Origin: Evansella cellulosilytica DSM 2522
GTDB taxonomy: Bacteria > Bacillota > Bacilli > Bacillales > Salisediminibacteriaceae
Direction: 5' to 3'
Length of the DNA stretch: 64,000 bases
Assembly (NCBI RefSeq): GCF_000177235.2
Contig: NC_014829.1
Coordinates: 3,906,001-3,970,000 of the forward strand
A program made the translations under genes and the position numbers. Below, piece by piece: positions 1-64,000 of this stretch. The notes beneath the pieces are model-generated. The model was not told the DNA's origin. It did no database searches and saw nothing but the letters and a program-made list of their open reading frames with translations. How positions within the stretch are numbered: position 1 is the first letter of the stretch; each line of letters starts with the position of its first letter.

Positions 1-113
1 GTATTAAGGTTTTCATCAGCAAATACATATGAAGGCTGGCTTACAAAGCCTACGAAAAGTAACAATGTGAAAGAGAATATTATAAGGTTTATTCTTTTAT
101 TTAATAACAACAT
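1..113 (-). CDS. Secreted protein, N-terminal fragment (partial)
   Basis: The first 37 codons of a minus-strand gene run off the left edge of the window. The ATG at 111-113 follows a good ribosome binding site (GAGGGG, about 5 nt upstream). The translated start has lysine/arginine, then a hydrophobic stretch and a likely signal-peptidase site after VFA, followed by acidic residues (DENL), so the product is probably exported. It lies downstream of rmlA on the same strand but behind a terminator, so it is probably a separate transcription unit. Function cannot be judged from this fragment. Confidence 0.6.
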   Translation of the reverse strand, partial: MLLLNKRINLIIFSFTLLLFVGFVSQPSYVFADENLN

Positions 114-242
114 CTCAATCCCCTCTACTATTTTTAATCTTCAAATCTCCTTTTCCCCTCCGTCTCTAATAGTGAACTTGAGATAAATAGAAAATCTCTA
201 TTACTATTATCGACACATTTTTCAAGAAGTTTAAACAGAAGT

Positions 243-290
243 GAAAAAAATGTTTGGGAAGTCCTTAAAAATTTATATAAGGACTTCCTC
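243..290 (-). terminator. Intrinsic terminator after rmlA
   Basis: An 11-bp inverted repeat (GGAAGTCCTTA at 257-267 and its complement at 278-288) is followed, on the minus strand, by a run of seven T. It closes the polysaccharide locus downstream of rmlA. Confidence 0.8.
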
Positions 291-309
291 CCATGACTTA
301 TTTGCTTAT

Positions 310-1182
310 CTAATTTTTGCTATTAGCTATATTTAACAGATATTGCCCATAATTATTCTTTCTTAATGGCTTAGCTAATTCAATAAGTTTTTGATTATTA
401 ATATAACCCATCCTGAAAGCAATCTCTTCAATGCATGCTACTTTAAGTGATTGTCTCTTCTCTATTGTACCAATAAATTGTGAAGCTTCTAGAAGAGATT
501 CATGCGTTCCTGTGTCTAACCAGGCATAGCCTCTTCCTAACAGTTCTACTTGTAAGTCATTTAATTGAAGGTAGGCTTTATTAACATCAGTTATTTCTAA
601 TTCACCACGATCTGATGGTCTAATACTCTTCGCAATTTCAATTACTCTGTTGTCATAAAAATAAAGACCAGTAACAGCATAATTTGATTTTGGTACAGTA
701 GGCTTTTCTTCTATTGATAATACCTCACCAAACCTGTTAAATTCTACTACTCCAAATCTTTCTGGATCGTTAACGTAATAACCAAATATTGTTGCTCCTT
801 TTGTTTTATTTGCAGCCTTTTGAAGTGTTTGTGATAAACCACTTCCATAAAATATATTATCTCCTAAAATTAAAGCCACGGAATCATTTCCTATAAATTC
901 CTCACCAATGATAAAGGCTTGAGCTAAACCATCGGGAGAAGGCTGTTCTTCATAACTAAATGAAATTCCAAAGTCAGACCCGTCACCTAATAACTCCTGA
1001 AATCTCGGTAGATCAGTTGGAGTAGAAATAATTAATATTTCCTTAATTCCTGCTAACATTAAAATTGAGATTGGATAGTAAATCATAGGTTTATCATAAA
1101 TTGGTAAAAGTTGTTTTGAGACAGTACGTGTAAGTGGATATAATCGCGTACCACTACCTCCTGCTAAAATAATACCTTTCAA
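310..1182 (-). CDS. rmlA: Glucose-1-phosphate thymidylyltransferase RmlA
   Basis: Makes dTDP-glucose from dTTP and glucose 1-phosphate, the first step of dTDP-L-rhamnose synthesis in the cytoplasm. The N terminus has the nucleotidyltransferase signature [16 protein letters not shown], followed by [16 protein letters not shown], and the GDNIFYG motif lies near residue 110; these are diagnostic of the RmlA/RfbA family. A TTG start at 1180-1182 is preferred because it lies 6 nt after CAGGGTG and gives the usual MKGIILAGG beginning and 290 aa; an upstream GTG at 1191 overlaps that ribosome binding site. The other rhamnose genes rmlC, rmlD and rmlB are at 61071-63485 on the same strand, so the pathway is split. 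It is the last gene of the left polysaccharide cluster. Confidence 0.95.
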
Positions 1183-1292
1183 ATTAATCACCCTGTTTTT
1201 CTATACTTAGACTCATTTTTGTAGAAAAGAGGGAATATAATATATTTTAATAATTTTTCTATTCCCATTTATTTTGGAACATACCATTAAGA

Positions 1293-4200
1293 CTAATTTT
1301 TGTATTGTTTATAATAGTTACTCATAAAATCAACAAACTCGTTAGCTACATCCAATGTGTTCTCTTGTTTTTTAGCTACATCAAAAATTAAGTCTAAATT
1401 ACTTTTTACTGCCTTATAAGAGAACTGCCTAATATATAAACTACGAGCTTTATCTACAATTTCTTTTGTTTTCATTGGATTATCAAAAACATCTTTAATA
1501 GCATACATTAATTCATCAAAATCACCATGTTTTGCAAGTTTTAAGTATCCACTTCTTGCTAAATCACCCAAATCTGAAATATCATTTGCTATAACAGGAA
1601 CTTTCATTGCAATTGCATCTGTAAATTTATATGGCATTTGGTAGTGACTCGCTGGGATACTTGGATCAAGCCATAAAATAACAAGATCTGAAGCATAATT
1701 AATTTTTGCCATCTCATTTCTTCCTTGAGGTGGTAAAACTTTAATTCTATCCCCATACTTATCCATTAATTTTTTTTGATCTGGTGTTTCTCTTGAACCT
1801 ACAAACAATAATTTATATCTTTGGTCATTTAGTCTATCTATAAGGTCAACTAGTTCATATATACCTTTATGCTTTCTTATGAGTCCACCAAATAAAATAA
1901 CTCTGTCATCTTTTGTATATCCTAGTTCTTCCCTAACTTCATCTCTATTGTATTTATCTGGATCGTAATAGCTTTCATCTTTCAAATTTCTAATATAAAA
2001 GCTTTTTCCACCAAAAAATTGGTCAAGTGTTTTATTATGAGTAGTAGTAACTGGTACTTTATGAGATAATTCTTCCATTATTTTTGACCATTGCAAACTA
2101 TAAGGAACTTGTAATTCTTTATCTGTAAAATCTACTTCTTCTAATTTAAATTTCTTTTGAAGCTCCTTGTCTTTTTGTGGGCTTGAAACAACAGTTTCCA
2201 AGTCATTATATTCTAATATAAGAGGTTTACTTAAATGATAATTTGCTAATAAAGCCAAACCTAAGCTTGATAATCTTGGTTTTATAGCGTAAACAACATC
2301 TCCGTTAATTTTTGTTAAAGCCTCAGACATCATTTTAAAGAAATCGGGGAATTCTTTTCCTTCAAGTATAGTCATTTCAAAATTTGGCACTTCATTTTCA
2401 TAAGGCGGAAAAATTTTCTCATCAAAAAATCTAAATCCAAGTAACTGAACTGTATAAAATGAAGATAATGATTCAGCGATATTATATGCTTTTGAAAAAT
2501 GGTTCCTACTAACATCCCATGAAATAATGGTTATTTTAGGAAGATCAACAGAAGGTTTAAGTGCTGGTAATCCATTTTCAAAATAGGAAGAAACATTTGC
2601 TTGGATTGTGCTCAAACTTTGGTGGTCATTACTTTGTAAATTTGATATCTGTCCCCAATTTTCATTTCTGCGGTAAATAACAAGAAGTTGATCTCCATAT
2701 AGTGGGTTCCTCAAAAAAGTATATTTAAGAACTAAATCCCAGTCCTGACGCCTAACGAGATCGTTATTAAAACCTCCAAAATGATCATATAATTCTCTTC
2801 GATGAACGAAGGAATTTAAATCAATAAAGTTTTTCTCCATTAATTTTTCGTAATCAAAAGTTAGTGATTTACAGGTTTTAATTTTGTATTTGTTATCGTA
2901 ATAATAAACATCAATATATCTATTGAACACAGAGTAATACCCTGGGTTCGCAAGTAACCTTCCAATATTAGCTGTAAGATAAAGTGGATGCCATACGTTA
3001 TCAGAATCTAAATAGGCTATATATTCACCTTTAGAAACTGATAGTCCATAATTTCTCGCTTTTGCTGCTCCGCCCCAATCTAATTTATGATATTTTATTC
3101 TTTCGTCTTTAAATCTTTTTACCTCCTCTTCTGTTTTATCTCTACTTCCATCGTCACATATAATGAGTTCCCAATTCGTATAACTTTGCTCAACTATACT
3201 TTGTATAGCTTGTCCAATTACATTTGCTCTATTATATGTTGGCATTATAATTGTTACTAAAGGCTCATTTTCAATATATCTGGTTATTTCCTTTAATTGT
3301 GATTCACTATCTTGTAATATTTTATAAAAATTGCCTTTTGGATTTTCTTTGTTTATATCATCTACAACTTTGTAAAATAGGGTTTTATCAAATTTTTTAT
3401 TGTGAAAATTTAATTTCCTAAAAGTCTTATTATTTTTTTTTTCTTTTACAGTCGTAGACTTATTTTTGCTAACAGCCCTTTTTGACAGCTTAAGTAAACG
3501 ATATGGTAATGCTAATAAATTTTTTGGTGATTTGACAGATGAAATCAAAAGATCACCTAGATTATACTTTATTGAATCATAGACTTTCTCAGTTTCTCTA
3601 CTCTGTTTCTTTAGATCTTGACGCATATTACGTAATTCTTCTGTAACCAAATTGTATTTTTTAGTTTGTTCCTTATTAACAACTTCTAAGTTATTAATTT
3701 TATTTTTTAATGTATTTTTTTCAGTTGATACAGCTTCTAATTTACCACTTAAATTGTCTTTTTCTTGAGATAAGTTTCTTAACTTTTCATTAAGTACGTC
3801 CATTTCCTTTGATATTTCTAATAAGCGTTCTTTTTCCCTAGCAGTCTTATTTTTTATTTCCTCTAACTCCCTTATCTTAATGGATAGGTTATTAGTCTTA
3901 ATTAAATACGTTAGTCTTTCTCCTTCTAATTTCATTGACAGGCTATCTTGAAAAGATCGAGAAGAAATGAACTCTGTTATTTTACGATTTTTATCATTTT
4001 TTTCATAGATAATACCTAAACCATGAAAACCATGAATTTTCTCCAATTCTAAGTCGAGGCTAGTTTCCTGTATGAAATCTTCAATGGCAGTTAGAACTCC
4101 ATTTTTATTGTTATTTTCATATATGGCATTAAATAAATGTCCGTTTAATCCATTCTTCTCCACTAATTCATTTTTGTTTGGTAACATCCCTAACTTTTTA

Positions 4201-4643
4201 TAAGCTTGCTGATAATAAGGTGGAATATTTTCTGGTGTATAGTATAAATCCCTTCTCCCATATGGCCATCCAATATCATGTGCAAATATAATTGGGAATT
4301 TATTTTTGCCCTTAAAATTTTTCTCCACTATTTTAAGTTCATTATAAACTGTATACCAATTATGATCTCCATCAATTAGAATAGCGTCATAATCCTCAAT
4401 TTTCGGTAATGCATTAAGACTTAATTCTTGTAGAAACTCAAAATGTTCCCCATTTTCTTCTGTCCATATATCATATTCAGGTATTTTCAATGGATCAACT
4501 GTGTATAATTTCCCACCATTCTCTGTACAATATTCTAGAATCTTCCTTGTGTTAATCCCTTTTTGTGCCCCTATTTCAACAATCGTTTTTGCTTTTGTGA
4601 TATCTAATATAGGTTGCATTAGATTTTCCCAATATCTATTCAA
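1293..4643 (-). CDS. Methyltransferase-GT2-GT4 fusion glycosyltransferase
   Basis: A 1116-aa multidomain cytoplasmic protein. Residues 1-215 look like a class I SAM-dependent methyltransferase of the cephalosporin-hydroxylase/Methyltransf_24 type (VEIGAQKGINTRKILEY, later AILIDGDHNWYTVYNELK). Residues about 225-355 are a long coiled coil. Residues about 462-690 are a family 2 glycosyltransferase (VTIIMPTYNRANVIGQAI, then DSDNVW as the DxD-like metal site). Residues about 715-1100 resemble a GT4 (GT-B) enzyme, with a C-terminal donor site around KFTDAIAMKVPVIAND. The TTG start follows AGGAGG closely. The fusion could build and cap a chain in one polypeptide, the coiled coil acting as a spacer or ruler; that role is inference. 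The polymer and sugars are unknown. Confidence 0.8.
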   Translation of the reverse strand: MNRYWENLMQPILDITKAKTIVEIGAQKGINTRKILEYCTENGGKLYTVDPLKIPEYDIWTEENGEHFEFLQELSLNALPKIEDYDAILIDGDHNWYTVYNELKIVEKNFKGKNKFPIIFAHDIGWPYGRRDLYYTPENIPPYYQQAYKKLGMLPNKNELVEKNGLNGHLFNAIYENNNKNGVLTAIEDFIQETSLDLELEKIHGFHGLGIIYEKNDKNRKITEFISSRSFQDSLSMKLEGERLTYLIKTNNLSIKIRELEEIKNKTAREKERLLEISKEMDVLNEKLRNLSQEKDNLSGKLEAVSTEKNTLKNKINNLEVVNKEQTKKYNLVTEELRNMRQDLKKQSRETEKVYDSIKYNLGDLLISSVKSPKNLLALPYRLLKLSKRAVSKNKSTTVKEKKNNKTFRKLNFHNKKFDKTLFYKVVDDINKENPKGNFYKILQDSESQLKEITRYIENEPLVTIIMPTYNRANVIGQAIQSIVEQSYTNWELIICDDGSRDKTEEEVKRFKDERIKYHKLDWGGAAKARNYGLSVSKGEYIAYLDSDNVWHPLYLTANIGRLLANPGYYSVFNRYIDVYYYDNKYKIKTCKSLTFDYEKLMEKNFIDLNSFVHRRELYDHFGGFNNDLVRRQDWDLVLKYTFLRNPLYGDQLLVIYRRNENWGQISNLQSNDHQSLSTIQANVSSYFENGLPALKPSVDLPKITIISWDVSRNHFSKAYNIAESLSSFYTVQLLGFRFFDEKIFPPYENEVPNFEMTILEGKEFPDFFKMMSEALTKINGDVVYAIKPRLSSLGLALLANYHLSKPLILEYNDLETVVSSPQKDKELQKKFKLEEVDFTDKELQVPYSLQWSKIMEELSHKVPVTTTHNKTLDQFFGGKSFYIRNLKDESYYDPDKYNRDEVREELGYTKDDRVILFGGLIRKHKGIYELVDLIDRLNDQRYKLLFVGSRETPDQKKLMDKYGDRIKVLPPQGRNEMAKINYASDLVILWLDPSIPASHYQMPYKFTDAIAMKVPVIANDISDLGDLARSGYLKLAKHGDFDELMYAIKDVFDNPMKTKEIVDKARSLYIRQFSYKAVKSNLDLIFDVAKKQENTLDVANEFVDFMSNYYKQYKN

Positions 4644-4704
4644 TATTTTTCCTCCTATTCTACAAAAAATTATTGTAGTTCGATCTAAGAATTTTTCTGA
4701 AGTC

Positions 4705-5613
4705 TTATACTTTATTTTTTCTAATATGCTCTTCTACAGTTTCAACTAAAAATTGTGCTCTATTTTGAAAAGAGTAATTGCTTGTAACTTCTTCTTTTAA
4801 TTCATCTACATTTTCTTTGAGAAGAGGATATGCTAAAAAGAATTCTTCCACACATAAGTTAAATTCTTCTTTATCTTTGTAATATAAAATTTTATTCCCG
4901 AATAACTTATAAAGTTCTTCGTGATAATCAGATATAATTGGCAGACCGCACGCAATTGCATCAAAAATTCTGTTATTAATAAACCCATATTGCTTCATAT
5001 CTTCCCAATGATCATTTAATACTATCTTAGAATTAGAATATAGTTCACCCAACTTTTGGTTATCTATATACTTTCCGACAATAAGTTTTTTATTAATCAT
5101 CTCAACCCAACCTCTCCCCCATACTTTAAGGGGTAAACCTAATTCAGAACTCCAAATAACACAAGCTCGCTCAACGCCTCTAGTATTACCAACAAAGATA
5201 ATATCTTTCCTATCGTGATAATTAGAAGAACTTTCATAAAACTCTTCTGTATCAGTACATTGTAACAACGGAAATACTGGAACCTGAATTTTTGAACTTA
5301 AATATTCGGCATGGGAATTTGATGCTACAAAAACTATATCATAAGACTGATACTCCTCAAGTGTAACTGATTCAGGATGACTAATATTCCACATTATATT
5401 AAAATCACTTTTCTTTACTGTGTAAGGATGTTTTCCTCTTAATACAAGAACAACATCAGCCGTTTTATTATTATCCCATTCCCCATGGTAATCTGTTTCA
5501 ACTTTTTGATTCATCCTTGATAAATACTTTGTTAGAGATCTCCCAAAGTGGAAGTCTCCCCACTTATCTTGTCTCCAGTCAGTTGGTGCTGGATTTTTAA
5601 TTATCCATTTCAT
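4705..5613 (-). CDS. CgeB-like glycosyltransferase (GT-B fold)
   Basis: A 302-aa protein resembling the spore-maturation CgeB / Glyco_trans_1_2 group. The N terminus (KWIIKNPAPTDWRQDKWGD) and the middle section, where ADVVLVLRGKHPY and DIIFVGNTRGVER occur, fit a GT-B N-domain. The C-terminal part has KIVLNDHWEDMKQYGFINNR followed by FDAIACGLPIISDY, the usual nucleotide-sugar binding end of these enzymes. The ATG start follows TTGGAG. It lies 61 bp upstream of the methyltransferase-GT fusion and 74 bp downstream of the TPR/phosphotransferase gene, all on one strand, so it probably adds a sugar to the same polymer. Donor and acceptor cannot be told from sequence. Confidence 0.8.
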   Translation of the reverse strand: MKWIIKNPAPTDWRQDKWGDFHFGRSLTKYLSRMNQKVETDYHGEWDNNKTADVVLVLRGKHPYTVKKSDFNIMWNISHPESVTLEEYQSYDIVFVASNSHAEYLSSKIQVPVFPLLQCTDTEEFYESSSNYHDRKDIIFVGNTRGVERACVIWSSELGLPLKVWGRGWVEMINKKLIVGKYIDNQKLGELYSNSKIVLNDHWEDMKQYGFINNRIFDAIACGLPIISDYHEELYKLFGNKILYYKDKEEFNLCVEEFFLAYPLLKENVDELKEEVTSNYSFQNRAQFLVETVEEHIRKNKV

Positions 5614-5687
5614 AAAATTTCTCCAATCTAGACTAAATATTTACTACAAGTTATTTTTACTGTTTAAGATTTAACAAATACATTGAC

Positions 5688-7250
5688 TTAATTATCTTTG
5701 TTAAACAATTGTTTTAAACGAGTTAAAATACTTATGTTAGTAGTTTTCGAATTGTCTTGAGATAATTGTAAATCACTATTATTATTTTTTAATGCTTTAT
5801 TTGTAAATTTACTATTAATTGTTAATATTTGATCTTGATTATTATTTTCTAATTCTTGATTTACTAATGATTCGATATAATTAATAATTGTTTCAAGATT
5901 TTGGTCATTTGAATTAATCATTTTTATTTCTTGATATCTAAACCATGTAACAATTAGTCCGTAACAAAAAAATATCTTCTCAATATTTTTAAGCTTTCCT
6001 CCACTCTCTAAGTCAGAAAGGAAATTTTTTTCTATTTGTTTAAATTTGTATTGAAATCTTCTAAATAATATTACGAGATCAATTCCATTTGGGCCCACGC
6101 CACAAAAGGCCCAATCAATGACCTTACTAACCCCTTGAGAACTAGTTATTATATTTTTATGATGGAAATCTCCATGCATTAGAGTGTAGTTCTGTTTTGG
6201 CTCTAAAATACTAAATAATTTATTGTCTATAATTAAACCCTTAAGTTTTTGAATTAGAGTGTAGATATCAACAGAATATTGCTTTTTATTTATTTCCATA
6301 AAAAGCCATTTAAATATCTCTTCATTTACATATCCATCATGCATATTTTGAAAGAAATATGCCAACTCAGGTTCGTTGTTTCTAAAAATATGTTCATTTT
6401 TTGTAAATAAACCCTTAACATCGTCGAATTTAATAGAAGTTATTGCCTTATGCAGATTTAAAATCTCTTTTAATTCTTCTTTAGTTGGATGAACGCCTTC
6501 TACTTTCTCTAATGTCAAAAATTTAATATTGTTAGATTCAGTATAATGAACCATTCTAGGCGTAACGTTTTGTAATACTGAAAATGTATTACGTATTTTA
6601 GAATAAAATAAAGATTCATTTCCTATCTTAAAGTTCTCAATAATTTTCGTAATATATTCCCTTTTATTACTTTCGTTATTAATGGGAAAGTGCTCAATAA
6701 CACCGAGATTATTTGCTCCCGTTATACATCTGTAATTGGATTTGCACAGATAGCCTTGAGCTTCCAAACCACACTCGACATGATTTATCACCTCATTCAA
6801 AGATGGGGATAGTCTAATTTCTAAACTTTCCTTCATGTATTTTGATTCTAAGTCCTTCATGTTTTTCTTTTCATAAATTCGACTTATCCATCGATAATAC
6901 TTTTCACTTTTAGGCTCTAAGTTAGTCAACTTTTCCCCAACATTGATTGCTTCATCCCATTTTTTCTGTTTTTTATATACTCCAAATAGTTCACTATAAA
7001 ACATAACACGTACTTCTGTTTGCTCTTTATTTGTTTTTTTACTTTGATACATCCCCTCTTTAATTGCTAATTCTGCAGCATCATATTTACCAGTAGCACG
7101 ATAACATTTCCCTAAATTTAAATATATTTTTGGATTACCTTTTTGAACGTCTAGAACATCTTTCCATTCCTCTATTGCTTTTGACCATTTTCTTTTTTTC
7201 ATTAATTTTTTTGCATTATTTATTTTTTCAATTGTATCTATTTTACTCAC
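5688..7250 (-). CDS. TPR protein fused to an aminoglycoside/choline-kinase-like phosphotransferase
   Basis: A 520-aa two-part protein. Residues 1-145 hold tetratricopeptide-like helices (for example KIYLNLGKCYRATGKYDAAE). Residues about 165-450 are a protein-kinase-like APH/choline kinase fold, with the catalytic loop HGDFHHKN near residue 357 and the metal-binding VIDWAFCG about 20 residues later. The family phosphorylates small hydroxylated molecules (sugars, choline, aminoglycosides). In this operon a phosphate-bearing decoration of the glycan or its carrier is more likely than drug resistance. The C-terminal 60 residues are Asn/Gln-rich and of low complexity. The start is GTG, with a weak ribosome binding site, so the exact N terminus is uncertain. 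It is the upstream neighbour of the CgeB-like enzyme. Confidence 0.75.
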   Translation of the reverse strand: MSKIDTIEKINNAKKLMKKRKWSKAIEEWKDVLDVQKGNPKIYLNLGKCYRATGKYDAAELAIKEGMYQSKKTNKEQTEVRVMFYSELFGVYKKQKKWDEAINVGEKLTNLEPKSEKYYRWISRIYEKKNMKDLESKYMKESLEIRLSPSLNEVINHVECGLEAQGYLCKSNYRCITGANNLGVIEHFPINNESNKREYITKIIENFKIGNESLFYSKIRNTFSVLQNVTPRMVHYTESNNIKFLTLEKVEGVHPTKEELKEILNLHKAITSIKFDDVKGLFTKNEHIFRNNEPELAYFFQNMHDGYVNEEIFKWLFMEINKKQYSVDIYTLIQKLKGLIIDNKLFSILEPKQNYTLMHGDFHHKNIITSSQGVSKVIDWAFCGVGPNGIDLVILFRRFQYKFKQIEKNFLSDLESGGKLKNIEKIFFCYGLIVTWFRYQEIKMINSNDQNLETIINYIESLVNQELENNNQDQILTINSKFTNKALKNNNSDLQLSQDNSKTTNISILTRLKQLFNKDN

Positions 7251-8086
7251 CTACTTATTAGGTATTTTGATTATTTATCTCCCCTAATATTATAGCAATT
7301 ATTAATATTTATTAACAAAAGTGACAAAAAAAATATATATATATTCATTCTCATACAAATAATTATCAATTTTAATACAAAAAACACATTTGATTTGTTC
7401 TATCGTAGATTTTATCATATATTGAAATTTTATGTCATTTGATTTTAAGATAAATTATTTCCAAATGAGATTAAAACTGATTTTTATAGAATATCCCTTT
7501 GGATTTCTTCTTGACATTCAGTTCTCTTTATTCAGACAGTAATTGCTATTTTTACTTATACGGTTTTCTGACGTTCTTCTTTCTTTGACTTTTCGACATT
7601 AGCTTTCCAGTTTCACTAATACAGTATTAAACTTCTTCCAAAGTTTCTTTACTTTAGTTTTTCTATTTCGTCTATTCTTATGATATTAAGTCGTTTTAAA
7701 CTGATTTATAGCCTTTATCTAAATTGCAAATGTCATATATAATTTATGTCTTAGCTCGGTGAATTCCTTAATTAAAGTTAGCACCTTTTGCTTTGGCCTT
7801 TTTGAGGTGTGTGATTCATATATATAAAGAAAGACCACCTTTTCTTTCCTAACGAAACCTTCGATGATGTAAACCAAGAAAATAACAGAAGAACAACTTT
7901 GGAAGATAACATGGTTCATAGAAGATGGTTTTACTCAATGAATCCTAGTTGGAACTAAAAGAGCAGAGATATAATCCACAAAAGAGAGTAAGATGTCTTA
8001 TTTGGTATTGGAAGTCAATATCCAAGGTTTTGCACCATATCAATAAGGAGAAGTTATTAATAGTTGTGCTGGGCAGGCCAAAAATT
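7251..8086. other. Gene-free AT-rich interval with possible transposase remnant
   Basis: About 840 bp without a convincing gene. Roughly 7270-7480 is very AT-rich and may hold the promoter for the minus-strand genes to its left. The part 7720-8060 has more balanced composition and short open stretches in several frames, interrupted by stops. On the plus strand, a peptide containing RRWFYSMNPSWN followed by a stop and KSRD faintly recalls the end of integrase-type transposases. This similarity is too weak to name a family; a decayed insertion sequence is only a possibility. Confidence 0.3.
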
Positions 8087-8115
8087 AAAAGACCCCAGAA
8101 TTCCCGGGGTCTTTC
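8087..8115 (-). terminator. Intrinsic terminator after the GT2-GT4 gene
   Basis: The inverted repeat AAAGACCCC / GGGGTCTTT sits just beyond the stop codon at 8125, and on the minus strand it runs into TTTTAATTTTT. It separates the exporter/GT operon to the right from the genes at 5688 and below. Confidence 0.85.
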
Positions 8116-8124
8116 CTACAAACA

Positions 8125-10653
8125 TTATATCTTTGTATACTTTGCCAATCTTTGCCCATGTTTTGTATATCCAAAATGTTTCTCAACGTAATCGTTGGCA
8201 ATTTCAATCTGTTCTTGATATTTCTTTTCATCTGCTATTAATAGTTCAACCTTTTTTTGCACTTCTGAAGGGAATGCATATATAGCAGCTTCTCCAAATA
8301 ATTCTTTATATTCATAAGGAAGTATAACTGGAACCCCAACAGCCATCGCTTCAATAATAACACGACCAAAAGATTCGACCCAATCCGAATGAGTATAGTA
8401 AACAAATACATCAAGAGTTGCCAAAAATTCCTTTGGTTCTTTTTCATCAAAATTATAAACACGCCAATTTTCTGGCAACTTTCCTAATATTCCCCTGGGG
8501 ATTTCGCCCCCTCCTAGGACATGAACTTCAAAATTATCATTCACAGGGTAAATCTCTAGGAGTTCATCTTTATTCTCTGGCCATTTAACTACATGATCTC
8601 TAGAGTGTCTTCCTATTTTTATTTTTTCTTTATTTGGTTCGTAGGACTCTCGTCTCCATTCCTTAATGTTAATTATGTTATTCCAATCATCATTTCCTAA
8701 AGATATCTCTTCTATTTCTTTTTTATGATGTTTATATAAAGTTTTTCTCACTAATGGTCCAATCGGATACCAAGTACCAGAAACACCAAAATACTCTTGC
8801 AAATGGCGATTGCACTTTATGATATCGAATCGCTTTATACCAGTATCCCCATAATCGCTCATTGGAGTTTGGTTAACTATTACACAAGCAAATTCTGCTT
8901 CTACACTTGGTACAAAGCGTTGCCATTCTTCCAATACAGGTGGGTACCTTATAATTAATAATCTACAGGCTACTTGTTCTCCATAAACAAGCATTTGAAC
9001 ATTAACTCCATCAATGGTGTCTCTTATTTTAGAGTTGATAAATTTCTTTGGTGAATAATCATAACGAGCTAATTGAATTAGTCCTGTCCTAAATCCCATT
9101 TCTTTTTGAGCCTTTATTTCTTCTAAGTTTGAAATAGTTGAGCCTCCATCAAGTCTAAAATCTGAAACAATGATTACGTCAAATTTCCGTTTTTCATCAT
9201 TTGTAGACTCACGAGATGGTAACATAGGTTCAGGTATAGGAAATGGTCTTTGTTTTTGCGGAAAGTTATAATAATAGTTTTCAGTATTAGAGTGATAATA
9301 GGTTTGAGCCTCTGTATACTCTTTTCTGGCTCCCATAAAGTAACCAGGAAATCCAAAAGCAGAACTACCAGTTAAAGAAGTATTAGTTTGTCTTTGAAAA
9401 GAAAGGGGACCTGTTGTTAATTCAATTACAGACTTATCACCAAAAACTAACTTAACCCTTTTTATAAACTCAGAATCAGCCCCAAATCTTACTGAATCCC
9501 AATAACCTATTTTCTCCAAAACAGGTTCACGCCTAAACATAAATGATGACATGTTACTAAAAATAAAATGGCCTGGTTTCCCTCTTCTAAAAAACTTCAA
9601 TTCATTAGTTGCTCTTGATTGTTGAGAGGTATTCCCTATTACCTTTGGATTACCTTCCAAGTGTGTTACTTGTCTTTCAATTTTTTGAGGATGGGACCAA
9701 TCATCAGCATCATTTATTGTCACATAGGTTCCTGTAGATTTTTTAAGAGCTAGATTACGAGCAATATAGGGACCACTATTGGTTTCTGTCTTAATCAAAA
9801 GTACTCTTGAATCTTTCTTAATATATTCATTAACTATGGTAACAGTACTATCTGTACTACAGTCATCCACTACAATAATTTCAAGGTTTGTCCAAGTTTG
9901 TGACAACACAGAGTCTAGTGCTGTGGTCAGCCCTTCTTCTGCATTGTAAACAGGTATAATTACTGTTACCTTTGGAATTACATTTTTAATTAGTTTTCTA
10001 GGATCTTCCCCTTTTCTTCCTTTTAACCTGTCATACATTGTCTTGCCTGAATCAGATATTGATATATTTGATAATTTTTTTATACTTAACGCTTTATTAA
10101 TATACTCTATTTTTGTCTGTAACTCCGGCTCTAGGTTAGCATAGGATAAAAACAAATCCGGATCGTCTTTAATCTGTAATGCTTTCAAAATTACTTTCTT
10201 TGCTTCCTCAATTTTACCTAGCAAGTCTAAACATTCTGCTTGTAATATCGCATTTTTTTTAATATTGCCGAATTCTTTTTCATTTTTAAATGTACCTTCT
10301 AAATACTTAATACATTGTTCAGCATCGTCCGAAGTATATTGATTTGCATGCCAGAGTGCCAGCTCCCATCCCGCAAGCTTTCTCATGTTGTCATCTTCAC
10401 TGTTTTTATACATCATTTTAAGATCATCATATGCTTTTCCATTAAAACCAAGTGATGTTAGACGATATTTAACTCTATCTATCTTATCTAATTGTATTTG
10501 TTTTTTTCCATTTTTAAATTTACTTTTTAAAAACTGTTTCTGATTCTCACTCAGAAATTTTTTTATTCTACCTCTTTGCTCCGATGTTAGTACTTTATCA
10601 TAAACCCATTGAAAAAAATCAGCAATTTTTCGTGATACCCTTTTAGACATCAT
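8125..10653 (-). CDS. Bifunctional GT2-GT4 glycosyltransferase with helical N-terminal region
   Basis: An 842-aa protein. Residues 1-200 are helical, TPR-like, and rich in lysine. A GT2 domain begins near residue 228 with VTVIIPVYNAEEGL and continues with IIVVDDCSTDSTV and NDADDW as the metal-binding acidic motif. From about residue 490 a GT4-like domain starts (FDVIIVSDFRLDGGST), ending in ESFGRVIIEAMAVGVPVILP around residue 760, the typical donor-binding region with the E-x7-E pattern. The ATG at 10651-10653 is chosen because AAGGTG lies 6 nt upstream. The gene starts 14 bp after the ABC ATPase gene ends, so both are probably cotranscribed, linking this polymerase-like enzyme to export of its product. 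Sugar specificity is unknown. Confidence 0.82.
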   Translation of the reverse strand: MMSKRVSRKIADFFQWVYDKVLTSEQRGRIKKFLSENQKQFLKSKFKNGKKQIQLDKIDRVKYRLTSLGFNGKAYDDLKMMYKNSEDDNMRKLAGWELALWHANQYTSDDAEQCIKYLEGTFKNEKEFGNIKKNAILQAECLDLLGKIEEAKKVILKALQIKDDPDLFLSYANLEPELQTKIEYINKALSIKKLSNISISDSGKTMYDRLKGRKGEDPRKLIKNVIPKVTVIIPVYNAEEGLTTALDSVLSQTWTNLEIIVVDDCSTDSTVTIVNEYIKKDSRVLLIKTETNSGPYIARNLALKKSTGTYVTINDADDWSHPQKIERQVTHLEGNPKVIGNTSQQSRATNELKFFRRGKPGHFIFSNMSSFMFRREPVLEKIGYWDSVRFGADSEFIKRVKLVFGDKSVIELTTGPLSFQRQTNTSLTGSSAFGFPGYFMGARKEYTEAQTYYHSNTENYYYNFPQKQRPFPIPEPMLPSRESTNDEKRKFDVIIVSDFRLDGGSTISNLEEIKAQKEMGFRTGLIQLARYDYSPKKFINSKIRDTIDGVNVQMLVYGEQVACRLLIIRYPPVLEEWQRFVPSVEAEFACVIVNQTPMSDYGDTGIKRFDIIKCNRHLQEYFGVSGTWYPIGPLVRKTLYKHHKKEIEEISLGNDDWNNIINIKEWRRESYEPNKEKIKIGRHSRDHVVKWPENKDELLEIYPVNDNFEVHVLGGGEIPRGILGKLPENWRVYNFDEKEPKEFLATLDVFVYYTHSDWVESFGRVIIEAMAVGVPVILPYEYKELFGEAAIYAFPSEVQKKVELLIADEKKYQEQIEIANDYVEKHFGYTKHGQRLAKYTKI

Positions 10654-10667
10654 ATTCAACACCTTGT

Positions 10668-12209
10668 CTATTTACCTTTATCTTTTGTACCTCTAACCTT
10701 TTCCTTGTAAAGCTTTACTGCTTCTTTTGAATCTCCATCAAATTTTATTTCGCCGTTTTCAATCCAAATTGCTCTTGTACAAACTTTTTCAACAAACCCC
10801 ATACTATGTGACACAATTATAACCGCTTTTGCACTTTCCATCATCTCCTGGATCTTTTCACTTGCTTTTTGTTTAAATGATATATCCCCAGTAGATAAAG
10901 CTTCATCTATAATAAATATATCTGGTTGTAATGTTGCTGCAATACTAAATCCTAATCTAGATTTCATTCCACTTGAATATTCTTTAACTGGTTTATTTAT
11001 TGCCTTGCCAAGTTCAGAAAATTTAACTATATCATTATAATCCCGATTCACTCTATCCTTTGGTATACCTAACAACATTCCGTTTAAGTATATATTATCA
11101 CTACCCGTTAATTGTGCATTAAATCCAGTCCCATACCCCAATAGTGCTGTAGTTTCACCATTTACTTTAAGAACGCCTTTATCAGGAGTAAGAATTCTTG
11201 TTAATACTTTACAAACAGTACTTTTTCCAGCACCATTATGCCCAATTATCCCAACAACTTCTCCTTCATTAATCTTAAAATTAATATCTTTTAAAGCCCA
11301 ATGTTTCCCTTTTTTTATATTATATGACACACTAAGATTTTCAGCCTTAATTATTGTAGTGTCTCTTATTATAGATTCTGTTTTTTTTAGATCTAACTTT
11401 CTCTTTTTCTTTGTTTTTTTTTCTGGTAATGTAGACTGATATCTTTCTATGACATCCTTTGGATTTCCTACTTCTTTAATAATACCCTTTTCCAACCAAA
11501 TCAAGCGATCGCAATTAGTTTCAGCATATTTTAGACTATGTGTTACTAAAATGACCATTTTTGCTTTTTTAACTAGTTCCTTTATCTTCACAGCTGCTTT
11601 TTCACTAAATTCCTTATCACCTGTGTTTAAAGCTTCATCAAGAATTAAAATTTCTGGTTCTAGATATGCTGCAACGCTAAAACCTAAACGAGCCCTCATT
11701 CCACTTGAATAATATTTCATTGGTTGGTCCATAAAATCACCAACTCCTGAAAATGCATGAATTTCATCTATAGATTCATGAATTCTTTTTTTGTCTATAC
11801 CCAACATCATTCCATTAAGATATACATTTTCGCGTCCAGTGAGAGATTTATTGAATCCCATCCCTAAGGAAAATAAAGCTGACACTTTTCCTTTAACTTG
11901 AATTTCTCCTTCATCAGGATTAAGAATACCTGATAGTATCTTACACAGTGTTGTTTTACCAGAGCCATTTGAGCCAATAATACCTAATATTTCACCTCTA
12001 TAACCTCTAAAGTTTAAATTCCTTATTGGCCACACTACTTTACCTTCGGCATCTTCATCATTTTCCTTTTTCTTAAAAAAATTAATTACGTGTGATTTAT
12101 AATCATCTTTATATCCAGAAACAAAAGATGCACCAAGATTCTCTGCCTTTATTACTACTTCTTTATTTTGATCATATTCATTCAGTCTATTCATCTTATT
12201 AAATGACAT
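10668..12209 (-). CDS. Polysaccharide/teichoic acid ABC exporter ATPase with two nucleotide-binding domains
   Basis: A 513-aa cytoplasmic ATPase of the TagH/Wzt type. The first NBD (about residues 17-255) has Walker A GSNGSGKTT, signature YSSGMRARLGFS and Walker B ILILDEALNTGD. The second (about 285-510) has GHNGAGKST, YSSGMKSRLGFS and IFIIDEALSTGD. Most TagH or Wzt proteins have a single NBD, often with an extra C-terminal domain; here two full NBDs are joined by a lysine-rich linker and there is no carbohydrate-binding tail. Both NBDs look catalytically intact. The gene lies 15 bp downstream of the single permease gene, so one fused ATPase probably serves a permease dimer. It would drive transport of an undecaprenyl-linked polymer across the membrane. 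Confidence 0.9.
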   Translation of the reverse strand: MSFNKMNRLNEYDQNKEVVIKAENLGASFVSGYKDDYKSHVINFFKKKENDEDAEGKVVWPIRNLNFRGYRGEILGIIGSNGSGKTTLCKILSGILNPDEGEIQVKGKVSALFSLGMGFNKSLTGRENVYLNGMMLGIDKKRIHESIDEIHAFSGVGDFMDQPMKYYSSGMRARLGFSVAAYLEPEILILDEALNTGDKEFSEKAAVKIKELVKKAKMVILVTHSLKYAETNCDRLIWLEKGIIKEVGNPKDVIERYQSTLPEKKTKKKRKLDLKKTESIIRDTTIIKAENLSVSYNIKKGKHWALKDINFKINEGEVVGIIGHNGAGKSTVCKVLTRILTPDKGVLKVNGETTALLGYGTGFNAQLTGSDNIYLNGMLLGIPKDRVNRDYNDIVKFSELGKAINKPVKEYSSGMKSRLGFSIAATLQPDIFIIDEALSTGDISFKQKASEKIQEMMESAKAVIIVSHSMGFVEKVCTRAIWIENGEIKFDGDSKEAVKLYKEKVRGTKDKGK

Positions 12210-12224
12210 AATAAATAACCTCTT

Positions 12225-13007
12225 TTATAATGCTTTAATTATTTTGTGTTCATTCTTGCTATAATGACGTAGCATTCCAAAAATAACTATGATTGACAAT
12301 AATGCTATTATAAATAAACCGGTGAATGATGGAGCTGTATTATACATTAGTACATCCCTGTATGATTCAATTATTATTGCTACAGGGTTTATTGCCACAA
12401 TCCAATCATACTGTTCTGGCAAACGGCTCCCTATCCATATAATTGGAGAAGAGTAGAAAAACAAGCGCAAAATATGTGATAGAATATTATCAATATCTCG
12501 AACAAAAACACATATATAAGCTAAGAATAAACTTACAGCAGTCAAAAATATTAATTGAATTAATATTATAACTGGTAATAAAATAACATGCCAACCTGGT
12601 ACAATTCCAAAGATAGCTAAGAATATAGCTATTACCACTAATCCAAATGCAAAGTTAAACAATTGAGTAGAAGTCATAGCTAATGGGAAAATGGACTTTG
12701 GCAAATAAACTTGGTTAATAATTGAAGAATACTTTGTAATTGCTTTTGCCGACGTATTTACAGTAGTATTCATCCAACGCCAGACAACCATACCAATTAC
12801 TAAGTAAACAGGGTATTCTGGTACATCAGAATACCTCTGTAGAATTACAATTACTAAAAAGTAGTACACTACAACATTTAGCAAAGGGTCTAACAGCCAC
12901 CAAAAATATCCTAAATAGCTATTACGGTGTTCTGCCTTTAGACCTGACTTTACTAGATAAAATAAAAGATCTTTCCTTTTTAACATTTCTTTAATATATT
13001 CTTGCAT
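12225..13007 (-). CDS. ABC-2 type polysaccharide export permease (TagG/Wzm family)
   Basis: A 260-aa integral membrane protein with about six hydrophobic segments. The N terminus KDLLFYLVKSGLKAEHRNSY followed by LGYFWWLLDPLLNVVVYYF is characteristic of TagG/RfbA-type permeases of polysaccharide ABC exporters. It would form the membrane pore that flips a lipid-linked glycan or teichoic acid, powered by the two-NBD ATPase encoded 15 bp downstream. The GTT chain enzymes that follow on the same strand presumably make the substrate. An AAGGCGGTG ribosome binding site lies about 12 nt before the ATG. A 930-bp AT-rich region lies upstream, so this is probably the first gene of the operon 13007-8125. 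Confidence 0.92.
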   Translation of the reverse strand: MQEYIKEMLKRKDLLFYLVKSGLKAEHRNSYLGYFWWLLDPLLNVVVYYFLVIVILQRYSDVPEYPVYLVIGMVVWRWMNTTVNTSAKAITKYSSIINQVYLPKSIFPLAMTSTQLFNFAFGLVVIAIFLAIFGIVPGWHVILLPVIILIQLIFLTAVSLFLAYICVFVRDIDNILSHILRLFFYSSPIIWIGSRLPEQYDWIVAINPVAIIIESYRDVLMYNTAPSFTGLFIIALLSIIVIFGMLRHYSKNEHKIIKAL

Positions 13008-13937
13008 TATATTGTATTACACCGCCTTAAAATAAAAATCTATAACATACATTATTATTATCAAAAAACGCTAATTTAAACTTTTCAAACTTTCAAACTT
13101 TTTCTATGTTTATTTAATCTTATAGTTCATTCATACATTCATTTATTAACTTCCTATACAGTCTATTTTTTCACCCCCTTATTGTATATATCCTTAATTT
13201 TTAAAGGTAATAATTGTGCATAACAATTACTTATGTACATAATGAGCTCTCTAACACCTCAATATTGTCAAAGAAATCTCTCCTATTTTGTAATTTTTTT
13301 CAATAAAAGAAAAGGCATCTTTTCATAGTATACAAATCCTTTTTTAATATTGAAAATAGCTTCCCCTCGATCCAACATTACCAATAATATTTTTTTACTA
13401 TTACTAAACCCTTAAATACCACCACCGGGATCATACTAACCAAATTTTTCACATTACAACATATTCTCTATTTAACATGTTACAATTAATGATTTCTTCT
13501 GAATAGATGTAACTCTGTACATTTTACTTTACTACTTCAATAATCACTTATTCTTAGAATTGTATATTCTCTACTAAATTAAATAGATAGAATGAAACCT
13601 GTACATATACAATAAGTTACATTTTTAATATAGATTAATTTATTTCTGCTAATAATTGATATTAATTAAATTTCGTCCTACAATATCTGATAATTAACCA
13701 CTATCCTATATGATATTTTTTTTATAATACTTCTCAACAAGACAAATTACAAGTTTTTATCACACAATATTTTCCTACATATTTAAACAGTTTTGCAGCG
13801 AGACTCATAAAGGTTGATTTTCATATTATTTAACAACAAAGTGCATAATAAAATAAATAGTAAAATCATTAGATGATGGTAGCAGTGAACACTATTGTAA
13901 AAATTGTAAAATCGGGTATAGTCATTACTAAATTTCA
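13008..13937. other. Long AT-rich intergenic region
   Basis: About 930 bp between the exporter operon and the GT cluster at 13938. Base composition is strongly AT-rich with no open frame that has a ribosome binding site and no long hairpin. It presumably contains the promoter of the exporter operon (reading leftwards) and the 3' end of the next cluster. Its low GC resembles silencer-bound or horizontally acquired DNA, but nothing specific can be supported. Confidence 0.4.
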
Positions 13938-14738
13938 CTATAGAATTTTATTAAAAAGAGATTTACTTAACTTATAAAATGCGTAATTTATAAAATACCA
14001 TAAACTTTTTAATAAACTTAAATCCTCAATCTCCCGGTATACCTTCCAGTTTTGCTTTGCCATTTTCACTTTGTTACTCGATAAGGAGTGTTGGCTCACT
14101 CTGTATTTTGCTAGTACCTCTTGTATCCCGTGGGCTTCAAACCCTTTTTTGCATAATTCGAGCCATAGCACGTAATCTTGGCGAGAACGTATGTCGACCA
14201 TTTTAACTTGTCCAACCTTTTCCACATCAAGCATGACCGTTAAACAGCCTATCACATTATGCTTTAATAATTGGTGATAGTTTACTGTTTCAGGCGCATC
14301 TACAATTGTCCCCGTTTCTTCGCCTTTTTGATCCATCGTTTTATACTTCGTGAAAGAGAAAGAAGCACCTTTTTCCTGCATATATTGCAATTGTTTTTCT
14401 AGCTTTTCTGGTAACCACTGGTCATCACCATCGAGGAAGGCGATATATTTACCTACGGAGTGGCTTATAGCTGTGTTTCTCGCAATGGCTGCACCACTGT
14501 TTTTTTCGAGCTGAATAAGCTTTACTCTTTCATCTTTTTCCACATACGACCTAATCACGCTCGTTGTATTATCTGTCGAGCAATCATCAACGATAATCAT
14601 CTCCCAATCGTCTAGCGTTTGAGCTAATACAGATTCGATCGTATCAGCAATATAATTTTCCGAATTATATGTCGGAGTAATAATTGATATTAATGGCATG
14701 CTTTTATTTTCAACTCTTTCCATGTTATCACTCACCAT
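13938..14738 (-). CDS. Family 2 glycosyltransferase
   Basis: A 266-aa GT-A enzyme. Residues 15-125 hold the GT2 core: PLISIITPTYNSENYIADTI, WEMIIVDDCSTDNT and the acidic metal motif FLDGDDQWLP. The C-terminal half is short and soluble with no membrane spans, which fits a transferase acting on a membrane-bound acceptor at the cytoplasmic face. Its ATG overlaps the stop of the upstream GT4 gene by one base (TAATG), a sign of translational coupling. The cluster 17030-13938 contains three glycosyltransferases in a row and no exporter, so it probably supplies the neighbouring polysaccharide pathway. Sugar donor unknown. Confidence 0.88.
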   Translation of the reverse strand: MVSDNMERVENKSMPLISIITPTYNSENYIADTIESVLAQTLDDWEMIIVDDCSTDNTTSVIRSYVEKDERVKLIQLEKNSGAAIARNTAISHSVGKYIAFLDGDDQWLPEKLEKQLQYMQEKGASFSFTKYKTMDQKGEETGTIVDAPETVNYHQLLKHNVIGCLTVMLDVEKVGQVKMVDIRSRQDYVLWLELCKKGFEAHGIQEVLAKYRVSQHSLSSNKVKMAKQNWKVYREIEDLSLLKSLWYFINYAFYKLSKSLFNKIL

Positions 14739-15886
14739 TATGAGATATTTCCATCATTAACTGTTAATGCTAATTCCTTATACCAGTTGATTAGCTTTTT
14801 TTCTTCAGCATGCCAGTTTAGCTTTTCCATTACAGCCTTCTTCCCATTATTGCCCATTTCCAAAGCTAAATTCCTATTTGTTCTCAAAAACTCAATGGCG
14901 GATCTTATTTCATCATCGTTATAAGGATCCACTGCAATGCCACATGAATATTCTTCGACAAACTGCTTCCACATCGGAAAATTGGAGCATATTATAGGTA
15001 ATCCTACACTCATATATTCAAAAAACTTAGTAAGCTCCTTTTTCATGTAATGATCTGTTGGCGGAAATAAAGCAATACCAGCTAACCATTGGTGTTTTAC
15101 GTAAGACTGATCAATAATCGACTTAGGAACGTAACGATCTATGCCTTCAATATGCAACTGATCCTTTTTTTCACCAGCCAAATGAAGCATTTCTTCTGCC
15201 AGTGCTCGAGGACACCTTCCGTAAAAGCTAACGTTTATTTGTTCGTCAATTAATGGCAACCGAGCATGGATTTTTGCCCCTCTCTCCTCAGTCATATTAC
15301 CAGTATAGATGAGCTTGTCTTCCCGTTCCATTGTACTATCAATCTTGTGATCAATGAGTTGCTCGTTTAATACAGGGTAATTAAGAATACAGGTTCCGGA
15401 AGGATATTTCTCTTTATAGTATTTTTCCGCTAAGCATAGTGCTAGCTTTCTTGAAAAAAACCTTTCTATTAGCCTATACGTTTTACCCATTAGCTTTCTA
15501 ATTGACTTTGGGATATATTCCTTTTGCTGCATGCTCGTTTCATAATCCTCATGAATGTCATAGATGACGACATTTGATTTCTTCTTTAAAAGCCAGGCTA
15601 ATGGCAGCAGCTCGGGATCATGAATATGGTAATAGTCTGCCTGGAGCGCACGCGCTTTTCTATATGCTTCGATCGTAGATAAAACCATTCGTTTCAATCT
15701 ACCTTTACGCTTTTTGATTGGCACGACTGTTATATCAGTAATTTCTTTACTATCATGATCTTCTGGTACAATTAACGATACTTTAAACCCAGCTTTATGA
15801 AGAGACTTGCACTCCTTATAATAAATTCTCGGGTCTAAAGGGTGGTGGACAGTCGTTAAGTGCACGACAGACTTGGTGTTGCTCAT
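14738..15886 (-). CDS. Family 4-like glycosyltransferase
   Basis: A 382-aa GT-B enzyme. The N-terminal domain starts SVVHLTTVHHPLDPRIYYKE, a pattern common in GT4 glycosyltransferases of exopolysaccharide clusters, and YYHIHDPELLPLAW follows near residue 105. The C-terminal domain has KLIYTGNMTEERGAK and, near residue 290, ELTKFFEYMSVGLPIICSNF, the donor-binding part. The ATG lies after AGGAGGTGTTGTGCT. It is translationally coupled to the GT2 gene downstream and 22 bp from the GT4 gene upstream, so the three are one operon. Substrates cannot be assigned. Confidence 0.87.
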   Translation of the reverse strand: MSNTKSVVHLTTVHHPLDPRIYYKECKSLHKAGFKVSLIVPEDHDSKEITDITVVPIKKRKGRLKRMVLSTIEAYRKARALQADYYHIHDPELLPLAWLLKKKSNVVIYDIHEDYETSMQQKEYIPKSIRKLMGKTYRLIERFFSRKLALCLAEKYYKEKYPSGTCILNYPVLNEQLIDHKIDSTMEREDKLIYTGNMTEERGAKIHARLPLIDEQINVSFYGRCPRALAEEMLHLAGEKKDQLHIEGIDRYVPKSIIDQSYVKHQWLAGIALFPPTDHYMKKELTKFFEYMSVGLPIICSNFPMWKQFVEEYSCGIAVDPYNDDEIRSAIEFLRTNRNLALEMGNNGKKAVMEKLNWHAEEKKLINWYKELALTVNDGNIS

Positions 15887-15908
15887 AGCACAACACCTCC
15901 TTTTTATA

Positions 15909-17030
15909 TCATTTCTCTCGAAGTGTTTTTAAAAATATTTCTTCATATTGCTTCACAATTTTTTTCGCATCAAAATCGTGTGCTCGTCTATAACCGTGTT
16001 CTATCATTTGGTTTACTTCATCTTTTTCTTTCTTTAACACTTTCAAAATATACGCTTTCATTTCCTCGACACTACCAACAGGGCATAAATAGCCAAATTC
16101 TCCCCCGTTTAATACTTCAGATGGACCTGATTTACAATTTGTTGATACGACTGGGGTTTTAGTCGCTAGTGCTTCCGCAATGACATGACTAAAGCCTTCA
16201 TGTATAGATGAAAGCACAAAAACATCTGCATGTTTAAAATAGATATAAGGATTACTTTGAAACCCAATAAAATGTATCCTGTTTTCGATATTTAACTGTT
16301 TCGCTTCTGAGATTAAACTGTCTTTTAAAGGTCCCTCTCCAAGTATTACTAGTTGACTGCTTATTTCTTCATTTACTTTTGCAAAAGCCTTTAGTAATGT
16401 CGTTTGATCCTTCTGTTCAACTAACCGTCCTGCGGTTATGATGACTTTATCCCCTGTCTCAAAAATCGGTTGAAATTGGCTATCCACTTTCCCAGTCACA
16501 ATTTTATGATTAATATGCTGAATATCAACAGGGTTATAAATGACTTCTATATGAGAGGGCTTTACTTTATATTTACTGACTAAGTTTTCCTTTACTCCTT
16601 CAGACAAAGATACAACTTGATTAGATAGCTTATACATCATTCCAAATCCACGAAGCTGTAAGTCCTCTTTAAAGGTCCCCCCTAAGTTATCCGCTTCCCT
16701 AACGACACATTTTGCTTTTGAAAAACTTAGCCGCGTAGCAAGGATAGCGATTGTATTCACTCTTGGGATTGTACTAAAAACAATATCAATATCTTTTTCT
16801 TTTATGATTTTTGACAAACTAAAAATAGATCTACTTAAACGAGTCGTTCGTAATTTAATAAACTCAACATCACTTTTTAATTCGTGCTCGTAGGAACCAT
16901 CAAAATTTAAAGTAACTAATTTGGGTGCAAACTTTTCCCGGTCTAAGTTGTTAATGATATTGAGTAACGTTCGAGCAGCTCCTCCGCCACCCATTTGGTA
17001 TATAAAAAATAAGACGTTTTTCTTTTCCAC
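15909..17030 (-). CDS. Family 4 glycosyltransferase
   Basis: A 373-aa retaining GT-B enzyme with the classical GT4 order. The N terminus VLFFIYQMGGGGAARTLLNI is the glycine-rich acceptor-side loop. The C-domain has VIITAGRLVEQKDQTTLLKA near residue 205 and SIHEGFSHVIAEALATKTPV near residue 292, the E-x7-E nucleotide-sugar site. A GTG start follows AAAGG at a spacing of about 10 nt. This is the first gene of the three-gene glycosyltransferase operon; about 330 bp of non-coding DNA lie before it. The family includes GalNAc, glucosyl and rhamnosyl transferases, so the donor is not predictable. Confidence 0.9.
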   Translation of the reverse strand: MEKKNVLFFIYQMGGGGAARTLLNIINNLDREKFAPKLVTLNFDGSYEHELKSDVEFIKLRTTRLSRSIFSLSKIIKEKDIDIVFSTIPRVNTIAILATRLSFSKAKCVVREADNLGGTFKEDLQLRGFGMMYKLSNQVVSLSEGVKENLVSKYKVKPSHIEVIYNPVDIQHINHKIVTGKVDSQFQPIFETGDKVIITAGRLVEQKDQTTLLKAFAKVNEEISSQLVILGEGPLKDSLISEAKQLNIENRIHFIGFQSNPYIYFKHADVFVLSSIHEGFSHVIAEALATKTPVVSTNCKSGPSEVLNGGEFGYLCPVGSVEEMKAYILKVLKKEKDEVNQMIEHGYRRAHDFDAKKIVKQYEEIFLKTLREK

Positions 17031-17370
17031 AATAATACAACCTTTCCGTAAAAAACGATTGCTCGGACTTTTTTTATCAAGCTACATTTACATAATACTC
17101 TTTTTTAGACGACGATTCCTTTCAAAAAGTAACAAAGAACGCAAAACAACCGATTATATCATAGCAAAAAATGAAAATTTTAGAAAGATAACAAAATAGT
17201 CTATGACTAAAGACTACATTTTTGTCGAATTTTCTTTGAAACATAGGCTTTTTATCTATATTATTAAAAAAACCCTTCACAAATAAACAATTTCCAATAT
17301 AATTAGTAGTAATGAATATGTTATAATTTGTCGTAAATTATTTTTTCTAGCAGATCATGAGGTGAACATA
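17031..17370. other. Intergenic promoter region between divergent genes
   Basis: About 340 bp between the minus-strand GT4 gene and the plus-strand Zn-ribbon gene. It is AT-rich, contains no supported gene and must carry both divergent promoters. I could not fix a single convincing promoter for either direction. Confidence 0.4.
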
Positions 17371-17610
17371 TTGGCTTTAAAATTACTACAATCAAAAAAA
17401 TATAAACGTAGTACCCACGTATTGTGTCCTAGCTGCAATGAAAAATCAACTGTAGAAGAATGGAACGATATTGCAATAAAAACATACGGTGAAAATAGTC
17501 CTGACATTAGACACGCAGCACTTGATAAGAAAATCTCTTTTCCATTTCAATGCCCTAAGTGCTATATGGGCTATTCTGCTTATTTAGTAAAGTTAGTAAA
17601 CTGTAAATAA
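17371..17610 (+). CDS. Small zinc-ribbon protein
   Basis: A 79-aa protein with two CxxC pairs: VLCPSCNEKS near residue 20 and FQCPKCYMGY near residue 62, enough to bind one zinc ion as a ribbon. The TTG at 17371 is preferred to the GTG at 17362, because GAGGTGA (17358-17364) lies 6 nt before the TTG. No membrane segment is present. It stands alone, divergent from the glycosyltransferase operon and convergent with the SGNH-like gene, with a shared hairpin terminator after it. I do not recognise a named family; nucleic-acid or protein binding is the usual job of such ribbons. Confidence 0.7.
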   Translation: MALKLLQSKKYKRSTHVLCPSCNEKSTVEEWNDIAIKTYGENSPDIRHAALDKKISFPFQCPKCYMGYSAYLVKLVNCK

Positions 17611-17611
17611 A

Positions 17612-17655
17612 AAATGACATTTTAAATTGCTTTTTTAGCAGTTTGAAATGTCATT
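17612..17655. terminator. Bidirectional terminator
   Basis: A long hairpin (AAAATGACATTT ... AAATGTCATTTT, with extra pairing AAATTGC / GCAGTTT inside) lies between convergent genes at 17610 and 17661, with T-rich tracts on both strands. It can terminate both. Confidence 0.85.
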
Positions 17656-17660
17656 TTCTT

Positions 17661-18491
17661 TTATTTATTCATAAATATATCCAAAATGTTTTCACTTAAA
17701 CTTAATTTTCCAAGATCAGTAAGTGAACTCCCACCATCATTAACATAATTTAATAGAACTTCATCATCTATACTTGGCCAATCTGTCCAATAATCTATAT
17801 ACAAATAACCTTCCTCAATGACAAATTCCTTTAATTCCTCAACATATATAGGATAGAATTGTGTATCATAAACAGGTGGTGCAGGGTGAACAAGGATAAC
17901 TGCATCTTCATTTTCACGTTCTATCGCATTCATCTTCATACTAAGAACAGTGCGCGTGTCTGCGGGAGCCACTTGTCCAATACTATCATTCCAAATACTC
18001 GATTCTATCAAAACAATGTCCGCATCATTCTCTGCCAGTTGTACATGAAGCCCTTCCTCTATGATTTGAATACTCGTTCGATCACCAAACGATTTTGATT
18101 CAAATACGAACATATCCTTTTCATACGCTTCATTTAATCTATCTTCCGCAATCTTTGGCCATGATTTCCCATCTTCATTTTCTAATATTACATTGTTCGT
18201 TCCAAATACAAGTATTTTTACATCACCATCTTGATGATAGTTCTCTAATATCAGCTCTTTTATTTGGTTGTTGAGACCTTCGGTTAATGTATGTAGAAGC
18301 GTTTCGATTCTTGCTTCCTCCATCGCAATAGCTTCCATCTCTTTTTGTTCTAATTCAATTAATGCAGCCTTATACTCATCTACAGCTGAATTAGCTATGT
18401 TATTGAGTTTTTTATTATAGGTTAATCTCCCCCCTGTAATGACGGTTATACAAAATATTAAAACTAAAAGTAAAGCAACTAATTTTTTCAT
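17661..18491 (-). CDS. Membrane-anchored SGNH/GDSL-hydrolase-like protein
   Basis: A 276-aa exported protein. The first 20 residues form a signal anchor (KKLVALLLVLIFCITVITGG), followed by a helical section with many Glu residues to about residue 85. From residue 90 the pattern VKILVFGTNNVI, then SKSFGDRTSIQIIEEGLHVQ, DIVLIESSIWND and a C-terminal DYWTDW / LTDLGKLSLSENI resembles SGNH-hydrolase-like domains of Bacillus envelope proteins. However, the usual GDS block is FGTNN and the final DxxH is not clear, so catalysis is doubtful. It may bind or modify cell-wall glycan. ATG follows TAGGAG. Monocistronic on sequence grounds. Confidence 0.65.
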   Translation of the reverse strand: MKKLVALLLVLIFCITVITGGRLTYNKKLNNIANSAVDEYKAALIELEQKEMEAIAMEEARIETLLHTLTEGLNNQIKELILENYHQDGDVKILVFGTNNVILENEDGKSWPKIAEDRLNEAYEKDMFVFESKSFGDRTSIQIIEEGLHVQLAENDADIVLIESSIWNDSIGQVAPADTRTVLSMKMNAIERENEDAVILVHPAPPVYDTQFYPIYVEELKEFVIEEGYLYIDYWTDWPSIDDEVLLNYVNDGGSSLTDLGKLSLSENILDIFMNK

Positions 18492-18674
18492 GTTTAACTC
18501 CTAAATCCCCAAAATTTTACTTTCATCATACTATACTTATAGTAAAAGTAAAACACGTAATTTACTAATAGTGCCTCTATGAAAAAACCTTCCACCCATA
18601 CTTAAATAGGAATGTTTATGTTTCTGTATATTTTCCAATACTAATTTTAATATCATTACGAAGGAATGACTTTT

Positions 18675-18779
18675 ATGCAAAACGAAGGAAATATATTCAA
18701 GGGGTTATTTTGGGGCATCATATTTAGCATTCCGCTTTGGGTATCTATCGTGGGCTGGTATAGATTATTTTTTTATTAA
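18675..18779 (+). CDS. 34-aa single-span membrane peptide
   Basis: A small gene with GAAGGA 9 nt before ATG. The product begins MQNEGNIFKGLFWGIIFSIP and continues to a C-terminal WYRLFFY; residues 10-28 form one transmembrane helix with Trp/Tyr at both edges. Short proteins of this kind, with a GLxWGIxxSIPLW core, occur in many Bacilli with no assigned role. It sits between the SGNH-like gene (start side) and the sortase gene, with a bidirectional terminator immediately downstream. The good ribosome binding site and the amphipathic design argue against chance. Confidence 0.6.
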   Translation: MQNEGNIFKGLFWGIIFSIPLWVSIVGWYRLFFY

Positions 18780-18822
18780 ACGATCGTTTAATTTTTATAT
18801 CTACTCTACTATTTTTATAAGA

Positions 18823-18866
18823 AAAAAACGTTTAAAAGTCGCTAATTGCAAGCTTTCAAACGTTTC
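18823..18866. terminator. Bidirectional terminator
   Basis: Hairpin with arms AAACGTTT / AAACGTTT plus additional AAAG / CTTT pairing, A-rich on the left and T-rich on the right. It lies between the 34-aa gene and the sortase gene, which converge. Confidence 0.7.
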
Positions 18867-18872
18867 TCATTA

Positions 18873-19451
18873 TTAATTCACAGGCTTTGCATTAAGAATA
18901 TATCTATCTGGTGCATTTCCGATAAAACCGAATGGATAACAAGTAGAGACAGTTAATACTTCTTCATCAATCGAATAATCAATGACCGTTCTATCATCAG
19001 CATCTACAATAAATGTTTCTTCAATTTCATATTGAAACGTCCCATATTCCATTTGCACTTCGAATATATCGCCAATCTCTAAATCACCTAAATTACGAAA
19101 AACGGTATCTCGATGACCTGATAATAAAATTTGTCTTTCTTGTGTAGGGAAGCCTGTACCAGTAAAGTGTCCTACTCCTCTATCCAAGTCATCCTCGTCT
19201 GTACCTGCAACGATAGGAAGCTCTGCATCAAGCTTTGGTATATACAGTATCCCAATCGTCTCGCCATGATCAGGTTCAAATTCAACCGGCTCAGTTAAAT
19301 TTTTTCTTTCATCTGTTGAACGGTTTACGATTTCCCTCGCAGAATCAAGTGCATCCTTTTGCGCTGCATTGGTTTGATAAATTTGGTACCCTGCAGTACC
19401 AACAAAAATTAAACCTGCCAATATAAAGACGATACCAATTAGTTTTTTCAT
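18873..19451 (-). CDS. Class D sortase
   Basis: A 192-aa membrane-anchored cysteine transpeptidase that joins secreted proteins to the cell wall. An N-terminal hydrophobic span (residues 4-22) is followed by the sortase beta-barrel: GILYIPKLDAELPIV, the catalytic His in LLSGHRDT (near residue 118), the catalytic Cys in TVSTCYPFGF and the Arg in PDRYIL. Length and the GHRDT / TCYPF pattern fit class D sortases of Bacilli. The start MKKLIG at 19451 is preferred, because AAAGGATGG lies 8 nt before it; an ATG 12 bases upstream overlaps that site. No LPXTG-like substrate was seen in this window, so its client proteins are elsewhere. Confidence 0.88.
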   Translation of the reverse strand: MKKLIGIVFILAGLIFVGTAGYQIYQTNAAQKDALDSAREIVNRSTDERKNLTEPVEFEPDHGETIGILYIPKLDAELPIVAGTDEDDLDRGVGHFTGTGFPTQERQILLSGHRDTVFRNLGDLEIGDIFEVQMEYGTFQYEIEETFIVDADDRTVIDYSIDEEVLTVSTCYPFGFIGNAPDRYILNAKPVN

Positions 19452-19599
19452 ATTATGAACCATCCTTTATTAAATATTTCCAACGTTGCAATATTATACT
19501 TCCATTGTAAACTGCATACGAAAAAATGAAAATATGTTTTTCTTGGAAGTAAGCGCTTCATTTTTTATAGAAAAAAAACGATTCACATAAACTTCTCGT

Positions 19600-19740
19600 A
19601 TTGGTAATGGCTACGCTCGTCGCTCGCCTGACAGGAGAAAGAAAACCAATCCTATCAGGCTTTTTAACGATTGCGACGGCGACGCACATTGCTTAGGGGC
19701 ACTGAAAAGTGAAAGAACACCACTTTTTCAGTGCCCCTCT
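19600..19740 (+). repeat. Dispersed hairpin element, family A, copy 1
   Basis: About 140 bp: a conserved left block (AATGGCTACGCTCGTCGC), a central hairpin (GCCTGACAGG / CCTATCAGGC), a conserved right block (GATTGCGACGGCGACGC, CATTGCTTA) and a terminator-like hairpin with arms GGGCACTGAAAA.GTG and its complement at 19696-19737. The same modules occur at 25961-26094 in the opposite orientation, and in part at 32951 and 48004. It fills the gap between the sortase and penicillin-binding protein genes. Confidence 0.8.
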
Positions 19741-19772
19741 AACGTTTGGAGTCAACCATTTCTTTTTCCATG

Positions 19773-21827
19773 TTAATCTAGTCTAGATAAAAACTCGTTC
19801 ACTTTATCTACAACATACCCACTACCTAATGTTCCTTCTTTATCATCTACCATCATTGTAACAAGAATGTCTTTCTTTTCATAGTCCATTGCAACATACC
19901 AACCTAACTGTGGACCATCTTCATCTTCTTGTGACGTTTTTAATTCTGCTGTTCCAGTTTTCCCAGCAATTGATCTCCCATGATCAGCTTGCGGTCGGAA
20001 TGCAGTACCATTTGAATCTTCTACTACTGAAATGATCGAATCTAGTACGGCGTCAGCAGTATTTGGTGAGATGATCTCCTCAATCCAGTACGCACCTTTT
20101 TCTTCGTCATCAAACAATATTGGCTGAATAATATTACCTTCATGAATGAACATCGTATATAAAGCACTAACGTGTAAGGCGTTAAGCTGCACTTGTCCTT
20201 GCCCATACCCCGTATCGGCAAGAAGGATCTCAGATTCTATAGACTCGTTTGCAATAGTTGATGCGTTCATTGGAAAAGCAAAAGGCATTGGCTCTCCAAA
20301 GCCTAGCTTATCGGCCCATTCCTCCATGGCGTTTGCACCAATATTCAATGATTGTCGGGCAAAATATATGTTATCTGAGAACTTCATAGCTGTATTTAAA
20401 TTAACTTCATTAATATGCTCATTCACTCTCGTAACTTGATAGTTACCCCAATCACTATTTTCTGGTTGCCACCTTTTACCTGTAATTGTTTCTACTTTTT
20501 CAGGATCTAGTGTTCCCTCTTCTATACCAATTGCTGCTGTAAATGGCTTGAAAATGGAGCCTGTTGAATACGGGATCTGCCATCGCCTCTCGTGTAGATC
20601 CTCATGTTCATACACATCAGCTAACGGGTCTCTCACGCCCAAACTTCTCGTGTTTGAATCATAAGCTGGGTTGCTCACAAGTGCTAGCACTTCACCTGTC
20701 GTTGGATTCATCGCTACCGCTGAGCCTACATCATCGCCTAACGTTTCAGCTAAAAGTGATTGTATATCTCGGTCTATTGTCAATGTGAAATTCTTTCCGT
20801 TTTCGGGTTCTGTCTTTATAATGACGTCACGCAATTGTCTATTCTCATCCTCAACAGAAATCGTTACTCCTTGACTTCCACGTAATTCGTCCTCAAGTAC
20901 TAATTCTAATCCTGCTTTCCCTAAAATTGAACTACTGCTATATCCCATTCCTTCTCTTTCTTCTAATTCTTCTCCTGTAATTGGTCCAACGTAACCGACA
21001 AGCTGGTAAAGTTCCGCTCCTAAGTTATACACTCTCCCATTGCTTTGGCGAACCTGTACCCCAGGAATACTATCAGCTAACCCATTTACTCGCGTATCAT
21101 CAAGAGGAATCTCGACGACCCGTGCAAACCAATCTGGGTTATTTGGATATTGATTGGCTGCATTCTTTACTCTCTCTAAATCTAAATTTAACGCTTCTGC
21201 CAACGCTTCCGTTTCGCTATCAAAATCTTCTATAAAGTCAGGAACAAATCCTACCTCATTAACTTCGCCATTCATCACTAGCCCTATTCCGTGGCGGTCG
21301 TAAATTTCTCCTCTTTTAGGCTGCGACGTTGAAATGGAAATGCGATCTGTTGGCTCTTGCATTCCAATGAAAAAATGAGTTGGATGCCATGTAACAAGCC
21401 AATGCTCTACCTCTTCTTCGTCCATCAGTTCTATTTTTTTTACTAAAGTGACATCGGTATGATAACGAAGCGTGCCTGCTATCGTATTCATCGTCACTTC
21501 AATAGGATAGGTGAGTTCCTCTATCTCTTCGAGGTTGATCTCTTCCTCTTCAAAGTTTCGAGATTCATAGGTTACAACAATATCATCAATACCAAGTTGT
21601 CCATATACATTTTCCATTCTTTCATGAAGTTCCCACTCTTGACTTTGTATCAATTGAAGTGAATCCTCTGTCAAAGGAGCTGTCATATTGTGAAATTGAA
21701 ACGTCTGCCAAGCTTCTATGTACTCATCTAAACTGTCCTCTGGATTAACAACTTCTTCTTCGTCTGAACAACCATATAATAGCGTAACGATAAGAACAAT
21801 AATGATATAGCTAAATTTCCGCAACAT
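19773..21827 (-). CDS. Class B penicillin-binding protein (PBP3/MecA-like), lipoprotein
   Basis: A 684-aa cell-wall D,D-transpeptidase. The N terminus has a lipobox (VTLLYGC), so it is probably lipid-anchored outside the membrane. Residues about 30-145 fit the NTF2-like MecA_N domain, 155-320 the dimerisation region (SQPKRGEIYDRHGIG), and 340-680 the transpeptidase: SxxK as STGSIFKPF near residue 423, SxN as KFSDNIYF, and KTG as IAGKTGTAEL. This order matches B. subtilis PbpC (PBP3) and PBP2a-type enzymes, which often have low beta-lactam affinity. The ATG at 21825-21827 follows AGAGG. It crosslinks peptidoglycan stem peptides. No operon partner is evident. Confidence 0.92.
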   Translation of the reverse strand: MLRKFSYIIIVLIVTLLYGCSDEEEVVNPEDSLDEYIEAWQTFQFHNMTAPLTEDSLQLIQSQEWELHERMENVYGQLGIDDIVVTYESRNFEEEEINLEEIEELTYPIEVTMNTIAGTLRYHTDVTLVKKIELMDEEEVEHWLVTWHPTHFFIGMQEPTDRISISTSQPKRGEIYDRHGIGLVMNGEVNEVGFVPDFIEDFDSETEALAEALNLDLERVKNAANQYPNNPDWFARVVEIPLDDTRVNGLADSIPGVQVRQSNGRVYNLGAELYQLVGYVGPITGEELEEREGMGYSSSSILGKAGLELVLEDELRGSQGVTISVEDENRQLRDVIIKTEPENGKNFTLTIDRDIQSLLAETLGDDVGSAVAMNPTTGEVLALVSNPAYDSNTRSLGVRDPLADVYEHEDLHERRWQIPYSTGSIFKPFTAAIGIEEGTLDPEKVETITGKRWQPENSDWGNYQVTRVNEHINEVNLNTAMKFSDNIYFARQSLNIGANAMEEWADKLGFGEPMPFAFPMNASTIANESIESEILLADTGYGQGQVQLNALHVSALYTMFIHEGNIIQPILFDDEEKGAYWIEEIISPNTADAVLDSIISVVEDSNGTAFRPQADHGRSIAGKTGTAELKTSQEDEDGPQLGWYVAMDYEKKDILVTMMVDDKEGTLGSGYVVDKVNEFLSRLD

Positions 21828-21992
21828 GCTCACCTCTCTAAGTTCATTAAAATAATTCGTAAATTTGTCATATTTAGATGTGAATCAAATCGACTAACTA
21901 AATGGCACTATTTTATCAAAGAAACAAGTTATTATTAATATAACAATATTTTACTGTTAAAGGTGATAGAAGTTAAAATTATTCTGAAAGTT

Positions 21993-22529
21993 TTATGATT
22001 TATCTCTGCCTCTCCACTTTCTCCATACTACTATGATAGCAATACCGAGTAATCCCCCAATTGAATCTAACACGACGTCTTCTATCATACCTGATCGATA
22101 CGGATGAAAATGCTGCCTTAACTCATCTATAGCCGCATATAAAGTAACAAAAGTCCAAGCTCCTAAACTAGCAATACCTTGATGGGCTTTCATATAGTAG
22201 AAAACTCGATAAGAAAGAATAGCTAAAATGGCAAAAACGACGAGATGTGCACCTTTCCTTAAGAAAAACTCTACAAAGGCTGCAGGCGAACGTGTTTCTA
22301 AGCTAACTTCAGAATCACCGTATTGAAATGATATGTCCTTAGCAAATGTTTCAACCCATGATAAATTAAACTCTCCTAACATAGGTTGAACGTTTTGAGT
22401 CTCATATGATTGCGATGACGAGATATAAATAACCGTTAACCACAATAAAAGCGGCAACAAATAATATAAGTAAAATTTTCGTTTAAAAATAGTAATGCCC
22501 CCAACGTTTGTAATTTTTCTATCATTCAC
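21993..22529 (-). CDS. VanZ-family membrane protein
   Basis: A 178-aa protein with about four transmembrane segments. The pattern LLLWLTVIYISSSQS, RKGAHLVVFAILAILSYRVF and the later TLYAAIDELRQHFHPYRSGM with DVVLDSIGGLLG is the VanZ/teicoplanin-resistance family signature, especially the E-x-x-Q...R...D-x-x-D/N residues. The molecular role of VanZ proteins is not settled; some affect glycopeptide susceptibility. It is tandem with the penicillin-binding protein gene (165 bp apart), which hints at cell-wall work. No strong ribosome binding site precedes the annotated ATG, so the start could be internal. A second VanZ gene is at 56966. Confidence 0.8.
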   Translation of the reverse strand: MNDRKITNVGGITIFKRKFYLYYLLPLLLWLTVIYISSSQSYETQNVQPMLGEFNLSWVETFAKDISFQYGDSEVSLETRSPAAFVEFFLRKGAHLVVFAILAILSYRVFYYMKAHQGIASLGAWTFVTLYAAIDELRQHFHPYRSGMIEDVVLDSIGGLLGIAIIVVWRKWRGRDKS

Positions 22530-22686
22530 TTATTTTACTATATACCGATTTTATTGATAAGTATCGAAGATAAGCTTTTTACTGGCTGATTATACTGAAC
22601 CCTGAATATCGATACGTTTTAAATTACCGTTATATTTTTTTCTATTTTGGGCAAGGATGTTGTTACAGTTTTATTGGAGGGATAAT

Positions 22687-23220
22687 ATGAAAAAATTCAT
22701 TTGGCTTGCAATATTCATCTTCTTTATTGCGAGCGCAGCCGGTCTGATTCACTCATCAACAGAAGTAAGTAGTGATGAGAACAACGAATCCGATGGAACA
22801 GTATTAAACGAATTAAAGCTAAAAGATAAAAATGAAGAAATAGAAGAAGCCTTTTCCGATAACCACAATGAAAACATGAACAATGATATCGTGAATCAAT
22901 ACGAAAAAGAGTTCAGCTTTCTAGAGGAAGAAGCCGTCCAAAAATTAGGTGAATTAGTATCATCTGCTCTTTCAGATTATCAACAACTTAGAGAGGAAGG
23001 AAACGCGCTTTCACTATTTAGCCTTTTTAGCACGTATTATGAGGAGGCAAAGTCAATAGAAGAGAGCATTGACGACCAGTTCTTTGAAAAGTACGATAAG
23101 TTAATTGAAGACTTAAACGAAAACGGAATGTCGACAGAGAAAGCGACATATTTTAAGGAAACATTTGAGGAAGTAAAAGAAGGTTATATGAGCACTATTT
23201 TAGATTACATTACAAATTAA
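22687..23220 (+). CDS. Secreted or anchored acidic protein of unknown function
   Basis: A 177-aa protein. The ATG at 22687 is chosen because TTGGAGGG lies 6 nt upstream. Residues 1-20 (KKFIWLAIFIFFIASAAGLI) are a signal peptide or N-terminal anchor. The remainder is strongly acidic (many Glu, Asp, Asn) and mostly helical, with SFLEEEAVQKLGELVSSALS and SLFSLFSTYYEEAKSIEESI. No cysteine, no catalytic motif and no repeat can be recognised. It is divergent from the VanZ gene and followed by a strong terminator, so it is a single-gene unit. Function unknown; its charge suits an exposed position at high salt or pH. Confidence 0.7.
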   Translation: MKKFIWLAIFIFFIASAAGLIHSSTEVSSDENNESDGTVLNELKLKDKNEEIEEAFSDNHNENMNNDIVNQYEKEFSFLEEEAVQKLGELVSSALSDYQQLREEGNALSLFSLFSTYYEEAKSIEESIDDQFFEKYDKLIEDLNENGMSTEKATYFKETFEEVKEGYMSTILDYITN

Positions 23221-23330
23221 TAAGAGGCGAGTGAAAAAGCTTGATATTTGAGGGCACTCACTAAAAAGCTTCCCTTTTCCATTTAAGCTGGCTATCACTA
23301 CAAGCTAACCCTCTGCCTCTTAACAAAATA

Positions 23331-23375
23331 AGAAAAACTAAAACGAGCTTGAAGCTCGTTTTTAGTCTTTTCTTA
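23331..23375 (+). terminator. Intrinsic terminator
   Basis: Near-perfect palindrome with arms AAACGAGCTT / AAGCTCGTTT, extended by ACTAA / TTTAGT and a T-rich end. A similar hairpin with different inner arms is at 49447. Confidence 0.85.
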
Positions 23376-23394
23376 GAATTATACTTATCTTTTA

Positions 23395-23424
23395 ACAAAA
23401 AGAGTACTTCATAATGAAGTACCC
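23395..23424 (-). terminator. Terminator after the Zn-finger gene
   Basis: Inverted repeat GTACTTCAT / ATGAAGTAC followed on the minus strand by CTCTTTTTG, just past the stop at 23441. Confidence 0.8.
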
Positions 23425-23440
23425 TTGAATTGTATGGTCA

Positions 23441-23650
23441 TTATTGTTGTGTCTCATGCCAATCATCGTAAGCACCGCTACCGCTACAGCCATGACATTC
23501 GTTGTGTGAAGCCATGTAAAAATACTCATTTGAGAACATATGGTAGCCATATCCATTACAATCTGGGCAAAGTCCTTTTGTTTTCATATCTGCAACTTTC
23601 TTTTCGTATCTAGCTGCACTCCACTCAGCAATTGCATTCAATAAACCCAT
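23441..23650 (-). CDS. Small DnaJ-type zinc-finger protein
   Basis: A 69-aa cytoplasmic protein. After a helical N terminus (residues 1-25, rich in Ala/Lys) it holds CPDCNGYGYH and, 20 residues later, CHGCSGSGAY. This is two CxxCxGxG-like half-fingers as in the cysteine-rich domain of DnaJ, enough for one zinc ion. ATG follows GAGGTGA at 6 nt. It carries no J domain, so it is a standalone zinc finger rather than a chaperone. It is a single-gene unit with its own terminator. Role unknown; related short proteins are common in Bacilli. Confidence 0.75.
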   Translation of the reverse strand: MGLLNAIAEWSAARYEKKVADMKTKGLCPDCNGYGYHMFSNEYFYMASHNECHGCSGSGAYDDWHETQQ

Positions 23651-23785
23651 TTTTACTCACCTCAAAACTATTTTTTCATAGTATTTGGAAAAAAGAGGGT
23701 TTTATACATTATATTTTCAAAAAAATTTTTTGTTCCAAAATAATGCTATTTTTTATTGAATTTAGGTGGAGCTTATACTTTTATA

Positions 23786-24862
23786 TTACCACTTACTTTT
23801 AATAGAATCTACAAGCTTGTTTAATTGATTGTCAACTTTTTCAACGCTCATTTGTTTGCTCAAATCAAGCCACTTTTCATCTGTCAAGCGGAGGTCGAAT
23901 AGCTCTTCCCATTCTATGAGCATGCACCGCTTTCTTTCCATGAGGAAATTTATCGTGTTTGCATCTTCTTGCATGTGGCTTCTATTAATAAGAATGAGTG
24001 GCTTGTTATTACAAATAGCCTCTCCAACCGTTCCCCAGCCGGGTTTCGTTATAACGACATCTGCTATCGCAGTGTAATGATGCGCCTCGGGTTCAGTAGC
24101 CGGAATATTAATAATCCGTTCACCTTTAATGTCTATATTACTTGATACGATGAGCTTTACATTTGGATCATCTAATAATCGTAAGTGATCTAGATCTTCT
24201 ATATCTATCTTCATTCCAAGACCTAAATAAATAAGCTTATATTTTCCATCACGGTTATGAAGCTCCAGTAGCTTATCTTTTTCATCATGATTTGTTTTGC
24301 GTGCGAAAAAACCAAATTCCTCTGTTTTCTCTCTTGCCCAATCTGGTTCATTCACACCAGCTAAAGCAAAGTAATAATCCATCGCTTCATACGCTTCTTT
24401 TAACGGTGTTAACTTGTGCTCCTCAATAATCTGGAGATATGCTGTGTACCAAGTAAAATTAGATATACCAATAGAGCGAATCCCTTTATTTTTTGCAGCT
24501 AAAAATGGGGCAGGTGATATATCACTTATAACGAGGTCAACATTGTTTTCTTCTAAAAACCATTCTTCTTCAATTACACGTTCCGGTAACGTCGATATAT
24601 ACGCATCATAGGCAACATTCATTTTATCGATATCAACATCTATTGAGTTCATTTTTGTAATAAAACCGAGGTCATTTTCATTGTAGCGATATGTGATTTT
24701 TCCTTCGTGTTTTTTCTCAAATGCCGTTTGAACGATAGGCATTGGAAAACTCGTAGAAATAATGATATTCACGTCTTCCTTCATAAGTTCACTGATCACT
24801 GCGATGCTTCTCGTCGCATGGCCGAAGCCATAATCTGAAATATAATATGCTATCGTCTTCAA
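23786..24862 (-). CDS. MurG-like GT-B glycosyltransferase
   Basis: A 358-aa GT-B protein. The N terminus IAYYISDYGFGHATRSIAVI has the GxGHxxR acceptor loop of the MurG/diacylglycerol-glucosyltransferase group. The C-domain has HYTAIADVVITKPGWGTVGE followed by AICNNKPLILI, the UDP-sugar binding region. The TTG at 24860-24862 is preferred, because GGAGGAG lies 9 nt before it and it begins MKTIAYY; an upstream ATG at 24907 has no ribosome binding site. There is no signal peptide, so it acts at the cytoplasmic face. It is isolated from the polysaccharide clusters. Acceptor and donor are not predictable. Confidence 0.8.
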   Translation of the reverse strand: MKTIAYYISDYGFGHATRSIAVISELMKEDVNIIISTSFPMPIVQTAFEKKHEGKITYRYNENDLGFITKMNSIDVDIDKMNVAYDAYISTLPERVIEEEWFLEENNVDLVISDISPAPFLAAKNKGIRSIGISNFTWYTAYLQIIEEHKLTPLKEAYEAMDYYFALAGVNEPDWAREKTEEFGFFARKTNHDEKDKLLELHNRDGKYKLIYLGLGMKIDIEDLDHLRLLDDPNVKLIVSSNIDIKGERIINIPATEPEAHHYTAIADVVITKPGWGTVGEAICNNKPLILINRSHMQEDANTINFLMERKRCMLIEWEELFDLRLTDEKWLDLSKQMSVEKVDNQLNKLVDSIKSKW

Positions 24863-25049
24863 CTTTCTATTCTCCTCCAACACTGTAATTCCATTTTTTA
24901 CATTCATATTTAAGTACTTATTTTAACCAACAGTTTTAAATTGTATCAGAACATTGGACTTGTTGTATAATAATTTCCCTTCCACTAAAAATAGTAGAGG
25001 ATAATTACACTCGGTTTTATGAAGTAGTCAATGGAAGGAGAACGTTAAC

Positions 25050-25955
25050 ATGTCTAACATATGTCTTCTCATCGGTAATGGCTTTTCTATAGATTTTGCA
25101 AACCATTTCGGCTTAAATCCTTCCATTCCTTTTTCTCATTTCGGTCAAAAACAAATATCGTATGATGCACTGTTAAAGGACCTCCCTTCCATCCGTGAAC
25201 TTTTCTCATTAGCTAAACAAGATAAGGATGAGTACGTAGCAATAGAGAAATTTATGGAAAGTAGTGAATATAACGAACAAAAGGATTGTGCATTACGGCG
25301 CTTTCTTTCGCTATCATACGCAAGATTTCAATTGGAGGTAGATAAATACGACATTCAGAATTGGAAGTGGACGAGATGGTTTAAGAATAATAAGAGTGAA
25401 ATGCGTTTTGCTATTTCTTTTAATTACGATCTCATACTGGAAAAAGCTTTTAAAGAAGCTACTATTCCGTTTTACCGTACTGGCACAAATGAGAAAAGGA
25501 ATGGTATTCCAATATTAAAGCCGCACGGTTCTATTGACTTTGATATTGACCTACATTCGGTTACTTCTACGACGAAAGAAATACAGTTAAAGGAAACTAC
25601 GTATTTAAATGATGTCGGATATGTCCTTTCTATCCCAAGGGAAAAATGGTTAACGCCACGCTATGAAGCAGATATTATTCCTCCTCATGAAGAAAACTAT
25701 CAGCGCCACTTACGTTGGGTGAAAAACGGTATAAGGCAATTTTTACAACGAGCAAACAATATCGACAGCCTTATTATCGTAGGCCTTTCTTATAGTGATG
25801 CTGATAAAAAGGAAATAAATCAGTATTTAGAACGACTTAAAAAAGGAACTACTGTGTACGTCATTGATCCTCATCCAAACGAAGCACTGATACATAAAAT
25901 TAATTCGCTAGGCTTATCGTTGAAACGTGGAAATAAAAACGGATTACCGTGGTAG
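25050..25955 (+). CDS. SIR2-like domain protein
   Basis: A 301-aa protein of the SIR2_2 group, whose NAD-binding Rossmann-like fold shows as LLIGNGFSIDF at the N terminus. Next come AISFNYDLILEKAF near residue 130 with the Asn of the NADase site, LKPHGSIDF near residue 163 with the candidate catalytic His, and SLIIVGLSYSDADKKEI near residue 245. In antiphage systems (Thoeris ThsA, DSR, SIR2-HerA) equivalent Asn and His residues degrade NAD. Here there is no second domain and no partner gene beside it, so defence is only a possibility. AAGGAG lies 10 nt before the ATG. It ends just before a dispersed element and hairpin array 1. Confidence 0.75.
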   Translation: MSNICLLIGNGFSIDFANHFGLNPSIPFSHFGQKQISYDALLKDLPSIRELFSLAKQDKDEYVAIEKFMESSEYNEQKDCALRRFLSLSYARFQLEVDKYDIQNWKWTRWFKNNKSEMRFAISFNYDLILEKAFKEATIPFYRTGTNEKRNGIPILKPHGSIDFDIDLHSVTSTTKEIQLKETTYLNDVGYVLSIPREKWLTPRYEADIIPPHEENYQRHLRWVKNGIRQFLQRANNIDSLIIVGLSYSDADKKEINQYLERLKKGTTVYVIDPHPNEALIHKINSLGLSLKRGNKNGLPW

Positions 25956-25960
25956 TAGAA

Positions 25961-26094
25961 GGGCACTGAAAAAGTGGTGTTCTTTCACTTTTTCAGTGTC
26001 CGTAAGCAATGTGCGTAGCCGTCGCAATCGTTTAAAAGCCTGATAGGAGTGGGTTTCTCCTACCAGGCGAGCGACGAGCATAGCCATTGCAATA
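25961..26094 (-). repeat. Dispersed hairpin element, family A, copy 2 (inverted)
   Basis: The modules of the element at 19600-19740 in reverse order: terminator hairpin (25961-26001; GGGCACTGAAAAAGTG and its complement), then TAAGCAATGTGCGTAGCCGT, the hairpin GCCTGATAGGAG / CTCCTACCAGGC, and GCGACGAGCATAGCCATT. A second partial arm, GGCACTGAAAT, occurs at 26104-26114 exactly where hairpin array 1 begins. The hairpin at 25961 can also terminate the SIR2-like gene. Confidence 0.8.
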
Positions 26095-26114
26095 CAAATA
26101 AAAGGCACTGAAAT

Positions 26115-26885
26115 GAACCCGGGTTCCCTGCAACCCGGGTTCGTTTCCCTCACCTTCAATCTCCCTTTTTCTCACTCATTCTCTCGGTTTGAACCTGATA
26201 CTTTTCAACCCGGGTTCCCTTCAACCCGGGTTCGTTTCCCTCACCTTCAATCTCTCTTTTTCTCGCTTATTCTCTCGATTTGAACCTGATACTTTTGAAC
26301 CCGGGTTCCCTGCAACCCGGGTTCGTTTCCCTCACCTTCAATCTCTCTTTTTCTCGCTCGTTCTCTCGGTTTGAACCTGATACTTTTGAACCCGGGTTCC
26401 CTTCAACCCGGGTTCGTTTTCCTCACCTTCAATCTCCCTTTTTCTCAATCATTCTCTCGGTTTGAACCTGATACTTTTGAACCCGGGTTCCCTCCAACCC
26501 GGGTTCGTTTCCCTCACCTTCAATCTCTCTTTTTCTCACTCATTCTCTCGGTTTGAACCTGATACTTTTGAACCCGGGTTTCCTGCAACCCGGGTTCGTT
26601 TCCCTCACCTTCAATCTCTCTTTTTCTCGCTTATTCTCTCGGTTTGAACCTGATACTTTTGAACCCGGGTTTCCTGCAACCCGGGTTCAATCACCTCACC
26701 TTCAATCTCCCTTTTTCTCGCTCGTTCTCTCGATTTGAACCTGATACTTTTGAACCCGGGTTCCCTTCAACCCGGGTTCGTTTCCCTCACCTTCAATCTC
26801 TCTTTTTCTCGCTTATTCTCTCGATTTGAACCTGATACTTTTGAACCCGGGTTTCCCGCAACCCGGGTTCAATCACCTCACCTTC
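26115..26885 (+). repeat. Hairpin array 1: nine 91-bp tandem units
   Basis: Core units begin at 26115, 26206, 26297, 26388, 26479, 26570, 26661, 26752 and 26843, exactly 91 bp apart. Each 28-bp core is GAACCCGGGTT, six variable bases, AACCCGGGTTC; the second unit starts C instead of G. Loops seen include ccctgc, cccttc, ccctcc, tcctgc and tcccgc. The other 63 bp are pyrimidine-rich, contain CTCACCTTCAA after the core and TTGAACCTGAT before it (a partly paired outer stem), and differ slightly between units. The array lies between the 3' ends of two convergent genes. Short open frames within it merely reflect the repeat and are not genes. Confidence 0.97.
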
Positions 26886-26954
26886 TTACTTTCACACCTT
26901 TTACTGATGAAACTTCTCTTAAGATACACAGCGTTTAAATGTACAAATTCCAAT

Positions 26955-27002
26955 AAAAAAAACTACCCTTCTGCACCACTATTTGGTTTGGAAGGATAGT
27001 CT
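26955..27002 (-). terminator. Terminator after phosphoglucomutase
   Basis: Arms ACTATCCTTC / GAAGGGTAGT, followed on the minus strand by eight T, immediately downstream of the stop at 27027. Confidence 0.8.
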
Positions 27003-27026
27003 TCTCATTCATTTTTATCGTTTTAT

Positions 27027-28763
27027 TTACTCCACTAATGCCTGCACTCGCTTCATGACATCTGCTTTTAACGCTTCTAAAAGCTCATTCGTTTCAGCTG
27101 CGGAACTTCCGTTTACAGCAAAGTAAAATTTAATTTTTGGTTCTGTACCTGAAGGTCTTAATGCTACCCATGAATCACTACCTAGCTTAAATTTAAGAAC
27201 GTTAGATTTCGGTAATGCAATGACAGACTTTTCATTCGTCTCTAATGCTGTACTTTGTTGTGCTTGATAATCTTCAAGAATAGCAACAGATTGACCACCT
27301 AAAGTAGCAGGTGGATTTGCTCTGAAGTCCTCCATAATGGTGTTGATTTGTTCAACACCTTTTATCCCTTTTAACGTTAACGATTCTAAGTCTTCCTTAT
27401 AGTAGCCAACTTCCTCAAAAATATCGTTTAACCCTTCGAGTAACGTTTTCCCTTTAGATTTATAGTATGCGGCAACCTCGGCTGCCATTAAGCAAGATTG
27501 TACGGCATCCTTGTCTCGTGCAAAATCGCCGATTAAGTATCCGTAGCTTTCTTCATAGCCAAATAAAAATTTGCGCTCATCTGATTCAAACTCTTTAATT
27601 TTTTCTCCAATAAATTTGAATCCTGTTAACGTATCAATCGTTTCAATTCCATACTGATCAGCTATTTTTCTTCCAATTTCAGAGGTAACGATCGACTTTA
27701 ACACTTTATAATTACGATCAAGTTCTCCCTTTTTCTTCTTTTGCTCTAATAAGTAATGCAGTAATAGGGCACCAACTTGATTACCAGTTAATACTTGATA
27801 TTTTCCTTCAGCATTTTTTACAGCTACACCTACGCGATCTGCATCTGGGTCCGTCCCCATTAGTATATCTGCATCAATTTTTTCTCCATAACTAATTGCA
27901 ATCGTAAAGGCGTCGTGCTCTTCTGGGTTAGGCGATTTTACAGTAGAGAAATTCGCGTCTGGTTCCTCTTGCTCCTTCACAACTGTCACTTCGTTAAAGC
28001 CCATACGTTTTAAGCCTTCTCGGACAGGGTGGTTAGCTGTACCATGAAGTGGTGTAAAGACAATTTTCAATTCGTCCTTCATTTCATTAATGACTTCTTG
28101 GTTTTCGACAAGTGTCATTAGTTGTTGATAATAAGCTTCATCAACTTGCTTGTCTATGTATGTGAGTGTACCAGCCTCTAGTAGTTCTGCTTCTTCCTTT
28201 ACAGGAACCTCTAACTCATTTTCTATTTTATTGACATAGTCGATGATCTCATTCGCCATTTCTGGTGGTACTTGTCCACCGTCTGGACCATACACTTTAT
28301 AGCCGTTGTATTCAGGAGGGTTATGACTAGCAGTGACGACAATTCCAGCATATGCATGTAAATATCTTACAGCGAAAGAAAGCTCTGGTGTCGGACGTAG
28401 GCTAGAGAATACGTAAGTTTTTATACCGTGATAGCCTAATGTTTTTGCAGCCTCTAGGCTGAATTCTGGGGACATATGTCTTGAATCGTAAGCAATTACG
28501 ACACCTCTGTTGATCGCCTCTTCACCTTCTGCAAGTATATATTGCGCTAAACCTTCTGTAGCTTTACGTACTGTATACAAATTCATTCTGTTCGTACCAG
28601 CACCTAGTTCTCCTCGTAATCCACCTGTTCCGAATTCTAAGTTTTTGTAAAATGCGTCCTCTAGCTTTGCCTCATTATCCTTTAATTGATCAAGCTCGTC
28701 TTTGTACTCCTTTAATAAATTCGGTGTGTTCATCCATTTTTCATAGTTTTGCTTCCAGCTCAT
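27027..28763 (-). CDS. pgcA: Phosphoglucomutase / phosphomannomutase (PgcA type)
   Basis: A 578-aa alpha-D-phosphohexomutase that interconverts glucose 6-phosphate and glucose 1-phosphate, feeding UDP-glucose, teichoic acid and dTDP-rhamnose synthesis. The four expected motifs are seen: the phosphoserine loop [15 protein letters not shown] near residue 144, the metal site [12 protein letters not shown], the sugar loop [10 protein letters not shown] and the phosphate-binding [12 protein letters not shown] near the C terminus. Length matches B. subtilis PgcA. It supplies glucose 1-phosphate, the substrate of the RmlA encoded at 310. It has its own terminator; the array lies beyond its 3' end. 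Confidence 0.95.
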
Positions 28764-28857
28764 CTAAATATCTCCTTTTTACATAAAATTATCATTATCA
28801 TTTTATCAAAAAAACACATTTGAACATACATCATTTCGTTTCACCAATAATAAACCA

Positions 28858-30141
28858 TTAATATAAACTAGCGTCATACCACTTATATTGATTACGTCCA
28901 TTATTTTTTGCATCATATAAAGCAATGTCAGCATGCTTCAACAACGTTTCCATCGTATCACCATCTTCTGGATAGAGAGCAATGCCTATACTTGCAGTAA
29001 TTTCCCATTCTCCACCGGAAAGTGGCCATGGCTCATTAATGACCTTTAACAAACGTTGTGCAACATCACTCACATGTTGTTTACTATTCATTTGTGACAA
29101 CAAAATATTAAACTCGTCACCACCTATCCTCGCAATCATATCATCTTTTTGCAGTTCAGAATGTAAACGTTTTGCGACAGATTGCAAAAACTTATCTCCT
29201 GCATCGTGACCATGCGCATCGTTTAATTGTTTAAAATTGTCGCAGTCTAAAAACAAACATGCCATGCTTTCACTATTCTTTTTTGCTCTTTCAAGTGACA
29301 TGAGCATATATTCTTTAAAAAAACCTCTATTCGGCAATCCAGTTAACGGATCATGGTAAGCCATAAAGCGTATTTCTTTTTCATATTCTTTACTTTCTGT
29401 TATATCTTTTGCCACTATTAGCATCTTACTTATTTTACTTCCAATTTCAAAAATAGGAATAATATCAACCTTTAGCCATAAGATGCTACCATTCTCATGC
29501 TGAACATCCATTTCTATAGAAACTGTCTCTTTTTTACATAAGGCACTTTCAAATTGTTTCTTAAATTCTTCCTTTTTGCCACAATCATGAAACTGTCCAA
29601 ATACAGAGTGGGATTTATCTATAGGATGATAACCTAATATTTTTTTAAATGAAGGAGATGCATATATAAGGTTTCCATCACTATCAACCAACTGTATTAA
29701 GTTTGTTGAGTTTTCAGCAATTAACCTATACCTCTCTTCACTTTCTTCAAGTCGCTTCTCCATTTTTTTTCGTATTGATATATCACGTGTAACGGATAAA
29801 ATATATGTAATTTCTTTTTTCTCTTCATCAAATATCGGGGTTAATATCGATTCTCCTATATCCCCATTTGCTGTAATCGCCTCAAATGTAATGGATTTTC
29901 TCTCTTGAAGTACTTGGCGATATTGATTCATCAAATATTCTGCTCTATCCTTTGGCAATACTGTATCTATCGTTTCCCCAATTGCCCTTTCAGTTAAACC
30001 GCTAAGCTTCATTCCTTCTATATTCATGACAGTGTAATAAAAAGTATTATTTTTCACTTCCATTACATAAATAGCATCAACCATGCAGTTTATAAATTTC
30101 ACAAACTCCTGCTTATGCGTTTGAAATAAAGACCGTAACAT
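28858..30141 (-). CDS. PAS-GGDEF diguanylate cyclase
   Basis: A 427-aa cytoplasmic signalling protein. The start at 30141 (MLRSLFQ) follows GGAGG by 6 nt; ATG codons further upstream lack a ribosome binding site. Two PAS domains lie around residues 10-125 and 130-250 (ENSTNLIQLVDSDGNLIYAS). The GGDEF domain (about 265-425) has DPLTGLPNRGFF, LFLDCDNFKQLND and the active site RIGGDEFNILL. The inhibitory RxxD site before GGDEF is absent (the residues are QKDD). It would make cyclic di-GMP in response to a PAS ligand or redox cue. It stands alone, without a membrane segment. A larger GGDEF-EAL protein is at 53033. Confidence 0.92.
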   Translation of the reverse strand: MLRSLFQTHKQEFVKFINCMVDAIYVMEVKNNTFYYTVMNIEGMKLSGLTERAIGETIDTVLPKDRAEYLMNQYRQVLQERKSITFEAITANGDIGESILTPIFDEEKKEITYILSVTRDISIRKKMEKRLEESEERYRLIAENSTNLIQLVDSDGNLIYASPSFKKILGYHPIDKSHSVFGQFHDCGKKEEFKKQFESALCKKETVSIEMDVQHENGSILWLKVDIIPIFEIGSKISKMLIVAKDITESKEYEKEIRFMAYHDPLTGLPNRGFFKEYMLMSLERAKKNSESMACLFLDCDNFKQLNDAHGHDAGDKFLQSVAKRLHSELQKDDMIARIGGDEFNILLSQMNSKQHVSDVAQRLLKVINEPWPLSGGEWEITASIGIALYPEDGDTMETLLKHADIALYDAKNNGRNQYKWYDASLY

Positions 30142-30464
30142 CCTTCCCCTCCAAACATTCATCACTCTTTTGCACTTGCATAACAATAATCATACTGTTT
30201 TTTCATCATAAATGAAACAATTTCTGACAGGTAATGCGAGTAGTAGTCATCTCCTCACCATTTTACGATATTCCCCTGGAAATAATATGTTTATTTTTTA
30301 TATTTTTTGTAAAATCATGCGATTCATTGTATTCCTAAAGAAACTTTGATTTAGACATACTGATATTAGCTGCCTCTTATTGCGGAAAGGAAATTATAAT
30401 CTCCTCTTCCATTTTTACGGAAATGTCTGTATACTTTAAATTGAAAGAAAATTGAATAGCAATA

Positions 30465-32505
<2,041 letters not shown>

Positions 32506-32519
32506 GTTTTAGGTGGGGA

Positions 32520-32602
32520 GTGATTGGTTCGGTCTGAGTTGTGGCTGATTTCGGGGAGTTGCGCATGATTCGGGCTGAGTTTCACATGATTTAACATAAA
32601 TT
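32520..32602. repeat. Degenerate short repeats before a small gene
   Basis: Several imperfect copies of a roughly 24-bp unit (GATTCGGGCTGAGTT, then CGCATGATT-like) lie after thiC. A related copy (GATTCAGGCCGAGTTACGCA followed by TAATTGAACATAA) follows the next small gene at 32868-32902, so that gene is flanked by direct repeats. Confidence 0.6.
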
Positions 32603-32666
32603 GCAAACATAATAACTAATTTAAGTTAGTTGCCGTCAATAAACAGTTATTGTTGGAGGTGAATTC

Positions 32667-32837
32667 GTGAAGAATGTCCAGGAAATAAGAGCTGACATTG
32701 AAAAATTGTACAAAGAAATCGATCTATTGGAAGAAAAGATTATTTCCATTCAAAGTAACTGTAATCATGAATTCAAAGGAGATACTTATTACCAAACTTG
32801 TGTTTTATGTAAGAAGGTACGGCCGTTGTATTTTTAG
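32667..32837 (+). CDS. Small coiled-coil plus zinc-binding protein
   Basis: A 56-aa protein from a GTG start, with TTGGAGGTG 6 nt upstream. Residues 1-30 form an amphipathic helix of coiled-coil type (VQEIRADIEKLYKEIDLLEE). Residues 33-50 carry a C-x-H...C-x-x-C zinc-binding set: NCNHEF, then TCVLCKKV. I do not know a named family, but short helix-plus-zinc proteins of this design are frequent in Bacilli. It is flanked on both sides by related direct repeats, which may be chance or a sign of past mobility. No partner gene is evident. Confidence 0.65.
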   Translation: MKNVQEIRADIEKLYKEIDLLEEKIISIQSNCNHEFKGDTYYQTCVLCKKVRPLYF

Positions 32838-32950
32838 GTTTTGGATGATTTTAACATAGTTACGAATGATTCAGGCCGAGTTACGCATAATTGAACATAA
32901 TTTATAAGAAAAGAAATGAATATGAACATTCACTGTTCGTAAAAGGAAGC

Positions 32951-33083
32951 AATGGCTCCACTCACCGCACGACCACTATAAAAAAAATATTTATAGTGGT
33001 CTTTAAGGGATTGCGGCGGCTACGCTCATTGCTTAGAGGTTGACTCAAAAGGTAAAAAATCGACCTTTTGAGCCAACCTTCTA
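32951..33083 (+). repeat. Dispersed hairpin element, family A, copy 3, with terminator
   Basis: AATGGCTCCACTCACCGCAC, then the hairpin GACCACTATAAA / TTTATAGTGGTC, then GATTGCGGCGGCTACGCTCA with TTGCTTA, then a terminator hairpin (GAGGTTGACTCAAAAGGT and its complement, 33036-33080). Flanking blocks match copies 1 and 2 while the central stem is a different sequence with the same pairing. The last hairpin ends the histidine-kinase gene on the other strand. Confidence 0.75.
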
Positions 33084-34886
33084 GGCACTCTTCATATTTT
33101 TATTTAGTGGAAGTGTTATTAAGAAAGTGGTTCCTTGTTTTTCTGTGTCTATTAGCTCGATTTTTCCATTATGGTTTTCTACTATTCGCTGAACGATTGT
33201 TAGTCCTAACCCAGTGCCGTTCTCTTTAGAGGTTAGAAATGGATCGAATATCGTATCGGCTAGTTCTGTTGGAATTCCAGGGCCGTTGTCTTCAATAAAA
33301 AGCTGATAATGATCACCTATTATTCTCGAATGAAGTGCTATCTTTCCATCTCCATTCAGCGCTTCTATGCCATTTCTAATTAAGTTGTGCAATACTTGCT
33401 TCATTTGTTTCTGATCAATAGGAAGTGCGGTTCTTTGTAGGTCTACATCGAAAGAGATACTATTTTTAGGCTGCCCATTACATATTAATGGGAGGATGTC
33501 ATTTAGTACGTCTTCTATATAAGCCATTTTAAATGATGGTGCACTTGGCTTTGTTAGCAGGAGCATTTCTTCAATAATCGTATTAATTCTCTCTAATTCT
33601 TTTATTAATAAAGGAACATAGTATTTCTCTTTTTCCTTTTCTGATAATGATGCATTCATAAGAGACATAAATCCATCAATGACTGCAAGTGGATTACGAA
33701 TCTCGTGCGCTGCACCTGCTGCCAGTTCCCCGACAAGAGCTAGCTTTTCCGATTGCTGTATTCGCTTTTCTAGTGCTTCCGTTTCGGTAATATCTACAAA
33801 ATAGAAAATTTTTCCGATTCTTTCAGCATACTGGTCTGTTAAGTCGACTTGTGATACAAGTAGAGCAAGTTCTGTATTTCCTGTACTGAAAGGAACTTTC
33901 ACGTTTTGAACAATCTTTTTCGACTTAAAGATTTCCCAAAACGGTTCATTTTTATCGTTTTTATTAAGTTGTAGTATTGTTTCCTTGTTAATTTGCAGAA
34001 GCTGTTTTGCTGCTCGATTGAGAGAGACTTCATTCGATTTTTCATCAGTCGTAATAATCCCTACAGGAAGTGAGTTCAAAATTTGTTCCCTTGATATTTT
34101 GTCCTTTAATATCGTTGAAAAAGATTGTCGCAAGCGAAGAGACATTTCATTAATTGACGATGTTAACTGTTGAAGCTCGATCTGCTCAATATTATTTATT
34201 GTCAATCCATACTCTCCATTTGAAATTCTGTTTACTTTATTGATCATCTTTTCAATAGGCGTCGTCAAATTTTTACTAATTCTAAAAGCAAAGAGGATGG
34301 AAATGATAATTGCTCCGATCGTTAATAGAAGCAAAAATAAAAGAGAGCTTTCTATAATAGAATACAATGAATCGGAGTGATTATTTAACGAGTAAAACAC
34401 TCCATTCTTTTTGTTATTTAATGACTCATTTATCTGTTCTAGTTCAGGTATATAGTTTTCATCGATAAAGGTTTCTGCACCTACATTGTCTCCAATAGTG
34501 AGTAGACCTCTAACATTATTTAGAATCAAATGATCTAGCAAGGAAATATGTCTTTGTATATCCGCTAGGCTACTAGGTATTTCATCGTGTTTTTCTACAA
34601 TATCCTCACTCAAAGTGCTATTTCTTAACGTTTCATAATGGGCTATGAAACTCTCGTCTAGTCCATTATCTAATTCATTCTGTACGAAATGTTCTCTTAG
34701 TGCCAACTCTTTTTCTAAGTGTGAAATCCAAACGATTTCTGGTATGTTTGTATGATTTATTTCATTACTAACATCCTTTACATCTCCTATAGATTGCACA
34801 AGAATGAAGGAGAAGCTCGTGAGCAGCAACACTAATAGAATTAGTGTAGATAATATTTTGCTTCTGAACGTCATTTTTCTTATCAT
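33081..34886 (-). CDS. Membrane sensor histidine kinase (sporulation-kinase type, orphan)
   Basis: A 601-aa sensor kinase. Two transmembrane segments (about residues 8-28 and 180-202) bracket an extracytoplasmic sensor of about 150 residues. HAMP follows (KNLTTPIEKMINKVNRISNG), then PAS (about 265-370), the HisKA H-box GELAAGAAHEIRNPLAVIDG near residue 393 and HATPase with N-box NLIRNGIEAL, DNGPGIP and GTGLGLTIV. The H-box matches kinases that feed Spo0F (KinA-E group). No response regulator is next to it, which fits a phosphorelay kinase. The ATG at 34886 follows AAGGAGGAG. It is cotranscribed with the binding protein 23 bp upstream, which may supply its ligand signal. Confidence 0.88.
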   Translation of the reverse strand: MIRKMTFRSKILSTLILLVLLLTSFSFILVQSIGDVKDVSNEINHTNIPEIVWISHLEKELALREHFVQNELDNGLDESFIAHYETLRNSTLSEDIVEKHDEIPSSLADIQRHISLLDHLILNNVRGLLTIGDNVGAETFIDENYIPELEQINESLNNKKNGVFYSLNNHSDSLYSIIESSLLFLLLLTIGAIIISILFAFRISKNLTTPIEKMINKVNRISNGEYGLTINNIEQIELQQLTSSINEMSLRLRQSFSTILKDKISREQILNSLPVGIITTDEKSNEVSLNRAAKQLLQINKETILQLNKNDKNEPFWEIFKSKKIVQNVKVPFSTGNTELALLVSQVDLTDQYAERIGKIFYFVDITETEALEKRIQQSEKLALVGELAAGAAHEIRNPLAVIDGFMSLMNASLSEKEKEKYYVPLLIKELERINTIIEEMLLLTKPSAPSFKMAYIEDVLNDILPLICNGQPKNSISFDVDLQRTALPIDQKQMKQVLHNLIRNGIEALNGDGKIALHSRIIGDHYQLFIEDNGPGIPTELADTIFDPFLTSKENGTGLGLTIVQRIVENHNGKIELIDTEKQGTTFLITLPLNKNMKSA

Positions 34887-34909
34887 CGCTTGCTCCTCCT
34901 TCTTCAAAG

Positions 34910-35902
34910 TTAAAAGTTCAATTCCCCTAGCTGGAATTTCAGCATTTCATCTTCAATGAACTCGATCTCTTCATCGCTAAACATTGGGCCAAATGGCGCT
35001 AACTGATAGACACCGTGTTCTTCCGTTAGTATCGTTTCTCCCGCTGGAATTCCATCCTCTCGGAAAAAGTCATCCAATATCGCAACATACGCCTTTGGGA
35101 CGTTGTTTAATACGCTCGTCAGAACATGATCCTTTGCTAAATAGGATTGGTCATCTAAATACCCAATTACATATACATCCTGTTTTTTTGCATACTCGAT
35201 GACATCGCGATTAAAGGCATTTCCTTTTGCATAAAATACGTCAACACCCTTTTGTAGAAGATCATCCATCAAGTTTACAGCGACTTCACCATCATCGCGG
35301 CTTCCGACAGCTTCATAGAAAAAACGAATGTCAGGGTCGTAATAGTTTAATCCTTTTTCAAATTGTGGATTGCGATCTCTCGCCTCGAAAGAATCTAGCA
35401 CTGCAACGCTGTTCGACTCAGTAAACAGCGTTGCAACTAACCCAGCAAAATATTCCACGTCCCCTTGCTCAAACGTGTATACTGATTGATTTTCATGCTC
35501 TGAATATCCATGGATTGTGACAAAGTGTGTTTCTGGATACGCCTGTGCTGCTTCTGTAAACACTTCTGAAAACTCTCTACCATGACCAATAATCAGTGTT
35601 GTCCCTTCACTTACAGAATTATCTATCGTTTCACGCTTTAATTGCTCAGTATTTATTTCACTAAATAAAGTCACATTAACTGGGAATTGCTTCTCAATCT
35701 CTATTTTCCCTTTGAATGCTAGGCTCCCCCAGCTTTGATCGACTATTTCATCAGAAGTAATAATCGTTACTTTCGTTTCAACGTCGGAATCCTTAGAGGA
35801 TAAGGAGATTTTTGCGATCTGAAAAACTAGTAATGCTATAAAAATACTTGCAACAATAATAGTTAATAAAAATATAGTGCGTAGCTGTCGTGATTGTTGC
35901 AT
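34910..35902 (-). CDS. BMP/Med-like substrate-binding protein
   Basis: A 330-aa protein anchored by an N-terminal hydrophobic helix (residues 8-30). The rest fits the basic-membrane-protein (BMP, PnrA/Med) family of periplasmic-type binding proteins: VTIITSDEIVDQSWGSLAF, GTTLIIGHGREFSEVF, VEYFAGLVATLFTESNSVAV and AKGNAFNRDVIEYAKKQDVY. These usually bind nucleosides. No transporter genes accompany it; a sensor kinase follows 23 bp downstream, so it probably presents a ligand to that kinase on the outer membrane face. The start at 35902 (MQQSRQ) follows GAGGGGAG. It resembles B. subtilis Med in design, but identity with it is not claimed. Confidence 0.8.
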   Translation of the reverse strand: MQQSRQLRTIFLLTIIVASIFIALLVFQIAKISLSSKDSDVETKVTIITSDEIVDQSWGSLAFKGKIEIEKQFPVNVTLFSEINTEQLKRETIDNSVSEGTTLIIGHGREFSEVFTEAAQAYPETHFVTIHGYSEHENQSVYTFEQGDVEYFAGLVATLFTESNSVAVLDSFEARDRNPQFEKGLNYYDPDIRFFYEAVGSRDDGEVAVNLMDDLLQKGVDVFYAKGNAFNRDVIEYAKKQDVYVIGYLDDQSYLAKDHVLTSVLNNVPKAYVAILDDFFREDGIPAGETILTEEHGVYQLAPFGPMFSDEEIEFIEDEMLKFQLGELNF

Positions 35903-36194
35903 AGAAATACTCCCCTCATTCATATCTAATTACAATTCTATACGACACAACTCTACAATTCCACCACTAATTCGACAAAATTAACCACTTCCTAGTATTA
36001 GTGCAAAAAATCATACTTTTACACTAATACCATTTTCATACAGTTAAATAGGTACAAAAAATTCAATTCGTTGTAGGAAAAGCGAAATCATAGTATGCTA
36101 TTACAAGAGTATTACAGAAACTTTTCGATTTTTAGCTTGGATGTAAGGTTTCATTGTTGCAATATTCGAATTTTGAAAGAAGTGAGGTTTTGTC

Positions 36195-37679
36195 ATGAAT
36201 CAAATAGAAGAGCCTAAAACTATTCTCGTTATTTTCGGGGCTACTGGTGACCTAGCAAAAAGAAAGCTATATCCTTCCATTTATAATCTTTATAAAAAGG
36301 ACATGCTTTCAGATAATTTTGCTGTTGTTGGACTCGGTAGGAAACCATGGACGAATGAAATTATCCGTGAAAATGTTCAAAAGTCCATTCAATCAGAAGG
36401 AAATGATGAAGAAAAATTAAACGATTTTAAAGATCATTTCTACTACCTTCCATTTGATGTGACAAATAAGCAATCGTACCATGAGTTAGACGAATTGTTA
36501 AATCAGCTAGACGAACAATATCAAACAGAAGGAAATCGCATTTTTTACATGGCTATGGCACCTGAGTTTTTCGGTACCATTGCATCTCAATTGAAGTCTG
36601 AAGGGGTAACAGAAACAAAAGGATATACTCGCCTTGTTATTGAGAAGCCTTTTGGACATAATGTATCCTCTGCACAACAGCTAAATGAAGAAATTAGCGC
36701 TGCATTCGCTGAGAAGGACATTTACAGAATTGACCATTATTTAGGTAAACAAATGGTACAAAACATCGAAGTCATTCGTTTTGGAAATGCTATATTCGAG
36801 CCCCTTTGGAACAACAGGTACATCTCGAATATTCAAATCACATCGAGTGAAACATTAGGTGTGGAGGATCGTGGTGGCTATTATGAAAAATCTGGTGCAT
36901 TAAGAGATATGGTGCAAAACCATATGCTGCAGATGGTAGCGTTACTCGCGATGGATCCACCAATTAAATTAGACCCAGATGAGATTCGTAGTGAAAAAAT
37001 TAAAGCACTACGTTCCATTAAAAATATAAGCACAGATGAGGTTCAGGAACATTTCGTAAGAGGACAATACGGACCAGGCCTACAAAATGGCAATGAAGTG
37101 CCTGGATACTTAAGTGAAAACAATATTGCCCCAAACTCCCATACAGAAACGTTTGTTGCGGGTAAATTTATGATTGAAAACCACCGTTGGGTTGGCGTGC
37201 CATTCTATATTCGAACTGGAAAACGGATGAGTGTAAAATCAACTAAAATCATCGTACAATTTAAAGATCTGCCAATGAACATATACTACAACAAAAATAA
37301 AGACGAGCTGCACCCAAATTTACTTACAATTCATATACAACCAGACGAAGGTGTATCTCTCGTACTAAATGGAAAAAAACAAGGGCCAAATGGTGGCTCC
37401 ATTCCAGTACAGCTTGATTACAACAATAATGGTGAAAGCACTGTGAATACACCAGAAGGCTATGAGCGTTTAATTTACGATTGCATGAAAGGTGACGCTA
37501 CCAATTTTACCCATTGGGACGAAGTGGAATTGTCTTGGAAATTAATTGATACAATATCTAATGCTTGGGAAGGTAATGGAAACAATCTTGAAACATACGA
37601 GTCAGGTTCAATGGGGCCAAAAGGATCAGACGCCCTGCTAGCAAAAGACGGCTTTAAATGGTGGCCGATAGAAGATTAA
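36195..37679 (+). CDS. zwf: Glucose-6-phosphate 1-dehydrogenase
   Basis: A 494-aa enzyme that oxidises glucose 6-phosphate to 6-phosphogluconolactone with NADP+ reduction, first step of the oxidative pentose-phosphate pathway. The N terminus has the dinucleotide-binding motif IFGATGDLAKRKLYPSIYNL. The substrate motif RIDHYLGKQMVQN lies near residue 180 and contains the active-site region His. Full length and a standard C terminus. GTGAGG precedes the ATG. The next enzyme that uses the product, gnd, is 900 bp downstream on the opposite strand, so the two genes are neighbours but not one operon. Confidence 0.97.
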   Translation: MNQIEEPKTILVIFGATGDLAKRKLYPSIYNLYKKDMLSDNFAVVGLGRKPWTNEIIRENVQKSIQSEGNDEEKLNDFKDHFYYLPFDVTNKQSYHELDELLNQLDEQYQTEGNRIFYMAMAPEFFGTIASQLKSEGVTETKGYTRLVIEKPFGHNVSSAQQLNEEISAAFAEKDIYRIDHYLGKQMVQNIEVIRFGNAIFEPLWNNRYISNIQITSSETLGVEDRGGYYEKSGALRDMVQNHMLQMVALLAMDPPIKLDPDEIRSEKIKALRSIKNISTDEVQEHFVRGQYGPGLQNGNEVPGYLSENNIAPNSHTETFVAGKFMIENHRWVGVPFYIRTGKRMSVKSTKIIVQFKDLPMNIYYNKNKDELHPNLLTIHIQPDEGVSLVLNGKKQGPNGGSIPVQLDYNNNGESTVNTPEGYERLIYDCMKGDATNFTHWDEVELSWKLIDTISNAWEGNGNNLETYESGSMGPKGSDALLAKDGFKWWPIED

Positions 37680-37728
37680 TTTCTTATTTTAGGATGAACC
37701 CGAACTCGTGAAAGACAACACATTTTTA

Positions 37729-37764
37729 AAGTAGAAAGGGGCACCATCCCCCTTCTACTTGTTT
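37729..37764 (+). terminator. Intrinsic terminator after zwf
   Basis: Arms AAGTAGAAAGGGG / CCCCCTTCTACTT around a short loop, followed by GTTT. Confidence 0.85.
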
Positions 37765-37823
37765 GCATGAAGCTTAAATTTGTTTATAATTGTGATTTAA
37801 AATTTTGATTAGGAGATGATAGC

Positions 37824-38441
37824 ATGAAGGTTTACGATATTAGTTCAGCAATTTTTGAAGGTATGCCAGTTTATAAAAACAAACCGGAAAAGCAGCCGAA
37901 AATTGAAACTGTAACGAATGGACATGTCACTGAATCACGCTTAAGCTTAGACGTACATACTGGAACACACATCGATTCACCGCTACATATGATTAACGAC
38001 GGTGACACATTTGAAACGATCGACATCGAAAAGCTTGTTGGCCAAAGTAAAGTATTTGATTTAACATCCGTAAAAGATAAAATCACAGCTAGTGATATTG
38101 AAAACTTAGATATTCAAGCTAACGATTTTGTTTTATTTAAAACAACAAACTCTGACGATGAAGAATTTAATTTTGACTTCGTCTTCGTAGCAGAAGATGC
38201 TGCTAAATTTTTAGCTGACAAAGGTGTACGAGGCGTTGGTGTGGATGCTTTAGGTGTCGAACGTGCACAACCAGGACACCCAACTCACAAAGCTTTATTC
38301 GGCAACGACGTCATTGTTATCGAAGGTCTTCGCTTAGCGGAGGTAGAAGCAGGTAACTACTTCATGGTTGCTGCTCCACTTAAGCTACAAGGAACAGATG
38401 CATCACCAGCAAGAGTGCTTCTATTTGACGAATTAAAATAA
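37824..38441 (+). CDS. Cyclase family protein (arylformamidase-like hydrolase)
   Basis: A 205-aa cytoplasmic metal-dependent hydrolase of the cyclase/KynB family. The first metal-binding block is LDVHTGTHIDSPLH (HxGTHxDxPxH pattern) near residue 43, and the N terminus YDISSAIFEGMPVYKN is typical. A later conserved section is RGVGVDALGVERAQPGHPTH near residue 139. KynB cleaves N-formylkynurenine, but most family members in Bacilli have no proven substrate and no other tryptophan-degradation gene is nearby. AGGAGATG lies 7 nt before the ATG. It is a single gene between zwf and gnd with a strong shared-type terminator downstream. Confidence 0.85.
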   Translation: MKVYDISSAIFEGMPVYKNKPEKQPKIETVTNGHVTESRLSLDVHTGTHIDSPLHMINDGDTFETIDIEKLVGQSKVFDLTSVKDKITASDIENLDIQANDFVLFKTTNSDDEEFNFDFVFVAEDAAKFLADKGVRGVGVDALGVERAQPGHPTHKALFGNDVIVIEGLRLAEVEAGNYFMVAAPLKLQGTDASPARVLLFDELK

Positions 38442-38455
38442 TCAGTGTGATATGA

Positions 38456-38501
38456 GAGGGCGACTCAAAAGGTTGATTTTTACCTATTGAGTCGCCCTTT
38501 T
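38456..38501 (+). terminator. Intrinsic terminator, TGACTCAAAAGG family
   Basis: GAGGGCGACTCAAAAGGT and its near-complement ACCTATTGAGTCGCCCTTTT. The stem is related to hairpins at 33036, 55548 and 61026. Confidence 0.85.
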
Positions 38502-38547
38502 CATTTGTTGGTTATTTCATGTGTGTTTAAGGTTAGTTTCCAAGTAA

Positions 38548-38573
38548 AACACCCCAACAAAAGTTGGGGTGTC
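38548..38573 (-). terminator. Intrinsic terminator after gnd
   Basis: Perfect arms ACACCCCAAC / GTTGGGGTGT, followed on the minus strand by TTTTAC; it lies 12 bp past the gnd stop codon. Confidence 0.85.
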
Positions 38574-38584
38574 AATGTAGTATT

Positions 38585-39994
38585 TTACTTCAACCACTCT
38601 GTATGGAATGTACCTTCTTTGTCTACACGTTGATATGTGTGAGCACCGAAGTAGTCTCTTTGTGCCTGCAATAGGTTCGCAGGGAGACGTTCTGAGCGAT
38701 AGCTGTCATAGTACGAAATTGCACCAGAAAGACCTGGTACAGGAACACCAGCTTGAACAGCTAGTGTAATTACTTCACGCAATGCGCCTTGATAACTTTC
38801 AACAATATTGCGGAAATAATCATCCATCAACAAGTTCGGAAGCTCGGGATTACGATCATAAGCATCTTTAATGTTTTGTAAGAAGCCAGCTCGAATAATA
38901 CAGCCACCTCGGAAAATCATCGCAATATTACCGTATTGTAAGTTCCAGTCGTTTTCTTCTGAAGCAGCCTTGAGCTGTGCAAAGCCTTGTGCATAAGAGC
39001 AAAGCTTACTCATATATAACGCTTTACGAATAGCTTCGATCATTTCTTTTTTATCACCAGTGAATGCTCCCTTATCAGGACCACTTAAAAGCTTACTCGC
39101 TTGGACACGCTCGTCTTTCATAGCAGACAAGAAACGAGCAAATACAGATTCAGTAATAATTGGTAATGGAACTCCTAGATCTAATGCGTTCGTGCTCGTC
39201 CATTTACCTGTTCCTTTTTGGCCAGCCGTATCTAAAATAAGGTCGACGATATATTCACCAGTTTCCTCATCCTTTTTAGTGAAAATGTCGGCTGTTATTT
39301 CTATGAGATAGCTATCTAATTCACCTTTATTCCATTCAGAGAAAACTTCATGCATCTCTTCATTCGATAGCCCTAACACATTTTTCATTAAAGAATATGC
39401 TTCACAAATTAACTGCATATCTCCATATTCAATGCCATTGTGCACCATTTTCACGTAGTGACCAGCACCACCAGGTCCAATGTACGTAACACAAGGATCT
39501 CCATCTACTTTTGCAGCGATAGCTTCAAACATCGGGCGTACAAGGTTATACGCTTCCTCTTGACCACTAGGCATAATCGCTGGACCCTTAAGTGCTCCCT
39601 CTTCACCACCAGATACACCAGCACCGATGAAGTTAATGCCTTTCTCTTCTAAATATTTATTTCGACGGATTGTATCTGGATAGTACGTGTTACCCCCATC
39701 GATTAAAATATCATCCTTCGCTAAGTGAGGAAGTAATGACTCAATTGCTAAATCTGTTACTTCTCCTGCCTGTACCATTAACATAATTTTGCGAGGGCTT
39801 TCTAACGAGCTCACAAACTCCTCGACACTATATGTACCTAAAACATTTTTATCTTTGTGCTCATCTGCAATTTCTTTTACTCTTTCTGCGGATATGTCAT
39901 ATAGCGCTACGGAATAACCTTTACTTTCAAAGTTTAAAGCTAAGCTTTTCCCCATCACTCCAACGCCTACGACACCGATTTGCTGTTTTGTCAT
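38585..39994 (-). CDS. gnd: 6-phosphogluconate dehydrogenase (decarboxylating)
   Basis: A 469-aa enzyme converting 6-phosphogluconate to ribulose 5-phosphate and CO2 with NADP+ reduction. It has the N-terminal Rossmann motif [20 protein letters not shown], the substrate block [20 protein letters not shown] near residue 125, the catalytic-Lys region [17 protein letters not shown] and the C-terminal [11 protein letters not shown]. Length matches GndA-type proteins of Bacilli. It works directly after zwf, whose gene lies just to the left in convergent orientation. It ends in a strong terminator. Start MTKQQIG follows GGAAGACC, an acceptable site. Confidence 0.97.
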
Positions 39995-40227
39995 AAATGG
40001 TCTTCCCTTCTATATTAACTTTCCTATACTTGACCATACCATATTTCGATAAACATCTTCAAGATTAAAAGGTATGCGTTCGTTCACCATCCACATTCAT
40101 GTAGTTTTCCCTAAAAAAAAAAGGAATAAATAAACTTTATATCGAATTTTTACATATAAAATGTTCTTAATAACGAAACTATGTCGTTATTTTAGACGTT
40201 TAATAAGCAATAAAGGAGGGTTAATGT

Positions 40228-41184
40228 ATGAAGAAAGGGTTTATTTTATTGAGTGTTATAAGTTTAGTTCTATCTTTCTTTTTCTCACCATCTGTCAGTG
40301 CAATAAGCAATAATCAGTTTATCATTATTAACAAAGCGAGCAATGAATTAGCATTTTTTGAAGACAGCAAACTACAGAAGGTGTTTAGTGTAGGCACTGG
40401 TCGTGAGAACTCGATGACTCCCGAAGGAACATTTAAGATTGTAAATAAGATAAAAAATCGTCCATACTACAGCGGTAATATCGCCGGGGGTGATCCACAA
40501 AACCCACTAGGAGACCGTTGGCTAGGAATAAACGCCCGTGGCACTTGGGGAACAACGTATGCCATTCATGGGAACAATGACGCTAGCTCGATTGGAGGGT
40601 ATGTAAGCGCAGGCTGTGTTCGTATGCACAATAGCGAAGTACATTGGCTATACGATCGAGTAAAAATCAATACACCTGTCATCATTACGAATTCTTCTCA
40701 ATCATTTGCTGCTATTGCTGAAATGCATGGCTACACTGTAACAAGTAGTGAATCATCGTCGTCCGAAGTGCTTCGCTTAGGTAGCCGTGGTCAGGCTGTC
40801 CGAGATTTGCAAGAGAAATTAACGAATCAAGGTTATCATTTAGGCTCTATTGATGGCATTTTTGGTCCTGCAACAGAAAATGCTGTCCGTAAATTTCAGC
40901 GGGATCGTGGATTAACTATTGATGGTATTGTAGGGCAAAACACATTACAGGCATTGGAGAAAACGACAGCTACAGTTTCGAGTACAACATTGCGACGAGG
41001 TAGCCGTGGGGAAGCCGTTCGTTCGCTACAGTCAGATTTACATTCTCTAGGATATGAAACTGGTGGCATTGATGGCATTTTTGGTCCTGCAACAGAGCGT
41101 GCTGTCAAAAGCTTTCAGCGAACAAACGGCATCACTGTCGATGGTATTGTCGGAAATCAAACACTCTCTAAATTAAAACAATAG
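40228..41184 (+). CDS. L,D-transpeptidase with two peptidoglycan-binding repeats
   Basis: A 318-aa secreted cell-wall enzyme. After a signal peptide (cleaved near VSA, residue 25), the YkuD catalytic domain (about residues 30-150) shows FIIINKASNELAFFE, TPEGTFKIVNK and the catalytic Cys block AIHGNNDASSIGGYVSAGCV near residue 113-132. Two PG_binding_1 repeats follow (about 180-240 and 255-318), each with LRxGSRGxAVRxLQ and YxxGxIDGIFGPATExAV. The enzyme forms 3-3 crosslinks or cleaves stem peptides using the tetrapeptide donor. AAAGGAGGG lies 7 nt before the ATG. It is a single-gene unit. Confidence 0.93.
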   Translation: MKKGFILLSVISLVLSFFFSPSVSAISNNQFIIINKASNELAFFEDSKLQKVFSVGTGRENSMTPEGTFKIVNKIKNRPYYSGNIAGGDPQNPLGDRWLGINARGTWGTTYAIHGNNDASSIGGYVSAGCVRMHNSEVHWLYDRVKINTPVIITNSSQSFAAIAEMHGYTVTSSESSSSEVLRLGSRGQAVRDLQEKLTNQGYHLGSIDGIFGPATENAVRKFQRDRGLTIDGIVGQNTLQALEKTTATVSSTTLRRGSRGEAVRSLQSDLHSLGYETGGIDGIFGPATERAVKSFQRTNGITVDGIVGNQTLSKLKQ

Positions 41185-41354
41185 TGAATATTATGTAACG
41201 GCATGTATTTCACCTTCGCAGTGAAGTGACTTCTTTGCTATTTTGGTTGCTGTGTTAACTCCATGGAGGCACACTACTTAAGTAAGCCATTAATGGACGA
41301 ACATTAGCATCTATTGTATTTTACAGTCCCTTTTTATAGATGTTAGTATGATTG

Positions 41355-41392
41355 AGACAGCTTTCATAGATGTGAAAGCTGTCTTTCTATTT
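41355..41392 (+). terminator. Intrinsic terminator, downstream of the L,D-transpeptidase gene
   Basis: Perfect arms GACAGCTTTCA / TGAAAGCTGTC with T-rich tail (TTTCTATTTT). It lies 170 bp past the stop, so a small RNA or long 3' UTR could lie between. Confidence 0.75.
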
Positions 41393-41485
41393 TGTCAGCG
41401 CGTTTTCGCAGTTTACATCACGCGAGCGAGGGAATAGTGAAATATTATTAACTATCATTATTGATTTGTATTGAGGGTGTTTCTG

Positions 41486-42748
41486 TTGCTTTTTTCAAAA
41501 ATAAAAAATCATTTTACCAGATTAGGCTTGAAAAACTTGATCCATATCGCTAAATTTAGTTTTATTTCTATCGTTATCATTGGTTTTATTTCTTTCATAG
41601 CAAGTATGTTTATAAACACATTTGTACAAAGCATATTAGCAGATCATTTTGGGATGTTTAGTGAATATGTTAGTACAGTGAACATTGTTACGTTTTACGA
41701 TATTTTGATGTTGAGCCATTTGACAGCACTAGATTTTGTCTTTCATATTTTAACGAATATGTTTTTCCTTAGTAGCAACGGTGGACTTTTACTATTTATC
41801 ATCATTCCGGCCCTTCCAATTTTCATTTGTGGATATATGTTACATCGTAGCACTGACAAAACGCCATTAGATAGAATGATTTCTGTGATTACTTTTGCCG
41901 TTTTTTATACCATTACCCTATGCGTTATATCTATTTTTGCAAACTCCGATATTGCACTGTCTATTCCCTCTGATTCAATGGGAGGAATTGTGTCTTTAGA
42001 TAAGAACTACGCTTTATGGAAAACTGCAGTGAACGGTTTTTTCATTAGTAGTTTATTTTGTTCATTTGGATCATTTACCGAGTATACAGTTCGTCACCTG
42101 CACAATAAAACGAAAACTATACAACAACCAGTTTATATCGCGTTTATCAGTACATTTATTGGCATCCTCATCTTGTCTTGCATCTCGTTTATCACGATTT
42201 CCATTAGTGATGATTTTTCAGACGACACATTACAAACGAAAGCACTTCTCACCTCTCAATTTAGCAACTACTATTGGGGGATATCTCAATTAGGGACACT
42301 TCAGTTTGAACTAAACATGTATAATCCTGAGGTGTACGAGGAAGAACTCACAGTCTCCTATTCGATTGTTGAAGGCGTTAATGCAAGCGAGGATCAGCGT
42401 GGTTACGAAGCAATCATTGCTTCATTATTTGGGAACTATATTTACTTATCAGTATTCGTTCCAATTCTCCTTCATCTATTAGCTGGATGGCTTGGAGGCT
42501 ACAGCAGTATAAAGCATCATACTAACTTTTTACATTGGATCATCCTTTATAGTGTTACTATAGGTGCCTTTCACTTCATATTTGCACATCTTAGCAGCTT
42601 GACGTTTCATACTAATTTTAGCGACTATATTTATGTCCATTTAGGTTTTTCTGCCACATCATTATTTTTCACTTCCACAGCCTTAGCGTTATTATTTGGG
42701 ACAGTCGGATATTTTGCACATCGGTTTTACTATATAAAAGAGGGGTAG
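41486..42748 (+). CDS. Polytopic membrane protein of unknown function
   Basis: A 420-aa integral membrane protein. The TTG at 41486 is chosen for GAGGGTG six bases before it; a reading frame open from 41471 overlaps that site. About eight hydrophobic segments are visible, around residues 25-50, 80-110, 120-140, 155-175, 225-250, 320-345, 355-375 and 395-415. A soluble loop of about 80 residues lies between 255 and 320 (QFELNMYNPEVYEEELTVSY). I do not recognise a domain. Divergent-like arrangement with the L,D-transpeptidase upstream and a terminator downstream suggests an independent gene. Function unknown. Confidence 0.7.
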   Translation: MLFSKIKNHFTRLGLKNLIHIAKFSFISIVIIGFISFIASMFINTFVQSILADHFGMFSEYVSTVNIVTFYDILMLSHLTALDFVFHILTNMFFLSSNGGLLLFIIIPALPIFICGYMLHRSTDKTPLDRMISVITFAVFYTITLCVISIFANSDIALSIPSDSMGGIVSLDKNYALWKTAVNGFFISSLFCSFGSFTEYTVRHLHNKTKTIQQPVYIAFISTFIGILILSCISFITISISDDFSDDTLQTKALLTSQFSNYYWGISQLGTLQFELNMYNPEVYEEELTVSYSIVEGVNASEDQRGYEAIIASLFGNYIYLSVFVPILLHLLAGWLGGYSSIKHHTNFLHWIILYSVTIGAFHFIFAHLSSLTFHTNFSDYIYVHLGFSATSLFFTSTALALLFGTVGYFAHRFYYIKEG

Positions 42749-42770
42749 TTCTTCTGCTGTTAAACATAAA

Positions 42771-42806
42771 CAAGGCGAGTGAATCGTTTCTGAATCACTC
42801 GCCTAG
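42771..42806. terminator. Bidirectional terminator
   Basis: Arms AGGCGAGTGAAT / ATTCACTCGCCT-like pairing around GTTTC, between convergent genes at 42748 and 42823. Confidence 0.8.
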
Positions 42807-42822
42807 TATATTTATTATCTAC

Positions 42823-44094
42823 CTACGATTTGAAATTTCGCAAAAGATTGTCCATGTTTTTTGTTAACGTATGAATGGATGTAAACATTGCATTGACTTC
42901 CTCCATCGCTTCCTTTTGTTGTTGTGCTGCCGAGGCTACTTCCTGATAGCTAGCCCTTGACTGCTGCATAATACTAGCTGTATTCGTTGTCGATTGAACT
43001 ATTTGGTCATTTCCTTCTGCTAACCCTTTCATCGAGTCGTTGATTTCCGCAATTTGCGCTTGAATAACAGTAGCAGAAGACTGAATGTCTTTAATGACAT
43101 TATGATTATCGTTCACAGAGTTTGACAGCGATAAAATTCCTTTTTCACTCTCACTGTTATCATTAACGATATTACTAATGCCGTGCTGCACTTCTTGAAT
43201 AAGCTCACGAATATCTGACGTCGATTGAGACGATTGTTCAGCTAACTTCCTCACCTCATCAGCAACTACCGCAAATCCTCTACCATGTTCCCCTGCTCTT
43301 GCCGCCTCAATAGAAGCATTCAAAGCTAACAAATTTGTTTGTTCCGCAATATCGTTAATAATGTTAATAATTGCATCAATTTTCTCAGACTGTCCTACAA
43401 GCCTTTTGACACTTTGATTCGTAGTAGATAGTGTATTTTTCACTTCTTCTGCGATATTTAAAGAATAGTTTATCGTTTCGTGCCCGTTTGAAATGGCTGT
43501 AATGACATCCTCCGAAGATTTATTTGCTTCTTCTAAACTTGCTAAAATTTCTTGGTTTAAGCTTGATATTTCATGTGCGCTCTCCACAATCGCATTAATG
43601 TCCTCACCAATTTGGTCTGTACCTGATGCAACCTGCTCCATACTCGAAGCAATTTGTGCCGATGATATTTTCGTTTCATCGGTCGTCGTTCTTAGAACAT
43701 CGCTTTCTGACTGCAATTGTCCACTTAAGCGTTGTGTTTCCTTCGTAATCTTTTGAATTGTTTTTGATGCATTTTGGAATGACTCCCCGATCACTTGAAA
43801 CTCATCTTTCGTTTTGATAGAAAAATCTTGAGTAAAATCGTTGTTTGCAAATGCCTCTGCCATTTCCATCAGATTTTGAAGTGGCTTTCTTAGCACAATG
43901 CGAATGATAAAATAAGCACCTAACGCCGTAATCATAATACTTGCAATAGCGGTTAGTACAGTTATCAAAACGTGATTTTCCACATAACTAGACACATAAC
44001 CTAAAATCGTACTTTGAAGCGAAATAACGATAAATATTAGTAAAATAATGGCAATACTTAGTTTGAACTGAAGACCAAAACGTATTTTTTTCAC
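42823..44094 (-). CDS. Methyl-accepting chemotaxis protein without large sensor domain
   Basis: A 423-aa receptor-type signalling protein. Two N-terminal membrane segments (about residues 8-30 and 42-66) are separated by only some 12 residues, so there is no sizeable outside ligand domain. HAMP follows ([20 protein letters not shown]), then a long coiled-coil signalling region with the conserved hairpin tip [20 protein letters not shown] followed by [20 protein letters not shown]. It would bind CheW/CheA and be methylated on Glu/Gln. The GTG at 44094 follows AAAGGATGG at 8 nt; an ATG 12 bases upstream overlaps that site. Hairpin array 2 occupies the region upstream of its start. Confidence 0.88.
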
Positions 44095-44290
44095 ATTAAC
44101 ACCCATCCTTTTTGTCTAAATAATATGTCGGTAAGATATATAGGATATATGGTATCACAAACAGATTTGGAATAGGGAGATATTGTCGAAAAAATTAAAA
44201 TTTTGTTGAAAAATGTGATTTATTTAATTGACAGCTAGATGTACCTCGTCTTCAGGCGCTCTCATGCTCGCGTTTCCTCGCGATTTGAAG

Positions 44291-45254
44291 GTGAGACTTT
44301 TGAACCCGGGTTACAACTAACCCGGGTTCGTTTTCCTCACCTTCAAACGCTCTCATGCTCGCGTTTCCTCACGTTTTGAAGGTGAGACTTTTGAACCCGG
44401 GTTACACTCAACCCGGGTTCGTTTTCCTCACCTTCAAACGCTCTCATGCTCGCGTTTCCTCGCGATTTGAAGGTGAGACTTTTGAACCCGGGTTCGAACT
44501 AACCCGGGTTCACTTCCCTCACCTTCAAACGCTCTCATGCTCACGTTTTCTCACGTTTTGAAGGTGAGACTTTTGAACCCGGGTTCACTCCAACCCGGGT
44601 TCGTTCCCCTCACCTTCAAACGCTCTCATGCTCGCTTTTTCTCACGTTTTGAAGGTGAGACTTTTGAACCCGGGTTCACTCTAACCCGGGTTCATTTTCC
44701 TCACCTTCAAACGCTCTCATGCTCGCGTTTCCTCGCGATTTGAAGGTGAGACTTTTGAACCCGGGTTACAACCAACCCGGGTTCATTCCCCTCACCTTCA
44801 AACGCTCTCATGCTCGAGTTTCCTCCTGTTTTGAAGGTGAGACTTTTGAACCCGGGTTACATTCAACCCGGGTTCGTTTTCCTCACCTTCAAACGCTCTT
44901 ATACTCACGTTTCCTCACGTTTTGAAGGTGAGACTTTTGAACCCGGGTTACAACTAACCCGGGTTCATTTTCCTCACCTTCAAACGCTCTCATGCTCGCG
45001 TTTTCTCACGTTTTGAAGGTGAGACTTTTGAACCCGGGTTACAACTAACCCGGGTTCGTTTTCCTCACCTTCAAACGCTCTCATGCTCACGTTTCCTCCT
45101 GTTTTGAAGGTGAGACTTTTGAACCCGGGTTCACTCTAACCCGGGTTCGTTTCCCTCACCTTCAAACGCTCTCATGCTCACGTTTCCTCGCGTTTTGAAG
45201 GTGAGACTTTTGAACCCGGGTTCACTCTAACCCGGGTTCACTTCCCTCACCTTC
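44291..45254 (+). repeat. Hairpin array 2: eleven 91-bp tandem units
   Basis: Cores begin at 44302, 44393, 44484, 44575, 44666, 44757, 44848, 44939, 45030, 45121 and 45212, an exact 91-bp step. Each core is GAACCCGGGTT, a variable six (acaact, acactc, cgaact, cactcc, cactct, acaacc, acattc), AACCCGGGTTC. Around it lies a perfect outer stem TTGAAGGTGAG / CTCACCTTCAA, separated from the inner stem by six T-rich bases on each side, giving a 62-nt two-tier hairpin and a 29-nt spacer. In the last unit the outer arm ends at CTCACCTTC. The array lies between the 3' end of the AEC transporter gene and the start of the chemoreceptor gene, and is non-coding. Confidence 0.97.
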
Positions 45255-45273
45255 TACTACTCCACTCTCTAAT

Positions 45274-46251
45274 CTATAAAAACGATATAACTAAATACAA
45301 AATCGGTAAAGTAATTACTAACAAAACTGTGTTAATTAGCCAGCTTGAGTTAGCTAAATTAACGTCTAGTTTAAATAACTGCGGTGGTACTAACGATGAG
45401 AATCCTGGTGGCATAAAAGCTAAAATGACGAGTACTTTAAATGGAATGCCATCGTAGATTGTGTGAAGGCCCACAATCAAGCCGAGAGGAATAACAATTA
45501 AAGGAACGATACCATACTTAATTGCTGTGATAGTAAAGCCCTCTTTTAAGTAGCCCCGTGTTTTATTTAGCATTAAGCTAAAGCCAGTTGGCACGACTAG
45601 TAATATTGTAAATAAAGGAACTAAAATGCCGTTTAATGTTGCAAAAAATTCAGGACGGTCCCACGGTGATAGGTTTAATATTGTACCGAGTAATATTGCT
45701 ACAAAGGTAACGACAATGAAAGGATTTGTTATGATTTTCATAAATGCTGATTTTTCTTTTACTTCTTTCTTTTTTTCTCCGTAAGATTGAGCTACTGGGA
45801 AGCCTACTGTGTAATATAGAACATCCTCGAATAAACGAAATAACGCCACAAAGGCTAAACTCGCTTCCCCTAGGAAGACATAACAAAACAGTGCGCCAAA
45901 GCTGCCTAAGTTTGTGAACATGCCGGATGTAAACATTGATCCTGTCTTATGAGCGGGAAGCTTTAAGACTTTTTTCGATGCGTATATAGCTAATGTACCT
46001 CCCATGATGAGGGTAATTAGCCCTAAGGCAGGCAAGGAGATTAAGCGAAGATCGTCCAATTGTACATACCAAAATGCAGCGAAGAGTATGATTGGATTCA
46101 CGACTAAAAGTGCTGTCATTGTTGATTTTCTTAATAAAGCATGCGTTTTTTCAAATGATTGTATTTTTCCTTTGTCAAATAATAAACGAATGCCTCTTCC
46201 TACTAAAAGACCTAAAACAATAATCGATAGTGCAAATATAAAGTTCCCCAT
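45274..46251 (-). CDS. AEC-family (auxin efflux carrier-like) transporter
   Basis: A 325-aa membrane protein with about ten hydrophobic segments in two halves. The N half holds PIILFAAFWYVQLDDLRLIS and the C half ends with LAFMPPGFSSLVPPQLFKLD, where the paired prolines are typical of the PIN/AEC (bile/arsenite/riboflavin-like, BART) fold. Bacterial members export or import small organic acids such as malate; the substrate here is unknown. AGAGGGG precedes the ATG. It is a single gene; hairpin array 2 begins 20 bp past its stop codon. Confidence 0.85.
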   Translation of the reverse strand: MGNFIFALSIIVLGLLVGRGIRLLFDKGKIQSFEKTHALLRKSTMTALLVVNPIILFAAFWYVQLDDLRLISLPALGLITLIMGGTLAIYASKKVLKLPAHKTGSMFTSGMFTNLGSFGALFCYVFLGEASLAFVALFRLFEDVLYYTVGFPVAQSYGEKKKEVKEKSAFMKIITNPFIVVTFVAILLGTILNLSPWDRPEFFATLNGILVPLFTILLVVPTGFSLMLNKTRGYLKEGFTITAIKYGIVPLIVIPLGLIVGLHTIYDGIPFKVLVILAFMPPGFSSLVPPQLFKLDVNLANSSWLINTVLLVITLPILYLVISFL

Positions 46252-46356
46252 TTAGATTTCCCCTCTGAATTTCATATCCTCTATCGTACCATCGTTTTTT
46301 ATTAAGTTCATCTAAAATACTAAAAGGGTAATTAACTCACATAATGATGAACTGAA

Positions 46357-46395
46357 ATAAACCCGAATAAAGCACAGTGGTGCTTATCCGGGTTA
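46357..46395 (-). terminator. Terminator after the cold-shock gene
   Basis: Arms AACCCGAATAAAGCAC / GTGCTTATCCGGGTT with one mismatch region and a T-containing tail on the minus strand. Confidence 0.75.
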
Positions 46396-46417
46396 GTGAT
46401 TATTCGCATTTATTTTA

Positions 46418-46618
46418 TTACACTTTGTTTACGTTTGTAGCTTGCGGGCCACGTTGTCCTTCTTCAATCTCAAACGTAACCTCTTGTCCTTCATCAAGGG
46501 TCTTAAAGCCTTCTCCTTGAATAGCTGAGAAGTGAACGAAAACATCGTCTCCATCTTCTCTTTCAATAAATCCAAAACCTTTTTCACTGTTAAACCATTT
46601 TACTTTACCTTGTTCCAT
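46418..46618 (-). CDS. csp: Cold-shock protein (CspA/CspB family)
   Basis: A 66-aa RNA-chaperone with a single cold-shock OB fold. The RNP-1 motif KGFGFIE and RNP-2 motif DVFVHFSAI are both present, with the N-terminal [11 protein letters not shown] typical of Bacillus CspB/C/D. The start [10 protein letters not shown] at 46618 gives the standard length and has GGAGG about 10 nt upstream; a longer frame to 46651 would add an unlikely tail. It binds single-stranded RNA and keeps it unfolded. It is a single-gene unit. Confidence 0.96.
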
Positions 46619-46714
46619 TTCTGATTTTCCTCCTTGCATGTACCTAAACATGAATTAAATTATCGTGCATTTTATTTATTGCCCAAAGTACATAAAATTA
46701 AACATACCAACATA

Positions 46715-47623
46715 TCACAAATCACAAACTTTTAATGATTTTTTTAGCAGTTTCAGCTTGTTTTCTACGTATTCGTAGATCGCAGGATTATTTTTTTCAT
46801 CTAATTTAAAATAAGGCAAACACTTTTCTATGTAGGAAATCCCTTGCTCAAGATAGCCTAACTCGACCTTATTAATGCCGACTTGATATAATAATTCACC
46901 ACGTAAATATAATAAGTCATATTGTTCACATAAGCTTTTTCCTCGCCAGGCATGGTTTAAAGCATCTTGAAAATTTCCTTTTAATCCAAAGGTTCGAGAA
47001 AGGTTATAGTACACTCTAATTAAAATTTTTTCATCGAGTAATTGATCTCTGTCACGTAACACATGAAGCGCTTTCTTGTACAATTTTATAGCGTAATCAT
47101 AATTTTTTGTTTCTCCACTTGTGATGGCTATGCTTATTAAAATCTCTACTTCCCTTTCACTAAGTACACTACTGTTAACTGATTTGCCTGTTACAGCTAA
47201 AGCGTCATGAAAGTGTTTGATTGCGATATCTATATTCCGGTCGATATGAGTATAACAAATCCCTAAATTCCAAAGCATGTATTGTTTACCACTTACATGC
47301 TGAAAACAAGGTTTATTTTTTTCTCCTAAAATAAATTGCTTTATTCCTTTGTAATCCCTCTTTCGTTTAAGGGTATCTATTGCTTTCTCTACTTCATCAA
47401 AATAAGAAGCATATGGTCGTTCCTCTTGGAAAAAGTACTCATAAGATACGCCCAAACGATTGAGAAGTCCTCTGAAAATAACAATGTTCGGAATCGCATT
47501 ACCACTTTCAATTTGACTTACAAACGCTTGTGTACAAATGCCTTCCGCTAATTCACCTTGTGACATATCAATGCTTTTACGATAGTGTAATATCTTTTTT
47601 CCAATAGGAACCATGAGCACCAT
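46715..47623 (-). CDS. PlcR/NprR-like transcriptional regulator (XRE HTH plus TPR)
   Basis: A 302-aa regulator of RRNPP architecture. The N-terminal HTH (residues 5-65) reads IGKKILHYRKSIDMSQGELA, then CTQAFVSQIESGNAIPN, as in PlcR, NprR and Rgg. Residues about 80-290 form TPR helices (for example NYDYAIKLYKKALHVLRDRD and YEQALNH-like segments), the peptide-binding surface of this family. Two ATG codons, at 47623 and 47614, are both plausible. A 43-aa secreted peptide is encoded on the opposite strand starting 170 bp upstream, so the two may share a promoter region. By family rule, the re-imported peptide would bind the TPR and activate DNA binding. Targets are unknown. Confidence 0.82.
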   Translation of the reverse strand: MVLMVPIGKKILHYRKSIDMSQGELAEGICTQAFVSQIESGNAIPNIVIFRGLLNRLGVSYEYFFQEERPYASYFDEVEKAIDTLKRKRDYKGIKQFILGEKNKPCFQHVSGKQYMLWNLGICYTHIDRNIDIAIKHFHDALAVTGKSVNSSVLSEREVEILISIAITSGETKNYDYAIKLYKKALHVLRDRDQLLDEKILIRVYYNLSRTFGLKGNFQDALNHAWRGKSLCEQYDLLYLRGELLYQVGINKVELGYLEQGISYIEKCLPYFKLDEKNNPAIYEYVENKLKLLKKSLKVCDL

Positions 47624-47792
47624 CCCTTACTCCGTTTCCTACAATATAACGAAATTTATATTTTTTTACTATATAGTTCAAAAATTCTACATATGTTCAC
47701 AAATTATGGGATAAAGCGCCTATTTTTACGTTTTTTGTGTTTCGCTAAATCATTCCATTTGATCTATATTTAAATCATAAGGAGGGGGAATA

Positions 47793-47924
47793 TTGAAGAA
47801 GAAACTCGTTGCTGCTTTTATCGTACTAAACCTATTGTTCTTATGTAGTCCTTTACAAGTAGATGTTCCTGTTAGTAGTGCTTCCTTAATACAGCCTCAA
47901 AATGACCTCCCAGAGCAACATTAA
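47793..47924 (+). CDS. Secreted 43-aa peptide, candidate pheromone precursor
   Basis: TTG start with GGAGGGGG 5-6 nt upstream, and stop at 47922-47924. The peptide begins MKKKLVAAFIVLNLLFLCSP (basic n-region and hydrophobic core), has a probable signal-peptidase site after VSSA, and ends in SLIQPQNDLPEQH. The last seven residues, NDLPEQH, recall the PapR heptapeptides of the B. cereus group (such as ADLPFEF or SDLPFEH): D, L and P align and the ends share H in one type. Precursor length (43 versus about 48) also fits. It is divergent from the PlcR/NprR-like gene. It would be secreted, processed and re-imported by an oligopeptide permease. Pheromone status is inference. Confidence 0.65.
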   Translation: MKKKLVAAFIVLNLLFLCSPLQVDVPVSSASLIQPQNDLPEQH

Positions 47925-48003
47925 AGTCAACCACGATTAGCTTAGCTAGACTATCCAGAAGTACATAAGAACGAAGGTGTACCATAGACTTTTATAACTT
48001 CTA

Positions 48004-48070
48004 TTATGGCTACACTCGTCGCGCCCACTATAAGGAACAACCTTAGAGTGGGCTTTCAAGTGGATGGTGC
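48004..48070 (+). repeat. Dispersed hairpin element, family A, truncated copy 4
   Basis: TATGGCTACACTCGTCGC followed by a hairpin of different sequence (GCCCACTATAAGG / CCTTAGAGTGGGC), then GATGGTGC. The right-hand block found in copies 1-3 is mostly missing. Confidence 0.6.
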
Positions 48071-48084
48071 AACTAACAAATACC

Positions 48085-48118
48085 TAAAGGGTGCCTTCAT
48101 AATAAAGGCACCCTCTTT
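48085..48118. terminator. Bidirectional terminator
   Basis: Arms AAGGGTGCCTT / AAGGCACCCTT around CATAAT, T-rich on the right. It closes the RsfA-family gene and can end the peptide transcript. Confidence 0.8.
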
Positions 48119-48135
48119 TCATTATCTAGTTAAAA

Positions 48136-48666
48136 CTAATTTGCTTTTTGCTCCAAATTTACATCTATTTTAGCTGTTCTTCTCACTCGGTCTAAAATGA
48201 GATAAACAGATCGAATTTCTTCTTTCAGTTTTTCATTTTCCTCAACGAGCAAGTCATTTTCAGTTCTTAACTGTTTTAACTCCTCTATGGTTAATTCGCT
48301 ATCTAGTTGCTGTAGTGCAAGCAATACTTCTTTTATTGTTAATTTATCGATATGTATGTTTTTATTTTTATTAACTGGTTTTTCTTTTGTTTTTGGAGCT
48401 GCTTTCACTTTATTTTTATTTTGCTTCTTTGAACTGTTTACGGTTTTGTTATTACCGCCTTTTAATTTCTTCAACTCATTTTTATAGTCGTTTCTTAACG
48501 TAGTATTCCAGCGGTAGCCACATGCTGCTGCAGTTCTGTTTAATTTTTTCCCAGCTTCTTCAAAAGCTGCAAGCTGTGTGCTTCCATTTTGTAGGTGATG
48601 TAGTACTATATTTGCTAATTCAATCTGCTCCTGTTCATTCCAGCTATCTTTTCTTTCTTTTGTCAT
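48136..48666 (-). CDS. RsfA-family transcriptional regulator
   Basis: A 176-aa regulator. Residues 5-65 form a Myb/SANT-like helical domain typical of the prespore regulator RsfA and YlbO: SWNEQEQIELANIVLHHLQN, then STQLAAFEEAGKKLNRTAAA and CGYRWNTTLRNDYKNELKKL. A lysine-rich linker (residues 70-110) leads to a C-terminal coiled coil (ELKQLRTENDLLVEENEKLK). RsfA tunes sigma-F-dependent genes in the forespore, so this gene supports an endospore former. GGAGAGGGG lies before the ATG. Single-gene unit with terminator; whether it is the RsfA orthologue or a paralogue cannot be told. Confidence 0.85.
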   Translation of the reverse strand: MTKERKDSWNEQEQIELANIVLHHLQNGSTQLAAFEEAGKKLNRTAAACGYRWNTTLRNDYKNELKKLKGGNNKTVNSSKKQNKNKVKAAPKTKEKPVNKNKNIHIDKLTIKEVLLALQQLDSELTIEELKQLRTENDLLVEENEKLKEEIRSVYLILDRVRRTAKIDVNLEQKAN

Positions 48667-48850
48667 TTAGAAACCCCTCTCCAACATTTTATTAGAATTA
48701 TAGTCTAATAGTTTTACTTTTATACTTATAAACAGAAATTTTTTTACTAGATTTCCAGATTTCCAAGGAATACAGATTTCATTTTTTTCATAGCTTTGTG
48801 AAACCTTCTATAAAATACACTCAGTTATGTAATATAGATTCCTATAGTAT

Positions 48851-49204
48851 TTAGACAAAAACAACAATCCCTAACCAATATAAGTGATATAGGTTTATTA
48901 CTGCATATAATCCGAAACAAGCGTATATCGCTATGTCAATCAATCTATTACCGTATACATATTGATATAAGATATATAAAACAATTGGTAATAGTAATTT
49001 ATATAAATAAAATATGCCTACGTTTAATTCATATAAAAATCTAGCGAAAGGATTCCACTCTGCGATGAAGTTTAATCTTAAGCCAACGTCGGTAAACAAT
49101 GCATCTGTAAAACTTAATAAAATAATCCACATAACTAACGAATTTGTAATGTTATATTTTTTCGATTCAATATTTACGTCATTTTCACGCTTTGCTACCG
49201 CCAT
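48851..49204 (-). CDS. Small polytopic membrane protein (DUF5658-like)
   Basis: A 117-aa protein with three or four hydrophobic segments: SLVMWIILLSFTDALFTDVG, IFYLYKLLLPIVLYILYQYV and the C-terminal YACFGLYAVINLYHLYWLGI. The spacing and the DxxxTxxG-like motif in the first span with a following EWNPFARFLYE fit the DUF5658 group of small Bacillus membrane proteins. The ATG at 49204 (MAVAKREND) has AAAGGAG 6 nt upstream. No functional role is known for the group. It is a single gene; the opposite side of the window holds the ppc 3' end. Confidence 0.7.
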   Translation of the reverse strand: MAVAKRENDVNIESKKYNITNSLVMWIILLSFTDALFTDVGLRLNFIAEWNPFARFLYELNVGIFYLYKLLLPIVLYILYQYVYGNRLIDIAIYACFGLYAVINLYHLYWLGIVVFV

Positions 49205-49346
49205 AGCTAACTCCTTTCCATAGGACACTCTTGTTCTTTATAACGATTTTATAATTCTATATATAGAATTTCAATAATTTTCTTACTTTTTATACTTTTT
49301 AATTTATGAATATTTATTATTAAGTGATACATAATATGAAATGTAA

Positions 49347-49382
49347 TAAAAAAGCCTCCTACTATGAGGAGACTTTTTTAAC
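49347..49382 (+). terminator. Orphan terminator-like hairpin
   Basis: Arms AAAAAAG(C)CTCCT / AGGAGACTTTTTT with runs of A and T on the two sides. No open reading frame ends here, so it may belong to a small RNA. Confidence 0.5.
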
Positions 49383-49446
49383 AAACTATATATTAATGGG
49401 GGAATAATAATATATTGGTCAATTTTTGATTACTTTATACCTTACC

Positions 49447-49499
49447 TAAGAAAAAACTAAAAACGGGCTTAGTAAAGCCCGTTTTTAGTTTTTTCTTAG
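49447..49499. terminator. Orphan long symmetrical hairpin
   Basis: Nearly perfect palindrome AAGAAAAAACTAAAAACGGGC / GCCCGTTTTTAGTTTTTTCTT, similar in design to 23331. Active in either direction, with no adjacent gene end on the plus strand. Confidence 0.7.
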
Positions 49500-49532
49500 A
49501 AGCGGTGAAGAAATGATGCCACTTATCTTTAA

Positions 49533-49593
49533 AGTAGTAGTGAACGCTCTTCTCACTACTACGCGTGGCAGCATTTCCACCGCCAAATTTATA
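49533..49593 (+). repeat. Dispersed double-hairpin element, family B, copy 1
   Basis: GTAGTAGTGA ... TCACTACTAC makes one hairpin around ACGCTCTTC, and GTGGCAGCATTTCCACCGCC makes a second. The copy at 60661-60720 shows compensating base changes in the first stem. Confidence 0.65.
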
Positions 49594-49713
49594 GTTTTCT
49601 TAGATGCGTTGAAGACAATCACCCATCACTTTTCAACTAATAGTACGTTTTTGCATCTGGTTTATTACCCCAACTTTTTATTCGTGTTTGTTCATACATC
49701 ATATATCGGTACC

Positions 49714-49766
49714 AAAAAAATGGTGACTCAAGGTAAATGTTCCCCTTTCAGTCACCATTTTTATTT
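49714..49766 (-). terminator. Terminator after ppc
   Basis: Arms AAAATGGTGACT / AGTCACCATTTT with T-rich tail on the minus strand, just past the ppc stop. Confidence 0.85.
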
Positions 49767-49778
49767 ACAGTTTTTTCA

Positions 49779-52544
49779 TCATCCAGTATTTAATAAACCT
49801 GCAGCGACACCGCTAATAGTTAATAAAACCTCGGTTAGCAGTTCTTCCATTTGTGGATCTTCTTCATCTAAAGAACGCATTTTTTGAATAAGATCGACTT
49901 GAAGGAAGTTTAATGGATCAACATATGGATTCCTTCTATGGAAGGACTCTTGTATATTTGGAGTGTGATCAAGTAATTCATTATTACCTGTAATTTGTAA
50001 AAGCACCTCTCTTGTACGGTGGTACTCCTCAGTGATATTTCCAAAGATTCTATCTCCAATGGCTTTGTCTTCGATGAGATTAATATATTCCTTTGCCGTT
50101 GTTAAGTCAGCTTTTAGTAATGCCATTTGAAGATTGTTAATCGTAACTTCAAAGAATGGCCATTGTTGATACATTGTTTGTAAGAGGGATAAGTTTTCTT
50201 TCTCTTTTGAAACAAATGCTTGTAGTCCCGATCCAGCAGCATACCATGCTGGTAAGTTTTGACGACATTGCGTCCAAGCAAACACCCACGGAATGGCACG
50301 TAAATCTTCGAATCTCTCGCTGCCTTTACGTTTCATCGGACGGGAGCCGATATTAAGCGCAGCAAGCTCACGCAACGGTGTCGTTTGTTTAAAATAAGTT
50401 AAGAAATCTTGATCACCAAAAACGAGTGATTGGTATTTTTCTAGTGAGACTTTCGATATGTCTTCCATCGCCAATTCCCATGATTTTTCACGGAAATGGT
50501 CATGATCATTAGAGCCTGCAACCTTTGCAGAAGCTTCTAACAGTGCTGAAGACGCCTGCTCTAGATTACGATAAGCAATATCCTGTAATAAATATCTAGA
50601 AGATAAGACCTCACCTTGCTCGGTAATTTTTACGCCATCTCCTAAAGTTTCTACAGGCTGAGATAGTATACTTCTATTTAAAGGTCCACCACCTCGACCT
50701 AAAGAACCACCGCGTCCGTGGAAAAATTTCAAGCGAACATTAAATTCTTTTGCCATATCATGAATTTCTTGTTGCGCTTTAAAAAGCTTCCAATTAGCTG
50801 TTAACGTACCGCCATCTTTACTTCCATCTGAATAGCCGAGCATAATCTCCTGATGATTACCTCGCTCTTCAAGATGGTTTCGATACACGTCCATTTGGAA
50901 TAATTGCTTCATGATTTCTGCACCTGCAACTAAATCATCTATCGTTTCAAGTAGAGGCGCTACATGAAGGCCACTTTCGACATATCCATCAGCGTGTAGT
51001 CGATAAATGCCTGCTTCCTTTGCAAGAACGAGAACCTCTAGTAGGTCACTAGCGGATTGTGTCATACTTACGAGATAAACTTGAATAGAACGACTTCCAA
51101 ACTCTTCGTGTGCCTCCTTGATCATTTGAAACACTTTAATTACTTCTTGCGTTTCTCTTGAATAATCGCCATGGAACAGCATCACTGGTCTTGGGTCCTG
51201 TAACACATCATTTAAGATGTTAATTTTTTCGTCCTCAGGAAGCGCTGAATAGTCATCTGTAATGTTTACAGATTTAAGAATCTCCGCTATCGCTGATTCA
51301 TGCTCACCACTGTGGTTTCTAATATCTAAAGTTGCTAAGTGGAAGCCAAATAGTTCAACTTGGCGCATGAGCTTCTCTAATGATTTTAACTTATGGTGAG
51401 ACGATTGATGATTTTGTGCACTTTTATGAATCATCTTTAAATCATCTAATAGCTCTTCTGCATGAGAATAGCCGATTTCTGTAGATTGACCAACATATTT
51501 AATACGCTTTTGCATAATAGCAAACTTTCGGCGATAAATTTCTGAATCTACTGGCCATGTTTCTCCCTTTTTTAAGAAGATTCTTTCTTCATCCTCTACA
51601 GAAGAGATTAAATCCTCACTAATAGTGACACGGGATGTAGACTGACTAAATTTTCTCATTAAATCAACGATTGCTTGTTTATACTTTTTCAGTGCAAGCT
51701 TTCTTTGTAATCTTAACGTTTCCCATGTAATCTCTGGAGTTACATTAGGATTCCCATCGCGGTCTCCACCGATCCAGGAACCGAAGTGCAGGAAGTTAGG
51801 TACCTTCCACTCACTGTTAGGAAAATAGGAATCGAGTTGATCCTCTAACTCTTGATGAATTTCCGGCAACACGTCAAATAACGTTTCATCAAAGTAATAT
51901 AGTCCATTCTTCACTTCATCAATTACTGTAGGCTTGCGATGACGGAGTTCATCCGTTTGCCATAAAGCGGTCACTTCATTAAATAAACTTTCCTCTAATG
52001 ATAGTTTTTCTCGCTTTGTTAATATTGGATTATCAAATTGTTTAAGTATATCTGATATACGTTTTTGTATTTCTAGAATTGTTCGCTTCGCAGCCTCTGT
52101 AGGGTGAGCTGTAATAATAAGTTCAATAGATAAGTCGTTTAATACTTTCTGAATGACGTCTCGATCGTAATTATGCTCTTTCATAGATAGAACTGCACTT
52201 TCAATCGACACCGGTTGTACAACATGATCTTCCTCTAGTTGATATTGACGACGTCTACGTATACGGTGATTTTGCTCGGCAATATTAACTAAATGAAAAT
52301 AGATTGAAAATGCGCGAATAACATTTTGACGTGTCGGTGCTTCGAGACTATTAATCTTTTCCTTTAATTTATTGTATGCTTCTTCATTATAATTTTTACG
52401 AAGATCCTTTGTCATTTCACGTATTTCTTCTACTTTGTTGAAAAGAGAAATCCCACCGTGATGAACAAGAATTTCACCTAATATATTTCCTAGCTTTTTG
52501 ACATCATTTCGTAATAGAGAGTTTTTATCTTCAGTTTGTATCAT
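49779..52544 (-). CDS. ppc: Phosphoenolpyruvate carboxylase
   Basis: A 921-aa enzyme making oxaloacetate from PEP and bicarbonate, an anaplerotic step that refills the TCA cycle. Catalytic blocks are present: ITAHPTEAAKRTILEI near residue 145, FGSWIGGDRDGNPNVTPE, and the glycine-rich FHGRGGSLGRGGGPLNRSI near residue 620, plus the C-terminal GVAAGLLNTG expected of the family (ends NTG). The ATG at 52544 follows AGGAGG by 7 nt; an upstream in-frame extension of 30 residues lies in a hairpin-rich leader and is rejected. Bacilli usually rely on pyruvate carboxylase, so ppc here is a notable, though not unique, addition. A structured leader lies upstream. Confidence 0.96.
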   Translation of the reverse strand: MIQTEDKNSLLRNDVKKLGNILGEILVHHGGISLFNKVEEIREMTKDLRKNYNEEAYNKLKEKINSLEAPTRQNVIRAFSIYFHLVNIAEQNHRIRRRRQYQLEEDHVVQPVSIESAVLSMKEHNYDRDVIQKVLNDLSIELIITAHPTEAAKRTILEIQKRISDILKQFDNPILTKREKLSLEESLFNEVTALWQTDELRHRKPTVIDEVKNGLYYFDETLFDVLPEIHQELEDQLDSYFPNSEWKVPNFLHFGSWIGGDRDGNPNVTPEITWETLRLQRKLALKKYKQAIVDLMRKFSQSTSRVTISEDLISSVEDEERIFLKKGETWPVDSEIYRRKFAIMQKRIKYVGQSTEIGYSHAEELLDDLKMIHKSAQNHQSSHHKLKSLEKLMRQVELFGFHLATLDIRNHSGEHESAIAEILKSVNITDDYSALPEDEKINILNDVLQDPRPVMLFHGDYSRETQEVIKVFQMIKEAHEEFGSRSIQVYLVSMTQSASDLLEVLVLAKEAGIYRLHADGYVESGLHVAPLLETIDDLVAGAEIMKQLFQMDVYRNHLEERGNHQEIMLGYSDGSKDGGTLTANWKLFKAQQEIHDMAKEFNVRLKFFHGRGGSLGRGGGPLNRSILSQPVETLGDGVKITEQGEVLSSRYLLQDIAYRNLEQASSALLEASAKVAGSNDHDHFREKSWELAMEDISKVSLEKYQSLVFGDQDFLTYFKQTTPLRELAALNIGSRPMKRKGSERFEDLRAIPWVFAWTQCRQNLPAWYAAGSGLQAFVSKEKENLSLLQTMYQQWPFFEVTINNLQMALLKADLTTAKEYINLIEDKAIGDRIFGNITEEYHRTREVLLQITGNNELLDHTPNIQESFHRRNPYVDPLNFLQVDLIQKMRSLDEEDPQMEELLTEVLLTISGVAAGLLNTG

Positions 52545-52587
52545 ACTTTGTCCTCCTATATTCAATAGTGATGTGCGGATTGGCCTA

Positions 52588-52632
52588 CCTGACCCTCGGC
52601 GCGTGATTTTTGTAACGCACCATGGGTCAAGC
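52588..52632 (-). promoter_or_regulatory. GC-rich structured leader upstream of ppc
   Basis: Between the ppc start and the upstream region a local GC-rich segment can fold as TGACCC (52624-52629, minus sense) pairing with GGGTCA (52590-52595), with an inner GCGT/ACGC stem. It lies 45-85 nt upstream of the start codon, has no T-run and matches no riboswitch I know. A regulatory leader is possible. Confidence 0.4.
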
Positions 52633-53032
52633 ACCCAGCGTTAGCTTAGTGATGATTCTTACATATATTATATAAGAAAAAACTCGGGAACACAGGTATT
52701 TATATATGTTAACAAATATTACATAGATAAACAAATATTTTCTGACTTTTCGGTAAAAAACAACGGATAACGAATTCTTTATTAGACTATTAACCTATAA
52801 CTCTACTGAAAATGTAGTAAAATGACAAATAATGTGGTTATTTGGAGTTATCTATTATAAAATAGGTGATATATAGGTATCGATAAAGTTATTTTGTTAG
52901 AAAAGCCAATGTCATTAAAGTTAAACAGCTTTTAACGTAAAAGAAATTTCTAGTTAACAAGAAGATGTTAACGTTATCACTTGTTATAAATTTCCTTTTT
53001 TGAAAAAACATTGTGTAGTAGGAGGTTTTATT

Positions 53033-55555
53033 TTGAAACATGTGCCCTCTTTAGTTGAAACAAGCACCTTTAACGGTATTAAAAATACAGAAGATAACTT
53101 AAAGGATGAGCTTCTTAGGACAGAACAAAGATATAAATCTTTATTTCATAATAATCCAACTCCTATATTCACTATGAACTCTTCATTCATGTTGGATTCA
53201 TGTAACGATGCTTTTTACATATTAACTGGTTATTTAATTGAAGAAATTCACGATAATTTTCATACTTTCATCCGTAAATCTCAACAAGCATATACTACTG
53301 ACTGTATGAAAAAGGCCATTTCAGGTGAAGCAAACCAGTTAAATATTTTTATCGTAAACAAACAAGGAAAAGAGATAGAAGTACTTCTTTCGCTTATCCC
53401 AATTACAGTTAATGAAAGAATAGAAGGGATTTATGGTGTAATTCGAGATATCTCTCAACTTCGAATATATGAGAAAAACTTATCTTTTATTGAAAGAAGT
53501 CTAAATAACGCGCAATATATTGCTAATATCGGAAGCTGGGACTATGACCCCCATAATGACAAGCTGTACTGGTCTAAGCAAATGTTTCGTATCTTTGGAC
53601 TAGACGAAAAAACTAACACTGCACCTAGTATGGAGCAATACTTAAAATATGTACATCATGATGACCGTTTAAGAGATATTGTTGCAATACAAGATGCAAT
53701 GGAAAAGAAAAAAAGTTTTAATTATGAATCACGAATTTTTCGAAAAGACGGTATGAAACGTATTGTAAAAATACAAGGGAACCCTATCATTGATAACGAA
53801 GGTAATGTCGTAAAAATCATTGGTAATACACATGATATAACAGAACAAAAGGAAGCTAATCAAAGGTTAGTTGATAACGAGAAACAAGCACGAATTATTT
53901 TCAATAATTTAGACGAAATCATTTGGTCCATTGATATATCATCTAGAAAAGTGATCTTTTGCTCAAATGGATTTGAACAGCTTTTTGGCTATTGCCTTGA
54001 TGATTTAATAGATGAGCGTCAGTTATGGCAAAAAGTGATACACGAGGAAGACATAAAAGGTATTCCTGAAAAACTAATCACCCTTTCACAAGGGAATCAA
54101 TTGAAATTTGAATGCCGAGTTCAACATACTTCTGCGGAGGTTCGCTGGATCGAAATTAAAGCGCTTCCGATCATTGATGACTTAGGGGACTTCATTCGCG
54201 TTGATGGTATTATTCGTGATATTACAGAGAAAAAAAAGCTCGATGCTAAAATGCATCATATTGCCCATCATGATCACCTTACAAATTTGCCTAATCGAAG
54301 GAGCTTCGACATCAAGCTTCATGAATTGATACATCATGCCAAAAAGACAAAATCAATTTTTTCTGTATTCTACTTAGATATAGACCGGTTTAAACACGTG
54401 AACGATATGCTTGGGCACAACTATGGAGATGATTTATTAAAAGAAATCTCTTATAGACTAAAGCAAGTACTTCAGTCTCACTTTATCGCTAGAACGAGTG
54501 GGGATGAGTTTGCAGTTCTTTTGCATGACGTTACCGAGGAAGAGGTCATCGTATTTGCTCATAACATTGTCAATGTGATGAGGCAAGCCTTCCATATTTC
54601 CGAGGTAGAATCTTATGTCACCGCGAGCATTGGCATTGCTTTTTACCCAAAGGACGGTGAAAATGCAGTTACATTATTAAAAAATGCTGATACCGCTTTG
54701 TCCTTTGCCAAAATTGACGGGAAAGATAATTACAAGCATTATATACCAGAGATGAATGAGGATTCGCATAATATATATTTTTTAGAGAAAGACATGAGGC
54801 TTGCCCTTGAAAAGGAAGAATTCTACCTAGAATATCAGCCAAAAATAGATGTAAAAACAAAAAAAGTAATTGGATGTGAAGCACTTATCCGTTGGACGCA
54901 CCCTAAAAGAGGGATAGTCTCTCCTGCTCAGTTTATTCCCATCGCAGAAGAGAGTGACTTGATTTGTGATATTGGGAATTGGGTTATTAAAAAAGTGTGT
55001 AAACAGTTGAAGAAATGGCATCTAGAAGGAATAAATACAGTACCTGTATCTATCAATATATCGGCTCAGCACCTACTAAAAACGAGTTTGCTTGATACTA
55101 TTTTTACAGCGTTAAAAGCAAACCATGTCTCACCTTCACTATTAGAGCTTGAAATTACGGAAACATCATTAATTCAACCAAATCAATCCGTTTTTTCTAC
55201 TATTAGATCTTTAAAGAAGCTCGGTGTAAAACTGTCGTTAGATGATTTTGGAGTAGGATACTCTTCCTTAACTCATATTAGGAAGTTCCCACTCGATACT
55301 TTAAAAATAGATAAGTCGTTTATTAGCAAAGTACCGACAGAAAAAGATGATGCTGTCATTATCTCGAGCATTATCGAAATGGCCCACGGCCTAGGGTTAA
55401 CGATTTTAGCCGAAGGGGTTGAAACGGAAGAGCAACTTCTGTTTTTAGAGGAAAAAAACTGTGATCACATACAAGGCTTTTTATTTAGTAAGCCCATTTC
55501 CAACGATCACTTTAAACAAGCACTAATTTCTGGAGAATTAATCATAAGAGGTTGA
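53033..55555 (+). CDS. PAS-PAS-PAS-GGDEF-EAL cyclic di-GMP protein
   Basis: An 840-aa cytoplasmic protein. The TTG at 53033 follows AGGAGG by 7 nt. Three PAS domains lie at about residues 30-150, 155-285 and 290-405 (each ending in a PAC-like GIxRDIT/DIT element). The GGDEF domain (about 410-570) has the loop ARTSGDEFAVLLHD, a serine replacing the first glycine, which is still seen in active enzymes. The EAL domain (about 590-840) has GCEALIRWTHP, ELEITETSL, SLDDFGVGYSSL, DKSFI and AEGVETEEQL, so phosphodiesterase residues are intact. It may both make and break cyclic di-GMP. The stop codon overlaps the terminator at 55548. Confidence 0.93.
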   Translation: MKHVPSLVETSTFNGIKNTEDNLKDELLRTEQRYKSLFHNNPTPIFTMNSSFMLDSCNDAFYILTGYLIEEIHDNFHTFIRKSQQAYTTDCMKKAISGEANQLNIFIVNKQGKEIEVLLSLIPITVNERIEGIYGVIRDISQLRIYEKNLSFIERSLNNAQYIANIGSWDYDPHNDKLYWSKQMFRIFGLDEKTNTAPSMEQYLKYVHHDDRLRDIVAIQDAMEKKKSFNYESRIFRKDGMKRIVKIQGNPIIDNEGNVVKIIGNTHDITEQKEANQRLVDNEKQARIIFNNLDEIIWSIDISSRKVIFCSNGFEQLFGYCLDDLIDERQLWQKVIHEEDIKGIPEKLITLSQGNQLKFECRVQHTSAEVRWIEIKALPIIDDLGDFIRVDGIIRDITEKKKLDAKMHHIAHHDHLTNLPNRRSFDIKLHELIHHAKKTKSIFSVFYLDIDRFKHVNDMLGHNYGDDLLKEISYRLKQVLQSHFIARTSGDEFAVLLHDVTEEEVIVFAHNIVNVMRQAFHISEVESYVTASIGIAFYPKDGENAVTLLKNADTALSFAKIDGKDNYKHYIPEMNEDSHNIYFLEKDMRLALEKEEFYLEYQPKIDVKTKKVIGCEALIRWTHPKRGIVSPAQFIPIAEESDLICDIGNWVIKKVCKQLKKWHLEGINTVPVSINISAQHLLKTSLLDTIFTALKANHVSPSLLELEITETSLIQPNQSVFSTIRSLKKLGVKLSLDDFGVGYSSLTHIRKFPLDTLKIDKSFISKVPTEKDDAVIISSIIEMAHGLGLTILAEGVETEEQLLFLEEKNCDHIQGFLFSKPISNDHFKQALISGELIIRG

Positions 55556-55592
55556 CTCAAGAGGTCAATTTTTACCTTTTGAGTCAACCTCT
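55548..55592 (+). terminator. Intrinsic terminator, TGACTCAAAAGG family, overlapping the stop codon
   Basis: GAGGTTGACTCAAGAGGT and its complement ACCTTTTGAGTCAACCTC, overlapping the TGA at 55553-55555. Related to the hairpins at 33036, 38456 and 61026. Confidence 0.85.
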
Positions 55593-55731
55593 AAACTTTT
55601 TATAGCTTTTGGGACACCCTCTTTTTTCTTTTTGCTGTGATGGATGTTTGCGGCCTAATTTTACGTAGAGCGATTTAATATTAAAGGCAATACTTCCACC
55701 CTTATTAGGAACACTATTGCCCTTCCCTCAT

Positions 55732-56175
55732 TTAACACTTTTCATTTTCTTTTAAACTCGTATATTCACTTACGACTAGAAAGCAAAAGTGGTCAAAATA
55801 AGTATTCACTTTATCTATAATAAGTTGTAAATCATTTCGTGATAAGCCTGACTGAAAAACGTAGGAGACGACAATACTTCTTCCTACATTATTGTTGTAA
55901 ACAAACTCACCAATGTTAATTTCCGCCTCCATCCGTTCTTTTGCTACTTTTTCAGCTAACTGTTTCATCTCACCTTCAGAAATTGTGTTACGGAGTGCCC
56001 GCTTTACTAGATCGTACATTTTATACCCATTTTCTCTCACCTTTTGTTGATGGATATCCCCGTCATGAAGTAAAATACTTTTCTCCCATAAATCAATAAA
56101 GTTGTCCTCATGACATTCTAAAAAGTGAACAACACTGTTGGACGCCTCGACTATTTTTTTCTTAAATGGCAACAC
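55732..56175 (-). CDS. RsbRD-N-like small protein
   Basis: A 147-aa all-helical protein. It resembles the N-terminal domain of RsbR-type co-antagonists and some Bacillus kinases (RsbRD_N): an initial block with FIDLWEKSILLHD, then a long helical part with MAEKVAKERMEAEINIGEFV-like composition and a C-terminal DKVNTYFDHFCFLVVSEYTS. In full-length proteins this domain senses stress or ligand before STAS or kinase domains; here only this domain is present. GTG start after GAGGGGGG. It is a single gene, convergent with the large cyclic di-GMP gene. Family call is moderate. Confidence 0.5.
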   Translation of the reverse strand: MLPFKKKIVEASNSVVHFLECHEDNFIDLWEKSILLHDGDIHQQKVRENGYKMYDLVKRALRNTISEGEMKQLAEKVAKERMEAEINIGEFVYNNNVGRSIVVSYVFQSGLSRNDLQLIIDKVNTYFDHFCFLVVSEYTSLKENEKC

Positions 56176-56389
56176 AATCCCCCCTCTTCAAAACCGATTC
56201 CCTATATTAAAAATAGTTGAACTAAATATTAATTCCCCACTAGTTAAAAAAATCCTGCTACATATATTCATTAAGTTGTTTTCCTAATTAAAACAGTTAA
56301 CCTTCTAATACACAATTCTTTCTTTTCAGTATGAAAAGTTAGCGATGAACCGTATAATGATATGGAATATGTTTATTAGAGGTGAATGC

Positions 56390-56878
56390 ATGAGCTTTTT
56401 AATTTGGTTTCTTATTATAGCTTGCTTCGTTATAAGTTTTATTGGCCTTATTTATCCGATTATCCCAGGCATTTTGTTTATTTGGATTGGAATTGCTTTA
56501 TACCAATTTTTCATTCCTGCTGGCGACCTTGCATGGTGGTTTTGGGTTAGTTTAACGATTTTAACAATTTTAGTTTTTGTTGCTGATTTACTAGCAAACT
56601 TATTTTTTGTGAAAAAGTATGGCGGCTCTCAATTAGGTATGTATGCTGCAACCGCTGGCCTTATAGTAGGTTGCTTCATTATCCCTCCAATAGGCGTTCT
56701 TATATTTCCATTTTTATTTGTACTAGGTACAGAATTATATCAAAAGAAGACATTCGAAGAAGCAGTCAAAGTGTCCATCGGCACCTTGTTTGCGTTTTTA
56801 AGTGGTACTGTCGCAAAAGGATTTATACACGTGCTTATCATTGTGCTTTTCCTAATTAACGTCATCTTTTTTAATTAG
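56390..56878 (+). CDS. DUF456 family membrane protein
   Basis: A 162-aa protein with four or five membrane spans. The segments FLIWFLIIACFVISFIGLIY, PIIPGILFIWIGIALYQFF, the middle WWFWVSLTILTILVFVADLL and the C-terminal KGFIHVLIIVLFLINVIFFN match the DUF456 pattern with glycine-rich bends and the small soluble KKYGGSQLGMYAATAGLIVG. The role of this family is unknown. The ATG at 56390 follows AGAGGTG; upstream ATG codons lack a good ribosome binding site. It is 87 bp upstream of the VanZ gene on the same strand and could be cotranscribed with it. Confidence 0.75.
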   Translation: MSFLIWFLIIACFVISFIGLIYPIIPGILFIWIGIALYQFFIPAGDLAWWFWVSLTILTILVFVADLLANLFFVKKYGGSQLGMYAATAGLIVGCFIIPPIGVLIFPFLFVLGTELYQKKTFEEAVKVSIGTLFAFLSGTVAKGFIHVLIIVLFLINVIFFN

Positions 56879-56965
56879 CCTTTGGCTACATACTGAAAAC
56901 AACGTTTCGTATAAAAGCGCTCTTCATTGTGAAAACTAGATTACTAGTTGATAGGAGTGTTTAAG

Positions 56966-57466
56966 ATGCGAAACGTTGTTTTTTTAACCGTTTTTCTCGC
57001 GATGACAATTATTAGCATAAGTACAGCCGTTGAGGTGGACACGCTCCAAGAAGATATCCCGATGAACGCTGTATATCGGGATGATGCGTCACCTTACTTT
57101 CTATTTGATCGAAATAGTTCCTTTTATGATACGTTTTCAGTAAGAAATAACCCACCTCTACTTTTTAGGAAAGTTGGACATTTTATGTTATATGGCCTTT
57201 TAGCAGCCATATTATTTTTGTTTATTCCTACGAAACGGTTATTGATCAAGTCATTTTTAGCGATTTTATTAGCTGGAACAATTGGATTAATTGATGAAGT
57301 TCACCAATACTTTCTAGTTAGCCGAGGTGGTCGGATACTTGATGTGTATATTAACTTGTTAGGAATTGTTTCCGCTGTCAGCGCACTCGTTTTCTTTATT
57401 GGGATCATAAAGCTAAGAAGATTTCTTTTTGCCGCCACCTCAAAATGGAGAAGAAATGTTTCATAA
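56966..57466 (+). CDS. VanZ-family membrane protein (second copy)
   Basis: A 166-aa protein with an N-terminal hydrophobic segment and three more spans. The middle has RKVGHFMLYGLLAAILFLFI and the C-terminal TIGLIDEVHQYFLVSRGGRI with LDVYINLLGIVSA, which carry the VanZ signature residues (E-x-x-Q, R, and D-x-x-x-N). The extracytoplasmic part (residues 25-70) is longer than in the copy at 21993, so the two are not simple duplicates. The ATG at 56966 follows TAGGAGTG. It is downstream of the DUF456 gene. Function of VanZ proteins remains uncertain. Confidence 0.82.
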   Translation: MRNVVFLTVFLAMTIISISTAVEVDTLQEDIPMNAVYRDDASPYFLFDRNSSFYDTFSVRNNPPLLFRKVGHFMLYGLLAAILFLFIPTKRLLIKSFLAILLAGTIGLIDEVHQYFLVSRGGRILDVYINLLGIVSAVSALVFFIGIIKLRRFLFAATSKWRRNVS

Positions 57467-57488
57467 TGACTACGTGGTTGCTTTCCCT

Positions 57489-58379
57489 TTAAGGGTTGCA
57501 TATCGAGCAATAAGTTGGATCTGTCCTTGTTACACCATTTGGATATAGCTTTTCTTCCGTATAATGGCATTTTTGACATGTATACGTATGCGAGAGCGTG
57601 GAGGCTGTTTCTATGCCACAACCAGCACAAGGCAAGCCATCCTTGACCTCTGTAATTTCATATCCTGGTGCTTGACACGATGGACAAGTCGATTGAAGCT
57701 TTGTAATAAGATCTCTTGTCGCCAGTTCTATGTTTTTCATTCGTGTAGGGTTGTACATTGCGCGCATATCCGTTTCAATCCATAAGCTTTTTTGCCTCTT
57801 TTTTAAAAAGGAAAAAGAGGTGTTTTTCTTTTGTAACAACGTCGTGACGGCTTTTTTTAGCTGTTCAGCACTCGTTATTCCTTTTACCATATCCGCTTTC
57901 TTTTTCGCTTTTCGGTGAGCTTTTACTATCACAGCATGCTCAGGAAAGCCGATAGACTTAGCAAATGCATAAGCCTCTTCGTAATTCTCTACTTCACTTT
58001 GGGCATAGTTGGTATGGTTATTTTTCACATAGCCTACAACTTCAAGCTCCTCCTTTTTATCTATCAACAAGATGAGCTCTCTATTGACTGCTGCACCCCG
58101 AAATAATGTGTCATTACCAAAAGATCCTTCACTCGCTACCCCAATACTCACACCTGTCATATCCATCGCTTCTTTTAGCTTTCTTTTCGCAGCTTCTAGC
58201 TGATCTCCTTTTCTACTCACTTCCCCTGAAAACGTTCCGAAGGCATCACTATTAAAATTTTGTGGGGTAATGACTTGTAGGCCAAGCTCTTCTTTCAATA
58301 ATGGCGCAATTACTTTTTCCTTTTGATGCATTGTCGCTACGACACATTCTCTCCCATCAAACATTTGCTTGTCATTCAT
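57489..58379 (-). CDS. DUF6671-like protein with C-terminal zinc ribbons
   Basis: A 296-aa cytoplasmic protein. The first 200 residues form a globular domain with GRECVVATMHQKEKVIAPLL, DAFGTFSGEVSRKGDQLEAA and SIGVASEGSFGNDTLFRGAA, then VIVKAHRKAKKKADMVKGI. The last 80 residues hold three CxxC pairs (CPSCQAPGYE, CAGCGIETAS, CQKCHY and CSIC at the end), consistent with two zinc sites. I recall this as DUF6671, with unknown function; a link to nucleic acids is possible because of the ribbons. GGGGGG precedes the ATG. It is convergent with the VanZ gene. Confidence 0.65.
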   Translation of the reverse strand: MNDKQMFDGRECVVATMHQKEKVIAPLLKEELGLQVITPQNFNSDAFGTFSGEVSRKGDQLEAAKRKLKEAMDMTGVSIGVASEGSFGNDTLFRGAAVNRELILLIDKKEELEVVGYVKNNHTNYAQSEVENYEEAYAFAKSIGFPEHAVIVKAHRKAKKKADMVKGITSAEQLKKAVTTLLQKKNTSFSFLKKRQKSLWIETDMRAMYNPTRMKNIELATRDLITKLQSTCPSCQAPGYEITEVKDGLPCAGCGIETASTLSHTYTCQKCHYTEEKLYPNGVTRTDPTYCSICNP

Positions 58380-58615
58380 AGTACTCCCCCCTTTCTTTTG
58401 TACCTATTATACTGCAAAAAAAGCTTAGCTGCTTTGTCATTTCCGGCGAACTCTGCTCGGCTCTGAACTGCTTTCCTTGTCGATCCCTATCATTTTGTCC
58501 GACTGCTTCTCTTTTTTAATCCAGTGTGTGAACATTTATTTGATTAACTACATTATGCCCCTCTAAAAACATGGTATAATTTACATAATTATGTCGAATG
58601 ATGAAGGGGCTACAT

Positions 58616-60559
58616 ATGAAAAGGAAAGGAATCGTTTTAATTGTAAGTGTACTCGTTCTTGTTGGGATGGGGTTCTTTACATATACAGTTGTACAATCAA
58701 ATGATTTTGCAGAGCAGCTAGCGCTTGCCGAGCAATACTTTAATGAAGAAAAATATGAAGAAAGCAAAGCTATTTATTTAGACATTTTAGCTGAAGATAA
58801 TAAACATCTTGAAGCTCGCTTAAGCTTAGCAAAGTGTTATTTTTCCCTCGAAAACTGGGATTTAGTAGAATCAACCTTACTCGATGGCATCAAGCTGGAT
58901 ACATTTGAGGAACAATATTATATCGATTTGTCTTATTTTTACATGTACAAACGTGATATTGACGAAGCGATTAAAACAGCTGAAAACGGATTTTTTCGGA
59001 CTGAAGCTACTGAACTATCTCACTTGCTAAATGAAATAGAATCACATTTACATATAAAAATAGAAAGGTCTTCTGTACAAGTTGATTTTAATCGTTTGCT
59101 AGAGGTTGTATGGGTTGATGAAGACGAGCAATACTTTCCTGTACAAGCCTATTATACGGTAGACGACAATGAAGTTGGCGTTATTGTGGCAGAGGAGGAA
59201 GACTATTATTTTTCCGCACAAAACACTGGCACTGCTACGATAGAAGCGTCAATTAGATCGATTTCTATAAAGCAAGAAATTGACGTACGAGAGCAAGTAT
59301 TAGCTGAATTGCTGATTGAAAACAATAACAGTCCGTATGAAGGTGGTCACATTTCAGTCGGTGAGGAGCTAACATTAACAGCCAATGGTATCGACTATGC
59401 CGGAGAAGCAATACCTGTTTTACCTAGTTGGGAAGTTAAGAATGAGCTTGGTCATGTAAGCACCGAAACTGGTACTGTTACACATTTCACTGCAAATAAA
59501 AGCGGACTAGAAACAATCGTCATAGCTGCCGAGGACTTACAAAAAGAAATACATATACGCATTGATGGGGATACAAAAATATTAAACTATGAGATAACAG
59601 GAGAAGGTACATTAATTTTTTCTCCCGAAGAAGAAGAATATAAGATCGACAGTGAAGTGACTATAGAAGCAATTGCTGCTGATGGATGGAAATTTTCTAG
59701 CTGGGATGGTGATTTGTCTGGGTCTACTAACCCAATAACGATTACGATGGATGATCATAAAGCGTTTCAAGCCATCTTCACCCCTCTTTCCCATTCACTT
59801 GAGCTGAATACGGAAGGCCAAGGTAGTATTCAAAGAAGTTCAACAAATACTAGTTTTGATGATGGGGACGCAGTCACATTAACTGCCAATCCACAATCAG
59901 GATGGAGGTTTGTTCGTTGGGAAGGAAGTCATCGAAGTACAACGCCAACGATCACGGTGATCATGGACAGTAATAAGTCGCTCACTGCAGTATTCGAAAA
60001 AGTACCTTCTTCTAGTAATGGTAATAATGAGCCAGAAACGTCAAATCGTAACGAGGCTGAGAGAAACAATGAAAATGAACAAGAATCTCAAGAGCAGAAT
60101 GCCGAAGCTACGTTTTCTTTAACTATTTCAACAGCTTCAGGCGGGAAAATTAACGGTGCACAATCTGGTAGTAGCCATAAAAAAGGTGACAAAGTGACTT
60201 TGACTGCGCAGCCGAATGAAGGATGGAAGTTTATCCGTTGGGAAGGTGACGCTTCGGGCAGCTCCAGAACCGTAACAGTTACAATGGATAAGGATAAAAC
60301 TGTGCGTGCTATTTTTGAAGAGGATAAGCCAAAGCAATTTACGTTGACAACTGCCGTTGAAGGAAATGGGAGAGTGGAAGTTATTGGAGGCGGTAGTAAA
60401 TTTGATGAAGGAACCGTCGTTGAACTACGAGCTATTCCTGATAGCGGATGGCGATTTGCTGGGTGGAAGGAGACAAATGGTCAATCACCCACCCAGATCA
60501 CTATGAATAGTAATAAAACAATGACTGCTATATTCGAGCAGAGAACTGAAGACGAATAG
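58616..60559 (+). CDS. Anchored TPR protein with four InlB-B-like repeats
   Basis: A 647-aa surface protein. An N-terminal membrane anchor (residues 3-24) precedes tetratricopeptide helices (about 30-130; YFNEEKYEESKAIYLDILAE). A beta-rich section (about 145-320) follows. The C-terminal part has four repeats of about 70 residues of the divergent InlB B-repeat type (starting near 325, 395, 500 and 575). They share GxG, then DGWKF..WDGDLSGS or SGWRFVRWEG and end in MDxxKxxxAIF. A Ser/Asn/Glu-rich linker divides repeats 2 and 3. There is no LPXTG motif, so it is not sortase-anchored. The ATG at 58616 follows GAAGGGG. It may bind cell wall or glycans; the true role is unknown. Confidence 0.8.
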   Translation: MKRKGIVLIVSVLVLVGMGFFTYTVVQSNDFAEQLALAEQYFNEEKYEESKAIYLDILAEDNKHLEARLSLAKCYFSLENWDLVESTLLDGIKLDTFEEQYYIDLSYFYMYKRDIDEAIKTAENGFFRTEATELSHLLNEIESHLHIKIERSSVQVDFNRLLEVVWVDEDEQYFPVQAYYTVDDNEVGVIVAEEEDYYFSAQNTGTATIEASIRSISIKQEIDVREQVLAELLIENNNSPYEGGHISVGEELTLTANGIDYAGEAIPVLPSWEVKNELGHVSTETGTVTHFTANKSGLETIVIAAEDLQKEIHIRIDGDTKILNYEITGEGTLIFSPEEEEYKIDSEVTIEAIAADGWKFSSWDGDLSGSTNPITITMDDHKAFQAIFTPLSHSLELNTEGQGSIQRSSTNTSFDDGDAVTLTANPQSGWRFVRWEGSHRSTTPTITVIMDSNKSLTAVFEKVPSSSNGNNEPETSNRNEAERNNENEQESQEQNAEATFSLTISTASGGKINGAQSGSSHKKGDKVTLTAQPNEGWKFIRWEGDASGSSRTVTVTMDKDKTVRAIFEEDKPKQFTLTTAVEGNGRVEVIGGGSKFDEGTVVELRAIPDSGWRFAGWKETNGQSPTQITMNSNKTMTAIFEQRTEDE

Positions 60560-60660
60560 TCGATGTGATTATGAGTTAAAGTAATACTAAATAACTGCTC
60601 ACAAAGCTGTTATTGCCCTCTTTTCTTTAAAGAGGTGAATTTTTGTCCTATCTCTTCAAA

Positions 60661-60720
60661 TACTAGTAAGTTCTCTTCTCGCTAGTACGCACGGCGGAAT
60701 TATTCCACTGCCATTTTTAT
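60661..60720 (+). repeat. Dispersed double-hairpin element, family B, copy 2
   Basis: ACTAGTAAGTTCTCTTCTCG followed by CTAGT forms one hairpin (ACTAG / CTAGT), and GGCGGAATTATTCCACTGCC a second. It parallels the element at 49533-49593; the two first stems differ in sequence but both pair. Confidence 0.6.
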
Positions 60721-60738
60721 AAATTACCATTAAAAATA

Positions 60739-60790
60739 GACCTGCACCTTATGACAATGTTAAATTTAGGGTGCAGGTTTGTTTATTTTT
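60739..60790 (+). terminator. Terminator downstream of the InlB-repeat gene
   Basis: Arms ACCTGCACC / GGTGCAGGT around a 25-nt loop, followed by TTGTTTATTTTT. It lies 180 bp past the stop codon, after the family B element. Confidence 0.7.
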
Positions 60791-61025
60791 CACTTTTAAG
60801 TATTCCATAAAATATCATCCTGAAGTTTCCGCTGGAATTTGACTAACATATGTAATGGTATAGCATAGAGTAGCTTCTGTTAGTTGAATTCACATACCTT
60901 ACTTAATATCACTCCAATAACTCTCATTAATATTCCATGTATTATCTTCTATATTTTCTGGTTAAGAACTACATGATATTTGCAATTTTTACACGAACTT
61001 GTGTTTTTTAAAAGACGACATAATA

Positions 61026-61072
61026 GAAGGTGTGTCAAAAGGTAATAAAAACCACCTTTTGACACACCTTTT
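61026..61072 (-). terminator. Terminator after rmlB, TGTCAAAAGG family
   Basis: GAAGGTGTGTCAAAAGGT and its complement ACCTTTTGACACACCTT. It overlaps the stop codon of rmlB at 61071 and relates to the hairpins at 33036, 38456 and 55548. Confidence 0.8.
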
Positions 61073-62069
61073 AATTTTCTTTGGACTCTCCACTTAGTAT
61101 CGTTTGCCACCAGTCTTTATTTTGTACATACCATTCAATTGTTTGCTTAATGCCAGTATCAAAATTATATTTAGGCTTCCATCCTAATCTTTCTAATTTA
61201 GAAGGATCAATAGCATAACGTTTATCATGACCTAAACGATCTGTAACAAACTCGATTAAATCTTCTGATTTGCCAAGGGTGTTTATTATTGTCTTAACCA
61301 CTTCAAGATTAGTTTTCTCATTATGCCCACCAATATTATAAACTTCACCGTTCGAACCTTCATGTAAAACTAGGTCAATCGCTGAACAATGGTCAAGCAC
61401 ATGTAGCCAATCACGAATGTTTTTTCCATCTCCATATACTGGAACTTTTTGATCATTTAGTACTCGAGAAATAGTTAATGGAATCAGTTTCTCTGGAAAA
61501 TGGTAAGGTCCATAGTTATTAGAACAACGCGTTATATTAACAGGCAAACCAAACGTTTCATGGTAAGAACGTACTAATAAATCAGATGCTGCCTTACTCG
61601 CACTATATGGACTATTTGGCTGAAGAGGAGTATCTTCAGTAAAAAAAGTATTTGGATTAAAATCTAGCTCTCCATAAACTTCATCAGTTGAAACATGTAA
61701 AAATTTTGATACAGAGTGCTCTTTAGCCGCATCAAGTAAAACTTGCGTTCCCATTACATTAGTCCTAACAAATACCTCTGGATCAGTAATTGAACGGTCG
61801 ACATGACTTTCAGCTGCAAAATGAACAACAAAATCAAATTTTTCACTTTCAAAATATTTCATTACTTTTTCTCTATCTGCAATATCTAATTTAATAAAAT
61901 GGTAATTACTATATTCTTCAATATTTTTGTGTTTGAATAACTCTCCTGCATATGTTAATAAATCTAAATTATATATTTCGTAGTGAGGAAACTTTTTGAC
62001 CATATACTGTACAAAATTACCACCAATAAATCCTGCTCCTCCAGTAACAAGAACTTTCTTTGTGACCAT
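61071..62069 (-). CDS. rmlB: dTDP-glucose 4,6-dehydratase RmlB
   Basis: A 332-aa short-chain dehydrogenase-type enzyme that turns dTDP-glucose into dTDP-4-keto-6-deoxyglucose, second step of dTDP-rhamnose synthesis. The NAD motif VTGGAGFIGGNF is at the N terminus. The active-site block has STDEVYGELD near residue 130 and YSASKAASDLLV with the catalytic Tyr and Lys, then SNNYGPYHFPEKLIPLTI, typical of RmlB. GAGGTGA lies before the ATG, which starts two bases after the rmlD stop. Last gene of the rmlC-rmlD-rmlB set; rmlA is 60 kb away at 310. Confidence 0.96.
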   Translation of the reverse strand: MVTKKVLVTGGAGFIGGNFVQYMVKKFPHYEIYNLDLLTYAGELFKHKNIEEYSNYHFIKLDIADREKVMKYFESEKFDFVVHFAAESHVDRSITDPEVFVRTNVMGTQVLLDAAKEHSVSKFLHVSTDEVYGELDFNPNTFFTEDTPLQPNSPYSASKAASDLLVRSYHETFGLPVNITRCSNNYGPYHFPEKLIPLTISRVLNDQKVPVYGDGKNIRDWLHVLDHCSAIDLVLHEGSNGEVYNIGGHNEKTNLEVVKTIINTLGKSEDLIEFVTDRLGHDKRYAIDPSKLERLGWKPKYNFDTGIKQTIEWYVQNKDWWQTILSGESKEN

Positions 62070-62070
62070 C

Positions 62071-62925
62071 CTATTTCACCTCGTTAGATAATTCGTTTAA
62101 GTAATGTTTTACTGCATTTTTCCAGTCAGGTAAAGATTTAAAACCATTATCTACCAACTTTTGCTTTGACATTTTTGAATTTGCAGGTCTTTTTGCTTTT
62201 GTTGGAAATTTATCCGTTGTAATAGAATTTACCTTAACTTCTTTGTTTGCTTGTCTAAATATTTCGTTTGCAAAATCATACCAAGAACAGAATCCTTCAT
62301 TAGTAACATGATATATACCATATTTCTCCGTTTTTACCATATCAATTAACAATTTAGCCAAATCATATGTATATGTTGGTGAACCATATTGATCCCCTAC
62401 TACATTAAGTTGTGAATTCGTTTCAGACAAACGAAGCATTGTCTTTATAAAGTTATTACCATTAATTCCAAAAACCCATGAAATTCTAATAATAAACCAT
62501 TTTTCAAGAGAATCTCTTACCACCTTTTCACCTTCATACTTCGTTATACCATAATAACTCACAGGATCCGGCTGATCAGTCTCGATATAGGGGTTCTCTC
62601 CCTCACCATTAAAAACGTAATCCGTACTAATATAGATAAATTTAGCTTCATTTTTCTTTGCAGCATCCACTAAATATTTCGTGCCCTCAACATTGACTTT
62701 CCAAGATTGTTCTTTTTCGTCCTCTGCTTTATCAACTGCAGTATAGGCTGCACAATGAATAATGGCATCTGGTTTTATTTTTTTCACATATGTGTCCACG
62801 TTAGTTTGATCAGTTATATCTAATTCCTCTATACCAGTTCCAATCATCGTCATTCCGTTTTCATTACCAATACGCACAACATCGAATCCTAATTGACCAT
62901 TAAAACCTGTTACTAATATTTTCAT
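62071..62925 (-). CDS. rmlD: dTDP-4-dehydrorhamnose reductase RmlD
   Basis: A 284-aa NADPH-dependent reductase for the last step to dTDP-L-rhamnose. The Rossmann motif VTGFNGQLGFDV is at the N terminus. Further marks are IHCAAYTAVDKAEDE near residue 60, the active-site YISTDYVFNGEG and YYGITKYEGEKVV with Tyr and Lys, and NGNNFIKTMLRL. The 3' end is followed immediately by rmlB. The start overlaps the stop of rmlC by four bases (ATGA), a clear sign of coupled translation. It ends the reducing step needed for rhamnose in the surface polymers made by the left-hand cluster. Confidence 0.96.
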   Translation of the reverse strand: MKILVTGFNGQLGFDVVRIGNENGMTMIGTGIEELDITDQTNVDTYVKKIKPDAIIHCAAYTAVDKAEDEKEQSWKVNVEGTKYLVDAAKKNEAKFIYISTDYVFNGEGENPYIETDQPDPVSYYGITKYEGEKVVRDSLEKWFIIRISWVFGINGNNFIKTMLRLSETNSQLNVVGDQYGSPTYTYDLAKLLIDMVKTEKYGIYHVTNEGFCSWYDFANEIFRQANKEVKVNSITTDKFPTKAKRPANSKMSKQKLVDNGFKSLPDWKNAVKHYLNELSNEVK

Positions 62926-63485
62926 ATTTTATCACCATACTGAAAATTTATATCAGCACCAGTTAAAGGCGGATGGACTTTATCCTTTTCAGAAAGTATT
63001 GGGTTACATATTGGCCATTCTATACCAATATCCGGATCATTCCATAAAATTCCACGGTCATGTTCCTTAGAATAGTACTCATCTACTTTATACAATACAT
63101 TTGTGTTAGGAACTAATGTACAAAATCCATGTGCAAAACCTTTTGGTACCACTATTTGTCGCTTATTATGTTCAGATAGAATTGCCCCAATCCATTCACC
63201 AAAAGTTGGTGATTCTTTCCGAATATCTACCACTACATCATAGATTGCACCTGTTGCAACCCGAACTATCTTTGTTTGGGCTTTGGGATTTAATTGATAA
63301 TGAAGTCCTCTTAACACTCCAGGTTCAACAGATAATGAATGGTTATCTTGTATTAGTTTATATTTTAAACCTACTTGCTGAAATTTCTCTTGATTATAAC
63401 TTTCCATAAAGAATCCTCGATTATCTCCAAATACTTTGGGTTCGATAATTACTACTCCCTCTAATTTAGTATTAATTATTTCCAT
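62922..63485 (-). CDS. rmlC: dTDP-4-dehydrorhamnose 3,5-epimerase RmlC
   Basis: A 187-aa cupin-fold epimerase acting between RmlB and RmlD. Conserved pieces: VVIIEPKVFGDNRGFFMESY at the N terminus, the catalytic His in VLRGLHYQLNPKAQTKIVRV near residue 60, and PKGFAHGFCTL near residue 118. The ATG at 63485 gives the normal RmlC length; a reading frame open to 63650 would add 55 residues that overlap galE and do not resemble the family. The GGTGG before it is a modest ribosome binding site. It heads the rmlC-rmlD-rmlB set and lies 103 bp after galE. Confidence 0.95.
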   Translation of the reverse strand: MEIINTKLEGVVIIEPKVFGDNRGFFMESYNQEKFQQVGLKYKLIQDNHSLSVEPGVLRGLHYQLNPKAQTKIVRVATGAIYDVVVDIRKESPTFGEWIGAILSEHNKRQIVVPKGFAHGFCTLVPNTNVLYKVDEYYSKEHDRGILWNDPDIGIEWPICNPILSEKDKVHPPLTGADINFQYGDKI

Positions 63486-63588
63486 ATAATCCACCCATCT
63501 TTTTGTTATATTTATAAAATATACTATCACATTTTTAGTAAGGAATTCATATTGTTCTTGCAATTCTTTTATATTGTATATTACTTTG

Positions 63589-64000
63589 TTATTCAAAGCC
63601 ATTCGGATTGTTTTTTTGCCACTTCCAGGAGTCGTTACACATGTCATCAATTCCTTTTTCCGCGGTCCAGCCTAGCTCTTCTTTCGCCTTCGTCGGATCG
63701 GCGTAACATGTAGCAATATCACCTGGCCTTCTATCCACGATTGAATACGGAATCTTCTGATTAGCTGCTTTTTCAAATGCGTTCACTAATTGTAATACAC
63801 TATACCCATTCCCTGTTCCAAGATTGTATGCATGCGCCCCTGAAGTCGTTTTAGCTTTTTCCAACGCCTTTAAATGCCCTTTTGCTAAATCAACAACATG
63901 AATGTAATCACGGACACCTGTCCCATCTTCTGTTGGGTAATCATCACCAAATACTTTTAATTCATCGCGCTTCCCTATTGCTACTTGCGTAATAAATGGC
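63589..64000 (-). CDS. galE: UDP-glucose 4-epimerase GalE, C-terminal part (partial)
   Basis: The last 137 residues of a gene that continues beyond the right edge. The visible part starts [20 protein letters not shown], then [39 protein letters not shown] and [20 protein letters not shown] followed by LGW, which match the C-terminal half of GalE closely. The enzyme interconverts UDP-glucose and UDP-galactose with bound NAD, giving UDP-Gal or UDP-GalNAc for polymers. It precedes rmlC by 103 bp and is probably cotranscribed with the rhamnose genes. The catalytic Tyr-x3-Lys lies outside the window. Confidence 0.93.

Follow-up and report, generated by a model that had tools for sequence, protein, structure and literature searches.

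A tandem hairpin array of Evansella cellulosilytica that resembles the BIME repeats of RAYT transposases

REP repeats and their RAYT transposases are best studied in Proteobacteria. The classical REPtron is described as two inverted REPs that flank the RAYT gene on both sides (PMC2817692), and the REP palindrome as bearing a GTAG (or CGTC) tag at one end (PMC3733652). Clusters of the BIME-2 type from E. coli, Stenotrophomonas, and Xanthomonas consist of head-to-tail units with opposed arms and two intervening segments (PMC2817692); in Pseudomonas, a REP doublet forms one long hairpin, the REPIN, which is reported to persist as a population with its RAYT (PMC3116915, PMC8049555). The Y1 transposases of IS608 and ISDra2 act on the lagging-strand template (PMC6006769), and cleavage of single-stranded REP DNA has been reported for the RAYT of E. 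coli (PMC3733652). RAYT literature mostly covers Proteobacteria, Cyanobacteria, Bacteroidetes, and others; the term "Firmicutes" is absent from the main texts of PMC2817692, PMC3733652, and PMC6006769, and two Geobacillus genome papers give RayT genes only as tabulated counts (PMC9693769, PMC4847372). No description of the arrays considered here was found for Bacillaceae in the literature searched, subscription journals lying mostly outside it.

The window is the whole 64,000-nucleotide stretch analyzed from the chromosome of E. cellulosilytica DSM 2522 (genome G000), which is a single contig of 4,681,672 bases. Array 2 occupies 44250–45254 of the window, where Tandem Repeats Finder (TRF) reports a 91 bp period, 11.0 copies, and 91% matches, as expected from the eleven units at a 91-bp step described by an earlier, sequence-only reading; the plus strand is pyrimidine-rich and the minus strand purine-rich. 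Each unit can form a two-tier hairpin and is modular, with four 11–12-bp boxes, the outer pair inverted, followed by a spacer phased at 10 bp. By DNA folding, the two-tier 62-nt hairpin of unit 1 spans 44285–44346 (+) and comprises boxes A to D; the start proposed previously, 44291, falls within its left arm, while the outer arms and the core are present as had been described. On the plus strand, box A is the left outer arm TTGAAGGTGAG (44285–44295) and box D the right outer arm CTCACCTTCAA (44336–44346), both defined from the sequence and from arm comparison. Between them lie box B, GAACCCGGGTTA (44302–44313), which contains the palindromic AACCCGGGTT, and box C, TAACCCGGGTTC (44318–44329), which is placed 16 bp from box B and is simultaneously a direct and an inverted copy of it; the pyrimidine-rich spacer of unit 1 (44347–44375, +) features CTC-like modules phased at 10 bp. 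Folded as single-stranded DNA, the unit-1 62-mer has an energy of −23.4 kcal/mol; shuffled versions average −6.5 (z −8.3), and 0 of 200 fold as well. The arrangement is that of a BIME-2, having tandem units, inverted arms A and D, and two alternating kinds of spacer, namely the loop and the spacer proper. Array 1 (26114–26885, +; 8.5 x 91 bp by TRF) belongs to the same family, with 8 of 11 outer-stem positions paired. The window also contains a TPP riboswitch at 30458–30572 (+; 75.4 bits), upstream of an ORF starting at 30637.

A BLAST search of array 2 against its own genome finds at least 11 arrays, all with period 91, which hold 2.3 to 16.5 units each and 82.8 (about 83) when summed. The 10-mer AACCCGGGTT has 164 genome copies against 0 for the control; 162 are within the 11 arrays and the other two are at 1.61 Mb, in or near an apparent array remnant. 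Each unit displays two palindromic boxes 16 bp apart, and the repeats are multi-copy, located between ORFs, and palindrome-forming, as REPs are; the GTAG/CGTC head, however, is missing from the array 2 consensus (read by eye) and from the units of this genome, although GTAG is seen at the hairpin start in G033 and near the hairpin in G011. The outer stem had been considered special to array 2, but by TRF consensus it is perfect (11/11) in four of the eleven arrays, with 10 pairs in three (the count for L163 being taken directly from its consensus), 9 in two, and 8 in two, array 1 among the latter.

At the DNA level, matches are found in 3 of 100 related genomes, G000 counted. A sequence-only profile of 26 units has matches in 7 of the 9 genomes of the genus at E 0.01 (G000 counted) and, at E 0.001, in 8 of the 35 from the family; the sole match outside Evansella at the latter threshold lies about 400 bp from the RAYT of that genome. 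G002 and G006 (the latter 76% complete) give no match to the profile at E 0.01 despite having RAYT homologues. Arrays or solo units occur in six further Evansella genomes and arrays in three genomes of a second genus, array counts outside G000 being lower bounds; G007 and G008 have mostly solo or few units. The units of these relatives have the same build with a different sequence: boxes of 11–12 bp about 15–17 bp apart, the outer two inverted, and then a pyrimidine spacer, with one inner box or up to four in some units. The inner boxes are direct repeats in G005, G007, and G009, both direct and inverted in G000, and inverted in G008 and G033; in several species they step by 15 bp as direct repeats. 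Integron attC arrays likewise line up hairpin sites in tandem, each with an outer and an inner pair of boxes, the inner boxes being inverted; the direct inner boxes of G005, G007, and G009 do not conform to that pattern.

The period is 91 bp in G000, G033, and G020, 103 in G010, and 89 in G005; G001 has 89 in most of its arrays and 104 in one, and G003 and G004 have 101, with 86 in three arrays of G004. Period identity, emphasized by the sequence-only reading, thus extends to all 11 arrays of G000 and is lost between species (86, 89, 101, 103, 104). The differences 86 to 101 and 89 to 104 equal one 15-bp box step, and the difference between 91 and 101 may represent one additional 10-bp spacer module. 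CTC triplets are phased in 49 related arrays, with 196 pairs at 10, 20, or 30 bp against a shuffle mean of 14. In the consensuses of 49 arrays, which are related and so not independent, CTC spacings within the unit are almost only even, with odd spacings near zero. A box-pattern scan of genome contigs returned 79 stretches, with a regular 89-bp step from E. tamaricis only; most of the other stretches are single sites and look like chance.

The outer arms differ among species and are nevertheless complementary at 79 of 88 positions across eight species representatives; with permuted arm partners the mean is 42 of 88, and the fraction of permutations reaching 79 is 0.0003 (13 arm pairs were picked visually from printed units, and the permutation used one for each species). 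Across all 13 pairs, 9.3 of 11 positions are complementary within a unit versus 4.7 across species, with imperfect stems in some units, including two from G001 with 7 and 9 of 11. The test for covariation that had been suggested for the outer stem is therefore answered in favor of it. Of the proposed constraint on stem and period, the outer stem holds through this complementarity between species; the period is species-variable, and the inner hairpin, regarded as the strongest feature when the sequence was first read, is not general, as the inner boxes of G005 and G007 are direct repeats and unpaired as arms. RNAalifold gives a consensus energy of about zero (−0.09 kcal/mol) for 26 units of three species, which indicates that covariation of the outer stem becomes visible only once more distant species are included. 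With this fold and no Rfam match at the gathering threshold for the window arrays, assignment to a structured RNA family was rejected.

The array at 4384151–4385653 of G000 sits 219 bp downstream of the gene for a 191-aa Y1 transposase, which is 432 kb from array 2. This protein matches PF01797 (E 1.3e-12), and the NCBIfam model for REP-associated tyrosine transposase is the top match for all seven RAYTs scanned, at 49–69 bits under a cutoff of 80; a 12-sequence RAYT profile has 4er8, TnpArep, as its sole PDB match (E 1.2e-6). The HUH histidines and the Y---NP tyrosine motif, given as the signature of the class (PMC6006769), are invariant in 12 of 12 RAYTs. A tandem array with an 86–103-bp period lies directly downstream at 7 of 23 RAYT loci (G000, G003, G004, G005, G010, G020, G033), a long-period array being absent by TRF at the other 16; the flanks of all 23 were screened for exact inverted repeats and by TRF, and 12 were read by eye. 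Repeats with a 15-bp period adjoin the RAYT at three more loci, L215 and L238 (G009) and L224 (G024). Those in L224 run head to tail for 7.5 copies, and those in L238 for 4.3 copies upstream and 7.6 downstream, at a pure 15-bp box step. Palindromes on both sides of the RAYT are found only in G007 and G011 among the 23 loci, and those of G007 (GGTGCCAGGCACT) differ from the boxes of its dispersed units; no repeat was found upstream of the RAYT of G000, where the association is one-sided. Of 35 family genomes, 25 encode a RAYT homologue, and no array was found in most of these; a RAYT alone does not imply an array.

A RAYT is located beside atpC (ATP synthase epsilon, PF02823/PF00401) with collinear neighbors in G000, G005, G008, G010, G020 (by tblastn), G024, and G033, which span two genera. 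A long-period array accompanies five of these seven RAYTs, with a decayed repeat in G008 and none in G024; identity of the proteins to that of G000 is 40–52%, while most neighbors are above 70% and a few at 46–69%. The RAYT-array pair of G003 and G004 occupies another common place, where the RAYT is 64% identical versus 94–99.7% for the other neighbors. Eight array sites are common to G003 and G004, and four more are common to other species pairs; as contigs of G001 end in arrays, three of these four were assessed by one flank only. Unit similarity inside a genome averages 0.65–0.82 for G000, G001, and G005; for G003 and G004 it is only 0.35–0.40, several unit types coexisting there. At the four orthologous sites between species it is 0.13–0.20, no higher than between different species generally. 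Six of the eight sites shared by G003 and G004 have a value, three at 0.72–0.79 and three at 0.25–0.48, as TRF gave no unit for 4 of 53 arrays and two shared sites are without one. By these sequence comparisons, the repeats at the four orthologous sites are species-specific and the arrays are homogenized within a genome. One orthologous site has five units in G003 versus one in G004, a difference of 403–404 bp, which is four 101-bp units to within a base; an empty-site comparison of L181 of G004 with G003 is not clean, as the site coincides with a rearrangement. Recent copying without constraint, which had been named as the finding that would undo the constraint reading, is partly borne out: arrays are homogenized within the genome, but with an architecture that is maintained and a transposase gene adjoining one array.

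In all 44 arrays of G000, G003, G004, and G005 the purine strand coincides with the G-rich strand of the flanks, as it does in 13 of 14 further arrays, or 57 of 58 in total, the exception being L212 of G001 at a contig end; sites common to several species are not independent events, and some local skews are near zero (−0.005 at L192 of G005, −0.011 at L183 of G004). With the leading strand taken from skew only, the purine strand is the leading (lagging-template) strand in 57 of 58 arrays. Strand was set by a model, except for G033, G020, and G010, where it was set by eye from the spacer; the entries from G007 and G008 in the added set are solo or short. The count of 44, for polarity and gene context alike, leaves out low-scoring model hits in G003 at 134027, 350384, 1157266, 3157138, 3388401, 3530589, and 4168149, in G004 at 2792592, and in G005 at C24:3025; C4 of G005 joined the added set; further arrays of G004 at 214513–215389, 262639–262905, and 552521–552993 are outside the oriented set. 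In gene context, judged from ORFs (six G001 loci at contig ends gave none), 22 of the 44 arrays are tandem with the purine strand sense, 16 convergent, 3 tandem antisense, and 3 divergent. Convergent gaps are enriched (16/44 versus 56/369 background gaps; Fisher p 0.0013) and divergent gaps rare (3/44). The 6 of 44 arrays lying antisense or divergent to their neighbors maintain the polarity as well; being kept whatever the gene orientation, the polarity follows replication rather than transcription.

Array 2 is probably a REP/BIME-type array of a RAYT system that is processed on the lagging-strand template. In favor of this are the identity of the RAYT, its adjacency to arrays, the place beside atpC retained across two genera while RAYT and boxes diverge, the concerted evolution of units, the polarity, the whole-unit copy difference at one site, and the covarying outer stem. 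In common with REP/RAYT systems, the repeats are many-copy, extragenic, and hairpin-prone, a transposase of the same Pfam and PDB family lies beside a cluster, and the outer arms keep their complementarity. The boxes of E. cellulosilytica, however, are without the GTAG head and the repeats lie on one side of the RAYT, for which reasons the units are not filed as classical REPs; inner boxes that may be direct, and strict tandem arrays with replication polarity, are further differences. The units share with BIME-2 the head-to-tail order, opposed arms, and two intervening segments, but have four boxes per unit, a 10-bp modular pyrimidine spacer, and an exact period; with REPINs they share one long hairpin and a population alongside a RAYT, though as tandem arrays rather than dispersed doublets. 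The Y1/HUH chemistry of IS200/IS605 elements (IS608, ISDra2) on the lagging-strand template predicts an orientation bias, whereas no self-mobile element was seen here and the RAYT stays at its chromosomal site while diverging quickly. Array 2 is best read as a Bacillota variant of REP/BIME, in a form undescribed in the literature searched, and the name RAYT-associated BIME-like arrays is proposed.

Mechanistically, the RAYT is hypothesized to recognize the boxes (the outer stem and/or the 11–12-bp inner boxes) on the purine strand when this is single-stranded at the fork; the behavior of IS608, ISDra2, and the E. coli RAYT makes the purine strand exposed at the fork the likely substrate. Cutting and rejoining there would add, remove, spread, and homogenize units; slippage and gene conversion may share in their gain, loss, spread, and homogenization, and insertions would persist chiefly at 3' ends and in gaps between convergent genes. 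A secondary role for the host is possible by analogy with BIMEs, for which binding of gyrase or nucleoid proteins, or insulation of convergent transcription, has been reported or proposed. Counting against the RAYT reading are the missing GTAG/CGTC head and one-sided repeats of G000, the NCBIfam scores under the curated cutoff, the RAYT loci and genomes without an array, the RAYT-flanking palindromes of G007 that differ from its dispersed boxes, the lack of profile matches in G002 and G006, the several unit subfamilies of G003 and G004, the exceptional L212, and a polarity that also fits a host function selected for direction. An extended version is regarded as unlikely: a tamed transposase, fixed next to the ATP synthase operon, would co-evolve rapidly with its satellite arrays across the genome, the pair serving a host function in which the protein reads replication direction via single-stranded units on the lagging-strand template. 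Arrays and protein would then be the bacterial equivalent of a satellite DNA with its fast-evolving binding protein.

The boxes could instead be double-stranded sites of a host DNA-binding protein (a nucleoid organizer, gyrase-type, or LexA-like), with the arrays kept by the host as landmarks and the RAYT incidental; the two palindromic boxes 16 bp apart in each G000 unit, the direct inner boxes at a 15-bp step in several species, and the CTC phasing would suit such sites. At orthologous sites, however, the boxes vary in length and sequence from species to species, the 11-mer box breaks the spacing of the LexA consensus GAAC-N4-GTTC, and a RAYT adjoins an array, which leaves this account improbable. 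The arrays may also be considered polar chromosome elements selected for direction, for example in DNA translocation during sporulation or at the fork: 57 of 58 have the same orientation relative to GC skew, and the leading strand carries purine-rich GAG motifs reminiscent of SpoIIIE-type sequences. Roughly ten arrays per genome, irregularly placed, would be sparse for a translocation guide, and the lagging-strand targeting described for the Y1 transposases of IS608 and ISDra2 (PMC6006769) predicts polarity without selection; this explanation is considered very unlikely. An RNA-level device, in which hairpins of 3' untranslated regions terminate transcription or protect mRNA, would account for the enrichment between convergent genes and rarity at divergent ones, and for the strong hairpin of G000. 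It is highly improbable given the consensus fold of about zero, the inner stem missing in G005 and G007, the lack of an Rfam match at the gathering threshold for the window arrays, and the six of 44 arrays that are antisense or divergent. Neutral minisatellites that spread through slippage and recombination, independently of the RAYT, are scarcely credible: they would explain the whole-unit copy change at one site and the homogenized arrays, but slippage alone does not account for dispersal to 11 sites, for arrays beside a RAYT at both atpC and the unrelated G003/G004 locus, for the box architecture kept during sequence turnover, or for the polarity.

Other candidates were rejected. The periods of 91, 89, and 101 bp are not multiples of 3, and the array 2 frames of at least 60 aa are 68 aa long and themselves repeated, against a coding repeat; a plasmid origin gave no match, a phage origin none in one exact-pattern scan of viral contigs, and CRISPRs were not found according to the genome paper (PMC3617157).

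At a RAYT locus that two genera have in common, the turnover of protein and repeat can be traced together, so that natural swaps could reveal how a RAYT recognizes its repeat. The polarity of 57 of 58 arrays permits a direct test of lagging-strand action, and the atpC locus makes the taming of RAYTs for host use a testable question.

Several other repeats were observed alongside the family. In G005, two tandem arrays with a 51-bp period, unrelated in sequence, adjoin a short array of the array 2 family (L032, 1795–2541), and in G001 a run of 16 GGTGTTC heptamers directly precedes another (L036, 1369–1480). A separate dispersed high-copy repeat of about 175 bp is present in G004 (L181, about 11825–12000) and at some 30–40 places in G003. 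The Omnitrophota MAG STF1_189 displays the paired-box pattern on five contigs (L087, L108, L133, L138, L144), which suggests a palindromic repeat family of its own.
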